Source of the DNA: Flavobacteriaceae bacterium
GTDB taxonomy: Bacteria; Bacteroidota; Bacteroidia; Flavobacteriales; Flavobacteriaceae
Direction of reading: 5' to 3'
Assembly: GCA_030683815.1 (NCBI GenBank)
Contig: JAUXPJ010000023.1
Span: 1 to 64,000, forward strand
Length of the DNA: 64,000 nucleotides
Part shown: positions 1-64,000 of the stretch, piece by piece
How positions within the stretch are numbered: the first letter of the stretch is position 1
Layout of the letters: each line of letters starts with the position of its first letter
The notes under the pieces: model-generated
Database searches by the model: none
What the model was told of the DNA's origin: nothing
The model's input: only the letters and a program-made list of their open reading frames with translations
Position numbers and translations under genes: made by a program

Positions 1-162
1 AAAAATAAAAAGACTTATAATTCTCATAAAATTTAATCAATAATCTTTACGAAATACCCATAGTGGGCGGACGTGTAATCGGTTCCGTTCAACAGGAGTT
101 TCATTGTTCGTCCGTTGAACGCAACGAAACTCTATTTATTATCAGCATAAAATTTTATTCAT
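1..162. other. Intergenic region with interleaved inverted repeats
   Basis: No gene is seen here; it lies downstream of the repair-protein gene. Two complementary pairs interleave: CGTTCAAC at 86-93 pairs with GTTGAACG at 114-121, and GAGTTTC at 96-102 pairs with GAAACTC at 126-132. The order a-b-a'-b' would allow a pseudoknot or two alternative hairpins. The role is unknown. It could be a structured transcript end or a degraded repeat. Confidence 0.4.
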
Positions 163-702
163 CTAAAAAATCAATTTCATTTGTTGATTGAAAGTCGGAT
201 TTTCCAATTCCAACAGTTTCATTTTTGTAGTCAAACCACCGGCATATCCAATTAAATCACCATTACTTCCAATAATTCTGTGACAAGGAATGATGATTGA
301 AATGGCATTAGCTCCGTTGGCAGCAGCAACGGCTCTAATCGCTTTTTCATTCTCTAATTTTTTAGATAATCCCAAGTATGTTTCGGTTTTTCCAAAGGGA
401 ATTTCCATTAATGCGTTCCAAACACTTTTTTGAAAATCGGTTCCAACTAATAATAACGGAATGTCAAATGTTGTTCTTTCCTGCTTAAAATATTGTGTTA
501 ATTGTTTTTTAGTTTCCTCCAAAACAGCATCCTCTTTTGCTGCATAAATAGCATTTAATGCTGTTTGAATTCTTTGGTCAATTTGTTTTCTCATCTTGCG
601 GCAACGCCAATCGGCAATACATAGTTGATTGTTAAAAGATCCTAAAAGAATTTCGCCAAAAGGACTTTGAAAATAACAAATATTGATTTGTTGTTGCATC
701 AT
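163..702 (-). CDS. ogt: Methylated-DNA--protein-cysteine methyltransferase
   Basis: This protein removes alkyl groups from O6-alkylguanine (and O4-alkylthymine) in DNA by transferring them irreversibly to its own cysteine. The active-site motif IIPCHRIIG places the acceptor Cys at residue 140. The helix-turn-helix stretch GTDFQKSVWNAL (about 87-98) and the block RAVAAANGAN before the active site fit the Ogt/Ada C-terminal domain. At 179 residues it matches stand-alone Ogt, with no AraC-type Ada domain. It starts with two Met codons, either of which could be used. It lies 10 bp downstream of the DUF819 gene on the same strand, so co-transcription is possible. The family assignment is firm; the choice between the names ogt and ada is not. 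Confidence 0.93.
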   Translation of the reverse strand: MMQQQINICYFQSPFGEILLGSFNNQLCIADWRCRKMRKQIDQRIQTALNAIYAAKEDAVLEETKKQLTQYFKQERTTFDIPLLLVGTDFQKSVWNALMEIPFGKTETYLGLSKKLENEKAIRAVAAANGANAISIIIPCHRIIGSNGDLIGYAGGLTTKMKLLELENPTFNQQMKLIF

Positions 703-712
703 CTTAAATTAT

Positions 713-1837
713 TTAACCAATAATATGAAGTACCCAAGCCATTCCTAAACCCAAATAATTTCCCAGAATATATCCCAATAAACCTAAGGCAATTCCGTAA
801 ATAATGAGTTCACGATTGTTAATAGCTCTGGCAATAGGAATAATAAATGCAGGGCCGTATAAAGCCGCAGTTGAGCTAATCATCAAAGTATCAACATCAG
901 TTTTGGTTATTCGAGCCAATAAAAAATGAATTAAAACAGTGCCAATAAATATAGCGCCCACTAATAAATAAATCTCTAAACCGTTCGATAAAAGTGTATT
1001 CAAATCAATTTGCAATCCAATTGCAAAAGAGAATATCAGTAAAAGAAAATCTGCTGTTTCAAATTTACAGGAAATATTTTTAATGATAGAAAATTGAGCT
1101 CCGATGATACTTATAGTAGTAAGTAAAATCAGAAAAGCCGGTATATTTAAATAACCAAATAGCAACAATACCAATCCGAATGAAAATCCAAGAATTACCA
1201 TAGCCGCTATTAATCCGAAAAATATCATTTTAATTTTTATTGATAATGGTTGATTTTGCACAACTTCACCCTCTTTTTCCGTGCTTATTTTACCTTCAGT
1301 ATATTTTGGAAGAAATAAGGAAAGTAAGGGTTTGATGACCGTTATGAGTAAAAGAAAATAAATACCGCCCAGTGTAATTTCTGCGGTATTGACCAAAACC
1401 AAGGTTTCATTTGGAACTTGTAATGCCATTCCAATTGCATTGAGATTGGGCGTTCCGCCAACATAAACACCAACCAACATTCCCATGATGTCAGCACTTT
1501 TTTCACTGGTAAAACCAAAAAGAAAATAAGTTAAAAAGATGGCTATAAATAAACTTAAAATACTTAAAAAGAATGATTTAAGAAGCGGTTTCAACAAAAT
1601 TCTGAACTTATCCAGATTGGAACCCAAAACCAGCAAACAGATAGAAATTGCAATGCTGAACTCGGTAATTTGTATTAAAATTTCTGTGTGAATGGGGATA
1701 GAAGTGTATGAAAATAAAATACCTCCGGCATAAGCCAAAGCAACCGGACTGACAATGGTAACCAACTTAGTTTTTTCTGATATTTTCAGTAAGACGGGAA
1801 CAAAAAATAAGAGAAGAGGTGTAAAAAATAAGTCCAT
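713..1837 (-). CDS. DUF819 family integral membrane protein
   Basis: A hydrophobic protein of 374 residues with about ten predicted membrane segments. A hydrophilic loop around residues 180-200 (STEKEGEVV) splits it into two halves. The pattern, with a Gly/Asn-rich re-entrant-like stretch (VGVYVGGTPNLNAIGMAL, about 122-139), is that of DUF819 membrane proteins, which are distantly like carboxylate transporters. No substrate can be read from the sequence. It sits between the repair gene (10 bp downstream) and a propeller protein gene (20 bp upstream), all on the minus strand, so it may be in a short operon. Family membership is by recall of the sequence pattern. Confidence 0.75.
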   Translation of the reverse strand: MDLFFTPLLLFFVPVLLKISEKTKLVTIVSPVALAYAGGILFSYTSIPIHTEILIQITEFSIAISICLLVLGSNLDKFRILLKPLLKSFFLSILSLFIAIFLTYFLFGFTSEKSADIMGMLVGVYVGGTPNLNAIGMALQVPNETLVLVNTAEITLGGIYFLLLITVIKPLLSLFLPKYTEGKISTEKEGEVVQNQPLSIKIKMIFFGLIAAMVILGFSFGLVLLLFGYLNIPAFLILLTTISIIGAQFSIIKNISCKFETADFLLLIFSFAIGLQIDLNTLLSNGLEIYLLVGAIFIGTVLIHFLLARITKTDVDTLMISSTAALYGPAFIIPIARAINNRELIIYGIALGLLGYILGNYLGLGMAWVLHIIG

Positions 1838-1857
1838 AATTAAATTTCCAAATCAGA

Positions 1858-2718
1858 TTATTTTCCTTGTACAACTAAAGCTATTTTTTTACCATTAGAA
1901 CTTACAGCTAATCGGGTGATGCCGGATAAGTTAAATGGTTTTAAGGTGACCACTTCTTTCCAATTTTTGGTGTCAGGTTCGTATAAAAATAAGGCATCGT
2001 TGTTGGAAATGAGAATTTTACCATCCGGTGTCCAAGTTAAATCTTCTATTTGAAAAGGAATTTTTGTAATCAATTTAATTTCTCCATTTAGCGGATTTAA
2101 AGAATTGATTGACCATATAGAATCACTTTTACTCACAAAACTAATTAATTTTTGATGTGGGGTTTTATGTAAGGAGCGTCCAATTTGCTGACTGACAATT
2201 TGATGCGTTTTTGAATTTAAATCGCTTATTTGTAAGGTATTGGGTTCTCCTAATACAAAAGATACAATGGTGTTTTCATCAAACCAAACATGATATCCGA
2301 TTTTTAAATCAGGAATTAGAATAGTTTCTTTTTGGGTCTTTAAATCAAAAGACCACAATAATTGTGTTCCGTTTTCTTCTAATTTGATGTAAGAAACAGC
2401 GTCATTTTGGGGCGTTAAAGTGGGCGAATACTCACTCGCAGAAGTATTGATGAGCCATTCTTTTTGATTTGTTTTTAAGGAATACTTTACCAAATCTGTT
2501 TGTCCGTTTCTGTTGGATGAGAATAAAATTTCATCAACATTGGGCAGAAAAAACGGCTGACTGTCATATCCTTCATTATCGGAAATATTCACAGGATTTG
2601 TAAGTGTTATTTTTTCATCGGTATTTTTAAAATCAAACACATAAATTTCTGTTGAAGATTGTGCTTGTGTATAAAATCCGAATAAAAAAAAAATAATTGA
2701 CGGCAACTTATTTTTCAT
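1858..2718 (-). CDS. Exported TolB-like beta-propeller protein
   Basis: A 286-residue protein with a Sec signal peptide ending near residue 19-20 (FYTQAQ). The remainder shows repeated blades of the WD40-like/PD40 kind, for example SQPFFLPNVDEILFSSNRNG (about 53-72) and YSPTLTPQNDAVSYIKL. Such TolB-like propellers are periplasmic or surface proteins that bind proteins or glycans; they are not known to be enzymes by themselves. It carries no TolB N-terminal domain and no Pal partner is nearby, so it should not be called TolB. It lies 20 bp upstream of the DUF819 gene and 16 bp downstream of nhaA, all co-directional. Confidence 0.65.
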   Translation of the reverse strand: MKNKLPSIIFFLFGFYTQAQSSTEIYVFDFKNTDEKITLTNPVNISDNEGYDSQPFFLPNVDEILFSSNRNGQTDLVKYSLKTNQKEWLINTSASEYSPTLTPQNDAVSYIKLEENGTQLLWSFDLKTQKETILIPDLKIGYHVWFDENTIVSFVLGEPNTLQISDLNSKTHQIVSQQIGRSLHKTPHQKLISFVSKSDSIWSINSLNPLNGEIKLITKIPFQIEDLTWTPDGKILISNNDALFLYEPDTKNWKEVVTLKPFNLSGITRLAVSSNGKKIALVVQGK

Positions 2719-2734
2719 AAATGCTATTTTAACT

Positions 2735-4063
2735 TTATTTTTTTAACGAATTGGAATAGATTCTTAAAATGATAAAACCAATAATTCCAGAAATTAAAGA
2801 ACCCATTATAATTCCAATTTTGGAAGCATCAATTAAAGCAGCATTACCTTGAAATGCCAAATTTGACACAAAAATGGACATCGTAAATCCGATTCCGGCT
2901 AAAAATGAAACGCCAATAATTTGTTTAAAATTAATATCTTCCGGTAGAACTGCCAAGCCCAGTTTTATACCTAAATAGGAGAAAAGAGCTATCCCGATAC
3001 TTTTTCCAAAAATTAAGCTAAGCGCTATGGTTGTTGAAATCGCATAATCTATATTTTCTGTTCCTCCAAACATAATTCCGGCATTTGCCAGTGCAAAAAC
3101 AGGTATAATAAGGAAAGCCACCCAACTGTGAATACTGTGTTCTAAATGCTGTAAAGGTGATTGAACTTTTTCAGTCCAATCCTGTAAATCATCAATTAAA
3201 TAAATCTGTTTTTTAGAAAGAATTGTATTTTGGGTATCCTCAGTACGGCAAATATTTTCAGAAATTAATTTCAGTTTCTTGGAATAGGTAACAAAATTAA
3301 TTTTTTGCCTGATAGGAATTGTAAAGGCAATCAAAACACCCGCAACTGTTGGATGAATTCCAGATTTTAGGAAAAGCAGCCAAATGATACACGATAAAAT
3401 AAACACTATGAATTTATTAAATACTCCTTTGTAAGATAAAAATAATAAAGCGGCGAAAGGCAACAGCGTATAGCCAATTAAAGTCCATTCTATAGTGGCA
3501 CTATAAAATAGAGCGATAGCAAAAACAGCTCCTAAATCATCTACAATAGCGAAAGCAGTTAAAAATATTTTTAAACTTAAAGGAATTCTTTTGCCTAACA
3601 ATTGTAAAATTGCCAATGAAAAAGCGATATCGGTTGCCATAGGAATGCCCCATCCTTTTGCGGTTTCAGGATTTTGATTCAATACAAAAAATAAAGTGAC
3701 GGGTATTATAATTCCGCCGAAAGCGGCAAAAATAGGAAGTGATGCTTTTTTTAAGGTATTTATCTCACCTACTAAAATTTCCCGTTTAATTTCTAATCCA
3801 ATTAGAAAAAAGAAAATAGCCATTAAGCCATCATTAATCCATAAGATTAGGGGTTTTGATAAATTAAAATCTTGAATTTTAAACTCGAGATTGTAATTCC
3901 AAAGTTCTTGATACAAGTTGCCATAGGCAGAATTAGCCCAAATTAAAGCGATGATGGTTGCGCCAAAAAGTAACAAACCGCTTAAACTTTCAATTTTAAG
4001 GAATTTTTCAAATGGCGTAATCACTATATTTTTAATCTTTTTGCTGCGAGATTTTATATTCAT
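2735..4063 (-). CDS. nhaA: Na+/H+ antiporter NhaA
   Basis: An inner-membrane antiporter that expels Na+ (or Li+) in exchange for H+, used in salt and pH balance. Recognised from the NhaA blocks: GLEIKREILVGE (about 89-100), PMATDIAFSL (141-150) and FAIVDDLGAVFAIA, where Asp175-Asp176 match the ion-binding Asp pair of E. coli NhaA and Asp145 the conserved TDIAF aspartate. At 442 residues it is longer than the E. coli protein. The extra length includes a charged cytoplasmic loop near residues 265-300, common in Bacteroidota homologues. It is transcribed leftward from a promoter containing a perfect palindrome (see 4133-4159). The following propeller gene is only 16 bp away. Confidence 0.95.
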   Translation of the reverse strand: MNIKSRSKKIKNIVITPFEKFLKIESLSGLLLFGATIIALIWANSAYGNLYQELWNYNLEFKIQDFNLSKPLILWINDGLMAIFFFLIGLEIKREILVGEINTLKKASLPIFAAFGGIIIPVTLFFVLNQNPETAKGWGIPMATDIAFSLAILQLLGKRIPLSLKIFLTAFAIVDDLGAVFAIALFYSATIEWTLIGYTLLPFAALLFLSYKGVFNKFIVFILSCIIWLLFLKSGIHPTVAGVLIAFTIPIRQKINFVTYSKKLKLISENICRTEDTQNTILSKKQIYLIDDLQDWTEKVQSPLQHLEHSIHSWVAFLIIPVFALANAGIMFGGTENIDYAISTTIALSLIFGKSIGIALFSYLGIKLGLAVLPEDINFKQIIGVSFLAGIGFTMSIFVSNLAFQGNAALIDASKIGIIMGSLISGIIGFIILRIYSNSLKK

Positions 4064-4132
4064 GGTTTACTTAATTTAGTGTTTATAAGCTGAAATTATT
4101 GATTTATGGAACTCAAATTTATTCAGCAACAG

Positions 4133-4159
4133 CAAATATAACTTACTAACAGTTAGTAA
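4133..4159 (-). promoter_or_regulatory. nhaA promoter with TetR-type palindromic operator
   Basis: On the minus strand TATATTTG (complement of 4133-4140) matches the Bacteroidota -7 element TAnnTTTG. Directly upstream lies TTACTAACAGTTAGTAA at 4143-4159, a perfect 8-1-8 palindrome ending two bases from the -7 box, so inside the spacer. A bound repressor would block polymerase. The form resembles TetR/AcrR-family operators, but no such regulator gene is in the window. No clear TTG -33 element is seen at the expected distance. Confidence 0.5.
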
Positions 4160-4189
4160 ATATAATTTACTAATTGTTATTTGGGTATT

Positions 4190-4573
4190 TTATAATAAGT
4201 TTTTTTTATAAAGCAATTCAACAACTTCCTTATAATCAAAAGACAACGGAAGTTTATTTGCTTGATTATAGGTAAACCAATTGTAATCTATCACTTCAAG
4301 TTCTTGAATTTTAATGATTCCAGACCAATTTCCTAAAAAACGGTAGAACGCTCTATCCTGCCAAATGCCGGTTTTTAAAATTGAGGTAGGAACAAAATCT
4401 AAATTACATTCTTCTTTGACTTCTCTAATCACATTTTGTTCGGCAGTTTCATCTTTTTCTGCCATTCCGCCGGGGCAACCTCAAAAACCGGGATAATTTT
4501 GCGTGTAATTAGAACGTTGAAGCAGTAAAATTTTCTTTTCTTGTAAAATAATACCAGAGGCGGCCAAAATCAT
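4190..4573 (-). pseudogene. Nudix hydrolase gene interrupted by in-frame TGA
   Basis: Read from ATG 4573, the frame gives 127 positions that form a small Nudix protein except for TGA at 4483-4481 (codon 31). The surroundings are NYPGF-stop-GCPGGMAEKDE, where Nudix proteins commonly have PGxW-x-PGG. A single TGG-to-TGA change (Trp to stop) therefore explains it. The Nudix box follows intact: Gly-x5-Glu-x7-REVKEEC (about residues 36-57). Internal re-start at Met37 (4465) would yield 91 residues that begin inside the box and lack the first beta strands, so probably no active enzyme. Everything else looks conserved, which points to a very recent mutation or a sequencing error. It begins 6 bp after the stop of the next gene upstream, as in an operon. 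Confidence 0.8.
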
Positions 4574-4579
4574 AACAAT

Positions 4580-5305
4580 CTAATTTTTAATAATTCCAAG
4601 CGTTGCAATAGCACCAGTTGGTAAGTTCCATTCTTTAGAAGAAATGATCGTTCCTGTTTCGTCGTATACAATTAATTCAGCAGTGTTTGGACCCGAAAAT
4701 CCCTGATTTAGAGCTTGAAAATCAATTCTATTATAACCTGGTTCTAAATTAATATAGACAAAAAAGTAATTTCCATCTAATATTAAATTGGAGCTTATTA
4801 CTTTTTCGTTTAAGAAGATTCTTATCCGATCTCCATCAATAGCGCTGTGGTCTCTACATTCAATTTTAACTGTTTTTGATTTGCTGTTAATAGTTCCTAA
4901 ACTTAAATTGCTTTCCAATTTTAAATTGGTTACATCTTTACCCATCCAATATTTTTTCTCAATGATATCTTTATCCTTTGGCAATTTTTCCATTACCAAT
5001 GGTTGATTCGAAATCGGTTTTTTATCGTTTAAAGCATTTGAAATAGCTTTTTCGTCTATTTTATCAGGATTGTTTAAATCGATATCGACAGGTGGAATTT
5101 TTTTTTCTTGCGATTTAACAGCATCAATTTTTGTATTACCAATTAAAACTTTTTTTTCATCACCCAATAATTGAATTTTGGAACTATCCTTTTGTGAAAA
5201 CCCATCAATGGTATAGCATAAAAGTAAAACGGATATGATAAGCGATTTTTTCAATTGAATAATGTTGATTTTATTATGGGATAAAAATAAACAAAAATGC
5301 TTCAA
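4580..5305 (-). CDS. Secreted protein of unknown function
   Basis: Not recognised. Translation from ATG 5305 gives 241 residues, but the first 17 do not look like a signal peptide. An in-frame TTG at 5254 would start with KKSLIISVLLLCYTIDGFSQ, a clean Sec signal peptide, so TTG may be the real start. After it comes a charged, low-complexity stretch (about 40-110). The last about 115 residues are beta-rich with alternating hydrophobic positions (for example GYNRIDFQALNQG), like an Ig- or CBM-like sandwich. It is the first gene of a short minus-strand pair with the broken Nudix gene 6 bp further on. The function is unknown. Confidence 0.6.
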   Translation of the reverse strand: MKHFCLFLSHNKINIIQLKKSLIISVLLLCYTIDGFSQKDSSKIQLLGDEKKVLIGNTKIDAVKSQEKKIPPVDIDLNNPDKIDEKAISNALNDKKPISNQPLVMEKLPKDKDIIEKKYWMGKDVTNLKLESNLSLGTINSKSKTVKIECRDHSAIDGDRIRIFLNEKVISSNLILDGNYFFVYINLEPGYNRIDFQALNQGFSGPNTAELIVYDETGTIISSKEWNLPTGAIATLGIIKN

Positions 5306-5477
5306 GATTTTTGAAGCATTTTATAATTGTTTGTTAAACTCTTAGATAGACAAAATCCTATCCCCAGCCCTTCCCACACGGGTGACAGCGAACTGGCGAA
5401 GCAAAGAAAAGGAAGCAAAACAGCATAGATAAAAAAAGTTGCAATAATTTTCCATCGATTTGCTATTTAAAAGATAC
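5306..5477. other. Intergenic region with GC-richer repeat fragment
   Basis: No gene is seen. Around 5360-5400 there is a GC-richer stretch (CCAGCCCTTCCCACACGGGT and following bases) unlike the AT-rich surroundings. It resembles the dispersed intergenic repeat debris at 22640, 25690, 35062 and 56594. It separates the secreted-protein gene from the end of the metal efflux operon. Confidence 0.3.
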
Positions 5478-6653
5478 CTACAAATATTGATTCAATGCTG
5501 CCACGGTTTTATGGTAATCTCGTTTTAACTCAAGTAATTTATTGACACTTTCATAGTAAACGCTCAGTTCAATAATATAGTCAATAAGGTTCATTTCGCC
5601 TTTTTCTAACGCTTTATAGAGTAAATTGACATTATTGAAAAGCTGCAATTTTGATTGATATTCATCAGTGTTTTTCTGTAATTCAATTACCTTTTGATGT
5701 ACCGTTTTTAGATGATTATAAAGTTGTAATTTCCGATCTGTTTCCAAATTTTTGACAGCTATTGCGTTTGCTTTTGAATATTTTACCGTGTTTTTATGTT
5801 CCCATAATGGAATGGATATGCCTACGGTAAATCCCTGAAATTCTTGTCCAACAACAGACTCACTTATATAACCAGCTTCAAATTTTGGCAAACTCAATGC
5901 GTTATTTAAGCTCAATTGTTTTTGACTGATTTCAACTTCTTTTTTTAACCAATTTAACAGCGGATTGCTTTGTTCTTGCTGTTGATACCATTGTTCGAAA
6001 TTTTCAGATATTACGGTAACAGGATATTCACTTGCTGTAAAGTCGATAAAAATGCCTCCATTTAATTGCGTTAATTCACCCAACAAAACATTTCTTTCGA
6101 TGTTTAGCAATTCCATTTCATTACTCAGATTCAGCAAATTTAATTGCGCTTTATTGAGTGCTAAAATATTGGTTTCGCCCAAATCAAATTGTTTTTGATA
6201 GGAAGTTGCCATATTTTGGGCATGACTGAGCCGTTTTGAAAGTTCAATCTTTAAGCTATTGGTATAAACCAAATCAAAACAAATTAAACGTGATTTTAAC
6301 AGCAAATCTTTTCTTAGTTGATGATATTCCAGATCTACTTGTTCATTTTTAATATCAGCAATTTGATTTTTATAGCTGTAAGTTGTCGGAAAATCAAATG
6401 TTTGCTTAAAGTTTATATCTGTTCTATTGCCGGTGGCAGCAGGACTTCCCCATAAATAGTTAAAGGCAATTTCGGGGTTTTGAAGGTAAATTCCCGTTTT
6501 ATTTCCAATTTTATCAGCTTCAACTTTTTTTCGCAGTGCTGCTAGTGTAGTGTTATTGGTTTCTATTTCAGACAAAATTTTATCGATATTTTGTGAGAAA
6601 AGATTAGTGTTAAACGCTATTAAGATGACTGAAATTATTATTAATTGTTTCAT
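5478..6653 (-). CDS. TolC/CusC-like outer-membrane efflux protein
   Basis: The outer-membrane channel part of a heavy-metal RND efflux pump. It has a signal peptide (cleavage near residue 20, NLFSQ) and about 390 residues of long amphipathic helices rich in Leu, Gln and Asn, typical of the OEP fold. Examples are the stretches around residues 150-200 and 310-380. It overlaps the 3' end of the pump gene by 4 bp (ATGA), indicating translational coupling in the order adaptor, pump, channel. There is no N-terminal lipobox Cys, unlike E. coli CusC. Metal specificity cannot be read from this subunit. Confidence 0.85.
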   Translation of the reverse strand: MKQLIIISVILIAFNTNLFSQNIDKILSEIETNNTTLAALRKKVEADKIGNKTGIYLQNPEIAFNYLWGSPAATGNRTDINFKQTFDFPTTYSYKNQIADIKNEQVDLEYHQLRKDLLLKSRLICFDLVYTNSLKIELSKRLSHAQNMATSYQKQFDLGETNILALNKAQLNLLNLSNEMELLNIERNVLLGELTQLNGGIFIDFTASEYPVTVISENFEQWYQQQEQSNPLLNWLKKEVEISQKQLSLNNALSLPKFEAGYISESVVGQEFQGFTVGISIPLWEHKNTVKYSKANAIAVKNLETDRKLQLYNHLKTVHQKVIELQKNTDEYQSKLQLFNNVNLLYKALEKGEMNLIDYIIELSVYYESVNKLLELKRDYHKTVAALNQYL

Positions 6654-9600
6654 TTCTTTTCTGTATTAATGATTCCACGATTATTTAAAATGCTGTAAAC
6701 GATGGGCACAATATAAATGTTGAGTAGGGTAGAGGTGAGTAATCCTCCTAAAATTACTTGTGCCATCGGACTTTGAATTTCATTACCGGGTAAATCTCCT
6801 TGCATTGCCAAAGGGATTAATGCCAAAGCAGCCGTTAATGCTGTCATTAAAATAGCATTTAACCGATCTGTTGAACCATGTGTAATCGTTTCATTTAATG
6901 TAACACCTTTGTTTTGTAGTCTTTGGTAATTGGAAATCAGCAGAATTCCGTTACGCGTTGCAATGCCAAAGAGTGTTATAAATCCAATTATTGCAGGGAT
7001 GCTTAAAACACCAGAAGTGATATAAACTGAAAATACACCTCCAATTAAAGCCATGGGCAAATTAAGCAAGATGATTCCGGCTAAATTGTAATTCTTAAAT
7101 TCTTGAAATAGCAAGAGGAAAATGACTAGAATGGCAAGAATGGAAGCTATCAACAAAGTTCTTGAGGCCTTTTCTTCGCTTTCAAACTGACCTCCGTATT
7201 CAATTCTGTAACCTTCGGGCAGTTCAATATTTTGATTTATTTTTGTCTGAATATCCTGTACTACACTGCGTAAATCGCGTTCTGCCACATTCGCCGCAAT
7301 TACAATTTTTCGCTGTACATTCTCTCTGCTTACAGCACTTGGACCTGTAACGGAAACAATCTCTGCAATTTGTTCTAACGGAATTTTTTTACCGTCATGT
7401 GTATCAATTAATGCAGATCGGATACCATCAATAGTTTGCGTATAATCATCATTGAGTCGCAAAATCAAATCAAATCTGCTCTGACCTTCGTATATATCAG
7501 CCAGTTTTTCACCCCCAAAAGCAATATCAATAAATGCATTAAATTGTTCAATGGTAATGCCGTAATGAGTTAACATCTCACGATTTGCACGAATCTGAAT
7601 TTGCGGTATTTCTACTTGCTGGTCAACTGTAACATCCACTAAACCTTCGGTATCTACAATAGTACTTTTAATCTGATTGCCGATGATAAACATTTTGTTT
7701 AAATCATTTCCAAAAAGTTTTATGGCAATATTGGCTCTGGTTCCAGATAGCATGTGATCAATTCTATGACCGAGTGGCTGACCAATAGTTACTGCAATAC
7801 CAGGAATTCGTGCTACGGTTTCTCTAACATCAGCCATAAATTCTTCCCGACTTCTATTTTCGAGTTTAAAATTGGCATCAATTTCTGCGCTGTTTACCGT
7901 TTGCGCATGTTCATCCAATTCTCCTCTACCGGTTCTGCGGGCAGTACTGCTGATTTCTGGAATGGAAAGCAATTCAATTTCTACCAAATTTCCCAGTTTA
8001 TTGCTTTCATCTAAGGATGCCCCCGGTTTTGTAACAACAGACAGCACCAGCGAGCCTTCATTAAACTCAGGTAAAAAACTGCGTCCCATTTGGGTGACGG
8101 CTAACAATGAAATGATGAACAAACCAAATGTTGAAAACAGTACCGCCTTTTTGTGTTTCAATGACCAGACGAGTGATTTTTCATAGTAAAACTTCAGTTT
8201 AAGAACCAACCATTTATCTTTTTCATTTTTCGCAAGATATTTATCATCGGTAAGCATCAATTTCGTTAGCAAAGGTGTTAAGGTCATTGCCACAATAAGC
8301 GAAACAAATAAGGAGACTATAAATGATATTCCAAGTGGTTGAAGCATTCTGCCTTCCATCCCCGAAAGAAAAAATAAGGGCAAAAAAGCAACGATGATAA
8401 TTAAAGTGGCATTTAAAATGGATGCCCTGATTTCTTTGGATGCTTCAAATACAACGGTATAGGAAGATGCTCTTTGTTCTAGTGGTTTCTGATGGTTTTG
8501 TCTTAACCTTTTATACACATTTTCCACATCAATTACGGCATCATCAACCAATGAGCCAATAGCAATAGCCATCCCCCCTAAACTCATGGTGTTGATGTTT
8601 AACCCCAATCCTTTAAGAACTAAAATTGCACCGAGCAATGATAAAGGAATTGCTAAAAGAGAAATAAAGGTAGTTCTAAAACTTCCCAGAAATAAAAACA
8701 AGATGATAATTACAAATATACCACCTTCAATTAAAGCGTTTTGTATATTGCTAATAGAAGTTTCAATGAAATCTGCCTGACGAAAAATTTTAGTATCTAA
8801 TTTTACATCAGTCGGCAGTGTTTTTTGAAGTTTGGAAAGATTTTCTTCAATCGCTTCGGTTAATTCGAGGGTATTGATATTGGGTTGCTTAGAAATGGAT
8901 ATTATGATTGCAGGTTTTGCATTTTTTGATGCATGCCCCATTTTTATGGCACTTCCAATTTTTACTTCAGCAATATCTCTAACTCTGATAGGCTTCTTAT
9001 TTTTTGATTTGATAAAAGAATTTCCCAAGTGCTCTATATCAGCTGTTCGTGCTATGCCACGAACCACATATTCATTGCCGTATTGACGCAAGGCGCCACC
9101 GGTTGAATTTTGACTGATTCCTTCACAAACCGCTGCAAGTTCTGCCATAGAAACATCATAGTATTTCATTTTTTGAGAATTGGCTAAAACCTGAAATTGC
9201 TTGTAATCGCCTCCTATGATGGTTACTTGTGAAACGCCTCCGGTTGCAAGAATCAATGGTTTTACATTCCATTCGGCTATGGTTCTCAAATCCATCATAC
9301 TGGTACTATCGGCTTGCATGCCAATCAGGAATATTTCACCCATAATGCTGGATTGTGGAGCCATTGTTGGTTGTCCGACCCCTAAAGGCATTTGTGTTGA
9401 AACACTGATTAGTTTTTCACTTACTATCTGACGTGCTTTGAAAATATCGGTTCCCCAATCAAATTCAACCCAAACAAAAGAGAATCCCTGTGAAGAAACA
9501 GATCGTACCCGGCGTACATCAGTAGCACCGTTAACAGCAGTTTCTATTGGATAGGTTACCAGTTTTTCCACTTCTTCCGATGCCATTCCGTGAGCATCTG

Positions 9601-9751
9601 TCATGACCACAACGGTTGGTGAAGTAAAATCAGGAAACACATCAACATCCATATTGATGGCGGTTCTTGTGCCGATGACCAGCAACAATACCGAACTGAG
9701 CAAAACGATGTATTTGTTGTTCAGTGAGAATTTTATAATATTATTTAACAT
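6650..9751 (-). CDS. CusA/CzcA-type heavy-metal RND efflux pump
   Basis: The inner-membrane proton-driven pump of a three-part metal efflux system. At 1033 residues it has the full RND length, with twelve membrane segments and two large periplasmic loops (about 40-335 and 560-870). The family start (NNKYIVLLSSVLLLVIG), PDFTSPTVVVMT near residue 41 and the repeat-half motif FGIATRNGILLISNYQ (about 950) are clear. The transmembrane-4 signature reads SLVDDAVIDVEN, with Asp403-Asp404. It therefore belongs to neither the classical CzcA (DFGxxxDGA) nor the CusA (GAMVDAA) subgroup, and the metal is left open. It is followed with a 4 bp overlap by the channel gene. A four-helix-bundle gene separates it from the adaptor gene upstream. 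Confidence 0.92.
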   Translation of the reverse strand: MLNNIIKFSLNNKYIVLLSSVLLLVIGTRTAINMDVDVFPDFTSPTVVVMTDAHGMASEEVEKLVTYPIETAVNGATDVRRVRSVSSQGFSFVWVEFDWGTDIFKARQIVSEKLISVSTQMPLGVGQPTMAPQSSIMGEIFLIGMQADSTSMMDLRTIAEWNVKPLILATGGVSQVTIIGGDYKQFQVLANSQKMKYYDVSMAELAAVCEGISQNSTGGALRQYGNEYVVRGIARTADIEHLGNSFIKSKNKKPIRVRDIAEVKIGSAIKMGHASKNAKPAIIISISKQPNINTLELTEAIEENLSKLQKTLPTDVKLDTKIFRQADFIETSISNIQNALIEGGIFVIIILFLFLGSFRTTFISLLAIPLSLLGAILVLKGLGLNINTMSLGGMAIAIGSLVDDAVIDVENVYKRLRQNHQKPLEQRASSYTVVFEASKEIRASILNATLIIIVAFLPLFFLSGMEGRMLQPLGISFIVSLFVSLIVAMTLTPLLTKLMLTDDKYLAKNEKDKWLVLKLKFYYEKSLVWSLKHKKAVLFSTFGLFIISLLAVTQMGRSFLPEFNEGSLVLSVVTKPGASLDESNKLGNLVEIELLSIPEISSTARRTGRGELDEHAQTVNSAEIDANFKLENRSREEFMADVRETVARIPGIAVTIGQPLGHRIDHMLSGTRANIAIKLFGNDLNKMFIIGNQIKSTIVDTEGLVDVTVDQQVEIPQIQIRANREMLTHYGITIEQFNAFIDIAFGGEKLADIYEGQSRFDLILRLNDDYTQTIDGIRSALIDTHDGKKIPLEQIAEIVSVTGPSAVSRENVQRKIVIAANVAERDLRSVVQDIQTKINQNIELPEGYRIEYGGQFESEEKASRTLLIASILAILVIFLLLFQEFKNYNLAGIILLNLPMALIGGVFSVYITSGVLSIPAIIGFITLFGIATRNGILLISNYQRLQNKGVTLNETITHGSTDRLNAILMTALTAALALIPLAMQGDLPGNEIQSPMAQVILGGLLTSTLLNIYIVPIVYSILNNRGIINTEKK

Positions 9752-9770
9752 GATTGTATTTTAAATTTTA

Positions 9771-9834
9771 AATTATAAATTTTGAATTTTGAGTTTTAAA
9801 TGATAATCATAAATAATTCAACATTCAACATTCC
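9771..9834. repeat. Direct repeat copy 1 flanking four-helix-bundle gene
   Basis: This 64-base AT-rich stretch recurs at 10216-10293 in the same orientation with only a few substitutions (GATAATCAT here, GATGATTAT there). Both contain AATTCAACATTCAACATT. Together the copies bracket the four-helix-bundle gene exactly. Confidence 0.8.
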
Positions 9835-9836
9835 AA

Positions 9837-10184
9837 TTAGTTGTTTTGTGACGATTTTACAATGGCAGTGAGAATATTAATAATTTGTTCAATTTCATCG
9901 AGGTATTGTTTTACATCAACTTTTATCAAATTGCTTTTGTCAATTAATCGGAGCCAGTATCGAGTTTCCCGTGCTTCTTTGGATGCAATTGACATTTTGG
10001 CAATAAAATCTTTTTTTGAAATTGCGGCTGTTGCTTCTTCAACATTTGCTCCAATACTTGTTGCGCTTCGAAGTATTTGTTTTGATAAAATATATTCTTT
10101 TTGTTCAGTCATTTGTTTATATAACTCAATGATTTTTAGTGAAAAATCAAAGGTTTTATCGAGTATTATATTATCTTTTTTCAT
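9837..10184 (-). CDS. Four-helix-bundle protein (S23/IVP family)
   Basis: A 115-residue all-helical protein of the family first seen encoded in 23S rRNA intervening sequences (also called S23 or four helix bundle, TIGR02436), related in fold to the Avd accessory protein of diversity-generating retroelements. Diagnostic blocks are KTFDFSLKIIELYK (about 10-23), SKQILRSATSIGANVEEA (about 39-56) and KEARETRYWLRLI (about 74-86). The molecular role of stand-alone members is not established. It splits the cusA-like and cusB-like genes and lies between two near-identical repeats. This suggests it arrived as a repeat-bounded passenger rather than as an efflux component. Confidence 0.88.
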   Translation of the reverse strand: MKKDNIILDKTFDFSLKIIELYKQMTEQKEYILSKQILRSATSIGANVEEATAAISKKDFIAKMSIASKEARETRYWLRLIDKSNLIKVDVKQYLDEIEQIINILTAIVKSSQNN

Positions 10185-10215
10185 TGTTATAATTTTATTA
10201 ATTCAAAACGATAGA

Positions 10216-10293
10216 AATTATAAATTTTGAATTTTGAGTTTTAAATGATGATTATAAATAATTCAACATTCAACATTTAACATTCAACATTCC
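10216..10293. repeat. Direct repeat copy 2 flanking four-helix-bundle gene
   Basis: Second copy of the repeat at 9771-9834, same orientation. It carries an extra internal unit of about 14 bases, so the ACATTCAACATT motif is iterated. It ends immediately before the adaptor gene's stop codon. Confidence 0.8.
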
Positions 10294-10294
10294 T

Positions 10295-11803
10295 TTAGTG
10301 ATTATGACCTGAATGTGTATCTAAAGTACCGGTTGCCTGAGCCAGCTTAACCGAAATAGCACCTAGGGTAACAATACGCCCTTGCGGTGAAATGCCTTTC
10401 AGTATTTCAGTTTTTAAACCATCAGTACCACCTGTTTTTACTTCTCTTTTTTCAAAGAGTTCTGGGGTAATTTGAACAAAAACAAAATAAAGTCCCTGAT
10501 CTTCCAATAAAGCATCATTAGGAATTGTCAATGCCTGATTGTTGGTGATGGTTTTTAAGTAGAGTTCCACAAATCCGCCAGTTAAGAATGTTCCTTTATT
10601 GTCTATTTGCAAACTGATTGGAATCAGATAATTATCACTGTTGGTATTTCTTCCAAACGATACAATTTTACCGTTTAATTGTTCTAAGGTATAGATTTCA
10701 TTGTTGTGCAAGGTGCGAATATTAGCCGATTGAATCATCCCCAAAATTGGAGCGTATTTCTGTTGAACTTCCGCTTTTAACAGCAATGTTTTGTTTTGAG
10801 AAATCATCGCAATGGGTTGCCCTGCTTCTATATATTGTCCGTTTTGAACAAAAAGTTGTTTAACAAAACCATTCATCGGACTGCTAATACTTTGTCCGGA
10901 CTTGTTAAAGTTTTTATTCAGATTATCGTAAATTACTTTGGCGTTATCATATTGGTTTTTGGCATTCTGCAAATCTCTTTCAGAAACAATCTTATCTTTT
11001 GCCAGTTCTTTTGATCGATGATAGTCAGCGCTTGCTTTTTCATAATTATTTTGAGCTTCTGCAAATCGGACGGTGGCATTGTTATTGGCTAAATCACTTC
11101 CGGAAATTGAAAATAAAACTTGTTTGTTGCTGACATTTTTTCCTTCCAACATATTTTCTGATGAAAATTGCACTACTCCATTTGTTTTTGCAGTAATTAA
11201 AATCTCATCACCTTGAGCTGATTGCACCTGAGCGGTAGTTTTTATAACCTGACCGAATGGCTCTACTTTTGGCAATTCGGTTGCAAAATCAATTTTCCAC
11301 GATTGTTCTTTGGTAAAAACCGTAGTATTGGCTGTTGAGGTAACAGCTTTTTCTTCTGCTAGATGTACTGCATCATGTTGATTTGTAAATACCTGCACTT
11401 TCGGAACAATGAGTTGAAAACTTCCTTTGTCAGTTTTTATATCAAATACCAATTGCCCTTCGCCTTTTTCTGTTGGAATCAAATTAAAACTGTAAATCCC
11501 TTTTCGAGTGGGTTTATCCAAGGTTTGATTTGTTTCTTTTCCATTGACAATCAATCGGATATTTATACTTCCGGCTTCCATCGCTTTAAAATCGGGTAAA
11601 TGCGAAAAATGCGATAGAATATTAGATTTTTTTCCAACCACAAAAGGGTCGGCTTCAGCAAAAAGTTCAAATTCGTTGCTGTAAGCGGTAATTTGCAGAT
11701 TGATGTCTTCATGACTTGTGTCTACTACTTCATGTGAATGATTGCTGTTGCAGCTTACCAAATACAGGCTAACTGCTATGAATAAAAATAGCTTGATTTT
11801 CAT
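10295..11803 (-). CDS. CusB-like periplasmic adaptor of metal efflux pump
   Basis: The membrane-fusion subunit that links the RND pump to the outer-membrane channel. It begins as a lipoprotein (lipobox LVSC, Cys at about 18), followed by a His/Glu-rich stretch (SNHSHEVVDTSHED). An extra N-terminal beta domain covers about 30-140. The HlyD-like core follows, with a lipoyl half, a helical hairpin (about 235-300, KDKIVSERDLQNAKNQYDNA) and a second lipoyl half. The C-terminus ends THSGHNH. The His-rich ends could bind the transported metal ion; that is inference. At 502 residues it is longer than E. coli CusB, because of the added N-terminal domain. It is upstream of the pump, with the four-helix-bundle gene between them. 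Confidence 0.88.
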   Translation of the reverse strand: MKIKLFLFIAVSLYLVSCNSNHSHEVVDTSHEDINLQITAYSNEFELFAEADPFVVGKKSNILSHFSHLPDFKAMEAGSINIRLIVNGKETNQTLDKPTRKGIYSFNLIPTEKGEGQLVFDIKTDKGSFQLIVPKVQVFTNQHDAVHLAEEKAVTSTANTTVFTKEQSWKIDFATELPKVEPFGQVIKTTAQVQSAQGDEILITAKTNGVVQFSSENMLEGKNVSNKQVLFSISGSDLANNNATVRFAEAQNNYEKASADYHRSKELAKDKIVSERDLQNAKNQYDNAKVIYDNLNKNFNKSGQSISSPMNGFVKQLFVQNGQYIEAGQPIAMISQNKTLLLKAEVQQKYAPILGMIQSANIRTLHNNEIYTLEQLNGKIVSFGRNTNSDNYLIPISLQIDNKGTFLTGGFVELYLKTITNNQALTIPNDALLEDQGLYFVFVQITPELFEKREVKTGGTDGLKTEILKGISPQGRIVTLGAISVKLAQATGTLDTHSGHNH

Positions 11804-11901
11804 TATATATAATGGTTTGAATTTTAATAAATATTGATGAATAAATACACTGCTTTAGGTGATAAACGGTATCACACAACAGGTATCAAAAAAGGAGAAA
11901 A

Positions 11902-12360
11902 TTAAATAACAGGAGGTCCCCGTAAGGATAAAGCATTGGGATTAAAAAGTGACCTTATTTGAAAAGGGTCGTTATTATAAACAGATCTTAGCGCAGGTTC
12001 TGCGTATAAATCATTAAGTTCAGTAATGGAAAAAACGACAACATCAGCTTTTTTAATTGGTTTTGATACAGCTGTTTGATTTACTGATTTGACAACAAAG
12101 AAATCGGTTAAAACCGTATGACAATGTTGCGGAAAATCGTGCTCATGTTGCGTATTTAACGGATTGTCTTGTCCGTTTTCAATTGGAGATTGATGCTGAT
12201 GATGGTGCTTGTTAGAATGATTTGTGTCGTAATTTGGCGTATAATGTGTGGCATTCTCAACCGCTAAATAATCATAATGATGATGTATTTTTACAGAATG
12301 AGCCAGCAATATAATATTGGCTAACAGTATAAAAAATAGGGCCGAAATCCTTTTAATCAT
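11902..12360 (-). CDS. His-rich exported protein heading the efflux operon
   Basis: Not a recognised family. Start chosen at ATG 12360 (MIKRISALFF), which gives a normal signal peptide or membrane anchor; an upstream in-frame ATG at 12390 would add ten residues. The mature part has several His clusters: KIHHHYDY, SNKHHHQHQS and HEHDFPQHCH, suited to binding Cu, Zn, Co or Ni in the periplasm. The C-terminal half (about 95-150) is ordinary and ends in LRGPPVI. It lies about 100 bp upstream of the cusB-like gene on the same strand and is probably the first gene of the efflux operon. A metal buffer or sensor-like role is inferred from composition and position only. Confidence 0.7.
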   Translation of the reverse strand: MIKRISALFFILLANIILLAHSVKIHHHYDYLAVENATHYTPNYDTNHSNKHHHQHQSPIENGQDNPLNTQHEHDFPQHCHTVLTDFFVVKSVNQTAVSKPIKKADVVVFSITELNDLYAEPALRSVYNNDPFQIRSLFNPNALSLRGPPVI

Positions 12361-12553
12361 TTTTTTAAATAAAATGTAAATGTAATACAAAAACTGTTGA
12401 TAATTTATTTCAACTATTTTTTTATGAAATGCTTTTTAATCAGACGTAAGAATATAGATAAAAGATTAAAGATAAAATTCTTGAGAGAGTTTTCCGATTT
12501 AGTTGGAGGTCAGAGGTGTGTTTTTCTTCAAAAAGAGAAATAATAATTTAAAT

Positions 12554-12728
12554 AACCCGTTGGGTGTAATTAGTTTTTGATAATAATTTTTTGTCAGTTC
12601 GAGTGATGCTGCTATGCAGCATCGTATCGAGAACAAGAAAAATTTCATTAAAAAAAAACGGTTCTCGATACATTCCGATAAATCGGAATACTCGAACTGA
12701 CGTTTTTAATAATTACACCCAACGGGTT
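12554..12728. repeat. Cloverleaf-forming nested inverted repeat
   Basis: The outer arms are a perfect 19-base inverted repeat, AACCCGTTGGGTGTAATTA at 12554-12572 and its complement at 12710-12728. Inside is a 12-base stem (12593-12604 with 12690-12701, GTCAGTTCGAGT). It encloses three further stems: 12605-12623 (8 bp, 3-base loop), 12625-12634 with 12661-12670 (10 bp), and 12672-12689 (7 bp, TAAA loop). The result is a four-way, tRNA-like cloverleaf. It sits 9 bp after the htpG stop and could also end that transcript. It contains no ORF. It is best viewed as a REP/MITE-like element. Confidence 0.8.
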
Positions 12729-12737
12729 AAAATTATT

Positions 12738-14621
12738 TTATTTAATCAACTCAAAACTGCGTTTGATAAAATTGGTCAATTCTTCTCCGTGCAATAAATT
12801 TTGTGATAAACGCGCCAAGTCGAACGATTGTTTGATCAGTTTTTCTTGTTTCTTTTTGGTTTTGGTCTGCAAAATTTCACTCACCAACTCATTGTTGGTA
12901 TTCACCACCAAAGTGTACATTTCAGGAAAATTACCCATTCCAAACATTCCTCCTCCACCGGTAGCGCTCATTTCTTTCATACGGCGCATAAACTCGGGCT
13001 GGGTAATGATAAACGGATTGGCAGTAGAGTCCATCGCTTCCATCTGAATAATGAAATTTTTGTTGGCAATGGTTTCTTCCAAAATCGGTTTTAATGCTTT
13101 TTGTTCTTCTTCGGATAATTTACTGATTTTAGGTTCGTCTTTTTTGATGAGGTTATCAATATGATCTGCATCAACGCGGGCAAATTGAATTTTCTCTTTG
13201 GAGGTTTCCATTTTTTGGATGAAATGCGAAACGATGGGCGAATCCAACAACAACACTTCATAACCCTTTTCCTGAGCCGTTTCAATAAAACTGTGTTGCG
13301 CTTTTTTGTCAAATGCATAAAGAATTACGGTTGTTCCGTCTTTATCCGTTTGGTGATTTTTAATTTTTTCAATCAATTCATCCCAAATATAATAAGCACC
13401 ATCAACGCTTGGATACAGCGCAAATTTATCCGATTTTTCAAAGAATTTTTCTTCGGATAACATGCCGTATTCGATGATAATTTTGATGTCTTCCCATTTT
13501 TCTTCAAATGATTTTCGATCTTCTTTAAAAAGTGAAACCAATTTATCGGCTACTTTTCGGGTAATATAAGTCGCTATTTTTTTCACCGCCGCATCCGATT
13601 GTAAATAAGAACGCGACACATTCAGCGGAATATCAGGCGAGTCAATAACACCGCGCAACATCTGCAAGAAATCGGGTACAATGCCTTCTACATTATCGGT
13701 TACAAAAACCTGATTTTGATACAATTGAATTTTATCGCGCTGCGGATCAATGTTTTTACTGATTTTCGGGAAGTATAAGATTCCGGTTAAATGAAACGGA
13801 TAATCAACATTTAAGTGGATGTTAAAAAGGGGTTCTTCAAACTGCATAGGATACAATTCGTGGTAAAACGCTTTGTAATCATCCTCGGTTAAATCGGTTG
13901 GGGTTTTAGTCCAGGCCGGATTCGGATTGTTGATAATGTTATCAACCGTAACTTTTTCTTCTTTAATATCATCACCTTCACCGGTCGAAATACTTTCTTC
14001 GCGGGTTCCAAACTTAATCGGAATAGGCATGAATTTATTGTATTTTTTCAGCAAAGATTCAATTCTGGAAGTTTCTAAAAACTCGGTAGAATCTTCTGCA
14101 ATGTGTAAAATAATTTCGGTTCCGCGTTCGGTTTTGTCGGTTTCTTCAAGCGTATATTCCGGACTTCCATCGCATTCCCATCTTACCGCTTTAGCATCTT
14201 CCAAATAAGATTTGGTAAAAATTTCTACTTTTCTCGCCACCATAAAAGCCGAGTAAAAACCCAATCCGAAGTGACCGATAATACCATTTTCCGGAATTTT
14301 TTCTTTGTATTTCGCCACAAATTCTTCTGCGCCTGAAAAAGCAATTTGGTTGATGTACTTTTCTACTTCTTCTTGTGTCATACCAATTCCTTGGTCAATG
14401 ATATGAATTTTCTGATTTTCTTTATCCACTTTAATTTCAATCATCGGATTACCATATTCCACTTTAGCTTCGCCTATGGTTGTTAAATGTTTTAACTTCA
14501 TGGTGGCATCGGTGGCATTGGAAACCAACTCTCTTAAAAATATTTCGTGGTCAGAGTACAGGAATTTTTTGATGATGGGAAAAATATTTTCCGCCGTGAT
14601 ACTGATATTGCCTTTAGTCAT
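12738..14621 (-). CDS. htpG: Molecular chaperone HtpG (Hsp90)
   Basis: ATP-dependent Hsp90 chaperone of the cytoplasm, acting on late folding intermediates together with the DnaK system. Start taken at ATG 14621 (MTKGNISITAENIFP), which fits the family N-terminus; an ATG 48 bp upstream adds residues with no match. ATP-pocket motifs of the GHKL fold are present: LVSNATDA (about 32-39), IIDQGIGM (about 74-81) and GHFGLGFYSAFMV (about 118-130). Middle and C-terminal dimerisation domains follow, ending at residue 627, the usual bacterial length without the eukaryotic MEEVD tail. It is monocistronic by context. The cloverleaf repeat follows directly. Confidence 0.96.
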   Translation of the reverse strand: MTKGNISITAENIFPIIKKFLYSDHEIFLRELVSNATDATMKLKHLTTIGEAKVEYGNPMIEIKVDKENQKIHIIDQGIGMTQEEVEKYINQIAFSGAEEFVAKYKEKIPENGIIGHFGLGFYSAFMVARKVEIFTKSYLEDAKAVRWECDGSPEYTLEETDKTERGTEIILHIAEDSTEFLETSRIESLLKKYNKFMPIPIKFGTREESISTGEGDDIKEEKVTVDNIINNPNPAWTKTPTDLTEDDYKAFYHELYPMQFEEPLFNIHLNVDYPFHLTGILYFPKISKNIDPQRDKIQLYQNQVFVTDNVEGIVPDFLQMLRGVIDSPDIPLNVSRSYLQSDAAVKKIATYITRKVADKLVSLFKEDRKSFEEKWEDIKIIIEYGMLSEEKFFEKSDKFALYPSVDGAYYIWDELIEKIKNHQTDKDGTTVILYAFDKKAQHSFIETAQEKGYEVLLLDSPIVSHFIQKMETSKEKIQFARVDADHIDNLIKKDEPKISKLSEEEQKALKPILEETIANKNFIIQMEAMDSTANPFIITQPEFMRRMKEMSATGGGGMFGMGNFPEMYTLVVNTNNELVSEILQTKTKKKQEKLIKQSFDLARLSQNLLHGEELTNFIKRSFELIK

Positions 14622-15079
14622 CGTTTTATATATTTTGATTTGGTAAAGTGTAGTCAAAAAAAATACCAAAATAATTGGTGTGACAAGTTGGCATTGATTA
14701 TTAATGAACCACCTCTTTTTATTGAAAATAAATAATTATCAAATAAATAAAAATGACAATTATTTTGCTTAGTTATTTTTTTATTATATATTCAACTAGA
14801 ATTAGTATAAAATTCTCAAAAATTGCTCAAATTTAATGAAAAATATTCAGTTCAAATTTATAGATGATAAAATTGGTGGATTTTGTTTAAAAGGAATACT
14901 TATGTGCATTTAAAAAAAATAAGATTAAATAAAAAATCCTCTGTTTATTAAATTAAAAAGTACAATTACGCTTAATAGATTGTTTAACTTAAAACCGTTC
15001 GCTATGAAATAACCAACCAATAAACAGAGGAAAGTGTTACAAAAGTAATACAACTCGCCGGCATAACCAAATATTAAAA
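14622..15079. other. Long AT-rich intergenic region, divergent promoters
   Basis: 458 bases without a credible gene, separating leftward htpG from the rightward peptide locus, so it must carry both promoters. I could not identify a convincing TTG/TAnnTTTG pair. An inverted repeat TCCTCTGTTTATT (14937-14949) and its complement (15019-15031) lies close to the peptide gene and is listed separately. Confidence 0.5.
14937..15031 (+). repeat. 13-base inverted repeat in leader of peptide gene
   Basis: TCCTCTGTTTATT at 14937-14949 is perfectly complementary to AATAAACAGAGGA at 15019-15031, 69 bases apart. It could form a long-looped stem in the 5' leader of the peptide gene, whose ATG is 48 bases further on. 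The loop contains an ATG-AAA-TAA mini-ORF at 15004-15012. A regulatory role is inferred only from position. Confidence 0.4.
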
Positions 15080-15343
15080 ATGAGTACTTATGCTCTATTA
15101 ACAAATTTAAATCTTATAAAAATTAAAAAAATAATTTTAATTCTCGTGGCGGTTTTTACCTTAAATTCTTTTACATTATTGAATGCTTCATCCAATATAG
15201 AGGATACTATAATTGAAACAACTTCACCTAGTTGTTGGAGAGCTGCTAATGCCGCAGAAACTTTTGTTTGTGGTTCTGTAGGTTGTAACTTTGATCTTTG
15301 GGATGCGGTGTACGCTGCATGTATGGGTTATCAAGATAACTAA
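15080..15343 (+). CDS. Small exported peptide with twin C-x11-C pattern
   Basis: An 87-residue protein not matched to any family I know. Residues about 13-37 are a basic then hydrophobic stretch (IKIKKIILILVAVFTLNSF) typical of a Sec signal. The mature part of about 50 residues is acidic first and then holds exactly four cysteines, Cys52, Cys64, Cys69 and Cys81, spaced C-x11-C-x4-C-x11-C. Each x11 arm is Ala/aromatic-rich and likely helical. Two disulfides could therefore staple a helical hairpin, as in other twin-cysteine helical-hairpin peptides. It is followed by a perfect stem-loop (15352-15392), then a GLPGLI protein and a barrel receptor on the same strand. A secreted effector, signal or toxin-like role is speculation. 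Confidence 0.7.
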   Translation: MSTYALLTNLNLIKIKKIILILVAVFTLNSFTLLNASSNIEDTIIETTSPSCWRAANAAETFVCGSVGCNFDLWDAVYAACMGYQDN

Positions 15344-15351
15344 AATGTTGT

Positions 15352-15392
15352 ACCCAAAATAACTTAAGATTAATTCTTAAGTTATTTTGGGT
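15352..15392 (+). terminator. Strong stem-loop after the peptide gene
   Basis: ACCCAAAATAACTTAAG at 15352-15368 is perfectly complementary to 15376-15392, with a 7-base loop. It begins 8 bases after the peptide stop and 37 bases before the GLPGLI start. It lacks a real T-run, so it may be a partial terminator or an mRNA-stabilising or processing element that keeps peptide mRNA above that of the downstream genes. Confidence 0.65.
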
Positions 15393-15428
15393 TATGTAAA
15401 TAGTATAATTTTAAAAAAAACTAAAAAA

Positions 15429-16151
15429 ATGAAATTCTTATTCTATATTTTCTTAAGTATTATTCCTCAAACTATTTATTCACAACTAAACGCTATTTGT
15501 GTTTATAAAATTTCTCCAGTTGAAGAAAACTTTGAAATAAAAAAAAATGATGATGAAACGGTTAAAAACACCAAATTATTATTAATAAAAGCTTTTCAAG
15601 TGGCTCAAGATTTTGAATACGTTTTAAAATTCAATCAAATTGAAAGCATTTCTCATATTGATGAAAGTATGATAAATGAAGGAATTAAAAATAAAAGTCT
15701 CTATCCTATTGCCGAAGCAATGGTAGGAAAAGGGATTTATTATCAAAATATGGAGACAAAAATCAAATTAAGACAAGTAGAAACGATGGGTTCCTTATTT
15801 CTGATTAATGACGCTATGATATACAATTGGAAAATAACCAATGAAAGAAAAAAAATTGGTGACTATAATTGTATCAAAGCAGTCAAAGATTGTAATTCAT
15901 GTGATATGCCTGATGAAGTGTGGTTTACTACTGATATTCCTGTTCCTTTTGGACCACTCGGATATAGTGGTTTGCCTGGTTTAATTATAGAAGTTAAAAG
16001 AAATGGTTCAGTACTCCAATTAAAAAAAATTACATACACAAAAGAAAAAGTAAAAATAAATAAACCCGTTAAAGGTAAAGAAATAACCATGGATGTTTAT
16101 AATGAAATGATATCAACTTCCCGATTAAATGCCAAAAAATTTGAAAATTAA
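15429..16151 (+). CDS. GLPGLI family protein
   Basis: Exported Bacteroidota protein of the GLPGLI family (TIGR01200), named from the motif present here as YSGLPGLIIEVK (about residues 176-187). Function is not known; members often neighbour outer-membrane barrels with carboxypeptidase-regulatory domains, as here. Start chosen at ATG 15429 (MKFLFYIFLS), which gives a signal peptide ending near TIYSQ. The earlier ATG at 15387 adds 14 residues and lies inside the stem-loop. A Cys pair in VKDCNSCDMPDE (about 153-164) precedes the motif and might be a disulfide or metal site. The gene runs with the small peptide gene and the barrel gene. Confidence 0.9.
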   Translation: MKFLFYIFLSIIPQTIYSQLNAICVYKISPVEENFEIKKNDDETVKNTKLLLIKAFQVAQDFEYVLKFNQIESISHIDESMINEGIKNKSLYPIAEAMVGKGIYYQNMETKIKLRQVETMGSLFLINDAMIYNWKITNERKKIGDYNCIKAVKDCNSCDMPDEVWFTTDIPVPFGPLGYSGLPGLIIEVKRNGSVLQLKKITYTKEKVKINKPVKGKEITMDVYNEMISTSRLNAKKFEN

Positions 16152-16233
16152 GGGCAAAACATTTTTCAATCAAAAGAATTCTTCAAAGTTCAGCTTTGGG
16201 CTTACCTAGTTGAATTAAACAAATATTTTAAGA

Positions 16234-18906
16234 ATGTCTAAAAATAAAACTCCATTTGTATTTATCTTGCTTTTTTATATTTTCAATTTAAATGCACAAA
16301 ACTTCACGGTAAAAGGCATTGTAAAAGATAGTTTACAAAATCCGTTGGCTTATGCCAATATCATTGCGCAACCGGCGGACTTATCCAAAAACTTAAAATT
16401 TGCCATTACCGATGATGGAGGTTTTTACAGTTTAAATCTTATAAAAGGTGATAATTATACCGTAACTGCAAGTTATTTAGGTTATAAAACAGCAAGTTTT
16501 GAGCTTATTGCCGATAAAGATTTTACAAAAAACATCACCCTTTTAGAATCCCCTAATCATCTAAAAGAGGTCGTAATTGAGTTACCAGTAACAGTAAGTG
16601 AAGATACAATTACCTACAATACCAAAAAATTTGTAACTGGCGAAGAACGCAAATTAAAAGATGTGCTCAAAAAATTACCTGGAATTGAAGTTGATAAAAA
16701 CGGTCTCGTTAAAGTACAGGGCAAAAATGTTACAATCCTATTAGTTGAAGGAAAAAGATTTTTTGGAGGTGATACCAAATTGGCCATTGATAATATTCCT
16801 GCGGATGCAATTGATAAAGTTCAAGCAATTGATAATTACAATGAAGTTGCTTTTTTAAAAAATGTATCCAATTCTGATGAAATGGCCTTGAATATTCTAT
16901 TAAAAGAAAATAAAAAGCAGTTTACTTTTGGTGATATTGAAGCGGGTAAAGGAAATGATGAATATTATAGAACTCATGCAAATTTGTTTTATTACAGTCC
17001 CAAAAAAAACATCAACTTCATAGGAAATTTGAATAATAACGGCGAAAAAATATTTACCTATAAAGATTATTTGAATTTTCAAGGTGGAATAAACGCCATT
17101 TTAAAAGGAGATGGTTCTTTATACAACATATCGGGTAGTGATTTTGCATCGTTTTTAGAAACTCAAGATTTGATTCGTAGCGAAAATAAGTTTGGAGCTT
17201 TAAATATTACAAACACAATCAATGAAAAATGGACGCTTTCCGGATATGCTATTTTTTCAAATTCATCTTCTAAAACATTTGCCCAAACAATGAATCAATA
17301 TACTACCGATATTTCAAATTATAGGGAAGATAAAGAAAGCAGCAATGCTACAAAAAATATATTGGGAATTGGAAAATTTAAAATTGAATATACACCCAAC
17401 AATCATGAACAATGGTATTTTAATACTCAGGTTAAAAAAACCGATAATCTAAGTAATAACACTATTTTATCTATCATCAATGCTGAAAATAAAAATATCT
17501 TCACCACCAAAGATGCGGAGCAATTTTATGCAAATCAAACGGTGGAATGGCACAAGAAAATATCTAAAAATCACACCTTTTCATCTGCTGCATCTTATAC
17601 TGTAGATACAAATAATCCGAATACCTATTGGAAAACCAATCAACCAATTTTACAGGGTTTAATTCCACTAATCAATGAAAATATTTATAATTTAAGTCAG
17701 CTCAAAGAAAACAATCGGAATAACTTGGAGGTGGTTTTTAAGTATTATTGGGTGCTAAATCCCAACAATCATATTTATACAACCTTAGGAAATAAATATG
17801 TAGCCGAAGAATTTTACACCAATGACAGTCAGCAATTAGAAAATAATGCAACACACAATTTTAATAGTGATGGTTTTGGCAATGATTTGGAATATCAATT
17901 CAATGATTTATATGCTGGTATTCATTACAAATTTAAAACCGGAATAGTCGAATTTAAACAAGGAGCTTTTATACATCATTATCAATGGGAGGTTAATCAA
18001 CTCAATACTTATCAGAAAAATAAATGGGTCGTACTTCCAGATTTTTTAGCAAAAATTGAATTTACCAAATCGAAAAAGTTGCAACTCAATTATCAACTTA
18101 AAAGTGCCTTTTCTGATGCGGCAAAATTAGCCAATCGTTTTTATTTACAATCGTACAATACGGTATTTAAAGGAAATGAACAATTGGAAAATGAGTTGTT
18201 TCATACTGCAAGGGTTTATTATAGCCGGTTTAGTTTGTACAGAGGTTTGCTTTTATTTAGCGGTATTAATTATTTAAAAAAAGTGGATGGTATTCAACAC
18301 ACTGTACAATTTGAAAATATCAATCAATATTTAACTGCTAAAATGATTTCAAATCCTGAAGAACGTTGGGATTTTAACACTACCATTGATAAGAAAATCA
18401 AATCAATTAAATACCGTTTAAATATTAATATAAGCACAGCTGATTTTTTACAAACCATTAATAAAACAACTGTAAATAACAAAAACAATAATGTTTCGTA
18501 TGAAATTTCTGCAAAAACCTTACATGAAAAATACCCAACGGTTGAGGTTGGTTTAAGACAAAGTTTCGGTAATTATACTTCAAGTAATCTAAAATCAAAA
18601 TATATTACAAACGAACCCTTTGTAAACATTGATTATGATTTTTTAAAAGGATTTGTGCTCTCTTTTGATTATACAAGATTTGATTATCAGCATAAATCAT
18701 TAAATCAGCAAAATACTTATGAATTAGCTAATTTAACACTGTCCTATAAAAAGGAAAATAGCGCATGGACTTATAAACTGAGCGCTCAAAATTTAATGGA
18801 TGTTAAATTTAAAAATCAAAATAGTTTTTCTTCATACATCATATCGGATAGCAAAACTTATATTTTACCGAGAATTATAATGGTTTCTTTAGGGTATAAT
18901 TTGTAA
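16234..18906 (+). CDS. TonB-dependent-receptor-like outer-membrane barrel
   Basis: An 890-residue outer-membrane protein. Domains in order: signal peptide (to about 21, LNAQ), a carboxypeptidase-regulatory-like beta domain (about 23-105, KGIVKDSLQNPLAYANIIA), a plug-like domain (about 115-230, LKDVLKKLPGIEVDKNGLV), and a C-terminal beta barrel ending in an aromatic-containing strand (IIMVSLGYNL). This is the 'outer membrane beta-barrel / TonB-dependent receptor' type often paired with GLPGLI proteins. No SusD partner is nearby, so glycan import is unlikely. It starts 83 bp after the GLPGLI gene and probably shares its transcript. It could import or export a peptide such as the product at 15080; this is speculative. 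Confidence 0.85.
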   Translation: MSKNKTPFVFILLFYIFNLNAQNFTVKGIVKDSLQNPLAYANIIAQPADLSKNLKFAITDDGGFYSLNLIKGDNYTVTASYLGYKTASFELIADKDFTKNITLLESPNHLKEVVIELPVTVSEDTITYNTKKFVTGEERKLKDVLKKLPGIEVDKNGLVKVQGKNVTILLVEGKRFFGGDTKLAIDNIPADAIDKVQAIDNYNEVAFLKNVSNSDEMALNILLKENKKQFTFGDIEAGKGNDEYYRTHANLFYYSPKKNINFIGNLNNNGEKIFTYKDYLNFQGGINAILKGDGSLYNISGSDFASFLETQDLIRSENKFGALNITNTINEKWTLSGYAIFSNSSSKTFAQTMNQYTTDISNYREDKESSNATKNILGIGKFKIEYTPNNHEQWYFNTQVKKTDNLSNNTILSIINAENKNIFTTKDAEQFYANQTVEWHKKISKNHTFSSAASYTVDTNNPNTYWKTNQPILQGLIPLINENIYNLSQLKENNRNNLEVVFKYYWVLNPNNHIYTTLGNKYVAEEFYTNDSQQLENNATHNFNSDGFGNDLEYQFNDLYAGIHYKFKTGIVEFKQGAFIHHYQWEVNQLNTYQKNKWVVLPDFLAKIEFTKSKKLQLNYQLKSAFSDAAKLANRFYLQSYNTVFKGNEQLENELFHTARVYYSRFSLYRGLLLFSGINYLKKVDGIQHTVQFENINQYLTAKMISNPEERWDFNTTIDKKIKSIKYRLNINISTADFLQTINKTTVNNKNNNVSYEISAKTLHEKYPTVEVGLRQSFGNYTSSNLKSKYITNEPFVNIDYDFLKGFVLSFDYTRFDYQHKSLNQQNTYELANLTLSYKKENSAWTYKLSAQNLMDVKFKNQNSFSSYIISDSKTYILPRIIMVSLGYNL

Positions 18907-19009
18907 AAAAAAAGGAGTTGAATTCCTTCGTTTTATAACAATTTATTCCAAGATATTTGTAAAATTATCCACTATTAATATCACCTAAAACAAAAAGTTG
19001 GCATAAAAA

Positions 19010-19031
19010 AACCACGCCAATTGGCGTGGTT
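19010..19031 (-). terminator. Rho-independent terminator, leftward
   Basis: AACCACGCCAA / TTGGCGTGGTT is a perfect inverted repeat. The run of A on its left gives a U-tail for minus-strand transcripts, so it ended the S9 peptidase gene whose remnant lies to the right. Confidence 0.75.
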
Positions 19032-19045
19032 CATAAGTCTTATAA

Positions 19046-19464
19046 TTATCGTTTATTTTTCACATAAGTTTCTAACCATTGGTCTTGTTCCCACAACAAA
19101 TGCAAAACTGATTCTTTAGCGCGGTAACCATGACTTTCATTGGGTAAAACTACATACCGAACGGTAGCGCCTAATCCTTAATTGTATTAAAATAAGTTTG
19201 TCCGGTGGCAGAATTAATGACAGGATTTATTCTAATTCCGGCGATTCTTAGTTCTTTTTCTGATACTTCTTCAATGCTTTTGAAATTTTCTCGGAAAAGT
19301 AATATAGCAAATTCTCCTTTTTCATCAATTCGAACTGTAGGTGCTAAAGGAGCATCAACTAAATCTAATATTTCTTTTGGCGGTTTTTGATAGGTAATAT
19401 TTTCTTGTGCTTGGAGTTGGAAAATCAATAAGAGAATGCTTAAGAAAGTTATGATGTGTTTCAT
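19046..19464 (-). pseudogene. S9 (glutamyl endopeptidase-like) peptidase, internal deletion
   Basis: Two ends of one large gene are joined. The 5' part (19464 to about 19175) encodes a signal peptide and about 75 residues typical of the N-terminus of S9 prolyl-oligopeptidase-family peptidases like glutamyl endopeptidase (PPKEILDLVDAPLAPTVR, ELRIAGIRINPV). The 3' part, in another frame (about 19180 to 19046), encodes GLGATVRYVVLPNESHGYR then a Trp-rich helix and a stop. That is the family's C-terminus with its catalytic His in NESHGY. Full-length relatives have about 800 residues, so roughly 650 are gone, including the Ser and Asp of the triad. The join lies at about 19172-19183 (AAGGATTAGG) and also shifts frame, giving a 97-residue ORF ending at 19171. 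The original terminator is kept. Confidence 0.85.
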
Positions 19465-19613
19465 TTTAAATTTTTTTAGTTTGAATATTCAATATTAAAT
19501 ATTTCTTTCATTATTTAATCTATATTTTATCTTATTTATTAGTTAAAATTTTAATGAAAATAAAATTGTTAATAATAGATCCTCATAAATTTAACTCATT
19601 AAGTATTAAATTG

Positions 19614-19643
19614 TTGATATGGAGAAGTTTTTTTCTATTTTTG
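19614..19643 (+). promoter_or_regulatory. fabH promoter (TTG-N19-TATTTTTG)
   Basis: TTG at 19614-19616 and TATTTTTG at 19636-19643 are separated by exactly 19 bases, matching the Bacteroidota consensus TTG-N19-TAnnTTTG. Transcription would start near 19650, leaving a leader of about 108 bases before fabH. Confidence 0.7.
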
Positions 19644-19660
19644 CTAATGAAACTAAATGA

Positions 19661-19711
19661 AACGCCCAAGACTAAACATTAAACACAAAGGGGAATGATT
19701 ATTAGGGCGTT
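19661..19711 (+). promoter_or_regulatory. Structured leader of fabH
   Basis: AACGCCC (19661-19667) pairs with GGGCGTT (19705-19711) in the inferred fabH leader. Further on, CATCTG (from 19713) can pair with CAGATG just before the start codon, which could occlude it. No known riboswitch class is recognised. Confidence 0.35.
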
Positions 19712-19757
19712 CCATCTGACCATTAGAAAATAAATAAATATAAACAGATGAAATAAT

Positions 19758-20765
19758 ATGTACAACTCTAAAATTACAGGACTTGGTTACTATGTCCCCG
19801 ATAATGTAGTAACAAACGCAGATTTAATAAAATTAATGGATACTACCGATGAATGGATACAAGAACGTACCGGTATTCAAGAGCGTAGATGGGTTGTTGA
19901 GGGAAGTGGAGATACAACTGCAACGATGGGCGCTAAAGCGGCAAGAATTGCCATTGAAAAAGCGGGATTAACTCCTAAAGATATTGATTTTTTAATTTTT
20001 GCAACTTTAAGTCCGGATTACTATTTCCCAGGTTGCGGAGTTCAAGTTCAGGATTTGTTAGAAATGAATACCATCGGAGCATTAGATATTAGAAATCAAT
20101 GTTCGGGCTTTATATATGGGATTTCTATTGCTGATCAATTTATCAAAACCGGAATGTATAAAAATGTTTTGGTGATTGGTTCTGAATTTCACTCAGGAGG
20201 TTTAGAAATAAATGACCGAGGTAGAAATGTATCGGTCATTTTTGGTGATGGAGCAGGAGCTGCAGTTTTGTCAAGAACTGAAGAAAAAGAAAAGGGAATT
20301 TTATCTACTCATTTGCATTCTGAAGGAGCACATGCGAAGGAATTAGCGGTTTTAAGTCCAAATATTACCCACTGGGTTGATGATATTTTGAAAGAAAATG
20401 ATCCTGATGACGTTTCTTATTACCCATATATGAACGGTCAGTTTGTGTTTAAACACGCCGTGGTTCGTTTTTCAGAAGCCATTATGGAAGGATTACAAGT
20501 CAATGGATTGCAGTCTACTGATATTGATATGTTAATTCCGCATCAGGCAAATTTAAGAATCTCACAATTTGTACAGCACAAGTTCAGATTATCGGATGAT
20601 AAAGTTCATAACAACATCCAAAAATATGGAAATACAACGGCTGCCTCTATTCCAATTGCTTTAACTGAAGCGTTGGATGAAGGAAAAATTAAAGAAGGAG
20701 ATTTAGTAGTTTTATCGGCTTTTGGCAGCGGATTTACTTGGGGCAGTGTAATTATGCGCTGGTAA
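19758..20765 (+). CDS. fabH: 3-oxoacyl-ACP synthase III (FabH-type)
   Basis: Condenses an acyl-CoA primer with malonyl-ACP to start fatty-acid synthesis. In Bacteroidota the primers are often branched. At 335 residues it has the complete Cys-His-Asn triad: Cys115 in IRNQCSGFIYG, His262 in LIPHQANLRI and Asn292 in YGNTTAAS. The N-terminal KASIII block DEWIQERTGIQERRW (about 31-45) is clear. It is not in the usual plsX-fabH cluster but stands alone with its own promoter and terminator. It may therefore be a second KASIII paralogue or a specialised one; the primary sequence cannot settle this. Confidence 0.88.
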   Translation: MYNSKITGLGYYVPDNVVTNADLIKLMDTTDEWIQERTGIQERRWVVEGSGDTTATMGAKAARIAIEKAGLTPKDIDFLIFATLSPDYYFPGCGVQVQDLLEMNTIGALDIRNQCSGFIYGISIADQFIKTGMYKNVLVIGSEFHSGGLEINDRGRNVSVIFGDGAGAAVLSRTEEKEKGILSTHLHSEGAHAKELAVLSPNITHWVDDILKENDPDDVSYYPYMNGQFVFKHAVVRFSEAIMEGLQVNGLQSTDIDMLIPHQANLRISQFVQHKFRLSDDKVHNNIQKYGNTTAASIPIALTEALDEGKIKEGDLVVLSAFGSGFTWGSVIMRW

Positions 20766-20790
20766 AAGATACTTTTTTATAAAATGATTA

Positions 20791-20816
20791 AACCACGCTT
20801 TGCCGTGGTTTTTTTT
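20791..20816 (+). terminator. fabH terminator
   Basis: AACCACG (20791-20797), a 6-base loop, CGTGGTT (20804-20810) and a run of T to 20816. It lies between the convergent fabH and aminotransferase genes, whose stop is inside its T-run. Confidence 0.85.
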
Positions 20817-21633
20817 AATAATTGATTTTTAGTTCTTTAAAATCAATCATCAATTGTTGGGTTATTTTACCAATTTTTCCTTGATTTATGGTAGATGAAT
20901 CAATATTGGTAACAGGCATAATTTCGCGGGTAGTACTTGTTACAAAGACTTCATCAGCCAGCAATAATTCAGCTAAACTAACTTCTTTTTCTTCTAAAAT
21001 AAATAGATTTTTTTGAATCAAATCGATGATAATACTGCGTGTTATTCCTTTTAAAACTTCTATTTTTGGGGTATAAATAATGTTGTTTTTAACGATAAAA
21101 ATATTGCTGCGTGATGTTTCTCGGATGAATTTTGAGTTATGGTATAAAACATCGATGGCTTGTTGTTGCTGCACTTCTTTTTCCCAATAAACGTAAGCGA
21201 TATAATCGGTCGTTTTGGCTTCGGGTAAAAATCGACTGTATTCTTTCAGTAATAATTTTGCGCCGGTTTTAGGAAAAATAGTTTCTTTTACCGAATTGAT
21301 AATCGGAAAAATAAATAAATCACCTTTAAAACTATCAAACTTGGGATGGGGCTCAGGAATTACAAAAATTTTATAGAATATATTTTCTATAGGATTTTTT
21401 TTGGTGAGTTGATGAATGATTTCTGTTAATTTATTTTTGTCATAATCAATCTGAATCCTCAAAATTTCAAGCGTTTGAAACAATCGATTTAAATGCCTGT
21501 CCAAATAAAACGGTTTGTGATTCACCAGCGTAAAAAACTCAAAAGCGGCATAACTTCTGTTAATTGTATTTGAAGTTATAGGGAGTGATAAGTTACTAAT
21601 AGCACTATAATTTCCGTTGTGAAAACCAATCAT
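20815..21633 (-). CDS. Class IV PLP-dependent aminotransferase or lyase
   Basis: A fold-type IV PLP enzyme of 272 residues, the group of branched-chain and D-amino-acid aminotransferases and aminodeoxychorismate lyase (PabC). Family marks: RHLNRLFQTLEIL (about 46-58), Lys140 in EAKTTDYIAYVYW as the Schiff-base lysine, ETSRSNIF (172-179), LKGITRSIIID (phosphate-binding turn) and LADEVFVTSTTREIMPV near the end. The length and the EVFVTSTTREIMPV ending favour a D-amino-acid aminotransferase-like or PabC-like protein over IlvE. The substrate cannot be fixed. It is convergent with fabH and shares the intergenic terminator region. Confidence 0.8.
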   Translation of the reverse strand: MIGFHNGNYSAISNLSLPITSNTINRSYAAFEFFTLVNHKPFYLDRHLNRLFQTLEILRIQIDYDKNKLTEIIHQLTKKNPIENIFYKIFVIPEPHPKFDSFKGDLFIFPIINSVKETIFPKTGAKLLLKEYSRFLPEAKTTDYIAYVYWEKEVQQQQAIDVLYHNSKFIRETSRSNIFIVKNNIIYTPKIEVLKGITRSIIIDLIQKNLFILEEKEVSLAELLLADEVFVTSTTREIMPVTNIDSSTINQGKIGKITQQLMIDFKELKINY

Positions 21634-21755
21634 AAAAACATCGTTTAAACAAATATAGAAAGAATCAATTAAACCATTTTTAAAAAGTGAGTTATATCAT
21701 ATTTTGAGAATATTAAATTAGTTAATTTTACCACAATTAATTAATAATATAAAAA

Positions 21756-22496
21756 ATGAAAAAATTGATAGTTTGGAGCGTTGCGAGTTTAATGACGCTG
21801 TTAGTTTTGGTTCAATGTAAATCAAATAATGAAAATTACGAACCCATCCAAAAAGTTGAAAATACAAATTTACATCAAGTTACAGTTAAAGAGGTCTTAA
21901 ATGCAACAGCTTATACGTATCTTTTTGTTGCAGAAGGTGAAAAAGAATATTGGATGGCCATTCCGTTAACTGATATTGAGGTTGGAAAAACCTATACTTA
22001 TGAAGGCGGAATGGAAATGAAAAATTTTGAGAGTAAAGATTTAAACAGAACTTTTGAATCTGTTTATTTTGTTGAAAATCTGATAGATTCAGATGCGCCG
22101 GTTAAAACTGAACCTAAAACGACTGAAGACCCACACGGAATGACTAAAAAAGTAGAAGTGGGAGAAACTTCTACAAAATTAATGGATGGAGTTACTTTGG
22201 CAAAAGGCGCCATTTCCTTACACGATTTATTCTCCGGGAAAGATAAATTGGCCGGCAAAACGGTTATTTTAACAGGGAAAGTGGTGAAATTTAACCCGGA
22301 TATTATGTTTAAAAACTGGATTCATTTACAAGATGGAACAAGTTTTAAAGGTTTGAATGATATTTTAATTACCACTTTGGCAAAAATAAACGTTGATGAA
22401 ATTGTTACTTTAAAAGGAACTGTTTTTTTAAACAAAGATTTAGGAGCAGGTTATAAATATGACATTCTTATTGAAGATGCCGTAATTGTAAAATAA
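21756..22496 (+). CDS. Lipoprotein of unknown function, OB-fold-like
   Basis: A 246-residue lipoprotein with lipobox LVQC (Cys about 21). Two similar halves of beta-rich sequence are joined by a charged linker (about 115-135, TEPKTTEDPHG). The first contains KEYWMAIPLTDIEVGKTYTY, and the second GKTVILTGKVVKFNPDIMFK followed by NWIHLQDGT. The second half has the look of the OB-fold nucleic-acid-binding-like domain seen in many exported bacterial proteins, where it need not bind nucleic acid. It is followed by its own terminator and seems monocistronic. The family name is unknown to me. Confidence 0.7.
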   Translation: MKKLIVWSVASLMTLLVLVQCKSNNENYEPIQKVENTNLHQVTVKEVLNATAYTYLFVAEGEKEYWMAIPLTDIEVGKTYTYEGGMEMKNFESKDLNRTFESVYFVENLIDSDAPVKTEPKTTEDPHGMTKKVEVGETSTKLMDGVTLAKGAISLHDLFSGKDKLAGKTVILTGKVVKFNPDIMFKNWIHLQDGTSFKGLNDILITTLAKINVDEIVTLKGTVFLNKDLGAGYKYDILIEDAVIVK

Positions 22497-22500
22497 CCAA

Positions 22501-22527
22501 AAAACTCCGATTCGTCGGAGTTTTTTT
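22501..22527 (+). terminator. Rho-independent terminator
   Basis: AAAACTCCGA, loop TTCG, TCGGAGTTTTTTT: a textbook hairpin with a stable UUCG tetraloop and T-run, starting 4 bases after the lipoprotein stop. Confidence 0.9.
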
Positions 22528-22586
22528 GTTTAAAGTTTCCTCCATTTGAATCCTGAATGGAGTCAAAGGGTAATCCCATCCTAAAT

Positions 22587-22660
22587 CCTTCCCAAGGGAA
22601 GGCTTTTTTTTGGTTCTCTAATCTTTCAATCGCTTGCCCTGAGCCAGCCGAAGGGTTCAA
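22587..22660. repeat. Hairpin plus dispersed repeat fragment
   Basis: CCTTCCCAAGGGAAGG (22587-22602) with a T-run forms a second terminator-like hairpin. Then GCCCTGAGCCAGCCGAAGGG (from about 22635) resembles the CCCTGAGCGGAGTCGAGGGG repeat at 35062. It fills the space between convergent genes. Confidence 0.4.
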
Positions 22661-22668
22661 TTTTTCAA

Positions 22669-23577
22669 TCACTTAAATAAATCATCCAGCGCTTTTTCAA
22701 TTTCCGGATAGTTGAATGTAAATCCTGTTGATAATAGCTTTTTGCTACTTATCCTATTTCCTTTTAAAACGATGCTTGCCATTTCTCCCAAAATAAGTCG
22801 CAAAACGAATTTAGGAATTTTAGGTAAGCAGATTTTTCTATTCAATTTTTTGGCTAGTAAATAAGTTAGTTCTTTATTAGTAAGATATTGAGGAGCAACA
22901 GCGTTATAAACACCATTCATTGCCGTATTTTTGAGTGAAAAAAGTAATAGTTGACATAAATCTTCTAGATGAATCCAAGGTATGTATTGTTGCCCGTTTC
23001 CTAGAACTGCTCCAAATCCCATTTTAATTGGTTTTATCATTTTTGCCAATGCTCCACTACTAGAATCCAACACCACTCCAAATCTTAATTTTACAACCCG
23101 TACGTTTTCTAAAGCTGCAAAATGCTCAGCTTCCATTTCCCATAATAGACAAACTTCAGCTAAAAAATCATTTCCATTAGAGGATTCTTCAGTAAATAAA
23201 ACATTTTCTTTTGGAGTTCCGTAATATCCAACAGCAGAGGCTGTAATAAAAGTTTTTAATGAAATATTTTCTTCTTTAATTTTTTCATAAAGTAACTGAG
23301 TGCTTTGAACTCTACTTTCTAATATTGCTTTTTTGCGATTATTGGACCATCTTTCATCACTGATATTAGCACCAGCTAAATGAATAATATGCTCAACATC
23401 TTTTAACGCATTTGGGTCTATAAATCCTGCAGCAATATTCCAAATAAATTGGTTGGCGTTTTTTTTAGTGCGACTTAAAAATCGGACTTCATAATTGCTT
23501 TGTTGCAGCAAAGTAGCAAGTTTTTTTGCGATCATTCCTGACGCTCCGGTGATTAAAACTATTTCTTTATGAAGCAT
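22669..23577 (-). CDS. TIGR01777 family NAD(P)-binding epimerase
   Basis: A short-chain-dehydrogenase-type nucleotide-sugar-epimerase-like protein of 302 residues (TIGR01777/YfcH, relative of SDR39U1). The Rossmann motif is ITGASGMIAKKLA (about 8-20). Other family blocks are IHLAGANISDERWSN (about 65-79), TASAVGYYGT (about 112-121, with the YYG tyrosine region) and PWIHLEDLCQLLLF (about 201-214), followed by a C-terminal DUF1731-like region. The substrate is unknown for the family. It is divergent from the TSUP gene, with about 100 bp between them that must contain both promoters. Confidence 0.87.
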   Translation of the reverse strand: MLHKEIVLITGASGMIAKKLATLLQQSNYEVRFLSRTKKNANQFIWNIAAGFIDPNALKDVEHIIHLAGANISDERWSNNRKKAILESRVQSTQLLYEKIKEENISLKTFITASAVGYYGTPKENVLFTEESSNGNDFLAEVCLLWEMEAEHFAALENVRVVKLRFGVVLDSSSGALAKMIKPIKMGFGAVLGNGQQYIPWIHLEDLCQLLLFSLKNTAMNGVYNAVAPQYLTNKELTYLLAKKLNRKICLPKIPKFVLRLILGEMASIVLKGNRISSKKLLSTGFTFNYPEIEKALDDLFK

Positions 23578-23678
23578 ATTTTGAGAATTATATTTGGATT
23601 AAATTTCTTTAAATTTACGAATTATAATAAAGAATCTTAAACATTGGATACTTTACTCTTTTTAGATTTAAATATAAT

Positions 23679-24467
23679 ATGGAAGTTATCTTAGTTAGTG
23701 CTGTAGCATTTGGGGCAGCGATGCTCACCTTTTTTTCCGGATTTGGATTGGGCACCATTCTTTTACCCGTTTTCGCACTGTTTTTTCCAGTCGAGATTGC
23801 CATTGCTATGACTGCCATTGTACATTTAATTAATAATGTGTTTAAACTCTTTTTAATTTGGAATCATATTGATAAAAGTATTGTAGCCCGATTTGCTGTT
23901 ACTGCAGCCATTTTTGCTTTTTCAGGAGCATTTGTTCTAAAAATAATGAGTGCAGATTCTCTATTCTATACTATTGAATTGTTTACTTTCAAGTTTAATG
24001 TCACCTTATTAAAATTGATCATAGGATTTTTGATGATTATTTTTGCTATAGTGGAGCTCAATAAGCAATTGCAAAATATCACATTCCCAAAAAAATACCT
24101 GCCTTTAGGTGGTGCTTTATCCGGTTTTTTTGGAGGATTATCGGGTCATCAAGGCGCTTTGCGCTCCATGTTTTTAATAAGATCAGGATTGACTAAAGAA
24201 GCTTTTATTGCAACGGGTATAGCTACTGCAGTTATAATAGATATTTCAAGATTAACGGTTTACGGAACTTCTTTTTTTACAAAACACACCTCATTAATAA
24301 TGCACCCACAGGCAACACAAATAATTGTTTTTGCTTGTTTATCGGCATTTTTAGGATCATTTTTAGGTCAAAAGCTTCTTAAAAAAGTTACGCTGGAAAT
24401 AGTTAATAAAGTAGTTGGGTTGATGATTTTACTAACAGCTTTCTTATTAATCTTTGGAATTATTTAA
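23679..24467 (+). CDS. TSUP (TauE/SafE) family transporter
   Basis: An inner-membrane protein of 262 residues with about eight membrane segments in two halves, of the sulfite exporter TauE/SafE family. The paired family signature is visible as FFSGFGLGTILLPVF (about 18-32) and GALSGFFGGLSGHQGALRSM (about 146-165). Members move sulfite, sulfoacetate or other small organosulfur anions; the substrate here is unknown. It starts 101 bp from the divergent epimerase gene. The following perR-like gene has its own promoter, so this is probably a single-gene transcript. Confidence 0.85.
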   Translation: MEVILVSAVAFGAAMLTFFSGFGLGTILLPVFALFFPVEIAIAMTAIVHLINNVFKLFLIWNHIDKSIVARFAVTAAIFAFSGAFVLKIMSADSLFYTIELFTFKFNVTLLKLIIGFLMIIFAIVELNKQLQNITFPKKYLPLGGALSGFFGGLSGHQGALRSMFLIRSGLTKEAFIATGIATAVIIDISRLTVYGTSFFTKHTSLIMHPQATQIIVFACLSAFLGSFLGQKLLKKVTLEIVNKVVGLMILLTAFLLIFGII

Positions 24468-24595
24468 ATTTAATTGAACTCCGGCGGTTAAGTATATGAA
24501 TTTTCCTTTTGTAAATTAAAAAGCAGTTTTTTTGAGGATTCTTTCTCTGTAATAAATCTCACACTAATTACTTAATAAATAGGTGTTTTTATTTT

Positions 24596-24623
24596 GATAA
24601 TTAATTTTTTTATCATAAATTTG
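24596..24623 (+). promoter_or_regulatory. Promoter of perR-like gene
   Basis: TAAATTTG at about 24616-24623 matches the Bacteroidota -7 element TAnnTTTG, with a TTG about 17-19 bases upstream. The Fur-box-like palindrome begins 13 bases downstream, near the expected start of transcription. Confidence 0.65.
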
Positions 24624-24635
24624 TTTATTATTAAA

Positions 24636-24650
24636 AGAGAATGATTCTCC
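24636..24650 (+). promoter_or_regulatory. Fur/PerR-box-like operator
   Basis: AGAGAATGATTCTCC has a perfect 6-1-6 core and agrees with the 7-1-7 Fur consensus TGATAATnATTATCA at 10 of 14 positions. It overlaps the likely transcription start of the Fur-family gene 17 bases further on, which fits self-repression. Confidence 0.6.
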
Positions 24651-24666
24651 AACAAGTATAAATCTT

Positions 24667-25095
24667 ATGAATTTATTGCTTAATGAAATTAAACAAAAAC
24701 TCCTCGAAAAAGGATTAAAAGTTACACCTCAAAGATTGGCTATTTTACAGGCACTTATGACTCATAAAAATCATCCGACAGCAGAAATGATTATTGAATA
24801 TATTCGGTATAATCACCCCAATATTGCTACAGGAACGGTTTATAAAATATTAGAGGTATTGGTAGAGAAGGAGTTAATCCGTAAAGTACAAACCGAAAAA
24901 GATATAATGCGGTATGATGCTATAATGGACAAACATCATCATTTATATTGTTCAGAATCGGAAAGAATAGAAGATTATGTTGATTCGGAATTGGATGAAT
25001 TGCTTGAAGCGTATTTCATCAAAAAAGGAATTCCAGATTTTAAAATTGAAGATATCCGATTACATCTCAACGGAAAGTTTTTGAATTTGGAATAA
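24667..25095 (+). CDS. perR: Fur-family regulator, PerR-like
   Basis: A 142-residue metal-dependent repressor. The winged helix is clear: GLKVTPQRLAILQALM (about 16-31), ATGTVYKILEVLVEKEL (about 54-70). The regulatory metal ligands fall in MDKHHHLYC (His90-92, Cys95), with Asp84 and His36 also candidates. It lacks both CxxC pairs that hold the structural zinc in most Fur and PerR proteins: after Cys95 comes SESERIEDY, and no Cys is found near the C-terminus. PerR rather than Fur is inferred from the dps gene 40 bp downstream, a usual peroxide-regulon partner. A Fur-box-like site in its promoter suggests autoregulation. The gene symbol is provisional. Confidence 0.8.
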   Translation: MNLLLNEIKQKLLEKGLKVTPQRLAILQALMTHKNHPTAEMIIEYIRYNHPNIATGTVYKILEVLVEKELIRKVQTEKDIMRYDAIMDKHHHLYCSESERIEDYVDSELDELLEAYFIKKGIPDFKIEDIRLHLNGKFLNLE

Positions 25096-25134
25096 TCAAA
25101 ATGGTAAAAAATTAAAAATCAAATAAACAATAAA

Positions 25135-25614
25135 ATGAATACACTAAACAGAATCGGATTGGATGCCGAAAAAAGCAACGAATTAGCCAGTTTGCTGAAT
25201 GATTTATTAGCCAATTATTCTACACTATATCAAAATGTACGTGGCTATCATTGGAATGTGAAAGGCGATAAATTCTTTGAATTTCATCTGAAATTTGAAG
25301 AGTTGTACAACAATCTTTTTATCAAAATTGATGAAGTTGCCGAACGAATTTTAACCTTAGGTTTTGCACCTAAACACAAATTTACCGATTATTTGAAAGA
25401 AACTGCCATTACCGAAAGCAACGAAGTTACCAACGGTTATAAGTCTGTCGAAGAAATTTTAGAGGCCTTTAAAATTTTATTGTCAAAACAACGTCATATT
25501 CTTAGTTTATCAGGAGAAATTGATGATGAAGGAACCAACGCGCAGATGAGTGATTATATCCGCGAACAAGAAAAATTGGTGTGGATGTATTCTGCTTTTT
25601 TAAATAAAGTGTAA
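25135..25614 (+). CDS. dps: Dps-family ferritin-like DNA/iron protection protein
   Basis: A 159-residue Dps protein, a 12-mer ferritin-like cage that oxidises iron with hydrogen peroxide and stores it, protecting DNA. The ferroxidase-centre signature is complete: His39 in RGYHWNVKG, His51 in FEFHLKFEELY, and Asp66 and Glu70 in IDEVAERILTLG. The short N-terminus has no Lys-rich tail of the kind used for direct DNA binding in E. coli Dps. It lies 40 bp after the perR-like gene and is likely co-transcribed, ending at the terminator at 25642. Confidence 0.93.
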   Translation: MNTLNRIGLDAEKSNELASLLNDLLANYSTLYQNVRGYHWNVKGDKFFEFHLKFEELYNNLFIKIDEVAERILTLGFAPKHKFTDYLKETAITESNEVTNGYKSVEEILEAFKILLSKQRHILSLSGEIDDEGTNAQMSDYIREQEKLVWMYSAFLNKV

Positions 25615-25641
25615 TATGCTCTGTTAAACAGAAACAAAAAG

Positions 25642-25673
25642 GTATTGTTAGTTAAAAGTTAACAGTACTTTTT
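25642..25673 (+). terminator. dps terminator
   Basis: GTATTGTTA (25642-25650), a 9-base loop, TAACAGTAC (25660-25668) and TTTTT. The stem has 9 bp with one G-T pair. Confidence 0.7.
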
Positions 25674-25689
25674 CTATTATCAGTTTTAG

Positions 25690-25710
25690 TTCCCGAGCGA
25701 AGTCGAGGGA
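25690..25710. repeat. Dispersed GC-rich repeat fragment
   Basis: TTCCCGAGCGAAGTCGAGGG, a short member of the GAGCGnAGTCGAG repeat family also seen at 35062 and, as an inverted pair, at 56594-56651. Confidence 0.5.
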
Positions 25711-25722
25711 CAGTTCTAAATT

Positions 25723-27726
25723 CTAAATTCTTTCTAAAACTTCCTCAATTGTAAATATTGGAGCACTGCAACTGTTGTTTTTACACAAATAAATGCTTGT
25801 TTTCCCCTCAATCAGTTTATCCTTTAAATAAGGAATATTTTCTTTAATTCCGCCGCAAATTAATATAGATGATGTTGATTTCCGTTGTATTTCAAGTGCC
25901 ATTGCTAATGATTTTGGTCCGATAACCGCTAAAGTTGGAGCGCCTGACACCATAAATCCGAGTAATGAAGCCCATTTGGCCGTATATGGACCGCTGTTTT
26001 TTAATTGAGGCATCATACGTTTCAATAATTTTTCACCAATTGAAATATATGGCTGATGATCAAATAATAAGCCCAATCGATATAAAACATTTGCCATAAC
26101 GGCATTTGATGAAGGTGTAACATTGTCAAAAACTTCATATTTTTTTACGTAAAGCGATTTTTCTAAGTTGGAAGTAAAAGCAAAAACTTCATCAGTTGAA
26201 TCGTAAAAATGAGTGATGCAATAATCAATTAAATTTTTGCTGATTTCAAGCCAATGTGTATTGAAGGTTACTTGATATAATTTTAAAAAAGCATCAGCCA
26301 AGAAAGCGTAATCCTCTAAAAATCCCGTTATAGATGCTTTACCGTCTTTAAAATTTCTATATAAACTAAAGTCATCTTTTAAAAGATTATTTCCCAAAAA
26401 ATAAGCATTTTTCAATGCGATTGCTAAATATTTCGGATTTTCCAAAGCGATAAAAGCATCTAAAAAACCTTGCAACATCAATGCATTCCACGCTGTTAGA
26501 ATTTTTGTATCGGTTGTAGGATGAATTCTCTTTTGACGATAATTAAATAATTCATCAGTAGCTTTTTGTAAAAGAATGTAAACTTCTTTAGTTGAAATAC
26601 CTGTTTTTTGAGCATAAGATGCCGGAGAATAAGTTGTAAACAGCGTATTTTTTCTGTGTTCCCAATTTCCTTCTTCGGTAAAATGATAATAGTCGATGAT
26701 GAATTTGGCAATATCCACATCAAAGTTTTTTTCAATTTCTTCTTGAGTGAAAATGTAAAAAGTGCCTTCTTCTCCTTCGCTATCAGCATTTAATGAAGCG
26801 TAAAATCCGCCATTTTTATCCATTAATAAATCTTCGACAAAATCCAATGTTTGTGAAATTACTTTTTTGTAAAGCAGATTTTTATCAACTAAATAAGCAT
26901 TTGAGTATAAGCTAATTAATTGACCGTTGTCATACAACATCTTTTCAAAATGAGGAACACGCCAATAAGAATCAACCGAATAACGCGCAAATCCGCCTCC
27001 AATTTGATCGTAAATTCCGCCATTTGCCATAGCAGTTAAAGAGTTGTTGACTGCTTTTAAAACTTCAGAATTGTTGGTTTGTTGGTAATATTCGAGTAAA
27101 AAATTCCACCCAACCGGAAGTGGAAATTTCGGAGCAGTTCCAAATCCGCCACGCAATAAATCAATTCTGCCTCTCCAAGCAGCAAACAGTTGTAAATACA
27201 ATTCTTTAAGTTCCGATTTTTCTTCCGTTTTTACCAAAGGCAGTAATTGTTGTTTTTGAATATTATTGGACAATTGCAAAGCTTCATCAACTAATTTAAG
27301 ATGTTCATTTTCATGCAGTTGATGAATTTGTTGCAGCAAAGATTTCCAATGTTGAGTAGGGTAGTAAGTTCCGGCATAAAAAGGTTGGCCGTTGGGTAAG
27401 GCAAAGGCATTGAGAGGCCATCCGCCGGTGCCTTTGATGGCTTGAACCGCTTCCATATAAACTTGGTCAATATCGGGTCTTTCTTCACGGTCTATCTTGA
27501 TGCAAATAAAATGTGCATTCATCACTTTGGCAGCTTCTTCATTCATAAAAGTTTCGCGCGCCATGACATGACACCAATGACAAGCGGCATATCCAATACT
27601 AATTAATAATGGCTTGTTTTTATCTTTCGCCTTTTGCAAGGTTTCTTCATTCCATTCATGCCAATGAACCGGATTATTGGCGTGTTGTTGCAGATACGGA
27701 CTCGAAGCGTTGAAAAGTTGATTCAT
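25723..27726 (-). CDS. Thioredoxin domain-containing protein (DUF255/YyaL)
   Basis: A 667-residue protein of the DUF255 family (bacterial YyaL, animal SPATA20). The N-terminal thioredoxin-like domain (about 1-160) begins with [18 protein letters not shown] and carries the redox motif CHWC (Cys49, Cys52) in AACHWCHVM. It continues with DREERPDID and [19 protein letters not shown]. The rest is an (alpha/alpha)6-barrel-like region resembling N-acylglucosamine epimerase or glycosidase folds ([31 protein letters not shown]). The exact reaction is unknown. No signal peptide, so cytoplasmic. It is 42 bp downstream of the secreted helical-barrel protein gene on the same strand. Confidence 0.9.
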
Positions 27727-27768
27727 ACAAATGATTTTATCAAAAGATAGGTAATTTTTTTGAAAGCG

Positions 27769-28905
27769 TTATTTTAACCAAAATTTTTGGTTGTTGGGAA
27801 TCTCTTTTTTGAAATCGATTTCAAATGGATTATATTTTAAAGCACCGAATAAATACCAAACCGAACTGGAAATACTTGGCTCCGCATCGGCATTTTTCCA
27901 AATGATTTCTCCTCCAAAGTTAGTAGCGTTGTTGGATACATAGGGCAATCCTTTTAAATCCGGATTTGATGGACTTGCAATGATTGTTTTAGTCATCTCA
28001 TTCAGATAAAATTGAGCTGTTTTATTGTTTTTTGAAAATTGATAAGCAACTACCATTTGTCCGGTACCTTCTAACCAAACACAATCATTATCAGCATCGA
28101 AACAATAACCGGTCATCGGTTTTTTTGTGTTGGATATTGTTTGTGTAGTTAAAAATTTTTTGGCTTTTATAAGTGAAGATTTTGAGAAATCTTCAAGAAT
28201 ACAATAGCTCCATGAATGCAAATCTAAGGCGATTGAATATTTGTAACTTTCTTCGGTAGTCGTTAAAAATTGTGCTGCCGAATTCCATCGATTGTCTTTC
28301 AAAAATCGCAATATATTTTGATGAAAATCGTCAAAACCGCGAACCGCATGAAAGGCATCCAGCATCCCTTCTGTATTTTTGTGAATGTGCTGACCGTTGG
28401 CTTCATATCCGCCCCATAATCCGCCATCTTTATCTTGTAAAGAGCGCAACCAATTTTCAATAACATTTGCCAAATGTCGGTATTTCTGAGTTTTAGTTTG
28501 ATGATGGTAAGTATTGATGGCGATGAGTAACCAAGCATTATCACCCATCCAAGTTCGATGATTGGGTTCTCCATTGAGATTTCTCATCTGTGAAAATCCT
28601 CCTTTATTTTTAGAAAACTCTTTTTTGAGCTGTTTTTCGAAGTAATCAAAAATGGCTTCGGCTCTTTTAAAATCTGACTGAGAAGTAAATAATATAGCTG
28701 CCAAAGCATTGTTATATAAAGATGAATTAGTACTGTTATCGGTATTTTTAATAAGTCCGTTTGGTAATTGTTGATGTGAAATCCATTGGTAAATGGATTG
28801 CTCGGTTAGATTTAGTTTTTGAACTTGTTTCAACTCAATATTTACATTTTGAGCACTTACTTGAATTGAAAGCAGCAAGATAAATTGGCTGATAAAATGT
28901 TTCAT
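27769..28905 (-). CDS. Exported alpha/alpha-barrel-like protein
   Basis: A 378-residue protein with a Sec signal peptide (cleavage after about residue 18, QVSAQ). The body is helical with repeated aromatic and Gly motifs typical of (alpha/alpha)-toroid proteins such as terpene-cyclase-like or glycosidase-like folds: MGDNAWLLIAINTYHH (about 120-135), LQDKDGGLWGGYEANG (about 155-170), GTGQMVVAYQFSK. No catalytic set could be assigned. The fold resembles the C-terminal part of the DUF255 protein encoded 42 bp downstream, so the pair may act on related sugar substrates on opposite sides of the membrane. That is inference. Confidence 0.6.
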   Translation of the reverse strand: MKHFISQFILLLSIQVSAQNVNIELKQVQKLNLTEQSIYQWISHQQLPNGLIKNTDNSTNSSLYNNALAAILFTSQSDFKRAEAIFDYFEKQLKKEFSKNKGGFSQMRNLNGEPNHRTWMGDNAWLLIAINTYHHQTKTQKYRHLANVIENWLRSLQDKDGGLWGGYEANGQHIHKNTEGMLDAFHAVRGFDDFHQNILRFLKDNRWNSAAQFLTTTEESYKYSIALDLHSWSYCILEDFSKSSLIKAKKFLTTQTISNTKKPMTGYCFDADNDCVWLEGTGQMVVAYQFSKNNKTAQFYLNEMTKTIIASPSNPDLKGLPYVSNNATNFGGEIIWKNADAEPSISSSVWYLFGALKYNPFEIDFKKEIPNNQKFWLK

Positions 28906-28969
28906 TAATGAGTAAGTTGGTTTAATCTTTTATTTCTATTTTCCTAAATCGATTTTTACCAATTATAAA

Positions 28970-29437
28970 TCATCTCCAATTACTGGATTGTTTGGCTGAT
29001 AATTGATTAATTTTTACTTTTAGAATCACGACAAATTCTACTTGCTTTTTTTCAAAATTTTGCGTTCCGGTAGCTCCATGTTGTTTCATGATAATTTCCA
29101 GCGCTTCTTTTTTCAATTCAGAATCATGGATAAATTCTACAGTTCCGTACCCTATAATTGAACGATATTTTTCTGACCATTTACAAGGAATTTCATGCTT
29201 TATGGTGGCAGCCGTCGATTCAATTTCAAAACAAACCTGATTATTTTCTTTCAGGATTTCTATTTTTTTACCTTCCGGTGCAGAATGAATATAAATAAAT
29301 CCATCGTTAAAACCATAATTTAAAGGAATTATATAGGGTTTTCCGTTATCAACCATTGCGATTCTGCAAATTGTAGCGGTTTTTAATATTTCTTCAATGA
29401 TATTTGGATCATTAATTTCTTGATTTAGTTTTCGCAT
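28970..29437 (-). CDS. Pyridoxamine 5'-phosphate oxidase-like flavin protein
   Basis: A 155-residue FMN-binding split-barrel protein of the pyridoxamine-5'-phosphate-oxidase-like superfamily (Nim-like group). Marks are ICRIAMVDNGKPYIIPLNYG (about 24-43), IYIHSAPEGKKIEIL (about 48-62), CFEIES, and WSEKYRSIIGYGTVEFI (about 87-103). Such proteins reduce small electrophiles or bind flavin; NimA-like members reduce nitroimidazoles, but that activity cannot be assumed here. It is single-domain and cytoplasmic. It lies alone on the minus strand, with 150 bp of gene-free sequence upstream. Confidence 0.85.
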   Translation of the reverse strand: MRKLNQEINDPNIIEEILKTATICRIAMVDNGKPYIIPLNYGFNDGFIYIHSAPEGKKIEILKENNQVCFEIESTAATIKHEIPCKWSEKYRSIIGYGTVEFIHDSELKKEALEIIMKQHGATGTQNFEKKQVEFVVILKVKINQLSAKQSSNWR

Positions 29438-29595
29438 AGGTTTGACAAGAATTAATATTAGAAAATTATTTTAGGGTAAAGTTAATCAGTTTATTTTACA
29501 GTATTTATTGATGCCTTACTTATTGTTAAATGATTTACAGTTCCGAATAAGATCAGCAAAAAGACTGTGATGAGTTGTCAATTTTCAATGCTGAT

Positions 29596-30519
29596 TTAAT
29601 TGGATTCATTTAAAAAAGCATCAATAATTTTTGAATAATTTTGAGCATCGGTAACATAGGGAAAATGTCCTTCATTGTGAAAAGTGTAAATTTTAGCATT
29701 CGGGTATAATTTTTTAATTTCTTCACGTAAAATCGGCGGAACAAGAGGGTCATTATCCGATTCAATAATGAGTTTTGGGATAGTATTTATCTTTAAATTG
29801 GAAGGTGAAACATAAAATGAATCGACAACCACATCAAATCGGCCGACAAGTTGTTTTTTGCTAAAAGGCAAATTCAACAACATGGCTTCCAGTAATTTAC
29901 TATTTTTTGAGGTGGGTAAAATAACATTTTTCAGTTGTTTTTCACTGAGTTTAAAAAGGATAATTTCAGGTAAAAAGGGTAAGAATTTTCGTTTTCCGGC
30001 ATTTTCTTTTTTTAATAGTGAATTTGGCGGAAATGTATTGCTTAAAACCACTTTTTCAATACGTTCAGGAACTGAATACACCATATATTGGGCAATATAA
30101 CCACCCATAGATGTCCCGACAAGATGAAACCGATTCACCCCTTCTTTTTCGAGTATTTTTAAAATTCCTTTTTTAGATTTTTCTAAAGAATTAACACTCA
30201 CAGGTAAAGTAAAACTGATTACTGTATAATCATTTTTAAAATAGCTGAGTTGATTCCACCACAAATCATAGGTACCTCCCATACCGTGTATAAATAAAAT
30301 GGTCTTTTTACCTTTTCCATCCATAAAATAATTCCAAGTAACTCCATCAACTTCAATGGTTTTTAAGGGAGTATTTCTTATGATTCTCAAAGATGATGAA
30401 TAAGAGTCGTTTTTGGTGTATTGTTGAAAGAAATCAGTTTGAGAAGCAGGAATAAGATAAAGAATAATGACTGCTATGAGGAGCATGAGGAGTCCGAAAA
30501 TCATACGCTTTTTTTTCAT
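29596..30519 (-). CDS. Membrane-anchored alpha/beta hydrolase
   Basis: A 307-residue alpha/beta-hydrolase-fold enzyme with an N-terminal transmembrane anchor (residues about 6-24). Family motifs: oxyanion-hole ILFIHGMGGTYDLWW (about 74-88), nucleophile elbow GTSMGG with Ser137, acid region IIESDNDPLVPP (about 249-260), and the catalytic His in NEGHFPYV (about 282-289). Probably an esterase or lipase facing the periplasm; no substrate is indicated. Neighbours on the same strand are 158 bp or more away, so it looks monocistronic. Confidence 0.85.
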   Translation of the reverse strand: MKKKRMIFGLLMLLIAVIILYLIPASQTDFFQQYTKNDSYSSSLRIIRNTPLKTIEVDGVTWNYFMDGKGKKTILFIHGMGGTYDLWWNQLSYFKNDYTVISFTLPVSVNSLEKSKKGILKILEKEGVNRFHLVGTSMGGYIAQYMVYSVPERIEKVVLSNTFPPNSLLKKENAGKRKFLPFLPEIILFKLSEKQLKNVILPTSKNSKLLEAMLLNLPFSKKQLVGRFDVVVDSFYVSPSNLKINTIPKLIIESDNDPLVPPILREEIKKLYPNAKIYTFHNEGHFPYVTDAQNYSKIIDAFLNESN

Positions 30520-30691
30520 TTTTTATCAATCAGTTGCAGCTAACCTAAGTAAAGGTATTGAGAACCCATTAAATTTCAATGGATAGCACTGCTAAAATAA
30601 AAATAATACCATTATTTAATATGAATTAGTCCAATATTATTTGGTATAAAACGGAGATTATTAGATTTTTATAGTTGACATTAATAATTTA

Positions 30692-31486
30692 TTATTCATA
30701 GCCAAAAGTAAGCGAACCCCAATAACTTTGCCAATCAACAGTTTGTTCTTTGGATGGAATCATAGTTACGACACTAATCATCCATTTTCCTGAAGGATTA
30801 ATTTGAAATCTCACATTACCCTCTGTATCTGTCCATTGTTTTTTTACAGATACTTCATTGTTATTTTTGTGCCAAACACTTACCAGTGCTTCATTTAACG
30901 GATTTCCACTAAAAAGTACTTTAAATTCGATAAAAGTTAATTTATCGATTGCATAGGGGTTGGTTGAGGGGATTATTTCTAAAGGCATTCCGGTAATTGT
31001 GCGGTAAGTTTCATCGTATTTATTACCAACATTCAGTAAGGTTTTGACGTTTCTTGCATAATTTTCAGTGGTTTTCTTTTCCAAAAGTCCCATTTGGTTT
31101 CTGTGCCTTAAAACGTTCAGTAATCCATCTTCAATAAGGTAGGAATTAAATTCTTTGCTTTCTAACGTTATAAAAGCGCTATTGGTCTCTAATACAATTA
31201 ATTTTGTTCCGGGAGTCTCAAATGCCATAGTAAGATTGTCTCCTTTTCCTTTTTTGGCTTTATTAGTTAAATCAATTTTTCCTGAATTTTCAAATACCTT
31301 AAAATTGATAATTCTAGAATCGGAATACTCCCAAAGTTCTCCATGATATTCTTCACCAACTCGGATATCTAACAAAAAGGATTCTCCGGTTTGTAAATTA
31401 AACTTGTTGGGTTGTAGCCAGAATTCATGTGATTGAAGTAAAAAACTTAGCATAAAAATTACTGAGATTAACAAGATTTTTTTCAT
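30692..31486 (-). CDS. DUF4198 family exported protein
   Basis: A 264-residue exported protein of the DUF4198 type, related to periplasmic proteins of nickel/cobalt uptake loci. After the signal peptide the hallmark HEFWLQPNKF follows directly at about residue 20. The C-terminal half (about 185-255) is an Ig-like domain with the typical GNPLNEALVSVWHKN and TDTEGNVRFQINPSGKWMIS blocks. DUF4198 proteins are associated with metal handling in other bacteria, but no metal gene adjoins this one. The cytochrome c gene lies 226 bp upstream with its own terminator, so they are separate units. Confidence 0.75.
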   Translation of the reverse strand: MKKILLISVIFMLSFLLQSHEFWLQPNKFNLQTGESFLLDIRVGEEYHGELWEYSDSRIINFKVFENSGKIDLTNKAKKGKGDNLTMAFETPGTKLIVLETNSAFITLESKEFNSYLIEDGLLNVLRHRNQMGLLEKKTTENYARNVKTLLNVGNKYDETYRTITGMPLEIIPSTNPYAIDKLTFIEFKVLFSGNPLNEALVSVWHKNNNEVSVKKQWTDTEGNVRFQINPSGKWMISVVTMIPSKEQTVDWQSYWGSLTFGYE

Positions 31487-31674
31487 AAGATCTGTTTTTA
31501 TTCTTTAAAGATATAAATTTTAATAATGCGCTGAACTTAAAATGCTGATTGTAAAATTTAAATTAAGTCCAACCCTACAAAGGTTTCGCAAACCACAGTC
31601 AAGTCGATGAAATAGATACATTGTTATGGTAAGTACATACTGTTATTCAAATAGATTATTGCATGACAAAAAAA

Positions 31675-31693
31675 CAGCCAATAGAATTGGCTG
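31675..31693 (-). terminator. Terminator of cytochrome gene
   Basis: CAGCCAAT, loop AGA, ATTGGCTG, with a run of A on the left that becomes a U-tail on the minus strand. It lies 19 bases after the cytochrome stop. Confidence 0.85.
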
Positions 31694-31711
31694 CTTTCTT
31701 GTTTAATTAAA

Positions 31712-32563
31712 TTAATCAGGGAATGCGACCGGATCAGCATTAGCTTTATAAAGATCTTTCATTTGGGTAAGCGTAATATTAAATTTTCCTGCCATAGAAG
31801 AACCTAGCTGCCCGTATTTAACTTTATGCTGTACTTCGTGACTTTTAGTACGAACAAATTTACCTAATGTCAAGCCTTCCAGAATTAATTTTTTACCATC
31901 AGCGCCGTGACATCCTGAACAATTTGTAGTATAATAAGTATTTCCATTTGTAGCATTTCCGTCTTTACCAACATTTGAAATAGTCATTGAGCCTGTTGGA
32001 TATGTTCCGGAATAAGTAGCGTCATATAACTGGGTAACATCAAACATTCCCTCTTTCATAAATTTTACAATATCCCAAATTTGAGCATCTGTCAGAAGTT
32101 GATTAAGATTTGGCATTTTGTCACCTTCTGTATTATTTGTTGTTGGGTTATAAGTGGATAAATCATATGAAATATATCTTCTTCCAGTAGTTTTTTTCAA
32201 GGCTTCAAATAATTCCTTTGCAGTTTTCGTTTTGGCCAATAAATAAAAGTTTATTGAGGAAATATTTGGACGCGTAGTTTTAGGAGCTCTGTTAATATAG
32301 GCTCCTTTGGTTCCTAATCCATCCCAACCATGACATTGCTTGCAACGGAAAAAGTCACTTGATGTACTTAACTTGGTTAGATTTGGATTATTTTGATCAA
32401 AATTAGATTCTGAACTCCAAAACTTGTCATACATAATGCCCCCGTTTGAAATACTTGCATTGTTGTAGGCTTCAACCAAGGGATCAATAGGATCATCACT
32501 CGTACAACTTGTGAAAATTGAGACAAAAATTAATCCGGTCAAAAGTAAATTCTTTGTTTTCAT
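31712..32563 (-). CDS. Di-heme c-type cytochrome lipoprotein
   Basis: A 283-residue lipoprotein (lipobox FTSC, Cys20) with two heme-c motifs, CKQCH (Cys74, Cys77, His78) and CSGCH (Cys215, Cys218, His219), separated by about 140 residues. This suggests two cytochrome-c domains. The sequences after each motif (GWDGLGTKGAY; GADGKKL) and the distal MPNLNQLLTDAQIWDIVKFM block fit class I cytochromes, in which a distal Met completes the iron ligation. It would sit in the periplasmic leaflet and carry electrons; its partner oxidase or reductase is not in the window. It appears monocistronic. Confidence 0.88.
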   Translation of the reverse strand: MKTKNLLLTGLIFVSIFTSCTSDDPIDPLVEAYNNASISNGGIMYDKFWSSESNFDQNNPNLTKLSTSSDFFRCKQCHGWDGLGTKGAYINRAPKTTRPNISSINFYLLAKTKTAKELFEALKKTTGRRYISYDLSTYNPTTNNTEGDKMPNLNQLLTDAQIWDIVKFMKEGMFDVTQLYDATYSGTYPTGSMTISNVGKDGNATNGNTYYTTNCSGCHGADGKKLILEGLTLGKFVRTKSHEVQHKVKYGQLGSSMAGKFNITLTQMKDLYKANADPVAFPD

Positions 32564-32749
32564 AATAACACACTTTTTTATTTATAAATAGTTTTTTGTG
32601 ATAATTTGACTATAAAGGTATGTAACAATAGTTACATAAAGTATGATTTATATCATGAATATCAATTTTCGTATATTCGTTTGGGATTGGAACGATTTAC
32701 TAAAGTTAACTCAAGCTAAAATGCTTGGCAGATTTCATAAATCGATGTT

Positions 32750-32956
32750 TTACTTGGATGTCTTGACAAAACAGGATCCACTACTTTTATCTGAATAATT
32801 TACTATTGAGCCGATATTTCTTAAATCTGTAATTACGGAATCAAGATACTTTGACAAAATTGGTTGAAGTTCCGAGATTCCTTCTTGTAAAATTCCGGAT
32901 GAAGATTCACTTTCGGCAATTTCTAACGTGGCTCTTAACCCATTTCTGATTTTCAA
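32750..32956 (-). CDS. Doubtful short ORF, possibly a gene remnant
   Basis: 68 residues from a TTG codon, extendable only eight codons upstream before a stop, with no ATG. Composition looks protein-like (helical: SGILQEGISELQPILSKY; then GSIVNYSDKSSGSCFVKTS), unlike random AT-rich sequence. Nearby frames upstream also open briefly (an ATG at 33013, then a stop). This pattern suits the 3' end of a decayed gene. I do not recognise the family. Confidence 0.25.
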   Translation of the reverse strand: MKIRNGLRATLEIAESESSSGILQEGISELQPILSKYLDSVITDLRNIGSIVNYSDKSSGSCFVKTSK

Positions 32957-33103
32957 TCTGCCTTGATAATTAGCATTTTAACCTAAGCAGTCTCTTTAAT
33001 ATTTTCCATAGGATATTCTTTAATTTTAGCAGTTTATTTCAAAATATACTATTATTTGTCCGATGCGTGTAATAAGTTTATGGGTGTTTTTTTGCTAAAA
33101 ATG

Positions 33104-33135
33104 TTGAAAAAGTATGGGTTTAAATTTTATATTTG
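33104..33135 (+). promoter_or_regulatory. tRNA-Pro promoter
   Basis: TATATTTG at 33128-33135 matches TAnnTTTG, with TTG at 33104-33106 (21-base spacer). The -7 box ends 10 bases before the tRNA. Confidence 0.55.
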
Positions 33136-33145
33136 CACCACTATT

Positions 33146-33219
33146 CGGGGTGTGGCGCAGATGGCTAGCGTACTTGCATGGGGTGCAAGAGGTCGGAAGT
33201 TCGAGTCTTCTCACCCCGA
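33146..33219 (+). tRNA. tRNA-Pro (anticodon GGG)
   Basis: A complete cloverleaf: acceptor CGGGGTG with CACCCCG and discriminator A, D stem GCGC with GCGT, anticodon stem CTTGC with GCAAG around the loop ATGGGGT (anticodon GGG, reads CCC and CCU), and T stem GGAAG with CTTCT around TTCGAGT. The 3' CCA is not encoded and must be added by the CCA enzyme. Confidence 0.96.
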
Positions 33220-33522
33220 CTTTTAAAAGGATTTTAAATATCGTTTAGAATCCTTTTTTTGATAATACTGATAGGCCAAATTTTAAATGCCACCCATAAA
33301 CATTTAAAAGACAATTTATTGATATCAATTCTAAATTAACTGCAACTATTTTGCTTGTAAAAATTTAATGCTATATTCGTATTCTCTCAAAATTATAATG
33401 AATAATTGCTGTAACTTTCTTTGATAATTTGAAAGATTGATTTTTTTGATGCTTTTTTAAGAAGTTTAAAGAAATTTTATAAAAAGCTAGAGCCAATTTA
33501 TCTGTAATGATTAAATAAAAAA
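33220..33522. other. Intergenic region: tRNA terminator, creD promoter
   Basis: 303 bases. A terminator occupies 33225-33260. The rest is AT-rich and should hold the creD promoter, but no clear TTG/TAnnTTTG pair was found. No ORF of interest. Confidence 0.5.
33225..33260 (+). terminator. tRNA-Pro terminator
   Basis: AAAAGGATT (33225-33233) pairs with AATCCTTTT (33249-33257) around a 15-base loop and leads into a T-run, six bases after the tRNA. Confidence 0.75.
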
Positions 33523-34845
33523 ATGAAAGAAATGAAAAATAATCTACTATTTAAAACAGCATTAATTATAGTAATTGCCCTTTTACTATTAATTCCAACG
33601 GCAATGATTAATGATTTAATTTATGAACGAGAAAACACTCAACAATTAGCTGTTGAGGAAGTGAGTTCAAAGTGGGGCGCAGAACAAACACTCACAGGGC
33701 CTATTTTATCAATTCCTTATTATAAATACATAAAGCAATATTCAAAGAAAGATTCAGCCGAAAAAATTATCCAGATTAAAGAATACATTCATTTTCTACC
33801 CGATGTTTTGGATGTTAACAGTTCATTAAAACCAGAAAAACGTTATAGAGGTATTTATGAAATTGTAGTTTATAATTCAAACATTCAATTTTCGGGTAAA
33901 TTCAATAGTATCGAACTCAGTAATATTGATATCCCAATCAAAGATATTTTGTTTGATAAAGCATTTGTAACTATTGGAATCAATGATTTGAGAGGAATTG
34001 AAAAACAAATTGATTTAAATTGGAACAAAGAAAATGTATCATTTAATCCGGGAACCGTGACAAATGATATTGTTAACAGCGGAATCAATGCTGATGTTAA
34101 AATTGGAATTAATGATAAAACTTCATACGAATTTAGTTTTAATCTTGACTTAAAAGGCAGTCAACTACTTCATTTTATACCTGTCGGAAAAACTAGTGAT
34201 TTTAAAATGGAATCTGTGTGGAATAATCCAAGTTTTAATGGCGCTTTTTTACCCGACTCTAGAAATGTAAGTGAATCAGGATTTAATGCACATTGGAATA
34301 TTATTCATCTAAACAGAAACTATCCGCAAGTTTGGGTTGGTAGCAATCATTCTGTAAAAGATGCTGCTTTTGGGGTTGATTTATTACTTCCAATTGATAA
34401 CTATCAAAAATCAACAAGAACAATAAAATACGCCATTTTATTTATCGCATTAACTTTTATGGTTTTTTTCTTTGTTGAAATATTGAATAAAAAATTTATT
34501 CATCCAATTCAATATATTTTAGTTGGTTTTGCGCTCATAATTTTCTTTTCTTTATTATTAGCACTTTCTGAACATATTAAATTTAATTATGCTTTTATAC
34601 TATCAGCCATTTTAACTTTAATTTTAATTACAGGATATGTTAAAGCTATTTTAAAATCAAACAACTTAACATTTTTAATATCAGGGGTTTTAGCCATCTT
34701 ATATACTTTTATTTTTGTTATAATTCAACTTCAAGATTATGCCCTTTTAATAGGAAGTATAGGGTTATTTATCATTCTTGGCATCGTAATGTATTTTTCA
34801 AGAAAAATTGATTGGTATAATATAAATTTGGATAAAAATAATTAA
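33523..34845 (+). CDS. creD: CreD-family inner-membrane protein
   Basis: A 440-residue protein of the CreD (CET) family, an envelope-integrity protein linked to the CreBC and BlrAB regulons in proteobacteria. Layout: one N-terminal membrane segment (about 10-30), a large beta-rich periplasmic domain (about 31-300) starting with YERENTQQLAVEEVSSKWG, then about five to six membrane segments (about 300-430). The conserved LTGPILSIPY block (about 57-66) and PDSRNVSESGFNAHWNIIHL are family marks. A second ATG three codons downstream could also be the start. In Bacteroidota it is often paired with a small DNA-binding regulator gene; none is next to it here. Confidence 0.85.
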   Translation: MKEMKNNLLFKTALIIVIALLLLIPTAMINDLIYERENTQQLAVEEVSSKWGAEQTLTGPILSIPYYKYIKQYSKKDSAEKIIQIKEYIHFLPDVLDVNSSLKPEKRYRGIYEIVVYNSNIQFSGKFNSIELSNIDIPIKDILFDKAFVTIGINDLRGIEKQIDLNWNKENVSFNPGTVTNDIVNSGINADVKIGINDKTSYEFSFNLDLKGSQLLHFIPVGKTSDFKMESVWNNPSFNGAFLPDSRNVSESGFNAHWNIIHLNRNYPQVWVGSNHSVKDAAFGVDLLLPIDNYQKSTRTIKYAILFIALTFMVFFFVEILNKKFIHPIQYILVGFALIIFFSLLLALSEHIKFNYAFILSAILTLILITGYVKAILKSNNLTFLISGVLAILYTFIFVIIQLQDYALLIGSIGLFIILGIVMYFSRKIDWYNINLDKNN

Positions 34846-35100
34846 AAAATAGCGCTGTCAATGCTTATGATAGACTTAAACTGTGAGTTAAAAAAAACCA
34901 TAGCAATACAATAAATAAAACTTTTATACCCATTCTATGAATAAATAAAAGTGTAATACAGAAAAGTGAATTAATATATTAAATCGACGGAATTATATAG
35001 GGAAAAGAAAATAAGATAAACTGTTGATTATTAAAATAATAGTCTTTTATCTATATTAGAACCCTGAGCGGAGTCGAGGGGGGTGAATCTGGTTAATTAC
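34846..35100. other. Intergenic region between creD and tsaD with repeat fragment
   Basis: 255 bases separating the convergent creD and tsaD genes. The only notable content is CCCTGAGCGGAGTCGAGGGG at 35062-35081, a member of the dispersed GC-rich repeat family. No terminator hairpin is evident. Confidence 0.45.
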
Positions 35101-36129
35101 TCACTCATCAACACTCATGCGTGCACGAGCAGTAACACTTTGATCAGAAAAGGAATGGTGTAAATATTTTAAATATCCAACAATACCAATCATAGCGGCA
35201 TTATCAGTTGTAAATTCAAATTTGGGGATGTAAGTATGCCAACCATATAAAGCTTCTGCAGCTTTTAATGTTTTTCTGATTTCAGAATTGGCACTAACGC
35301 CGCCGGCAATGGCAATATGGGTAATTCCCGTTTGTTTAACCGCATTGTGAATTTTTTCTATCAGAATTTCAACTATCGTTCGTTGAACAGAGGCGCAAAT
35401 ATCAGGTAGATTTTCTTCAATAAATTGTGGATTCTCTCGTAGCTTTTTCTGAATAAAATATAAAATCCCTGTTTTTAAACCACTGAAACTAAACTCCAAA
35501 TCGCCCACTTTGGGCTTTGAAAAACTAAAAGCATCTGGATTTCCTAATTGAGCATATTTATCTACTAAAGGCCCGCCGGGGTAGGGAAGTCCTAATATTT
35601 TAGCCGTTTTATCAAAAGCTTCACCAACAGCATCATCAGTAGTTTCGCCTAAAATTTCAAAATCGAAATAGTCAGTCACTTTTACCAATTGCGTATGCCC
35701 GCCACTAATTGTTAAACAAATAAAAGGAAAAGGCGGAATTTGCTGATTTTCATCTTCTATAAAATGCGCTAAAATATGCGCTTGCATATGGTTGACCGCA
35801 ATCAATGGAATATCTAATGACATTGCCATCGACTTGGCAAAAGAAGTTCCCACCAAAAGAGAACCCATCAATCCGGGACCATTGGTAAAAGCAATGGCAG
35901 ACAACTGTTTTTTATCGATATTTGCTCTAAGTAACGCTTGATGAACTACCGGAACTATATTTTGTTGATGAGCACGCGATGCTAATTCTGGAACTACACC
36001 CCCATAAGCTTCATGAATTTTTTGACCGGCTACAACATTAGACAGCATTTTTCCGTTATAAATTACGGCAGCGCCGGTATCATCACAGGAAGATTCAATG
36101 CCTAAAATATAGAGATCCTTTTTGCCCAT
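35101..36129 (-). CDS. tsaD: tRNA threonylcarbamoyladenosine transferase TsaD
   Basis: Transfers the threonylcarbamoyl group from TC-AMP to A37 of tRNAs that read ANN codons, acting with TsaB and TsaE. At 342 residues it has the usual length and the Kae1/TsaD marks: ILGIESSCDDTGAAVI (about 8-23), the metal-binding HMQAHILAHF (about 113-122, His113 and His117), CLTISGGHTQL, and FEFTTDNAAMIGIVGYLK near the end with the metal-binding Asp. It diverges from tamB with an 82 bp gap, a common arrangement in Flavobacteriaceae. Confidence 0.97.
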   Translation of the reverse strand: MGKKDLYILGIESSCDDTGAAVIYNGKMLSNVVAGQKIHEAYGGVVPELASRAHQQNIVPVVHQALLRANIDKKQLSAIAFTNGPGLMGSLLVGTSFAKSMAMSLDIPLIAVNHMQAHILAHFIEDENQQIPPFPFICLTISGGHTQLVKVTDYFDFEILGETTDDAVGEAFDKTAKILGLPYPGGPLVDKYAQLGNPDAFSFSKPKVGDLEFSFSGLKTGILYFIQKKLRENPQFIEENLPDICASVQRTIVEILIEKIHNAVKQTGITHIAIAGGVSANSEIRKTLKAAEALYGWHTYIPKFEFTTDNAAMIGIVGYLKYLHHSFSDQSVTARARMSVDE

Positions 36130-36211
36130 AGATTTAAAATAAAGCGTTAATATTGTGTAACAGTTTGCAAAGGTAAAAGTTATTAGTCGAATAAAAAAAA
36201 TAGCAGTCCGA

Positions 36212-39200
36212 TTGGTTGTTTTAACAATCCTATGCTTGGGAGCATTGAGTTTGATGTTAATGCTTCCAAAGGTGCAAACGGTGTTGGCACACTTGGTTAT
36301 GAATCAGATCAATGCCGAATTTAAAACCGAGATTTATATTGATAAAGTTGACCTTTCTACTTTGGGATTGATAAAACTTAAAGGATTTGAGATCAAAGAC
36401 CATCACCAAGATTCTATGGTGTACATTCAAAAACTTTCTTCACACATTCTTAGTTATAAAAAATTATTAAAAGGAAACTATGATTTTAGAAATGTTTCTT
36501 TGGATGGATTATACTTAAAAATAAAAGTTTATAAAGGTGAAACCGATGATAATTTTTCTCATTTTTTGAAGTCTTTTGATAAATTATCTGATAAAAAGCC
36601 CAAAAAAGAATTCTTATTGATGACCTCAACCATTCACTTAAATGATGGGGAAGTTTTCATCATTGATGACAATAACAAAAAACCACTCAAAGCTTTTTTC
36701 AAAAAAATAAAAGGCAGCGTTAAAGATTTTAAAATTGAAGGTCAAAAGGTTTTTGCCACCATTCAAAAACTCAATTTAATTGATAACAATTCCATTGAAG
36801 TCCAAAATTTAACGGCTAATTTCACTTACAGTCCCGAAAAAATTGAATTATTAAATGCCGTATTAGAAACACCCACCTCTACTATTAACGCCGAATTGGT
36901 TTTCACCTATAAAAGAGAGGATTTACGCGATTTTAACAATAAAGTGAACATCAATGTCAATATCAAAGAAGCGTCAATTTCATTAATTGATGTACGGAAA
37001 TTCTATGCTGAAATTGGCGATAATGACCAAATACAAATTTCTGCTCAGATGAGTGGAACCTTGAATAACTTATTCTTGAATGACTTTCAATTAACTTCAA
37101 CTTTAAATGCGAAATTGAGCGGAAATCTCCACTTAATCAATAGCTTTGAACGTGAAAAACCATTTAAATTAAATGCAGATTGGAATCAGCTGGAAACTAA
37201 TTACAAGCATCTTTCAAAATTATTGCCCAATATTCTAGGAAAAAAACTTCCTAAAGAATTTCAAAGTTTGGGTCAAATAAATTTACACGGAAATACCACT
37301 GTTACTAAAAAACAACTCAATGGAAATATTTTTGTGATGACTGATTTGGGCGAAATTGTTGCCGATGGAATTTTAAACAATATTCATCAAATAGAAAATG
37401 CCAACTACGCCGGAAAAATATCTGTTTACAATTTTGATTTAGGAAAGTATATCAACAATCCGGATGTCGGTTTATTTTCCATGGATGCAAAAGTGAAAGG
37501 TAGCGGTTTCACGCTTAAAAAGCTGAATACAATTGTTGAAGGAACAATTACCCAATATCAATTTAAAGGATATAATTATAAAAATGTCAGTGTAAATGGT
37601 ATTTATAAAAATATGCAGTTCAACGGAACAGCGGCTATGGTTGATGAAAATGTTAAACTTCAGTTTGATGGTTTGGCCGATTTAACAGGAAAAATATACA
37701 CCTATAAATTCAACGCAAAAGTTGATTATGCCCATTTAAACAAACTCAATTTATTTACCCGTGATAGTTTATCTCTTTTAAAAGGAAACCTCCTTTTTGA
37801 TGTTGAAGGAAATTCATTGAATGATTTGGTGGGAAGCATCAACTTCAAAGGAGCCTCTTATCAAAACGAAAAGGATACTTATCAATTTACAGATTTTACC
37901 ATTTCATCGGCTTTTGAAAATGGAATCAGACATATTAATATCAATTCAAAAGATATTATAGAAGGAAGTTTATCGGGGGAATTTAAATTTGAAGAATTGA
38001 TGAAAATAGCTCGCAATTCATTGGGAAGTATTTACACCCATTATAAACCATATAAAGTTTCTAAAGGTCAGTATATAGATTTTCAGTTTAATATTTACAA
38101 CAAACTTATTGAACTGTTTTATCCTGAAATAAAATTAGCTTCCAATACTTTTATAAAAGGAAGTATTGTCTCTGATAAGGGGCAGTTTAAACTCAATTTC
38201 AGATCTCCAAAATTAGAAGTTTATGAATATGGTTTTAATGACATTCGACTGCAAATTGATAATAAGAATCCGTTATTCAACACCCAACTTTCTGTTGAAC
38301 AATTGAATATTGATCAGTTCAGTTTCCGTAAAATATACATGGTAAATAAAACGTTGAATGATACTTTGTTTATAAAATCTTCAATGGAAGGCGGATTAGA
38401 AAAGAATGATACTTACCAATTATCATTTTATCACACCATCAACGAAGATAATAAATCAATCATTGGAATTGAAAAATCGAACGTTATTATTAGAGATAAT
38501 GAGTGGATTATCAATCCTAAAAATCAGGAAAGAAGTCAGTTAGTCTATGACGATGTAACTAAGAATACTGATATTAATTGGATTAATATTGAATCAGGAA
38601 ATCAAAAAATTGATATTACAGGAAATCTAAAAGGAATTGCCAAAAAAGACATCCGTTTGCAATTTGAAAATGTTGATTTAGCTAAAATAATTCCACCGAT
38701 CAAATACATAAAATTAGAGGGAATTTTAAACGGATTGGTCAATATTTTGGAAGATAACAAACAAATTACGCCTATTTCAAAAGTAGAAATTTCTGATATA
38801 AAAATAAATGATTTAGCGTATGGAAAGCTAAAATTAGACTTACTGGGAACCAATTCTTATAAAAAATATCAAGTTAATTTGGCTTTGCAAAGAAGAACTT
38901 TAATTAGTTTATATGCAGATGGTTTTATTGATTTTAACCCTAAAAATCCCACCATAAATCTAGATGTAAATCTTGAAAATTTTGAAATAGATGCATTTAG
39001 CGCCCTGGGAAAAAGTACTATTACCAATATTAGAGGAGATCTTTACGGTGAATTAAAAGTCACCGGATTATTAGAAAACCCTGATGTTTTTGGATTTTTA
39101 TATCTGGATAAAGCTGGAATGGAAATTCCATATCTTAATGTAAATTATGAACTTGACGGAACTTCTGTTGTTGAGGTAAAAGGTCAGTCATTTATATTTC

Positions 39201-40669
39201 AAGAAGTTGATTTAAAAGATAAAGCATTCAATACAAAAGGAATTTTAAATGGCTCAATTACCCATAACAAGTTTAAAGATTGGTTTTTAGATCTTTCGGC
39301 AACTACAAAAAATTTATTGGTTTTAAATACTAGACAAACTGAAAATTCATTGTATTACGGCACAGGTTATTTAGCTGGAGAAGCCTCTATTATTGGATTT
39401 ACAGATAGATTAACCATTGATGTAAACGGACAAACCAAAAAGAATACCCATTTTGTAATTCCATTAAGTGATGTAAAAACGGTAGAAAATTTCAAAATGA
39501 TTCATTTTAAAAGTGAACAAATTGTTGAAGAATCTAAATCTTTTAAAGAAAAATATTTAGAAAATTTAAAAGGATTATCACTTAATTTTAATATCAGCGT
39601 AACCAAAGATGCTGTTGTAGAAATGGTGCTGGATAAATCTACCGGAAGTTACCTCAAAGGAAGTGGAACAGGTTATTTACAAATTGAAATCAATACGCGT
39701 GGAAAATTTAATATGTATGGCGATTTTATTGTTGATAATGGAAACTACAATTTCAAATATGGCGGAATTATTGATAAACCGTTTAAAGTAGTGAAAGGCG
39801 GAACAATTTCGTGGAGTGGAAGTCCGTATAGCGCGCAAGTTGATATTGAAGCTGTTTATAATCTTAAAGCGAATCCCAGAGTTTTTCTGGAAAATATCGC
39901 TACCAATAGAAAAATCCCTGTCAATTTAATTACTCGTTTTAGTGGAGAATTATTTAATACACAAAAAGAATTTGACATTCAAATTCCTAATTCCAGTACC
40001 GCTGTAAACTCAGAGTTAGCTTTTAAACTCAATGATAATGACCAAAATAAAAAAATGCGTCAGTTCTTTTCGTTGTTGGTGACTAAAAGTTTTTTCAATG
40101 AAAACGAATTTACTATTGACGGAACTTCAGCATTATCAGGTACAACTTCTGATGTATTTTCAAGTGTTTTATCCGATGTTTTTAACAGTAAAGATGGAAA
40201 ATTTCAGATTGGAGTTGATTACACCGCAGGCGATAAACGTTCAACAGTAAATCAACAAATTGAAGACCAAGTAGATATTTCTGTAGATACACAAATTAAT
40301 GACAGAATATTAATCAATGGTAAAATTGGAGTTCCTGTAGGTTCAAGAACCCAAAATAATGTAATTGGAGAGATAAAAGTAGAATTTCTAATGAATGAAG
40401 AGGGCTCTTTACGTTCAACTGTTTTTAATCGACAAAATGAAATTCAATACCTCGATGAAGAAGATGGATATACGCAGGGAGTTGGTGTTTCTTATCAAGT
40501 AGATTTTGATAATTTTAATGAATTATTAGAAAAAATTAGATTAAAAAAGAAGAAAAATGAAGAAGAAAAAGTTTCTACAACTAAAGAAGCAATTCCGCCA
40601 AGAAAAACTTTTGTAATTCCAAATAAAACTAAAATGGACACATTAAATAATAAACTTCCTCTTAAATGA
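36212..40669 (+). CDS. tamB: TamB-like translocation/assembly module protein
   Basis: A very long (1485-residue) inner-membrane-anchored periplasmic protein of the TamB/AsmA-like group (DUF490), forming a beta-taco bridge that moves lipids or helps barrel assembly. It has an N-terminal membrane segment (LTILCLGALSLMLML), repetitive beta-rich sequence throughout, and a C-terminal DUF490 region (about 1150-1420) with GSGTGYLQIEINTRGKFNMYG. The start is uncertain: 36212 is a TTG and cuts off a basic ISRIKKIAVR segment that reads in frame from 36182 and would be the natural positive flank of the anchor, but no ATG or GTG lies there. It ends with a 4 bp ATGA overlap with the glycosyltransferase gene. 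Confidence 0.88.
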   Translation: MVVLTILCLGALSLMLMLPKVQTVLAHLVMNQINAEFKTEIYIDKVDLSTLGLIKLKGFEIKDHHQDSMVYIQKLSSHILSYKKLLKGNYDFRNVSLDGLYLKIKVYKGETDDNFSHFLKSFDKLSDKKPKKEFLLMTSTIHLNDGEVFIIDDNNKKPLKAFFKKIKGSVKDFKIEGQKVFATIQKLNLIDNNSIEVQNLTANFTYSPEKIELLNAVLETPTSTINAELVFTYKREDLRDFNNKVNINVNIKEASISLIDVRKFYAEIGDNDQIQISAQMSGTLNNLFLNDFQLTSTLNAKLSGNLHLINSFEREKPFKLNADWNQLETNYKHLSKLLPNILGKKLPKEFQSLGQINLHGNTTVTKKQLNGNIFVMTDLGEIVADGILNNIHQIENANYAGKISVYNFDLGKYINNPDVGLFSMDAKVKGSGFTLKKLNTIVEGTITQYQFKGYNYKNVSVNGIYKNMQFNGTAAMVDENVKLQFDGLADLTGKIYTYKFNAKVDYAHLNKLNLFTRDSLSLLKGNLLFDVEGNSLNDLVGSINFKGASYQNEKDTYQFTDFTISSAFENGIRHININSKDIIEGSLSGEFKFEELMKIARNSLGSIYTHYKPYKVSKGQYIDFQFNIYNKLIELFYPEIKLASNTFIKGSIVSDKGQFKLNFRSPKLEVYEYGFNDIRLQIDNKNPLFNTQLSVEQLNIDQFSFRKIYMVNKTLNDTLFIKSSMEGGLEKNDTYQLSFYHTINEDNKSIIGIEKSNVIIRDNEWIINPKNQERSQLVYDDVTKNTDINWINIESGNQKIDITGNLKGIAKKDIRLQFENVDLAKIIPPIKYIKLEGILNGLVNILEDNKQITPISKVEISDIKINDLAYGKLKLDLLGTNSYKKYQVNLALQRRTLISLYADGFIDFNPKNPTINLDVNLENFEIDAFSALGKSTITNIRGDLYGELKVTGLLENPDVFGFLYLDKAGMEIPYLNVNYELDGTSVVEVKGQSFIFQEVDLKDKAFNTKGILNGSITHNKFKDWFLDLSATTKNLLVLNTRQTENSLYYGTGYLAGEASIIGFTDRLTIDVNGQTKKNTHFVIPLSDVKTVENFKMIHFKSEQIVEESKSFKEKYLENLKGLSLNFNISVTKDAVVEMVLDKSTGSYLKGSGTGYLQIEINTRGKFNMYGDFIVDNGNYNFKYGGIIDKPFKVVKGGTISWSGSPYSAQVDIEAVYNLKANPRVFLENIATNRKIPVNLITRFSGELFNTQKEFDIQIPNSSTAVNSELAFKLNDNDQNKKMRQFFSLLVTKSFFNENEFTIDGTSALSGTTSDVFSSVLSDVFNSKDGKFQIGVDYTAGDKRSTVNQQIEDQVDISVDTQINDRILINGKIGVPVGSRTQNNVIGEIKVEFLMNEEGSLRSTVFNRQNEIQYLDEEDGYTQGVGVSYQVDFDNFNELLEKIRLKKKKNEEEKVSTTKEAIPPRKTFVIPNKTKMDTLNNKLPLK

Positions 40670-42315
40670 AATTAGTCAGACCCAGAAACTATATAACAAT
40701 TCTTATTTTAGTGAGTATTGCACTCTTTTTTTCACACTTAGAAGTGTTATTTGCAAACATAATGGAAGCGCGTAATTTTATAACCGCCAAAGAAATGGTA
40801 ACTTATGACAATTGGTTGTTAACCACCATGAATCTGGAACCACGCTATGAAAAACCACCACTTCCAACATGGTTATCAGCACTTACCGGAATGTTGTTTG
40901 GGTTTAAAAATATGTTAGCAATGCGCGCACCTGCGGCTTTAAGTGGCGTGTTTTTAGTGTTGATGTTGTATTATTTATCAGTTTCATTGTTAAAAGATAA
41001 AAAACAAGCCTTTATAAATGCACTCATCGTAGCCACTTCATTTTATATCATTTTTATAGCAAGAGATGGCTCTTGGGATGTATTTACACATGCATTTATG
41101 TTGGGGGCAATTTGGTTTTTATTTCAATTTTTTGAAAGTGATGAACATCGATGGAAGAATAGTTTAATGGCAGCGGTTTTAATTGGTTTATCATTTTTAA
41201 GTAAAGGTCCGATAGGAATGTTTTCGTTGCTTACACCATTTCTGGTTGCCTATGCAATCATATTTAAATTCATAAATTTCAAACAAAAATGGTGGCCAAT
41301 AACAATAGGAGTGTTGGTTGTAATTTTAATAAGCAGTTGGTGGCCCTTATATATTTATTTTTCTGATACCAATACTGTTGAATTGATAGCCGATAAAGAA
41401 ATGGCAGCAAGGTCAAACAGACACGTGAGACCTTGGTATCACTACTGGAGTTTCCCTGTTCAAACAGGAATATGGGCAATTCCGGCTATTATTTCATTGA
41501 TGTATCCTTACCTTAAAAGCAGAGTAGAGAATTTAAAAGGATATCAATTTACACTGATTTGGACGTTAGTTGGAGTAGTTTTATTATCGATTGTTCCAGA
41601 AAAAAAAGAACGTTATTTAGTGCCGGTTTTAATCCCGATGGCCATCAATATTGGATTTTATGTTCGATATTTAATCCAAAAAGGAGCTGATTTAAAAACT
41701 AAAAAAGAGTTGTTTCCGGCGTATTTCGGATTTGGAATTATAGGTGTCATTGGAATCGCTTTTCCTTTTGTCGGATATATATTTTTAAAAGATAATTTAA
41801 TGAGTTATTGGAGTTGGTTTCTACTTACGTCCATTGTTGTTTTTTTAAGTGGAATCTTTATTTTAATTCAACTAAAGAAGAAAAATTTTGGAAAGGTTTT
41901 TACAGCCATTATTGTTTTTCAGTTAAGTATTTTGGTTTTTGGTTTTCCATTAGCAAAATCATTTTATAATAATGATGCTTTTAAAAACATCAATGAATTA
42001 CATATAATAGAACAAGAACAGCAGATAAAATCTTATTCTTTTGGAGTGTTATCTCCAGAATTGATTTGGAAATATGATGGTGTGATTAAAAATATTTATC
42101 AAGACAAAAAGCTTCAATTGCCTGCCGATATTTCATTCGGATTATTGGTTGCTGAAAACCAAAAAGAGGAATTTCTAAAATTGTTTGAAAACGGTTTTGA
42201 AATAAATTACATCACCCGATTTGATGTCAATTATATCGTAAACAAAAAGAAAAAACATAGAAATACCAGATTAACCAGTGATTTTTATATACTCAAAAAA
42301 AATAATTTTAATTAA
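40666..42315 (+). CDS. ArnT/PMT-type glycosyltransferase (GT39/GT83-like)
   Basis: A 549-residue polytopic membrane protein using polyprenyl-phosphate-linked sugars, like ArnT or protein mannosyltransferases. Marks: an acidic pair in the first loop region (MEARNFITAKEMV about 32-44), NLEPRYEKPPLPTWL (about 56-70), LSKGPIGMFSLLTPF (about 178-192) and PEKKERYLVPVLIPM in the second half. There are about eleven to twelve membrane segments and a short C-terminal soluble part. Translational coupling to tamB (4 bp overlap) suggests work in the same envelope process, such as lipid A or glycan decoration. The acceptor is unknown. Confidence 0.85.
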   Translation: MKLVRPRNYITILILVSIALFFSHLEVLFANIMEARNFITAKEMVTYDNWLLTTMNLEPRYEKPPLPTWLSALTGMLFGFKNMLAMRAPAALSGVFLVLMLYYLSVSLLKDKKQAFINALIVATSFYIIFIARDGSWDVFTHAFMLGAIWFLFQFFESDEHRWKNSLMAAVLIGLSFLSKGPIGMFSLLTPFLVAYAIIFKFINFKQKWWPITIGVLVVILISSWWPLYIYFSDTNTVELIADKEMAARSNRHVRPWYHYWSFPVQTGIWAIPAIISLMYPYLKSRVENLKGYQFTLIWTLVGVVLLSIVPEKKERYLVPVLIPMAINIGFYVRYLIQKGADLKTKKELFPAYFGFGIIGVIGIAFPFVGYIFLKDNLMSYWSWFLLTSIVVFLSGIFILIQLKKKNFGKVFTAIIVFQLSILVFGFPLAKSFYNNDAFKNINELHIIEQEQQIKSYSFGVLSPELIWKYDGVIKNIYQDKKLQLPADISFGLLVAENQKEEFLKLFENGFEINYITRFDVNYIVNKKKKHRNTRLTSDFYILKKNNFN

Positions 42316-42395
42316 AAAAATAATCAACCGCTAAACCTCGAAGGGGTGAAATGATTATAGAAATAATAATTATAGATGATTGACCTTCTATCATA

Positions 42396-44195
42396 TTAAA
42401 TTGTTCTTTTTAAATATTTCCAAAGTTTTATCAAAAGAAATATAGAAATAATGACTATTGATGTAAAAAGTAATGCAACAGTTGTGTTTCCGTAAATCCA
42501 ATGCCCTGTTGCAAATAACATACTATACACCAAAACGGTACTGATGAAAACGGCTAAAATGGCCTGCGGAAAACGAGTGGTTTCCTGCGGTTTTTCAATT
42601 GTAATTCCGTTATCTTGAGCATCTTTTACTACTTTTCTCCAACCAATTCCACCCGGCTGAATAGTCAGGTAAAAATGTTGTAAGGTTTTAGAAGTTTCAG
42701 GTTTAGTTAAAAAAGTGACAGTTAGCCAAGTCAATGTAGTTAATAAAACCACTAACGGAAACTTACTCCAAGTTGGCAAAATACCTTCAACTCCAAATAA
42801 GTAAGCAGCATTTTTTTCCAAAGAAATAGCAATTATTCCAGAAGCAAGCATTGCGGAAATTTCACTCCACGCATTAATTCGCCACCAAAACCATCGTAAG
42901 ATAAAGAGCAATCCCGTTCCGGCTCCAAAGAGAATAATTACTCCAAATACTTGTTTGGCATTTTGAAAAAATAATGCTAACAGTGCGCTAAAAACCATCA
43001 GTAAAACGGTAGAAAATCGACCAACCATAACCAATTCTTTTTCGGGAGCATTAGGTTTAATAAATCGTTTGTAAAAATCATTCACCAAATAAGAAGCTCC
43101 CCAGTTGAGGTGGGTAGAAATTGTACTCATATAAGCGGCTGTCAAAGAAGCCAAAACTAAACCCAACAATCCATTAGGTAAAAAATTTAACATGGCAGGA
43201 TATGCTAAATCATGCCCTAATTTTCCGGCTTCAATATGCGGGAATGCGGTTTGTAAACTCGCTAAATCTGGGAAAACAACCAAAGAAGCTAAGGCCACTA
43301 AAATCCAAGGCCACGGACGTAAAGCATAATGCATAATATTAAAGAAAAAAGTAGCTCCAATGGCATGACGTTCATTTTTGGCTGCCAGCATTCGTTGAGC
43401 AATATAACCTCCGCCACCCGGTTCAGCTCCGGGATACCAAGTACTCCACCATTGGACAGCTAAAGGTATGATTAGAATGGTAATTACCAATTCAGTGTTA
43501 TTAAAATCAGGAAGAATAGATAGTTTAGCAGCCACAACTTCATTGGCTAATAACGCTTCTAAACCACCTACTTGCGGAAGATTTACAGCATAATAAGCAG
43601 CAGCAATAGCACCAATCATAGCAATAATAAACAAAATAAAATCAGTGTAAACTACACCTCTAAATCCGCCAATAGTGCTAAAAATAACGGTGATAATTCC
43701 GGCATAAACCACTACTTCCCATGGTTTAACCCCTAACATTACTCCTCCAATTTTGATAGCTGCCAACGTAACGGCAGACATTACCAATACGTTAAAAACC
43801 AATCCCAAATAAACGGCTCTAAATCCTCGAAGAAATTTTGCCGGTTTCCCGCTATAGCGCAATTCATAAAATTCTATATCGGTTGTAACACCACTTTTTC
43901 GCCAAAGTTTAGCATATAAAAAAACGGTGAGCATTCCGGTGAGTAAGAACGCCCACCAAATCCAGTTTCCGGAAACGCCATCGGTTCTCACAACATCAGC
44001 TACAAAAAGGGGTGTATCGGCAGCAAAAGTTGTCGCCACCATACTAAATCCCAAGAGCCACCAAGGAAGGTTTCTTCCGGATAAAAAATATTCGGAGGAA
44101 CTGCTGCCTGATTTTTTAGAAACGATAATTCCTATTGATAAAACCAACGCAAAGAAGAAAATTAATATACTATAATCCAAGCTTGTCAGGTGCAT
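42396..44195 (-). CDS. Sodium:solute symporter (SSS family)
   Basis: A 599-residue transporter with about thirteen to fourteen membrane segments. SSS-family marks: the N-terminal SSSEYFLSGRNLPWWLLGFS (about 32-51), then ATTFAADTPL (sodium-site region) and GGFRGVVYTDFILFIIAM (about 176-193), and SLTAAYMSTISTHLNWGASY (about 343-362), the latter with the conserved Ser/Thr of the Na2 site. The substrate cannot be told from sequence. It diverges from pfkA with about 130 bp between, and nothing lies co-directional within 80 bp, so it appears to be transcribed alone. Confidence 0.9.
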   Translation of the reverse strand: MHLTSLDYSILIFFFALVLSIGIIVSKKSGSSSSEYFLSGRNLPWWLLGFSMVATTFAADTPLFVADVVRTDGVSGNWIWWAFLLTGMLTVFLYAKLWRKSGVTTDIEFYELRYSGKPAKFLRGFRAVYLGLVFNVLVMSAVTLAAIKIGGVMLGVKPWEVVVYAGIITVIFSTIGGFRGVVYTDFILFIIAMIGAIAAAYYAVNLPQVGGLEALLANEVVAAKLSILPDFNNTELVITILIIPLAVQWWSTWYPGAEPGGGGYIAQRMLAAKNERHAIGATFFFNIMHYALRPWPWILVALASLVVFPDLASLQTAFPHIEAGKLGHDLAYPAMLNFLPNGLLGLVLASLTAAYMSTISTHLNWGASYLVNDFYKRFIKPNAPEKELVMVGRFSTVLLMVFSALLALFFQNAKQVFGVIILFGAGTGLLFILRWFWWRINAWSEISAMLASGIIAISLEKNAAYLFGVEGILPTWSKFPLVVLLTTLTWLTVTFLTKPETSKTLQHFYLTIQPGGIGWRKVVKDAQDNGITIEKPQETTRFPQAILAVFISTVLVYSMLFATGHWIYGNTTVALLFTSIVIISIFLLIKLWKYLKRTI

Positions 44196-44273
44196 AATAA
44201 ATAGTTTATATAATTGAAAATGTCAATAAAATAAGGGGTTTTAACCCGAAAACGATTTCGCATAAATGTATAA

Positions 44274-44297
44274 AATATTCATAGATAAATGAATATT
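44274..44297 (+). promoter_or_regulatory. Inverted repeat upstream of pfkA
   Basis: AATATTCAT (44274-44282) and ATGAATATT (44289-44297) form a perfect 9-6-9 dyad 30 bases before the pfkA start. It could be an operator for the glycolytic genes or a chance AT-rich dyad. No regulator gene is adjacent. Confidence 0.35.
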
Positions 44298-44326
44298 CTT
44301 CCTATTTTTACATAAAATTTATGTTT

Positions 44327-45313
44327 ATGGGCAAAAAACTTAAAAGAATTGGATTATTGACATCGGGTGGTGATGCTCCGGGAATGAATGCTGCCATCAG
44401 AGCAGTTGTTCGTACTTGTACCCATTATAATGTAGAATGTGTAGGAATTTACCGAGGATATCAAGGTTTAATTGAGGGTGATTATATGCTGATGAATGCC
44501 CGAAGTGTAAATAATATTATCAACAAAGGCGGTACCATTCTTAAATCTGCCCGCTCTGATGAATTTAGAACAAAATCAGGTAGGAAAAAAGCTTATGAGA
44601 GCTTAAAAGAAGCTAATATTGACGGACTAATTATGATAGGTGGAGATGGTACTTTTACAGGAGCTATTAAGTTTAATAATGAGTTTAATTTTCCGGTTAT
44701 AGGGATTCCCGGAACAATTGATAATGATATTTTTGGAACCAATTTTACCATTGGATATGATACCGCACTTAACACCGTTGTTGAAGCCATCGATAAAATC
44801 AGAGACACAGCCAGTTCACACAATCGATTATTTTTTGTTGAAGTGATGGGCCGTGATGCCGGATTTATTGCTTTAAATGCAGGAGTTGGCGCAGGCGCTG
44901 AAGAAATTTTAATCCCGGAAGAAAACCTAGGGTTAGAGCGATTGTTAGAATCATTGAAAAAAAGTAAACGATCAGGAAAATCATCCAGTATTGTAGTGGT
45001 TGCCGAAGGCGACAAAACGGGTAAAAATGTTTTTGAGTTAGCCGATTATGTAACTGCAAATCTACCTGAATACGAAGCCAGAGTTTCTGTTTTAGGTCAT
45101 ATACAACGCGGTGGTTCACCAAGTTGTTTCGACAGAGTACTGGCGAGTAGATTGGGAGTTAAAGCTGTTGAATTAATTTTAGACGGAAAAACTAATTTAA
45201 TGGTTGGTACTATCAATAATGAAATTGAAACTACTGATTTAGAGAAAGCTGTAAAAGGACACCATTCCATCAACAAAGAATTATTAAGAGTATCAGATAT
45301 TATGTCAACATAA
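44327..45313 (+). CDS. pfkA: ATP-dependent 6-phosphofructokinase
   Basis: Phosphorylates fructose 6-phosphate to fructose 1,6-bisphosphate in glycolysis. Start set at ATG 44327 (MGKKLKRIG), which gives the normal distance to the first motif; an ATG lies two codons upstream. Motifs of group A ATP-PFK: TSGGDAPGMNAAIRA (about 11-25), GGDGTFTGA (about 104-112), PGTIDNDIFGTNFTIGYDTA (catalytic Asp pair), EVMGRDAGFIAL (about 168-179) and LGHIQRGGSPS. The glycine GGDG after the ATP site indicates ATP rather than pyrophosphate as donor. It lies 25 bp before gapA and is likely co-transcribed. Confidence 0.96.
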   Translation: MGKKLKRIGLLTSGGDAPGMNAAIRAVVRTCTHYNVECVGIYRGYQGLIEGDYMLMNARSVNNIINKGGTILKSARSDEFRTKSGRKKAYESLKEANIDGLIMIGGDGTFTGAIKFNNEFNFPVIGIPGTIDNDIFGTNFTIGYDTALNTVVEAIDKIRDTASSHNRLFFVEVMGRDAGFIALNAGVGAGAEEILIPEENLGLERLLESLKKSKRSGKSSSIVVVAEGDKTGKNVFELADYVTANLPEYEARVSVLGHIQRGGSPSCFDRVLASRLGVKAVELILDGKTNLMVGTINNEIETTDLEKAVKGHHSINKELLRVSDIMST

Positions 45314-45323
45314 ATAACAATAA

Positions 45324-46334
<1,011 letters not shown>

Positions 46335-46379
46335 AAAATAGTTTAAGGTTTAAAGTTTAAATGTTAAAAGTTTAAAATA

Positions 46380-46550
46380 TTTAGCATAAAGCATATAGCT
46401 TACAGCATATAGCTTATTCGAATTAGGGTTTAGCTTTACTAAAGTTGAGCCCTTTTTTACTTTTTAACATTATTACTTTATAATATTCAAACATATCTTT
46501 TATACCTTTACAACTTTACAACATTATAACTTTAGAACTTTAGAACAAAA
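46380..46550. repeat. Short tandem repeats between gapA and mgsA
   Basis: Low-complexity direct repeats: AGCATATAGCTTA-like units at about 46389-46417, and ACTTTAGAACTTTAGAAC with ACTTTACAAC units at about 46509-46544. Such units are common in flavobacterial intergenic DNA. No ORF. The gapA terminator lies between the two groups. Confidence 0.6.
46425..46458 (+). terminator. gapA terminator
   Basis: A 13 bp stem (46425-46437 with 46441-46453, including three G-T pairs), loop ACT and a T-run through 46458. Confidence 0.75.
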
Positions 46551-46553
46551 AAT

Positions 46554-46925
46554 ATGGAAATAGCAATCATAGCACACGATGGCAAAAAAGCCGAAATGGT
46601 TCAGTTTTTAATGGAGCACAAATCAATTTTACTTCATAAAAATATAACATTGGTTTCAACAGGAACTACAGGAACAAAAGCAGAAAAATCTGGATTTGAG
46701 GTATTAAAACTGATGTCAGGTCCTTTAGGAGGTGATGCTCAAATTGCTGCGCGAGTTGCAGAAGGTAAGACAGATATGGTTTTCTTTTTTAGAGATCCAT
46801 TAGGTATTCATCCGCATGAACCAGATATTTTTATGTTGATGCGCCTATGTGATGTTCACGATGTTCCGCTGGCAACAAATCCTGCAACAGCTGAGTTGCT
46901 GTTAAAAGCAATTTCTTTCAGTTGA
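46554..46925 (+). CDS. mgsA: Methylglyoxal synthase
   Basis: Converts dihydroxyacetone phosphate to methylglyoxal and phosphate, a bypass of lower glycolysis that relieves sugar-phosphate stress. At 123 residues it is slightly short. It has the phosphate-binding STGTTGTKAEK (about 35-45), the catalytic Asp61 in SGPLGGDAQIAARVAEG, FFRDPLGIHPHEPD (about 78-91, with the conserved His88) and CDVHDVPLATNPATAE near the end. His8 in IAHDGKK is also conserved. Its position directly after pfkA and gapA fits a role as overflow valve. It is separated from them by the gapA terminator, so it is transcribed separately. It ends in TGA. Confidence 0.95.
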   Translation: MEIAIIAHDGKKAEMVQFLMEHKSILLHKNITLVSTGTTGTKAEKSGFEVLKLMSGPLGGDAQIAARVAEGKTDMVFFFRDPLGIHPHEPDIFMLMRLCDVHDVPLATNPATAELLLKAISFS

Positions 46926-46941
46926 TTTTAGAAATTATCAA

Positions 46942-47700
46942 ATGGATAATATCAAAAAAGTTAAATTAATTATATTTATATTCCTTTTTTCCTTTTTAAA
47001 AATAAATGCTCAAAAGATAGAATCGGATTCTATTAAGATTGATAAAAAGCCTTCATTTAATTATCAATCGTTAATTGTGCCGACAATTCTTATAAGTTAT
47101 GGAATTGTAGGTCTTGAAAATGATGGATTAAAATCGATAAATGAAGATATTCACAGTCATATAATTAATCAAAACTATCATAATTCAAGAGTAGATAATT
47201 TTACTCAATATGCTCCGGCTTTGTCAGTGTACGGATTGAATGCATTAGGAATCAAAGGGAAAAATAATTTTAAAGACAGAACAATTATATTGGCAACAGC
47301 ATCTTTAATCGTGACCACCACAACACTTGGTTTAAAATCAATGATAACAGTTAATAGGCCAGATAATAGTTCAGATGATTCTTTTCCTTCTGGTCATGTT
47401 GCCAAATCTTTTATGGGAGCAGAATTTTTATATCAGGAATATAGAGAAGTTTCACCTTGGTACGGAATTACAGGATATATAGTTGCTGCGGGAACAGGAG
47501 CTTTGAGAATTTACAATGACAAACATTGGTTAACAGATGTAGTTGCCGGAGCAGGAATCGGAATTTTAAGTACAAAAGTGGCTTATTTAATAAAGCCTTT
47601 TTTGGATAAAAAAATATTGAAAAGCAAAACTATTTCTTCAACAATATTACCAACTTATGATGGTGAAAATTTAGTAGTAGGGATATTTGTTTCCTTTTAA
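46942..47700 (+). CDS. PAP2-family phosphatase
   Basis: A 252-residue exported or membrane-linked phosphatase of the PAP2 (phosphatidic acid phosphatase type 2) group. N-terminal signal sequence (to about 24, INAQ). The three-part signature is present: KSMITVNRPD (about 133-142), SFPSGHVAKS (about 147-156) and LRIYNDKHWLTDVVAG (about 191-206, giving R-x5-H-x3-D). Typical substrates are undecaprenyl pyrophosphate, lipid A phosphates or phosphatidic acid. It follows mgsA by 16 bp and may be co-transcribed. Confidence 0.88.
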   Translation: MDNIKKVKLIIFIFLFSFLKINAQKIESDSIKIDKKPSFNYQSLIVPTILISYGIVGLENDGLKSINEDIHSHIINQNYHNSRVDNFTQYAPALSVYGLNALGIKGKNNFKDRTIILATASLIVTTTTLGLKSMITVNRPDNSSDDSFPSGHVAKSFMGAEFLYQEYREVSPWYGITGYIVAAGTGALRIYNDKHWLTDVVAGAGIGILSTKVAYLIKPFLDKKILKSKTISSTILPTYDGENLVVGIFVSF

Positions 47701-47720
47701 ATTAATCGTAAATAAAAAAA

Positions 47721-47739
47721 AGCCACGCATTGCGTGGCT
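47721..47739 (-). terminator. Terminator between PAP2 and RRM genes
   Basis: AGCCACGC, a 3-base loop, GCGTGGCT, preceded by AAAAAAA, giving a U-tail for the leftward RRM transcript. It may also stop the rightward one. Confidence 0.8.
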
Positions 47740-47763
47740 AAAATATTTTTGGCTGTAAAAGAA

Positions 47764-48084
47764 TTAATCTCTTCTAGGAGCATTAAACTTGCTACGGTTG
47801 TTGTTACCGTAACCACCTCTGTTATTTCTGTTTCCAGTATCAGCTTTTGGTTCAGCTTTTTTAACAACGATAGTGCTCTTGTCGTATTCGCATCCGTCAA
47901 GTTCTTCGATTGCTTTTAAACCATCCTCTTGGTTTTTCATTTCAACAAATCCAAATCTTTTAGATTCATTTGTAAATTTGTCAATAATAACTTTTGCAGA
48001 AACTACTTCTCCATACTCTTGGAATAATTCTTGCAAGTCCTCGCTAGTGATTGCCGGACTTAATTTTGCTACGAAAATGTTCAT
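47764..48084 (-). CDS. RNA-recognition-motif (RRM) protein
   Basis: A small single-RRM RNA-binding protein of 106 residues of the type found in cyanobacteria and Bacteroidota. Start set at ATG 48084 (MNIFVAKLSP), since the fold begins there; the 23 residues further upstream lack similarity. RNP2 is IFVAKL (3-8) and RNP1 is KRFGFVEM (about 42-49), both with the aromatic residues that stack on RNA. The C-terminus is Arg/Gly/Asn-rich (NRNNRGGYGNNNRSKF), like an RGG tail. Likely a post-transcriptional regulator or cold-related RNA chaperone. It is monocistronic with a strong terminator. Confidence 0.93.
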   Translation of the reverse strand: MNIFVAKLSPAITSEDLQELFQEYGEVVSAKVIIDKFTNESKRFGFVEMKNQEDGLKAIEELDGCEYDKSTIVVKKAEPKADTGNRNNRGGYGNNNRSKFNAPRRD

Positions 48085-48266
48085 GTGATAAATAAAATGT
48101 TTATATAAATTAAGTTTTAAGATATTGAAGAAAGCAATTCTAAAGAAGTACAATGCTAAAATAATCTATTTCGGGCACAAAGGTAATGATTAAAACCACA
48201 TTTGGTTGCAAATACCTAAAAATCTTTTGTTTATTTGATTTTTAAAAATGAAAACGAATGAGAAAT

Positions 48267-48878
48267 CTATATTTTCTGTAAGAGTAAAGTTAATAATCTT
48301 GGCAGATTTGCTGTTTCATCATCAAACCATTCATCGATTTTAATTAATTTAAAACCTGTTTTTTCAGCTTCTGATAAATAGTCCGATAAATGATGCAAAT
48401 AACTTTCAACCAAAGTGTCTTCAAATTTTGCCTGACTTCCAACAAATCTTTTCATCGGATGAATTTCACTGATAAAAAAATACCCCTTATTTCTTAAAAC
48501 TCGATTAGCTTCATAAAAAACTGTTGACAAATCTTTTAAATGTTCTAAAACTAAATTACAACTAATCAAATCGGTGAACTTACTTTCAATGTTCCATGGT
48601 ATAGAAATATCAGCTTCCATAAATTTCACATGATTTTGTGAGATCTTTTTTTTGGCAATAGCTAACATTTCTGATGAAAAATCAATGGCAACAATATTTT
48701 TTGCTTTATGTGCTAGCCATTGCGTATTTTTTCCGGTTCCACAACCAATTTCCACAACAGATTCAAATGGTAAGTTTTTTAGAACAGCTTGAGTAGCCAA
48801 TAAATCTAGATCTCTGGTTTTATTCTCATTTTGGTCATAAATTATTGACCAAGATTTATAGGCTTTTTTTACACTCAT
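48267..48878 (-). CDS. Class I SAM-dependent methyltransferase
   Basis: A 203-residue Rossmann-type methyltransferase (methyltransferase 11/25-like). Motif I is VVEIGCGTGKNTQWLA (about 34-49), then IVAIDFSSEMLAIAKKKI (about 56-73, acidic residue binding the ribose of SAM), DLISCNLVLEHLKD and ANRVLRNKGYFFISEIHPMK. The substrate is unknown, though the EIHPM block is typical of small-molecule methyltransferases. Start at ATG 48878 avoids a 14 bp overlap with ridA that the upstream ATG (48896) would create. The gene follows ridA by 4 bp in the lptD-ridA direction of transcription. Confidence 0.85.
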   Translation of the reverse strand: MSVKKAYKSWSIIYDQNENKTRDLDLLATQAVLKNLPFESVVEIGCGTGKNTQWLAHKAKNIVAIDFSSEMLAIAKKKISQNHVKFMEADISIPWNIESKFTDLISCNLVLEHLKDLSTVFYEANRVLRNKGYFFISEIHPMKRFVGSQAKFEDTLVESYLHHLSDYLSEAEKTGFKLIKIDEWFDDETANLPRLLTLLLQKI

Positions 48879-48882
48879 GATT

Positions 48883-49263
48883 TTATTTGATGGCAATCAT
48901 CGAAATTTCTATATTCACATTTTTGGGTAAACCGGAAACCTGAACAGTTTCTCTGGCCGGAGCAGTTTCACTCTTAAAATAAGCACCATAAATTTCATTG
49001 ATAGCCGCAAAATTATTCATATCAGAAATAAAAATTGATGTTTTTACCACATTTTCAAAGTTCATTTCAGCAGCCTCTAAAATAGCTTTTAAATTTTCCA
49101 TAACTTGTTTGGTTTCAACTTGGATAGAATCCATCACCAATTCACCGGTTTGTGGATTTAACGGAATCTGACCTGAAATATAGACAGTGTTTCCAAATAA
49201 TATCGCTTGATTGTACGGTCCGATAGGAGCCGGAGCATTTGGTGTGTTTATAATTTTTTTCAT
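48883..49263 (-). CDS. ridA: RidA family enamine/imine deaminase
   Basis: Hydrolyses reactive enamine/imine intermediates such as 2-aminoacrylate. At 126 residues it matches the usual trimer subunit. Family marks: NTPNAPAPIGPYNQAI (about 6-21), VYISGQIPLNPQTGEL (about 27-42), VVKTSIFISDMNNFAAINEIY (about 73-93) and PARETVQVSGLP with the substrate-binding Arg at about 106. Near-certain family assignment. It is 24 bp downstream of lptD and 4 bp upstream of the methyltransferase gene, so the three may form one leftward operon. Confidence 0.95.
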   Translation of the reverse strand: MKKIINTPNAPAPIGPYNQAILFGNTVYISGQIPLNPQTGELVMDSIQVETKQVMENLKAILEAAEMNFENVVKTSIFISDMNNFAAINEIYGAYFKSETAPARETVQVSGLPKNVNIEISMIAIK

Positions 49264-49287
49264 TTTTTTAATAATTAGTTTATTGTT

Positions 49288-51951
49288 TTAAAATAATCTT
49301 CTGTCGGGAACTTGGCGTTTATCGTATTTTAAATCACTTAAAATAGATGATTTTACACCAATATAGAAATAATAGGTTTGGCGAATACCGAAAGGAATCC
49401 AGTTGAAACTCATTCTCCAACTGTCTAAATCGCGTTGAAAGCGAAGTTGCGTATAGGTAAATCCGTGACTTTTAAAATCATATCCGGATGAAACGCCAAC
49501 ACTCCATTTAGGCGTTAATTCTGCATCACCACTAAACATGAGTGAATTGGAAGAAATTTCACTTTCGCCTTTAAAATTGGAATAACCCATTGTATAAGCC
49601 AAAGTCAATTTCCACGGGATTATAGCATTATACAGTTCTGCTTTTTTAGGTTCTTTTGATTCATCTTCTTCAGGAGAATTGGAAACTCTCATATTTTCTC
49701 CAAAAAGCTCATCGGATGGTGGTTGATGAGGTTCATTGATATTATCGGTGGCGGTTTTTTTATCTTTTTTGAAACTTTCACTTGAAAATGAATAATTCAT
49801 AGACATATTAGCATTGGTTAATCTGAACAGACCTCCACCATCTTTTATATTAAAAGTGTTGATTCTTTGCTTGTTTTCATCCAACGCATAAGGATCTAAA
49901 GTCCCGCCAAAATTAAGTGATAATTTATTATCAAAAAAAGAAGTTCCGCCAGAAAAGTTAAGTGAACTCCAACGCAAAGAATCAGCTTCTAAATTATAAT
50001 TAGTAGAGAAGTTTAAACTATTGAGCAACATAATTTTTTTAAATTCTGTTTTGGCAGAATCTTTTTCTTTTACTTTGGCTTCAAAAGTATTACTCAAATT
50101 AAATCCTAAGCTATTGGAGATTCCACGACCCGGAACACCATAAATTCCGCCTTCAAATTTGGTGTATTCAATAATATCACTCGGGTCTGCAGTTTGTTGA
50201 ACTTTCTCGTAATATTGATTAAAATCGGGTCGATATCCATAAGAAACGGAAGGATTCATGGTATGTCGAATAGCTTGCATTCTGCCTTTCTTAAAATTGA
50301 ACATACCGTAAATAGTGGTTGACATTGATATTCCTGCGCTATATTCTCTAAAAACGGCAAATCCATTTACGGTATCAATGGCAATTTTTTGGGCAATTGG
50401 TTCATAATTTTTTCTAATGCTTTCAAGATACCAGACTTCGCGATAATTAACTCCGGGAGATAAAGTAAAAAAATTGAGTAATCGCATATTGGTGCTTAAA
50501 CTTAGATCGTGTTGTACACCAGATTGTGCTCCTTCAAACATTCCTTTTTTCAGAAATAAATCATCAGTTGTATTGATGCGATTATCAGCTTTAAAATTAT
50601 AGGTCAATCCAATTTTTCTGAATGCATTGTCTTGAGCGCCTTCACTTGCAAAAGGATACAATCGATCCATTCCTATTTGCAAAGAAGGAAGCGTCATTGT
50701 TATACTTTCTGTATTGGTATTTTGCGAATGGGTTACACCAACAGTCATATTAAAAGGTGTTCCTACAAAATTCTTGAAATAGGAAACTGAAGAACTCAAA
50801 GTGTTGTTTAAGAATGCATTAGAGTTATATTCGTTTAAAGATTCACGATAATATTTACTACTTCCCATATTTACAGAAGCTGAAAAACGAGAATTTGGAC
50901 TGGCTTTTGAGTCTTGACTATGACTCCATCGAATATTGAAATTAGTAGATTTTCCATAATTAGGAAAACCACGCAATTCATTGATTAAATTTTCATAGCG
51001 AAAATTAAAATTTCCGCTAAATCGATATTTAAATAAATAACTGGATTCTGCTCTTAATCCCCAGCTGCCATTAGAATAAATATCACCTAAAACAGTTAAA
51101 TCAGCATTATCACTTACTGCAAAATAATAACCTCCGTTTTGTAAAAAATATCCTTGTTGGTTGTTTTGACCCCAAGAAGGAATTAAAAAACCTGAAGTTC
51201 TTTCTTTCTCCAACGGAAAATAGGCGAAGGGCAAAATAGCCGGAGTAGGGACATCTGCAATATACAATTGTGTTGGGCCCGCTACAATTTTTTTATTGGG
51301 AACCAATTTAGCTTTGTCTATTTGTAAAAAATAATCGGGGTTTTCTTTTTTTGAAGTGGTAATTCTGATTTTTCTGATGTATAAAGTAGAATCATTTTCT
51401 TTTTTTGAAAGCGCGCTAGAAACAAACATTCCATCAGATTGTTCTGATTTTAACCCCCAAACCAAGGCCTTTTCAGTTTTGTAATTCACCATAATAGAAT
51501 CTTGCTTAGATTCTTCTCGACCTTGTTTTACCCAAGGAATTTGATGATAACCAATACTGTCTTTAATTCCTTTTGCCTTTACCGTATTTAATTTATAATC
51601 AATAATAATAATACCTGCTTTTACTTCGATATCTTTAAACTTCACATAAGCATTGTTGTGCAGTGTAATTTGATTATTGACAAAATCTTGGCGAATATAA
51701 TCATCAGCAGTATGGGTAATAATTGCTTCTAAAACTTCTTTTTTTACTGCTTTTGGAGGAATGGAAAGTGAGTCTTTAGATTTATTTTGTGCCACCTTTA
51801 GCATTTCAGACAACGGAATACTATCACTCAATTGTATTGTGGTTTCTGAATTAGAAACTGTTCTTTTCGGAAGTTCTTGAGAATTGGCAAAAAAACTGAT
51901 TCCAAAGAATACGAAAACAAAAGAAAGTATATGATATATATTTGTTTGCAA
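49288..51951 (-). CDS. lptD: LptD-like outer-membrane LPS assembly protein
   Basis: An 887-residue outer-membrane protein of the Bacteroidota LptD/OstA type that inserts LPS in the outer leaflet. A signal peptide ends near residue 25 (FFANSQ). An OstA-like beta-jellyroll (about 80-260) contains repeated strands such as QITLHNNAYVKFKDIEVKAG, and a large C-terminal beta barrel (about 270-880) follows. It is of normal length. It diverges from the amidase gene with about 80 bp between. The companion LptE is not in the window. Confidence 0.88.
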   Translation of the reverse strand: MQTNIYHILSFVFVFFGISFFANSQELPKRTVSNSETTIQLSDSIPLSEMLKVAQNKSKDSLSIPPKAVKKEVLEAIITHTADDYIRQDFVNNQITLHNNAYVKFKDIEVKAGIIIIDYKLNTVKAKGIKDSIGYHQIPWVKQGREESKQDSIMVNYKTEKALVWGLKSEQSDGMFVSSALSKKENDSTLYIRKIRITTSKKENPDYFLQIDKAKLVPNKKIVAGPTQLYIADVPTPAILPFAYFPLEKERTSGFLIPSWGQNNQQGYFLQNGGYYFAVSDNADLTVLGDIYSNGSWGLRAESSYLFKYRFSGNFNFRYENLINELRGFPNYGKSTNFNIRWSHSQDSKASPNSRFSASVNMGSSKYYRESLNEYNSNAFLNNTLSSSVSYFKNFVGTPFNMTVGVTHSQNTNTESITMTLPSLQIGMDRLYPFASEGAQDNAFRKIGLTYNFKADNRINTTDDLFLKKGMFEGAQSGVQHDLSLSTNMRLLNFFTLSPGVNYREVWYLESIRKNYEPIAQKIAIDTVNGFAVFREYSAGISMSTTIYGMFNFKKGRMQAIRHTMNPSVSYGYRPDFNQYYEKVQQTADPSDIIEYTKFEGGIYGVPGRGISNSLGFNLSNTFEAKVKEKDSAKTEFKKIMLLNSLNFSTNYNLEADSLRWSSLNFSGGTSFFDNKLSLNFGGTLDPYALDENKQRINTFNIKDGGGLFRLTNANMSMNYSFSSESFKKDKKTATDNINEPHQPPSDELFGENMRVSNSPEEDESKEPKKAELYNAIIPWKLTLAYTMGYSNFKGESEISSNSLMFSGDAELTPKWSVGVSSGYDFKSHGFTYTQLRFQRDLDSWRMSFNWIPFGIRQTYYFYIGVKSSILSDLKYDKRQVPDRRLF

Positions 51952-52034
51952 TGCTATAAATGCTATTTTTGTTAATTAATGGTACTGATTTTTATCTTTA
52001 CTATTAACGATGCCAAAAATAATTAAAAATATCG

Positions 52035-53213
52035 ATGAACTTGCTAAATAACTCTAAAATTAACAATTCTTATAAAGGAGTTTTTCTACTTATTTTTCTG
52101 CTATTTACCCTAATTTTTGATGGTTTCTCACAATTAAAACCTTTTACTGTGGTGTTAGATGCCGGACATGGAGGTAAAGACCCCGGAAAAGTAAGCAATC
52201 ATAAATATTATGAAAAAGAGATAGCTTTGAATATTGTTTTAGAAGTTGGGAAATTGTTGGAACAAGAGAAAAATATCAAAGTTATATACACCAGAAAAAC
52301 GGATATATTTCTAGAGTTACGAGAAAGAGCACGAATTGCCAATAAAGCAGATGCCGATTTATTTGTTTCGATACATTGTAATGCACATCATTCTCAGGCA
52401 GAAGGTGCTGAAACATGGATTTTAGGACTGCATGCCAACAAAGCTAATTTTGAAATTGCCAAAGCAGAAAACTCAGTTATTTTATTAGAAGATAATTATG
52501 AAATGAACTATAAGGGTTTTGATCCAAATTCTCCAGAGTCGTTTATCGGATTAACTTTAATGCAGGAAGAATATTTAGATCAAAGTATTGCGCTGGCTAG
52601 TTTTATTCAAGATAATTTTACCAATGAACTAAAACGCACCAATCGAGGTGTTAAACAAGCAGGATTTTGGGTATTGCACAATACCTATATGCCAAGTGTG
52701 TTAATAGAAACCGGTTTTATAACCAATAATAATGAAGGAGCTTTTTTAAATTCAGCAGATGGACAAATAAAATTTTCTCAATCTATTGCATCCTCTATAT
52801 TAAAATATCATAAAAATCAATCTATAAATTCTACAAATAACAACGGTAAAGCAATTTTAACTTCCAAAGAATCGGCAATTAAAACTGATAATAAAAGCAG
52901 TTCAAAATCTGTTATCGATGAAACTCCAGTCAACTCAGAACCAGTTAAAAATGAAGTTATAATTAAAGATGAAATAGTTTATAAAGTACAAATTGCTGCG
53001 AGTTCTAAAAAAATTGCAACGGAGTCTTATAACTTTAATGGACTGGAAAACGTCACAACAATGTTAGAAGGAAATCTTTATAAATATTATGCGGGAATTT
53101 CTTCTGATGAATCCGAAGTCAAAAAATATTTACAAATTGCGAGAGCAAAAGGATATAATCAAGCGTTTATTGTAGCGTTTAAAAATGGGATTAAAATTAC
53201 ATATAATCCTTGA
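52035..53213 (+). CDS. N-acetylmuramoyl-L-alanine amidase
   Basis: Cuts the amide bond between MurNAc and the peptide stem of peptidoglycan; used in cell separation and recycling. Signal/anchor at residues about 16-33. The zinc-binding Amidase_3 domain covers about 37-260: VVLDAGHGGKDPGK (His ligand), KEIALNIVLEVGK (Glu ligand), FVSIHCNAHH (His ligand) and VLIETGFITNNNEG (catalytic Glu). After a Ser/Asn-rich linker (about 262-310) comes a SPOR-like C-terminal domain (YKVQIAASSKK, to residue 392) that may bind denuded glycan at the septum. It diverges from lptD and is followed by 237 bp before the MCE gene. Confidence 0.93.
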   Translation: MNLLNNSKINNSYKGVFLLIFLLFTLIFDGFSQLKPFTVVLDAGHGGKDPGKVSNHKYYEKEIALNIVLEVGKLLEQEKNIKVIYTRKTDIFLELRERARIANKADADLFVSIHCNAHHSQAEGAETWILGLHANKANFEIAKAENSVILLEDNYEMNYKGFDPNSPESFIGLTLMQEEYLDQSIALASFIQDNFTNELKRTNRGVKQAGFWVLHNTYMPSVLIETGFITNNNEGAFLNSADGQIKFSQSIASSILKYHKNQSINSTNNNGKAILTSKESAIKTDNKSSSKSVIDETPVNSEPVKNEVIIKDEIVYKVQIAASSKKIATESYNFNGLENVTTMLEGNLYKYYAGISSDESEVKKYLQIARAKGYNQAFIVAFKNGIKITYNP

Positions 53214-53284
53214 TAAATAGTCGAATTTTAAGTAGTACTCCCAAAATAATTTGTAATATTGTTTAACAAAATTGAGTTTGAATT

Positions 53285-53377
53285 ATATGAAATAACCATG
53301 TTTACAAAACACAATTGCAAAGCAATCACTGAACACCAAAACAAATAAAATATTTACATATGAAATAAACATGTTTG
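53285..53377 (+). repeat. Pair of direct repeats upstream of MCE gene
   Basis: ATATGAAATAACCATGTTTA (53285-53304) recurs as ATATGAAATAAACATGTTTG (53358-53377), 73 bases apart, 18 of 20 identical. Each contains an ACAT/ATGT-type dyad. They lie upstream of the mlaD-like gene and could be regulator sites; this is inference. Confidence 0.4.
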
Positions 53378-53450
53378 TATTTATTGCACAGAAATTATTA
53401 TCAAACAGAAATATTCCATATATCAAAAATAAAATTATAAAAATCTACTT

Positions 53451-54422
53451 ATGAAAATTTCAAACGAGTTTAAAACGGGATTTATTGCCTTACTTGTAAT
53501 TGCTTTATTTATATGGGGGTTTAACTATCTAAAAGGTAAGAATTTATTCGAGCCGCCTTCGCGTACTTTTTATACTGAATATAACAATGTACAAGGTTTG
53601 AGCAAAACCAGTGAAGTTACTATCAACGGATTGGTAGTTGGACAAGTAACTAAGATTTCTTTTAGTACCAATCCGCTTAAAAAAGGAAAATTGTTGGTGG
53701 AGTTTAATGTGGCCGGAGATTTCGAGTTTTCTAAAAAAAGTATCGCCAAAATTTATAGCGCCAGTTTAATGGGAGGAAAATCATTGGCCATTATCCCTGA
53801 TTTTAATGGCGATTTAGCTGTTTCCGGTGATTATCTTTCTGGTGAAATTGAATCGGATATTTTATCTTCTTTTTCTGATAAAATAAATCCACTGCAATCT
53901 AAAGTTGAAAATGTAATTGTCAGCGCCGATTCTTTGTTGGTTGGATTGAATGAAATTATCGATAAACGCGCCAGAAGAGAAATCAGAATGAGTATTACAG
54001 AGATCAATACCACTATTGATAATTTTAAGAACATGTCGATTATCTTAAATGAAATCATCGAAAACAACCGTCAGAAATTGAGCAAAACAATGACCAATGT
54101 TGAAAAAGCATCCGCCAATTTTGCCAAAGTTTCCGATTCTTTAAATACCTTGGAACTGAACAAAACCATGAAGAAATTACAACTTACCGTTGATAATTTT
54201 AACAATGTAATTCATAAATTGGAAAATGGTGATGGCTCTGTGGCCAAGTTGTTAAACGATAAAGAATTGTACGAAAATCTTAAAAATACTTCCAAAGAAA
54301 TGGAAGAATTGTTGAAAGATGTGAAAGAAAATCCGAAACGCTATGTTCATTTTTCCATCTTCGGGAAAAAAGAAAAAGAAAATACTTCAACTGAAAATAA
54401 TACAAAACAAAATCAACCTTAA
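53451..54422 (+). CDS. mlaD: MCE/MlaD-family lipid transport protein
   Basis: A 323-residue periplasmic protein anchored by one N-terminal membrane segment (about 10-27). The MCE domain follows at about 37-115 with the family block GLSKTSEVTINGLVVGQVTKIS. Hexameric MCE rings carry phospholipids between inner and outer membranes. A helical coiled-coil region (about 165-295) and a charged Lys/Asn tail follow. In Bacteroidota such a gene often sits alone, with the Mla ABC genes elsewhere, as here. It is followed by 12 bp and the Fe-S oxidoreductase genes, an arrangement typical of this phylum. Confidence 0.88.
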   Translation: MKISNEFKTGFIALLVIALFIWGFNYLKGKNLFEPPSRTFYTEYNNVQGLSKTSEVTINGLVVGQVTKISFSTNPLKKGKLLVEFNVAGDFEFSKKSIAKIYSASLMGGKSLAIIPDFNGDLAVSGDYLSGEIESDILSSFSDKINPLQSKVENVIVSADSLLVGLNEIIDKRARREIRMSITEINTTIDNFKNMSIILNEIIENNRQKLSKTMTNVEKASANFAKVSDSLNTLELNKTMKKLQLTVDNFNNVIHKLENGDGSVAKLLNDKELYENLKNTSKEMEELLKDVKENPKRYVHFSIFGKKEKENTSTENNTKQNQP

Positions 54423-54434
54423 TTAATCAATCAA

Positions 54435-55730
54435 ATGCACTTTATACCTAATTTACTTTTTGCACTCTTACTGGTAGTAGGAGTAAGCATATTTGTAAAA
54501 AATATCCAAAAAATTATCAGGAATATAAAGCTTGGAAAAGCAATTGACCGAACTGACAACACCGATAAACGCTGGAAAAATATGCTTTTAGTAGCCATCG
54601 GTCAATCAAAAATGGTTATCCGGCCACTTTCAGGAATTCTGCATATCATTGTTTACGCCGGTTTCATCATCATCAACATTGAAGTGATAGAAATTTTAAT
54701 CGATGGATTATTAGGAACCCATCGTATTTTTAGATTTGCCGGTACTTTTTACACCGTCTTAATCGGCTCTTTTGAAATTTTGGCCTTTTTGGTGTTTATT
54801 TCAGTCATTATTTTTTGGATGCGAAGAATGGTAGTTCGCCTTCCTCGTTTTTGGAATAAAGAAATGACTTCTTGGCCCAGAAATGATGCCTTGAATATCT
54901 TGTATTTTGAGATGGTTTTAATGTCATTATTCATCATCATGAATGCAACTGATATGGCTTTTCAACAACTCAATTCAGGAAATCCAATCAGTCAATTCAT
55001 TGCACCTCTGTTTTCAAATTTTTCAGTAGAAACGCACCATTTTATTGAAAGAACCGCTTGGTGGATACACGTAATAGGTATATTTATTTTCCTCAACTAT
55101 CTGTATTATTCCAAACATTTACACATTTTATTGGCTTTCCCCAACACTTATTTTGCTGATTTAAATCCAAAAGGTCAATTAGATAATTTAGAATCAGTGA
55201 CCAATGAAGTTAAATTGATGATGGATCCGAATGCCAATCCTTATGCAGCGCCTGCGGATGATGCAAGTCCGTCAAAATTCGGTGCCAGTGATGTAACCGA
55301 TTTGAATTGGATTCAACTGATGAACGCTTATACCTGCACAGAATGTGGAAGATGTACCTCGGTTTGTCCGGCAAATATCACCGGAAAAGAATTGTCTCCG
55401 CGTGCCATTATGATGAAAACACGTGACAGAATGGAAGAAGTTGGAAAAATCATCGACCAAAAAGGAAGTTTTGAAAACGATGGAAAACAATTGCTGAACG
55501 ATTATATAACTCCGGAAGAATTATGGGCTTGTACCAGTTGCAATGCTTGTGTAGAAGCATGTCCGGTAAATATCAATCCGCTATCCATTATCATTGATAT
55601 GCGTAGATTTTTAGTGATGGAGCAATCTGCTGCACCACAAGAACTCAATGTGATGATGACCAATATCGAAAATAACGGAGCGCCGTGGCAATACAGTCAG
55701 ATGGATCGATTAAATTGGAAAGACGAATAA
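54435..55730 (+). CDS. Membrane-bound 4Fe-4S oxidoreductase subunit
   Basis: A 431-residue protein with about four to five N-terminal membrane segments (about 1-260), like the NarI/HdrE-type membrane part of heterodisulfide-reductase-like complexes. Two [4Fe-4S] motifs follow: CTECGRCTSVCP (about 298-309) and CTSCNACVEACP (about 367-378). It most likely passes electrons between the quinone pool and the CCG-domain partner encoded 34 bp downstream. Together the pair resembles GlcF/LutA-, HdrED- or DsrMK-like modules. The physiological donor is unknown. Confidence 0.88.
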   Translation: MHFIPNLLFALLLVVGVSIFVKNIQKIIRNIKLGKAIDRTDNTDKRWKNMLLVAIGQSKMVIRPLSGILHIIVYAGFIIINIEVIEILIDGLLGTHRIFRFAGTFYTVLIGSFEILAFLVFISVIIFWMRRMVVRLPRFWNKEMTSWPRNDALNILYFEMVLMSLFIIMNATDMAFQQLNSGNPISQFIAPLFSNFSVETHHFIERTAWWIHVIGIFIFLNYLYYSKHLHILLAFPNTYFADLNPKGQLDNLESVTNEVKLMMDPNANPYAAPADDASPSKFGASDVTDLNWIQLMNAYTCTECGRCTSVCPANITGKELSPRAIMMKTRDRMEEVGKIIDQKGSFENDGKQLLNDYITPEELWACTSCNACVEACPVNINPLSIIIDMRRFLVMEQSAAPQELNVMMTNIENNGAPWQYSQMDRLNWKDE

Positions 55731-55764
55731 AATAGACCATTAAAAATATTTAAAATATACAACC

Positions 55765-56544
55765 ATGAATGTACCGACAATGGCAGAAATGATGGCACAA
55801 GGAAAACAACCGGAAGTGTTGTTTTGGGTAGGTTGCGCTGGAAGTTATGACGATAGAGCCAAGAAAATTACAAGAGCATTTGTAAAAATTCTGAATGAAG
55901 CAAAGGTAGAATTTGCAGTTTTAGGGACCGAAGAAAGTTGTTCCGGAGATCCGGCAAAACGCGCTGGAAATGAGTTTTTATTCCAAATGCAAGCCATGAC
56001 CAATATTGAAATTCTCAACGCTTATGAAATCAAAAAAATAGTTACTGCTTGTCCGCATTGCTACAATACGTTGAAAAATGAATATCCTCAATTAGGCGGA
56101 AAATATGAAGTAGTTCATCATACTGAACTGCTTCAATCCTTAATTAATGAAGGACGACTCAAAATTGAAGGCGGCTTTTTTAAAGGTCATCGCATTACTT
56201 TTCATGACCCTTGTTATTTAGGTCGTGCCAATGATGTTTATGAAGCTCCAAGAGAATTGTTAGAAAAAATGGAAGTTGAGTTGGTAGAGATGAACAGATG
56301 CAAATCTAACGGATTGTGTTGTGGTGCGGGAGGTGCACAAATGTTTAAAGAAGCAGAAAAGGGGAACAATGAAATTTTTATAGAAAGAACAAATGAAGCT
56401 TTGGCAACTAAATCAACTATTATTGCAACGGGTTGTCCGTTTTGCAATACCATGATTACCGATGGCGTTAAAAATGCCAACAAAGAAAATGAAGTTCAGG
56501 TATTAGATATTGCCGAAATGATAGTTTCTGCCAATAAATTATAA
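55765..56544 (+). CDS. CCG-domain Fe-S protein (HdrB/LutA-like)
   Basis: A 259-residue soluble subunit with the two cysteine-rich CCG domains of HdrB, GlcF and LutA. Key cysteines: FWVGCAGSYDDRAKK (about 20-34), TEESCSGDPAKRAGN (about 56-70) and TACPHCYNT in the first half, then FHDPCYLGRAND (about 151-162), GLCCGAGGAQ (about 193-202) and ATGCPFCNTM (about 225-234). These bind a noncubane or [4Fe-4S] cluster used in disulfide or lactate-type redox. The gene follows the membrane subunit by 34 bp, as in one operon with the MCE gene. Confidence 0.88.
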   Translation: MNVPTMAEMMAQGKQPEVLFWVGCAGSYDDRAKKITRAFVKILNEAKVEFAVLGTEESCSGDPAKRAGNEFLFQMQAMTNIEILNAYEIKKIVTACPHCYNTLKNEYPQLGGKYEVVHHTELLQSLINEGRLKIEGGFFKGHRITFHDPCYLGRANDVYEAPRELLEKMEVELVEMNRCKSNGLCCGAGGAQMFKEAEKGNNEIFIERTNEALATKSTIIATGCPFCNTMITDGVKNANKENEVQVLDIAEMIVSANKL

Positions 56545-56593
56545 GATTATAAATTAAATATCAAGTTATTTTAACATCTTTTAATATGTCTTT

Positions 56594-56651
56594 TCGAGCG
56601 CAGTCGAGAAATTTAATGTTCTAATTTACATCCCATCTCGACTGCGCTCGA
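56594..56651. repeat. Inverted pair of the dispersed GC-rich repeat
   Basis: TCGAGCGCAGTCGAGA (56594-56609) and its perfect complement (56636-56651), 26 bases apart, form a 16 bp stem. The same core appears singly at 25690 and 35062. It lies between the Fe-S operon and menA and may act as a terminator-like structure. Confidence 0.7.
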
Positions 56652-56704
56652 TGTGACAAAGGTGTTTACATATAATTTAGACACCATTTTCTAAAAAATA
56701 TTTT

Positions 56705-57601
56705 ATGCGACATTGGATAGAAGCCGCTCGTTTAAGAACTTTACCTCTTTCAGTTTCCGGCATTATTGTCGGAACCTTTTTAGCAGCTGATAAAGGATTT
56801 GTAAATCTGAAAATCACCGTTTTGGCTTTGCTCACAACGGTCGGATTTCAAGTACTTTCTAATTTTGCCAATGATTATGGAGATGGCGTTAAAGGAACCG
56901 ATAATGATAATCGTATCGGTCCAAAAAGAGCGATACAAAGCGGGAAAATATCTCCAAGACAGATGATGAAAGCCATAATAATAACCGCTTTAATCACTTT
57001 AATTATTGCCGTATCATTGATTTATATCGCTTTTGACAGAGAAAATTTTGCGATGTCACTCACTTTTTTTCTGTTGGGAATAGCCAGTATTGCTGCAGCA
57101 ATTAAATATACAGTTGGCAGTAAAGCGTACGGATATGTTGGTTTAGGTGATTTATTTGTGCTGATATTTTTTGGTTGGTTAAGTGTTGTTGGCAGTTATT
57201 TTCTGTACACCAAAGAATTGGATTGGTTTGTTTTCTTACCGGCAACTTCCATTGGGTTTTTGAGCATGGGAGTCTTAAATCTAAATAATATGCGGGATTA
57301 TGAATCGGATAAAAAATCAGGTAAAAATACTTTAATTGTTAAAATGGGAGTTAAGTTTGGAAAAATTTACCACTTCATTTTATTGAATTTGGCTATTTAT
57401 TTGGCTTTGTTGTACACCCTTATTTTTTATTCATCGACGTATCAATTACTGTTCTTGCCGGTATTAATTCCTTTAGGAATTCATGTTAACAAGGTTCTTC
57501 AAAACGAACAACCGAAAGAGTTGGATCCGGAACTTAAGAAATTGGCTATAAGTACTTTTTTGTTTTCAATTTTATTTGGGCTGGGTTTGGTTTTTTCTTA
57601 A
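56705..57601 (+). CDS. menA: 1,4-dihydroxy-2-naphthoate polyprenyltransferase
   Basis: Attaches the polyprenyl side chain to 1,4-dihydroxy-2-naphthoate in menaquinone synthesis. It is a UbiA-type membrane enzyme of 298 residues with about nine membrane segments. The first Asp-rich site is NDYGDGVKGTDNDN (about 56-69) and the second is NNMRDYESDKKSGKNTL (about 198-214). Both bind Mg-pyrophosphate of the prenyl donor. The opening RHWIEAARLRTLPLSVSG is typical of MenA. Other menaquinone genes (menC, probable menE) are further right, separated by the copper-receptor locus. Confidence 0.93.
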   Translation: MRHWIEAARLRTLPLSVSGIIVGTFLAADKGFVNLKITVLALLTTVGFQVLSNFANDYGDGVKGTDNDNRIGPKRAIQSGKISPRQMMKAIIITALITLIIAVSLIYIAFDRENFAMSLTFFLLGIASIAAAIKYTVGSKAYGYVGLGDLFVLIFFGWLSVVGSYFLYTKELDWFVFLPATSIGFLSMGVLNLNNMRDYESDKKSGKNTLIVKMGVKFGKIYHFILLNLAIYLALLYTLIFYSSTYQLLFLPVLIPLGIHVNKVLQNEQPKELDPELKKLAISTFLFSILFGLGLVFS

Positions 57602-57606
57602 TAATT

Positions 57607-57622
57607 AGTGATATTTATCACA
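57607..57622 (+). promoter_or_regulatory. Crp/Fnr-like palindromic site
   Basis: AGTGATATTTATCACA contains the perfect dyad GTGATA-TT-TATCAC and fits TGTGA-N6-TCACA at 9 of 10 fixed positions. It lies 50 bases upstream of the GTG start of the small Cys protein that precedes the copper receptor. The regulator is not in the window. Confidence 0.5.
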
Positions 57623-57671
57623 TATAGATTAAAAAATAAAAGATATATTTATCCTTTAATTTAGCAGATAA

Positions 57672-58055
57672 GTGAAAAATCAAATTATAGTGATTTTTTT
57701 CATCTTTCTTTATCTGGTTGCAATGGTACGTCCATTGAAGCCAATAATTGAGTATTATATCAATTACGATTATATTGTTAATGTTCTTTGTGAAAATAAA
57801 GATAAACCAAAGTTAAAGTGTAATGGTAAATGTTATCTAAATAAGCAAGTTAAAGAAGCTAATAACACCAAAAATGAACAAAAATCAACTGTCCCAAAAA
57901 TTAATTTAGATGATTACCCTATAAGTACTTTAAATCAGTTTGTGTTTTGTGTAAATGAAGTTACATTAAATAATTCAAAACAATTATTTATTATAAAAGA
58001 CTCCTCACAAGATTTTATTAATACAATCTTCAAACCGCCACGAATACTCTCTTAA
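57672..58055 (+). CDS. Small membrane-anchored protein with CNGKC motif
   Basis: A 127-residue protein starting at GTG 57672. A hydrophobic segment (about 4-20) is followed by YINYDYIVNVLCENKDKP and LKCNGKCYLNKQ (Cys about 40, 50 and 54). I recall similar short proteins next to flavobacterial TonB receptors, but know no named family or proven function. The three cysteines, with the spacing CxxxC in the second pair, could bind Cu(I) or another soft metal on the periplasmic side. The middle (about 63-77) is polar and low-complexity. It is 206 bp upstream of the OprC-like receptor on the same strand, so a shared role in copper handling is inferred. Confidence 0.65.
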   Translation: MKNQIIVIFFIFLYLVAMVRPLKPIIEYYINYDYIVNVLCENKDKPKLKCNGKCYLNKQVKEANNTKNEQKSTVPKINLDDYPISTLNQFVFCVNEVTLNNSKQLFIIKDSSQDFINTIFKPPRILS

Positions 58056-58069
58056 TTTGTTACACATTT

Positions 58070-58142
58070 TTAGATTAGCAGTATCCTTTTTTTGTATTGA
58101 CTATGTTAATTAATTTATTCAATCGCAAGTCAGCTAATCTAA
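58070..58142 (+). repeat. Inverted repeat before the receptor gene
   Basis: TTAGATTAGC (58070-58079) is complementary to GCTAATCTAA (58133-58142) with 53 bases between. It lies just after the small Cys gene and upstream of the receptor, and could be an attenuator-like structure in their shared transcript. Confidence 0.35.
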
Positions 58143-58261
58143 GGTGTATTCGCGCGCGTACTATTTACTGCTTAAGATGTCTTTTACAAAAGGTCAGTTA
58201 ACTTTAAATAGTATTAGCAAAAAAATCATATTATAGACTCAGAATTAATTCAAATTATAAA

Positions 58262-60532
58262 ATGAAAAATAAGTTAATACTTAATTTTTTAGCAGTTCTT
58301 ATTGCTACAGTTTCATATTCACAATCTACAAGTGTCAGTGGGTTAATAGTTGACAAAAATACGAACAATCCTATAGGGTATGCTACTATTAAAGTTTTAA
58401 AAAACAATATTTTAGCTATAACAAACAGTAAGGGAGATTTTACTATTCAAGCTGAAATTGGGGATAAAATTGAAATTTCGCATGTGAGTTACAAAACGGT
58501 TACTACATTGTTGGGAAATCAACTAACAATAAAATTAGAATCAGCTCAAATCGATTTAAATGAGATTATTGTTTCTGCTAATCCGTTACAAGATATTTCA
58601 CAATCTATAGTTATAAATGATGCAGAAAAAAAAATAAGTCAACCGCGCAGTGTGGGTAATTTATTTAGAGATATAAAAGGGTTTGGAATTGTTAAAAGAG
58701 GAGCCTATGCATCAGAACCCGTTTTTCGTTCGTTTAAATATGAACAATTAAATATTCAATATGATGGCGGAATGAAAGTACTCAACGCTTGTCCCAATAG
58801 AATGGATCCAATTACTACACACGTTATTCCTGAAGAAATTGAAAAAATTGAAATTGTCAAAGGGCCGTTTACAGTACGTTTCGGGGAGAATTTTGGTGGG
58901 ATTATAAATTTAGTTTCAAGAAATCCGACAAAAAACCAGTTAGGATTTCACGGAAGTGTTGAAGGTGGCTACGAAACTAATGGAGGTAATTTAGTAAATG
59001 GAGCTACATTATTATACGCAGATAAAAAATTTGATGTTCTTTTAAATGGTTCTTATAGAGATTTTGGAGACTATGAAGATGGTAATGGAACCGAAGTTCC
59101 TTCATCATTTAGAACAACGGATTATTCTGTTAAAGTAGGAATAAATCCTACCGAAAAACAACGTTTACAGTTAAGTTGGAGACAATCATTTGCCAGAGAT
59201 ATAGATCATGCCGGTTTGGCAATGGATTCACCTTATGACGATAGCTTTTTAGCAGGAGTGGATTATAAATTAAATGATATATCTGAGAAAATTAACAGCT
59301 TTACAGTGAAAGCATTTTACTCTTATGTAGATCATCTAATGACCAACGAAAACCGTCCAAATTTTAAAATAACTGATTCTCAATCTCCAGTAGAATCGTG
59401 GACGTATGGAGGAAAGGCAGAATTAGTTTTAACCCCTTTAGAAAACCTAAGAATTTATACAGGTTTCGATGCTAATTTAATCGATAGAAAAGGTGATAGA
59501 ACCAGAATAGTTAAGATGATGAATGGTATGATGTTGCCTACACCTAAAATTTTTATTGATAAAATTTGGCAAGATGCCAGTTTAAATGATGTTGGCGTTT
59601 TTGCAGAAGGAAAAATAAAAGTTAACAATTACACAACCGTTACAACTGGTATAAGAGCAGATTTTATTTCTGCGTCAATTAGCGATCCGGAGGCAGATTT
59701 TCTTGTCTTATATGGAGGAAATATAAAAGATGGGACAGAAACAAATGTAAGTGCCAACACATCAATTAAATATCAAAGAAATGGTTTTCAAACTCAGCTG
59801 GCATTTGGTAGAGGCGTACGTACTGCTTCGATGATTGAACGTTATATAAATCACTTTAATGTTGGTGTTGATCCATATGAGTACGTAGGTAATCCAAACT
59901 TAAAACCTGAAATTAATAATCAAATTGAATGGTCGTTTATGAAGAAATTTGAAACAATTGAAGTAGGTGTAACTGTTTTTTATTCTTTCTTGATTGATTA
60001 TATTACAGCAGAGGTTAACACAAGTATCCCACGTAAATTTATGCCGACTGCTCCGCCGGTTTATACCAAACAATTTATAAATATTGATGAAGCTTCACAA
60101 ACAGGTGTTGAATTTACATTTAACGTAAAAGTGTCAGATAAAATCACTTTTACATCTGATGTTTCTTATACACATGCCAAGAATAAAGATTTTAATGAAC
60201 CATTGGCGCAAATACCTCCATTTATGGCAAACTTAGGGGTAAAATATGAAGAATCTAAATTCTGGGTAGCTCTAAATTCGAAATTGGTAGGAGCTCAGTC
60301 AAGAGTATCAACATCTTTTATAGAACAAGAAACTCCCGGTTTTGGAACAATGGATTTAAGAGTTGGTTTTGAACCATATAAAGGATTCTCAATAGGTGCG
60401 GCAGTATTAAACATATTTGATAAAGTATATTATGAACATTTAAATTTTTCATTTAACAATTCAGACACACTATCTGGTAAAATTTATGAGCCAGGTAGAA
60501 ATTTCACAACTTATGTCAAGTATAAGTTCTAA
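58262..60532 (+). CDS. TonB-dependent receptor, OprC/NosA-like (copper)
   Basis: A 756-residue outer-membrane importer. Order: signal peptide (to about 20), carboxypeptidase-regulatory-like domain (about 22-105), plug (about 115-225, with VFRSFKYEQLNIQYDGGM and VKGPFTVRFGENFGGIINLV), then a 22-strand barrel ending YVKYKF. The plug holds CPNRM (Cys177, Met181), the CxxxM copper-binding motif described for OprC of Pseudomonas. Met-rich loops that might complete the site follow, including MMNGMML (about residue 421). Copper import is therefore the best guess. TonB-ExbBD are not in the window. It ends with a strong terminator. Confidence 0.85.
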   Translation: MKNKLILNFLAVLIATVSYSQSTSVSGLIVDKNTNNPIGYATIKVLKNNILAITNSKGDFTIQAEIGDKIEISHVSYKTVTTLLGNQLTIKLESAQIDLNEIIVSANPLQDISQSIVINDAEKKISQPRSVGNLFRDIKGFGIVKRGAYASEPVFRSFKYEQLNIQYDGGMKVLNACPNRMDPITTHVIPEEIEKIEIVKGPFTVRFGENFGGIINLVSRNPTKNQLGFHGSVEGGYETNGGNLVNGATLLYADKKFDVLLNGSYRDFGDYEDGNGTEVPSSFRTTDYSVKVGINPTEKQRLQLSWRQSFARDIDHAGLAMDSPYDDSFLAGVDYKLNDISEKINSFTVKAFYSYVDHLMTNENRPNFKITDSQSPVESWTYGGKAELVLTPLENLRIYTGFDANLIDRKGDRTRIVKMMNGMMLPTPKIFIDKIWQDASLNDVGVFAEGKIKVNNYTTVTTGIRADFISASISDPEADFLVLYGGNIKDGTETNVSANTSIKYQRNGFQTQLAFGRGVRTASMIERYINHFNVGVDPYEYVGNPNLKPEINNQIEWSFMKKFETIEVGVTVFYSFLIDYITAEVNTSIPRKFMPTAPPVYTKQFINIDEASQTGVEFTFNVKVSDKITFTSDVSYTHAKNKDFNEPLAQIPPFMANLGVKYEESKFWVALNSKLVGAQSRVSTSFIEQETPGFGTMDLRVGFEPYKGFSIGAAVLNIFDKVYYEHLNFSFNNSDTLSGKIYEPGRNFTTYVKYKF

Positions 60533-60563
60533 AAGTTAGGTTATACCTGTTTATTTATTTGTT

Positions 60564-60596
60564 AACCACGGAAAATTGGTTTTTCCGTGGTTTTTT
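60564..60596 (+). terminator. Receptor gene terminator
   Basis: AACCACGGAAAA, loop TTGG, TTTTCCGTGGTT and a T-run: a perfect 12 bp stem 31 bases after the receptor stop. Confidence 0.9.
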
Positions 60597-60645
60597 ATGA
60601 AAAATATTTTTTAAATTGCGATAAACCTCCTAACACAATTTTACA

Positions 60646-61323
60646 ATGAAAATTACCTATTTAGGTCATGCCTGTTTATCAATTGAAGTTGAAGGAAAAC
60701 ATATCATTGTAGATCCTTTTATTTCCGGAAATGACTTGGCTTCACACATCGATTTAAGCAAAATTAAGGCAGATTATATTTTAATTACGCATGCACATCA
60801 AGATCATATTCTTGATGTGGGAACTATTGCTGAAATTACCGGTGCAATGATAGTTTCTAACTATGAAATTGTGACTTATTATGGACAAAAAGGATTTAGA
60901 GGACATGCAATGAATCATGGTGGGAGTTGGAAATTTGATTTTGGAAAAGTTACTTTTACCAATGCCGTTCATTCAAGTTCATTTCCGGATGGAACTTATG
61001 GAGGACAGCCAGGTGGATTTGTAATTGAAACAAAAGCGGCTAATATTTATATCGCTGGCGACACTTCATTAACGATGGATATGCAGTTAATTCCGATACA
61101 TACTCAACTAGATTTAGCTATTTTGCCTATTGGAGATAATTTTACTATGGGAATTGAAAGCGCCATTTATGCGTCAGATTTTGTTCAGTGTGATCGTATT
61201 TTGGGCTATCATTATGACACTTTTGGATATATTAAAATTGATCATCAAGAAGCCAAAAAGCAATTTTTAGAGGTTGATAAAGAATTAATTTTGCTTCCTA
61301 TCGGAGAAAGTATAACTTTGTAA
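60646..61323 (+). CDS. UPF0173-type metallo-beta-lactamase-fold hydrolase
   Basis: A 225-residue metal-dependent hydrolase of the UPF0173 family (YtkL-like). MBL-fold marks are ITYLGHACLSIEVEGKHIIV (about 3-22), the metal site THAHQDHILD (about 48-57), ISGDTSLTMDM-like IAGDTSLTMDM (about 140-150) and the final His in LGYHYDTFGY. It lacks the extra domains of glyoxalase II or lactamases. The physiological substrate is unknown. It lies 23 bp before the SRPBCC gene and is probably co-transcribed. Confidence 0.92.
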   Translation: MKITYLGHACLSIEVEGKHIIVDPFISGNDLASHIDLSKIKADYILITHAHQDHILDVGTIAEITGAMIVSNYEIVTYYGQKGFRGHAMNHGGSWKFDFGKVTFTNAVHSSSFPDGTYGGQPGGFVIETKAANIYIAGDTSLTMDMQLIPIHTQLDLAILPIGDNFTMGIESAIYASDFVQCDRILGYHYDTFGYIKIDHQEAKKQFLEVDKELILLPIGESITL

Positions 61324-61345
61324 GAATCAATAACCAAACTATATT

Positions 61346-61870
61346 ATGACAACATTTTTAATAATCGCAGGTACAATGATAATCGTTTATGCCATGTTAT
61401 ATTTGATGGCACCAATTAAATATGAAATTTTTAGAAGTGTTATAATTGAAAAACCTTTACCTGAAGTTTTTTCTTTTATATCCTTAATAAAAAATCAGGA
61501 TATTTGGTCTCCATGGGGAAGAAATGTTTCAGAAGATGAAAAAACATTTACCGGCACCGATGGTGAAGTTGGATTTATCTCTGCATGGGAAGGAAGTAAA
61601 GAAATAGGCAAAGGCGAGCAAGAAATAATGAATATTGTTCCAAATAGAACCATTGAAACACAACTTCGATTTATTAAACCTTTTAAAGTAACATCAGACT
61701 CTTATATTAAAGTTTATGAAGCTGGAGAACACACTGAAGTTTTATGGGGTTTCAAAGGAGTTTATAAGCGCCCATTGAATGTTGTGGTTTTTTTTATGGG
61801 GATAGATAAAAAATTAGGACGTGATTTTGAAGTGGGCTTAAGCAAATTGAAACACTATATAGAAGCATAG
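61346..61870 (+). CDS. SRPBCC-family lipid/ligand-binding-fold protein
   Basis: A 174-residue protein with an N-terminal membrane segment (about 3-23) and then a START/Bet v1-like SRPBCC domain (polyketide-cyclase-like). Marks: RSVIIEKPLPEVFSFISLI (about 32-50), the conserved WSPWG near 54-58, and the typical strand ending TEVLWGFKGVYKRP (about 132-145). Such domains hold hydrophobic ligands in a central cavity; no ligand is suggested. It follows the UPF0173 gene by 22 bp and ends at a terminator. Confidence 0.87.
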   Translation: MTTFLIIAGTMIIVYAMLYLMAPIKYEIFRSVIIEKPLPEVFSFISLIKNQDIWSPWGRNVSEDEKTFTGTDGEVGFISAWEGSKEIGKGEQEIMNIVPNRTIETQLRFIKPFKVTSDSYIKVYEAGEHTEVLWGFKGVYKRPLNVVVFFMGIDKKLGRDFEVGLSKLKHYIEA

Positions 61871-61884
61871 TTCTTCATGAGTAT

Positions 61885-61911
61885 AAATCCCATTGATGAT
61901 GGGATTTTTTA
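61885..61911 (+). terminator. SRPBCC gene terminator
   Basis: AATCCCAT, loop TGATG, ATGGGATT and a T-run to about 61910. Confidence 0.9.
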
Positions 61912-61959
61912 TTAAAAATAGATTTCATTAATTTATAAAACAAATTAAAATATTTAAAA

Positions 61960-62994
61960 GTGATAGCTCATTATATCAAATATACACTTCAATTTAAAAT
62001 ACCTGCGGGAACTTCTAGGGGTACTTTGCAATCAAAAGACACTTATTTTTTAATCATAGAAAATAAAGGAAAAACAGGAGTTGGTGAATGTGCAATGTTT
62101 AAAGGACTTAGCATTGATGACCGACCAGATTATGAAGAAAAACTACAATGGGTTTGTGATTCTTTATCGAATAATGACTTTATGGTTTTGCATAAACTAA
62201 CTGAATTTCCATCAATACAATTCGGGATTGAACAAGCTATTATTTCTTTAGGGTCTTCTAATCAGTTTGATTTATATCCATCAGAATTTACCCGAGGAAA
62301 CGCTTCGATTTTAATCAATGGACTTATTTGGATTGGTGATGAAGCATTTATGCTGCGTCAAGTTGATGAAAAAATAAAAGCTGGATTTACTACTATCAAA
62401 CTAAAAATTGGTGCATTAGATTTTGAAAAAGAACTCAGTATGCTGAAATCTATTCGAGAAAAATATACTTCAAATGATATCGAAATCAGACTAGATGCTA
62501 ACGGAGCATTTACGCCTGAAAATGCTTTGGACAAATTAAATCAATTAGCCAAGTTTTCCATTCATTCCATTGAGCAACCCATCAAGCCAAAACAATGGAA
62601 TATAATGGCGCAATTGTGTGAACAGTCGCCAATTCCAATTGCTTTAGATGAAGAATTAATCGGTGTTTTTAATCAACATGATAAAATTGAATTATTGGAA
62701 ACGATTAAACCTCAATTTTTGATATTAAAACCAAGTTTATTAGGTGGAATTGGAGGATGTAATTCATGGATTCAATTATGCTCTAATCAGCGAATTGGTT
62801 GGTGGATAACTTCTGCATTAGAAAGCAATATCGGTCTCAACGCCATTGCGCAATACACTTTTAATTTAGGAAATACTTTACCTCAAGGATTGGGAACCGG
62901 CGGATTATTTACCAATAATTTTGAGTCGCCTTTAACCGTTCAAAACGGGTATTTAAAGTATAATCCTTCTATTTCATGGAATGTTAATTTATAA
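61960..62994 (+). CDS. menC: o-Succinylbenzoate synthase (enolase superfamily)
   Basis: Dehydrates SHCHC to o-succinylbenzoate in menaquinone synthesis. Start is GTG at 61960. At 344 residues it shows the enolase-superfamily layout: an N-terminal capping domain (about 1-120, ending GNASILINGLIWIG), then the barrel with the catalytic KxK in TTIKLKIGALDFE (about 146-158), metal ligands in IRLDANGAF (Asp), HSIEQPIKP (Glu) and IALDEELIG (Asp/Glu), and the second lysine in LILKPSLLGG. The closeness of menA and a probable menE supports MenC over a dipeptide epimerase. It is followed by the CPBP gene 4 bp away. Confidence 0.9.
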   Translation: MIAHYIKYTLQFKIPAGTSRGTLQSKDTYFLIIENKGKTGVGECAMFKGLSIDDRPDYEEKLQWVCDSLSNNDFMVLHKLTEFPSIQFGIEQAIISLGSSNQFDLYPSEFTRGNASILINGLIWIGDEAFMLRQVDEKIKAGFTTIKLKIGALDFEKELSMLKSIREKYTSNDIEIRLDANGAFTPENALDKLNQLAKFSIHSIEQPIKPKQWNIMAQLCEQSPIPIALDEELIGVFNQHDKIELLETIKPQFLILKPSLLGGIGGCNSWIQLCSNQRIGWWITSALESNIGLNAIAQYTFNLGNTLPQGLGTGGLFTNNFESPLTVQNGYLKYNPSISWNVNL

Positions 62995-62998
62995 TTTT

Positions 62999-63931
62999 AT
63001 GCATCAATTTATTAAACAAGCAATATCAGGAGACAATCAATGGTGGAAATATATTTTAACCATTTTCATCGTTTTCTTTTTGATTCAAATAGGCACAATT
63101 CCGCTAATTTACATAGCTTTTACCCATGCTGCCGACCTTGATGAATTTATGTTGTCGGCCCAAACTAATTTTATGAATTTGGGAATTGATTCCAATCTCT
63201 TCCTGTTTTGGATGATATTTTCATTTTTGGTTGGATTAATTACATTATTTGTTTGCATAAAATGGATTCACAAACGTGCTGTAAAAACTGTTTTTACTTC
63301 AAGAAATAAAATTGATTGGAATCGTGTATTTTTCGGATTTCTATTGTGGGGTTTTATAGCAATAGGAACAATTATAGTTCAAATAAATACTTTTCCAGAT
63401 AATTACGAGTGGAATTTTAAACTCGTTCCGTTTCTAATTTTAGTGATTATTTCCCTTTTATTCATTCCATTTCAAACCACTTTAGAAGAGCTTTTATTCA
63501 GAGGTTATTTGATGCAGGGTTTGGGTTTGTTGTTTCGTTCTGCTTGGATGCCATTGTTGATTACTTCAGTCGGATTTGGATTATTGCATGCTGCCAATCC
63601 AGAGGTTCAAAAACTCGGAAATATTGTTATGATTTATTATATCGGTACGGGTTTTATGTTTGGAATTACCACTTTAATGGATGAGGGAACTGAATTAGCT
63701 ATCGGAATGCATGCCGCCAATAATATTGTCGCCGCAGTTTTGGTAACATCAGATTGGATGGTTTTTCAAACGGATGCACTTTATAAAGATATTTCTGAAC
63801 CAATTGTTAACATGGAAGCTTTATTTCCGGTATTGGTAGTTTACCCAATTTTATTGTTGATTTTTGCCAAAAAATACCAATGGAATCAATGGAGTGAACG
63901 ATTATTTGGCATGTTTTCTGAAGAAAATTAA
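62999..63931 (+). CDS. CPBP family intramembrane metalloprotease
   Basis: A membrane protein of 310 residues with about eight membrane segments, of the CPBP (Abi/CaaX protease and bacteriocin-processing enzyme) family. The active-site signature TTLEELLFRGYLMQG (about 160-174, EExxxR) and the downstream histidine blocks LLHAANPE (about 194-201) and IGMHAANNIVAAVL (about 234-247) are complete. Start ATG 62999 (MHQFIKQ) avoids overlap with menC; an ATG at 62981 overlaps it by 14 bp. Targets are unknown; members cleave prenylated proteins or secreted peptides. It is embedded between menC and probable menE. Confidence 0.9.
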   Translation: MHQFIKQAISGDNQWWKYILTIFIVFFLIQIGTIPLIYIAFTHAADLDEFMLSAQTNFMNLGIDSNLFLFWMIFSFLVGLITLFVCIKWIHKRAVKTVFTSRNKIDWNRVFFGFLLWGFIAIGTIIVQINTFPDNYEWNFKLVPFLILVIISLLFIPFQTTLEELLFRGYLMQGLGLLFRSAWMPLLITSVGFGLLHAANPEVQKLGNIVMIYYIGTGFMFGITTLMDEGTELAIGMHAANNIVAAVLVTSDWMVFQTDALYKDISEPIVNMEALFPVLVVYPILLLIFAKKYQWNQWSERLFGMFSEEN

Positions 63932-63936
63932 GACTT

Positions 63937-64000
63937 ATGAATATTATACTTCATCCACAATTTAAATTAAATGGTCATCAATTTAAAACTGCTGATGAGG
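63937..64000 (+). CDS. menE: Probable menE (o-succinylbenzoate--CoA ligase), 5' fragment
   Basis: Only the first 21 codons lie in the window: MNIILHPQFKLNGHQFKTAD and on. The opening HPQFKLNG-x-x-F resembles the N-terminus of flavobacterial AMP-binding o-succinylbenzoate--CoA ligases. The position five bases after the CPBP gene in a menC operon agrees. Too short to prove; sequence beyond the window is needed for the AMP-binding motif. Confidence 0.5.
   Translation, partial: MNIILHPQFKLNGHQFKTADE

Follow-up and report, generated by a model that had tools for sequence, protein, structure and literature searches.

The closest described systems are the proteobacterial copper leader ORFs CruR and CutF, whose products act as nascent chains, the RAPP/RGPP arrest peptides and the copper receptors OprC/NosA; they are described here after the accessible parts of the sources cited. 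CruR of Bordetella pertussis (DUF2946) precedes CrtA/BfrG; its CXXC is 45 residues ahead of a C-terminal RAPP, its translation arrest is relieved by copper, its gap is 162 bases long, and a CruR homologue also precedes oprC of P. aeruginosa (PMC9426467). CutF of Rhodobacter capsulatus was at first taken for a copper-binding component (PMC8456105). CutF-like proteins were selected by filters that include (i) length <150 aa; (ii) Pro-Pro in the last 15 residues; (iii) a same-strand next gene within 1000 bases; (iv) an N-terminal signal peptide; a further mark is a stem over the next start, which a ribosome at the C-terminal Pro motif opens. Bacteroidota proteins are said to be numerous on the resulting list (PMC9973294). 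RAPP/RGPP leaders of copper-related genes occur across various lineages, with exceptions that include Bacillota and Bacteroidota, and the class of TonB-related leaders in Gram-negatives generally (PMC12992588). On the receptor side, the motif described below has already served to propose that a flavobacterial relative is a copper receptor (PMC11213822). Almost nothing on the control of copper import in Bacteroidota was found in the literature searched.

The window, i.e., the whole stretch of 64,000 nt that was analyzed, belongs to Flavobacteriaceae bacterium (GCA_030683815.1, contig JAUXPJ010000023.1, forward strand). The locus considered here is probably a two-gene copper-import unit with a Crp/Fnr-type site and a copper-sensing leader ORF, as judged from its sequence. 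Its features are the following:

57607-57622, + strand: palindrome of Crp/Fnr type, AGTGATATTTATCACA (core TGAT-N4-ATCA), 49 bases upstream of the small ORF's GTG
57644-57651, + strand: putative -7 promoter box of Bacteroidota type, TATATTTA, whose first base is 29 bases past the palindrome centre
57672-58055, + strand: small ORF, 127 aa, GTG start, proposed copper-sensing leader ORF
57789-57833, + strand: codons of Cys40-Cys54 (C-x9-C-x3-C, including CNGKC), invariant in 29/29 and 40/40 sequences
58035-58040, + strand: proposed site of ribosome arrest, Pro122-Pro123 codons (KPP, four residues from the stop)
58056-58261, + strand: intergenic gap of 206 bases, small ORF to receptor
58262-60532, + strand: OprC-like TonB-dependent receptor, 756 aa, with CarboxypepD-like N-terminal domain, plug and barrel
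58790-58804, + strand: codons of Cys177-Met181 (CxxxM, CPNRM), plug ligands of the OprC copper site
59333-59341, + strand: codons of His358-Met360 (HxM), barrel ligands of the OprC copper site

The HxM pair, the C-terminal Pro-Pro and the 206-base gap are absent from the initial annotation of this DNA.

That annotation reported a receptor with the OprC-type CPNRM motif in its plug. The motif is indeed found at residues 177-181; in the sequence alignment it falls on the CPNRM of OprC, and DHLM falls on the DHIM of OprC. The four copper ligands of OprC (Cys177, Met181, His358 and Met360) are all present in the window receptor. His358 and Met360 are invariant in 20/20 receptors (the window and 19 of the 33 listed CxxxM receptors); it must be noted that these 19 were chosen for CxxxM, hence only HxM is an independent test. 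OprC is the best PDB sequence match (E 6e-42) and also the nearest solved fold: the first 28 rows obtained by Foldseek with the receptor model are all OprC. The structural comparison with OprC, suggested in the same annotation with reference to Cys177/Met181, gives a Z of 40.9 over 606 residues at 2.5 A, with about 22% identity, these two residues being placed on CPNRM by the sequence alignment. The receptor scores 263.6 bits on TIGR01778 (TonB-copper), under the NCBIfam cut-off of 472.45. Overall, it appears OprC-like and likely to serve copper uptake.

The small protein with CNGKC, also reported ahead of the receptor, is confirmed (residues 50-54, ORF 57672-58055). It has a hydrophobic N-terminus, three Cys (Cys40, Cys50 and Cys54) and a terminal Pro122-Pro123. 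Its structure model contains a confident helix (2-39) and a fair one (52-66), with low confidence elsewhere. The three Cys and the Pro-Pro are invariant across 29 relatives identified through protein similarity, which are all but one (L018) of the 30 loci from a survey of 198 genomes. The three Cys are also invariant in 40/40 sequences of a second alignment, in which the middle part is not conserved. The family is present in 101 of the 198 genomes of the class.

The named loci are the best 80 of 586 confirmed, and the values in this paragraph refer to them. The search pattern demanded CNGKC, so that only the first Cys and the Pro-Pro are independent there; each is kept in 80/80. The Pro-Pro is inside the last 15 residues in 79/80 and 1-5 residues before the stop in 77/80, and its spacing from the last Cys is 64-71 residues in 80/80 (67 in the window copy). 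The background is 4 of 720 other ORFs (at least 150 aa). In 21 of the 80 loci the best matched segment ends at residue 111 or before, and all 21 have the Pro-Pro in the last 15 residues; thus the search did not create it. The preceding residue is H (50), R (9), K (7), Q (7), P (6) or D (1), i.e., [HRKQ]PP in 73/80 and [FLI][HRKQ]PP in 71/80.

The family has no Pfam or NCBIfam model. PF11162 (DUF2946) gives no match in 29 family members at E 1; it matches in 2 of the 198 genomes, at places other than the small-ORF loci. A plasmid search meant for a comparison with the DUF2946 profile returned mostly CzcI-type proteins, and the comparison was dropped. With 127 aa, Pro122-Pro123 and a gap of 206 bases, the window copy falls within the first three CutF-like filters quoted above from PMC9973294. 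The family may itself be on the CutF-like list, since many Bacteroidota proteins are said to be there.

The family heads copper operons in many Bacteroidota, with CxxxM-HxM receptors, MbnP/MbnH and PepSY_TM. Among the best 80 of 586 loci, 76 gene runs encode at least one of the following: a receptor, MbnP, MbnH, or a member of two further recurrent families; the next gene is a non-receptor in 50. The gap between the small ORF and the next gene has a median of 114 bases in the 80 named loci, against 39.5 for the later gaps of the runs. The co-occurrence of the pair, named earlier as a check, is borne out: of the 24 receptor places that exact CPNRMDP or CTD-type patterns pick out in the 198 genomes, 17 have the small ORF and 7 lack it.

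A Crp/Fnr-like site had been placed some 50 bases upstream of the first start; the distance is 49 bases. The letters of the palindrome alone prove little because the counts are near expectation or control: if at most 3 mismatches are allowed, the 16-mer AGTGATATTTATCACA has 3 occurrences in the window, where 1.5 are expected; if at most 1 is allowed, its 14-base core has 5 occurrences in the genome, and the reversed control has 3. Its position supports the site: TGATN4ATCA followed by 23-24 bases and TAnnTTT occurs 12 times in the genome (2 of them inside opposite-strand ORFs) vs. 0 for the reversed control. Moreover, the distance from palindrome to box peaks at 29-30 bases in the family, part of the related operons carrying the arrangement. 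By position, the palindrome is taken as real, at class II distance from the -7 box. We take the Bacteroidota consensus of this box to be TAnnTTTG, from which TATATTTA differs at the last base. The site is not universal, since it is missing from the 8 named loci in which a CPNRM receptor immediately follows the ORF: no exact TGATN4ATCA is found within 250 bases upstream, and no site 29-30 bases from a box at up to 2 mismatches. With this gene order, it is seen only in the window and in the relative G165.

The 206-base gap of the window folds no better than shuffles (z -1.15). The possible RNA stems touching it belong to a fold that is, as a whole, not above chance:

58041-58047 with 58145-58151, + strand: possible RNA stem touching the gap
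58071-58080 with 58133-58142, + strand: possible RNA stem touching the gap
58054-58060 with 58251-58257, + strand: possible RNA stem touching the gap

In the window, the stop region pairs weakly with the receptor start (-5.3 kcal/mol, 58th percentile, shuffle z +0.3), and masking the bases after Pro-Pro gives no gain in receptor-start access. No intrinsic terminator was found in the locus. The Rfam search of the locus gave no real match (best E 0.097 and 0.18, both below the gathering score), thus no known riboswitch is seen there.

Gaps align poorly across relatives, and single-sequence folds prompted a duplex test. It kept 77 of 82 loci (the 80 named, the window and L149), 4 being outside the gap limits and 1 without a next gene. 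The segment after Pro-Pro pairs with its cognate next start at -11.1 kcal/mol vs. -7.2 kcal/mol for swapped pairs, and 0/5000 permutations reach the cognate value. With one locus per genus (label from record titles, unclassified records each counted as separate), z is -8.4; it must be noted that the mid-gap control against the start is itself slightly low (z -2.0, 130/5000). In the shuffle test (75 loci with gaps of at least 60 bases, 43 at one per genus), only 13/43 loci have z of -2 or below. Masking 14 bases after Pro-Pro in the same 75 loci (40 at one per genus) raises next-start access by at least 0.15 in 43/75, with a loss in 2. The same masking of control gene pairs, in segments whose first base is 9 bases ahead of the upstream gene's stop, gives a gain in 12/183 and a loss in 7. 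The first in-frame ATG was taken as the start of the next gene, a choice that may be mistaken at some loci. Strong start pairing is found in G165 (L149, -16.9 kcal/mol) and Urechidicola (L036, -13.2 kcal/mol). A stem hiding the next start is predicted in the family (43/75); in the window copy it is not above chance.

The proposed mechanism has two layers. In the layer supported by sequence, an activator of the Crp/Fnr family would bind 57607-57622 and, from the class II distance, raise transcription. This would probably occur at low oxygen or under NO, when copper is needed for cbb3 oxidase and N2O reductase; the genome encodes ccoNO, ccoG and ccoI (cbb3 oxidase), nor genes (NO reductase) and NosZ, and it has Crp/Fnr protein genes at C12:134970 and C3:12022. 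As the other layer, we infer that the first gene is a copper-sensing upstream ORF acting as a nascent chain, which would be anchored or exported via its hydrophobic N-terminus and would offer its three Cys to Cu(I). When copper is lacking, the ribosome would stall at the C-terminal Lys-Pro-Pro, cover the last codons and the stop and block the RNA pairing with the next gene's start, so that the receptor is made; in the window copy, it would perhaps keep Rho from acting instead. When copper is present, the arrest would be relieved, the ribosome would leave and receptor synthesis would fall. The receptor would import ionic copper via its CxxxM-HxM site.

A wider proposal, tentative but quite possible, is that of a widespread Bacteroidota family of copper-responsive arrest peptides, with its own sequence type and a new motif, mostly [FLI][HRKQ]PP, near the stop. 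The three Cys would sense periplasmic copper, and the arrest would open the stem hiding the start of import genes (OprC-like receptors, MbnP/MbnH). Some of the operons would have this switch stacked on an FNR-type activator, import then needing both low oxygen and low copper.

In the initial annotation the small protein was suggested to be a copper receiver or an assembly factor; as such it would be a membrane-anchored protein acting in trans and taking copper from the receptor. The three conserved Cys behind a hydrophobic N-terminus and the linkage to copper receptors, MbnP and MbnH agree with this, and CutF too was first read as copper-binding (PMC8456105). However, little fold is predicted beyond two helices, conservation skips the middle and returns at the very end with Pro-Pro, relatives show pairing of the last codons with the next start, and in 50/80 loci it is not a receptor that follows; we hold this role unlikely as the main one. 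The small protein is better read as a cis-acting leader like CruR/CutF because of its anatomy (three Cys, Pro-Pro near the stop, little fold), its head position in varied copper operons and the RNA pairing in relatives; it may have an extra role in trans beside that of a leader. It is highly improbable that the receptor carries another ligand and that the small ORF is unrelated to copper. The TIGR01778 score (263.6 bits, below 472.45) and the identity of about 22% to OprC would allow it, but the four OprC ligands are kept across 20 receptors, this ORF family is also found at the head of MbnP and MbnH operons, and it is by the same motif that the flavobacterial relative was proposed to be a copper receptor (PMC11213822).

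Other explanations keep the leader ORF. The window copy could act by CruR-type Rho-dependent termination in its gap and not by start hiding, a doubtful but sizeable possibility: the gap is long (206 bases, 162 for CruR), the start-hiding stem is not above chance and an intrinsic terminator was not found, while start pairing in the relatives G165 (L149) and Urechidicola (L036) speaks against it. Copper could also promote the arrest, downstream genes then rising with copper, as reported for CutF, which has CxxxC, like the relatives here, and a start-hiding stem, as predicted for them (PMC9973294). This is improbable: CutF controls a multicopper oxidase, whereas the next genes here look like importers, for which the CruR logic (off with copper) would fit better.

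If the reading as a copper-relieved leader ORF is true: (i) the small ORF family (101/198 genomes) would be a directly testable copper switch; (ii) it would mark copper-import operons having parts of unknown role; (iii) the metal-sensing arrest peptides would gain one whose motif is not RAPP; (iv) it would be a warning not to take such ORFs for copper chaperones; (v) in this genome, copper supply would be tied to N2O reduction and microaerobic respiration.

The window receptor has in common with OprC/NosA (PMC8610252) the fold and the four CxxxM-HxM copper ligands; it differs by its identity of about 22%, its score below the TIGR01778 cut-off and its CarboxypepD-like N-terminal domain. CutF and the small ORF share CxxxC, the C-terminal Pro-Pro, the hydrophobic N-terminus and the start-hiding stem (here predicted, in relatives). 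However, CutF raises an oxidase with copper while importers follow the small ORF, and the part consulted of PMC9973294 describes no Bacteroidota member, OprC pair or Crp/Fnr site for CutF. CruR is alike in being a small first ORF with an export signal (here a putative one, the hydrophobic N-terminus), a Cys motif, a C-terminal Pro-Pro and a long gap, and a TonB receptor, PepSY_TM and MbnPH-like genes are downstream in both (PMC9426467). On the contrary, the family here has no Pfam DUF2946 match, CxxxC plus a third Cys (CXXC in CruR), 64-71 residues from Cys to Pro-Pro (45 in CruR) and mostly [HRKQ]PP (RAPP in CruR); it is of Bacteroidota, and many relatives, unlike CruR, have RNA pairing with the next start. 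The RAPP/RGPP arrest peptides (PMC12992588, PMC10987492) likewise have a di-proline near the leader stop, the motif here being [FLI][HRKQ]PP in 71/80.

Most probably, the small ORF is a leader ORF of Bacteroidota that senses copper. Both ORFs, the CNGKC and CPNRM motifs and the 16-base palindrome lie where the initial annotation had placed them:

57607-57622, + strand: Crp/Fnr-type palindrome
57672-58055, + strand: small ORF, with a GTG start at 57672
58262, + strand: receptor start, after a gap of 206 bases from the small ORF

The small protein has relatives in 101 of the 198 genomes of the class (protein search). No Pfam or NCBIfam model fits the 29 members scanned at E 1, which give only scattered weak matches to unrelated families (best E 0.0059 and 0.0072). 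Cys40, Cys50, Cys54 and Pro-Pro are invariant in 29 relatives found by protein similarity, and the stretch from Cys to Pro-Pro varies in the alignments. The structural model contains helices at 2-39 (confident), 52-66 (fair) and 113-119 (low confidence), with pLDDT of 50-69 in blocks past residue 60. Named genomes were scanned with a pattern demanding CNGKC; at least 586 stretches were confirmed and the best 80 kept. In these best 80, the first Cys and Pro-Pro are found in 80/80. Pro-Pro is inside the last 15 residues in 79 (the exception is locus L082), is followed by 1-5 residues in 77, and is separated from the last Cys by 64-71 residues in all 80. As a background, Pro-Pro is in the last 15 residues of 4/720 other ORFs (at least 150 residues) of the same loci. 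The residue preceding Pro-Pro in the same best 80 is H (50), R (9), K (7), Q (7), P (6) or D (1), and [FLI][HRKQ]PP is matched by 71. In five loci (L046, L075, L089, L091 and L100) the first small ORF is followed by a second one (cluster c18 by BLAST grouping, 110-133 aa), which suggests stacked leaders.

The receptor is an ordinary part of the locus, i.e., OprC-like with an already known site. Pfam gives a plug, a barrel and a CarboxypepD-like N-terminal domain. The top NCBIfam model is TIGR01778 (TonB-copper) with 263.6 bits, below the cut-off of 472.45; the receptor is therefore not filed as a member of that equivalog. Its likeness to OprC, proposed from the sequence, is borne out by both sequence and fold searches. 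OprC is the top PDB sequence match (E 6e-42), with CPNRM aligned on CPNRM and VDHLM on ADHIM. The copper ligands of OprC are Cys143, Met147, His323 and Met325, according to an excerpt of PMC8610252; since they align, the full CxxxM-HxM site is kept (Cys177, Met181, His358, Met360). For the predicted model (pLDDT 77.9), Foldseek rows 1-28 are all OprC, and a second structure aligner has OprC in its top 13 rows (Z 40.9, 606 residues, 2.5 A, about 22% identity). HxM is invariant across 20 aligned receptors, which were picked for having CxxxM. CxxxMDP is found in 33/47 clustered receptor genes from the vicinity of the small ORF, and HxM in 33/33 of those. The accessible text of PMC11213822 already points out an OprC-like receptor with this copper site in the flavobacterium Bizionia argentinensis, with CcoG, a P-type ATPase and NosL near it in the gene table.

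Co-occurrence of small ORF and receptor is supported at 17 of 24 receptor places. In the 198 genomes, exact matching at the DNA level gave 7 places in 6 genomes for CPNRMDP plugs and 17 places in 16 genomes for CTD-type plugs. The small ORF is within 2 kb upstream at 4/7 and 13/17 of these places (the copy of genome G124 contains a stop); it was not seen in the sequence read at the remaining 7. In two genomes of family f62 (L146 4330-5000; L147 3749-6112 and 6951-7601), the EGGCPNRMDP receptors keep CxxxM-HxM, with no family small ORF at these places; in each genome, the first receptor comes after ORFs that read like two-component genes.

Among the best 80 of at least 586 loci, the gene right after the small ORF is a TonB receptor (30), a member of the outer-membrane-like family c1 (21), MbnP (15), a member of cluster c3 (7) or another (7, one of these small ORFs having no next gene on its strand). 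Receptor, c1, c3, MbnP or MbnH is present in 76 of the 80 runs, Pfam being scanned on one representative of each neighbour family. The small ORF is directly before a CPNRM receptor, as in the window, in eight of these best 80. The gap behind the small ORF has a median of 114 bases (at least 60 in 73/79, same best 80); later gaps in the same runs have a median of 39.5 (at least 60 in 74/180). Both c1 (about 340 aa, PF13557 just above cut-off) and c3 (about 284 aa; the one member scanned has no Pfam match) are regular small-ORF partners in L036-L115. A Urechidicola MAG (L036) looks syntenic with the window, judged without alignment by the sizes of the flanking ORFs (298 and 225 aa in both); its small ORF is followed by a member of c3 and a CTDKM receptor. 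In L039, L045, L046, L047, L049, L055, L056 and L060 the small ORF heads a third class of receptors, which lack CxxxM and have PepSY_TM behind them, an arrangement resembling the Bordetella CrtA-PepSY_TM pair.

A ribosome stalled at Pro-Pro would occupy the last codons together with the stop. The pairing of that RNA with the next start was tested, using the 36 bases after Pro-Pro and a 48-base segment that ends at the next ATG (77 loci). The mean duplex energy is −11.1 kcal/mol for cognate vs. −7.2 for swapped partners, and 0/5000 permutations reach the cognate mean; the cognate duplex is in the best 5% in 30 loci and in the best 10% in 42. With shorter segments and one locus per genus (n=43, our own genus labels), the energies are −6.66 vs. 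−4.27 (z −8.4), and the shuffle z is −2 or lower in 13/43. In the long-gap subset (n=26), z is −5.2 for after-Pro-Pro with start, vs. −2.0 (130/5000) for mid-gap with start and −0.9 for after-Pro-Pro with a stretch farther upstream. When the first 14 bases after Pro-Pro are masked, the 20 bases ahead of the next ATG become more accessible, their unpaired probability going from 0.577 to 0.766. The gain is at least 0.15 in 43/75 loci, and there is a loss of at least 0.15 in 2/75. With a 24-base mask (long-gap loci, n=48), the change is +0.186 at the next start vs. −0.012 mid-gap. The 183 control pairs, other adjacent genes of the same loci, have a mean gain of 0.012 (12 gains, 7 losses; Mann-Whitney p 6.6e-11); with one locus per genus, masking after Pro-Pro gives a gain in 19/40 and a loss in 1 (p 2e-5). 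A start-hiding RNA switch is thus supported by prediction for the family. In the window copy, the duplex of stop region and receptor start is −5.3 (58th percentile, shuffle z +0.3) and masking gives no gain in start access. It may thus use another route, such as Rho-dependent termination. The copy of G165, from the same family as the window, is among the strongest (−16.9).

The Crp/Fnr-like site initially annotated is retained: the palindrome centre is 29 bases before TATATTTA, and the site recurs upstream of some related operons. Two genomes of the window's family show it, i.e., G165 (small ORF and CPNRM receptor), with TGTGATTTTAATCACA 29 bases ahead of TATTTTTG, and G194, with TATGATTAAAATCATA 30 bases ahead of TATCTTTG. 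A site-to-box distance of 29-30 bases is the geometry of class II activation. Among the best 80 of at least 586 loci, an exact TGATN4ATCA or CRP-like site is within 250 bases upstream in 6 (shuffles 0.94, downstream control 2), with TAnnTTTG 29-30 bases away in 5 of those 6. Allowing up to 2/8 mismatches, 22 of the 54 TAnnTTTG boxes of these best 80 have a site precisely 29 or 30 bases away, vs. 0 to 2 sites at each of the remaining 48 distances; by titles, the 22 comprise 10 Aequorivita, the others being spread over nine more genera. For other genes of the same loci the figure is 9/184 boxes (mean of two distances 3.3), hence a mild general excess of the arrangement.

The window's genome has the arrangement at 12 places (reversed control 0), 2 of which fall within opposite-strand ORFs. 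Among the genes behind these places, a Crp/Fnr regulator, a HemG-like flavodoxin and Hsp20 were identified by eye, and Pfam shows a c-type cytochrome gene in the window. The latter (31715-32655, − strand) has two cytochrome c domains, with TGATATAAATCA at class II distance upstream (32614-32655), and may belong to the same Crp/Fnr regulon as the small ORF-receptor locus. This genome also has five Crp/Fnr helix-turn-helix genes, a cbb3 cluster with a Crp/Fnr gene of its own, nor-like genes (read by eye) and a NosZ of the clade II type (TIGR04246, 934 bits). A Crp/Fnr gene is divergent from and beside the small ORF in L111, L113, L115 and G194 (Pfam for L111 and G194). One palindrome in L111 (6254-6985) seems to serve both genes in their divergent directions. 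In L148, the gene behind such a divergent Crp/Fnr gene (4389-5597) encodes a hydrophobic protein of 402 residues that has no Pfam match.

Among the papers listed (several lists covering the best 12-20), no title or passage describes the small-ORF family, its RNA pairing, its pairing with OprC or the Crp/Fnr site; the published list of CutF-like members lies outside this coverage. Excerpts of PMC9426467 describe CruR of Bordetella pertussis as a first ORF that carries CXXC and, at its C-terminus, RAPP. Expression of the following receptor gene requires RAPP, and copper control requires CXXC; copper triggers Rho-dependent termination within the gap. The same excerpts report a cruR homologue before Pseudomonas aeruginosa oprC and MbnPH-like genes in cruR-type operons. 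CruR arrest was later demonstrated in vitro (PMC12992588, excerpt). CutF of Rhodobacter, in the accessible part of PMC9973294, has CxxxC, a Pro-rich C-terminus and a stem hiding the next start; Bacteroidota account there for 19% of 5,334 CutF-like proteins, or 40% once normalised. Genome G040 of the class has a TonB receptor-like ORF and, ahead of it, a DUF2946 match whose end is RGPP (L116 1399-1794); both leader types may be present there. The overall plan of CruR and CutF is common to the small-ORF family, whereas the Pfam family, the spacing and the exact motif differ; the longer spacing from Cys to Pro-Pro would place Cys farther outside the ribosome, possibly in the periplasm.
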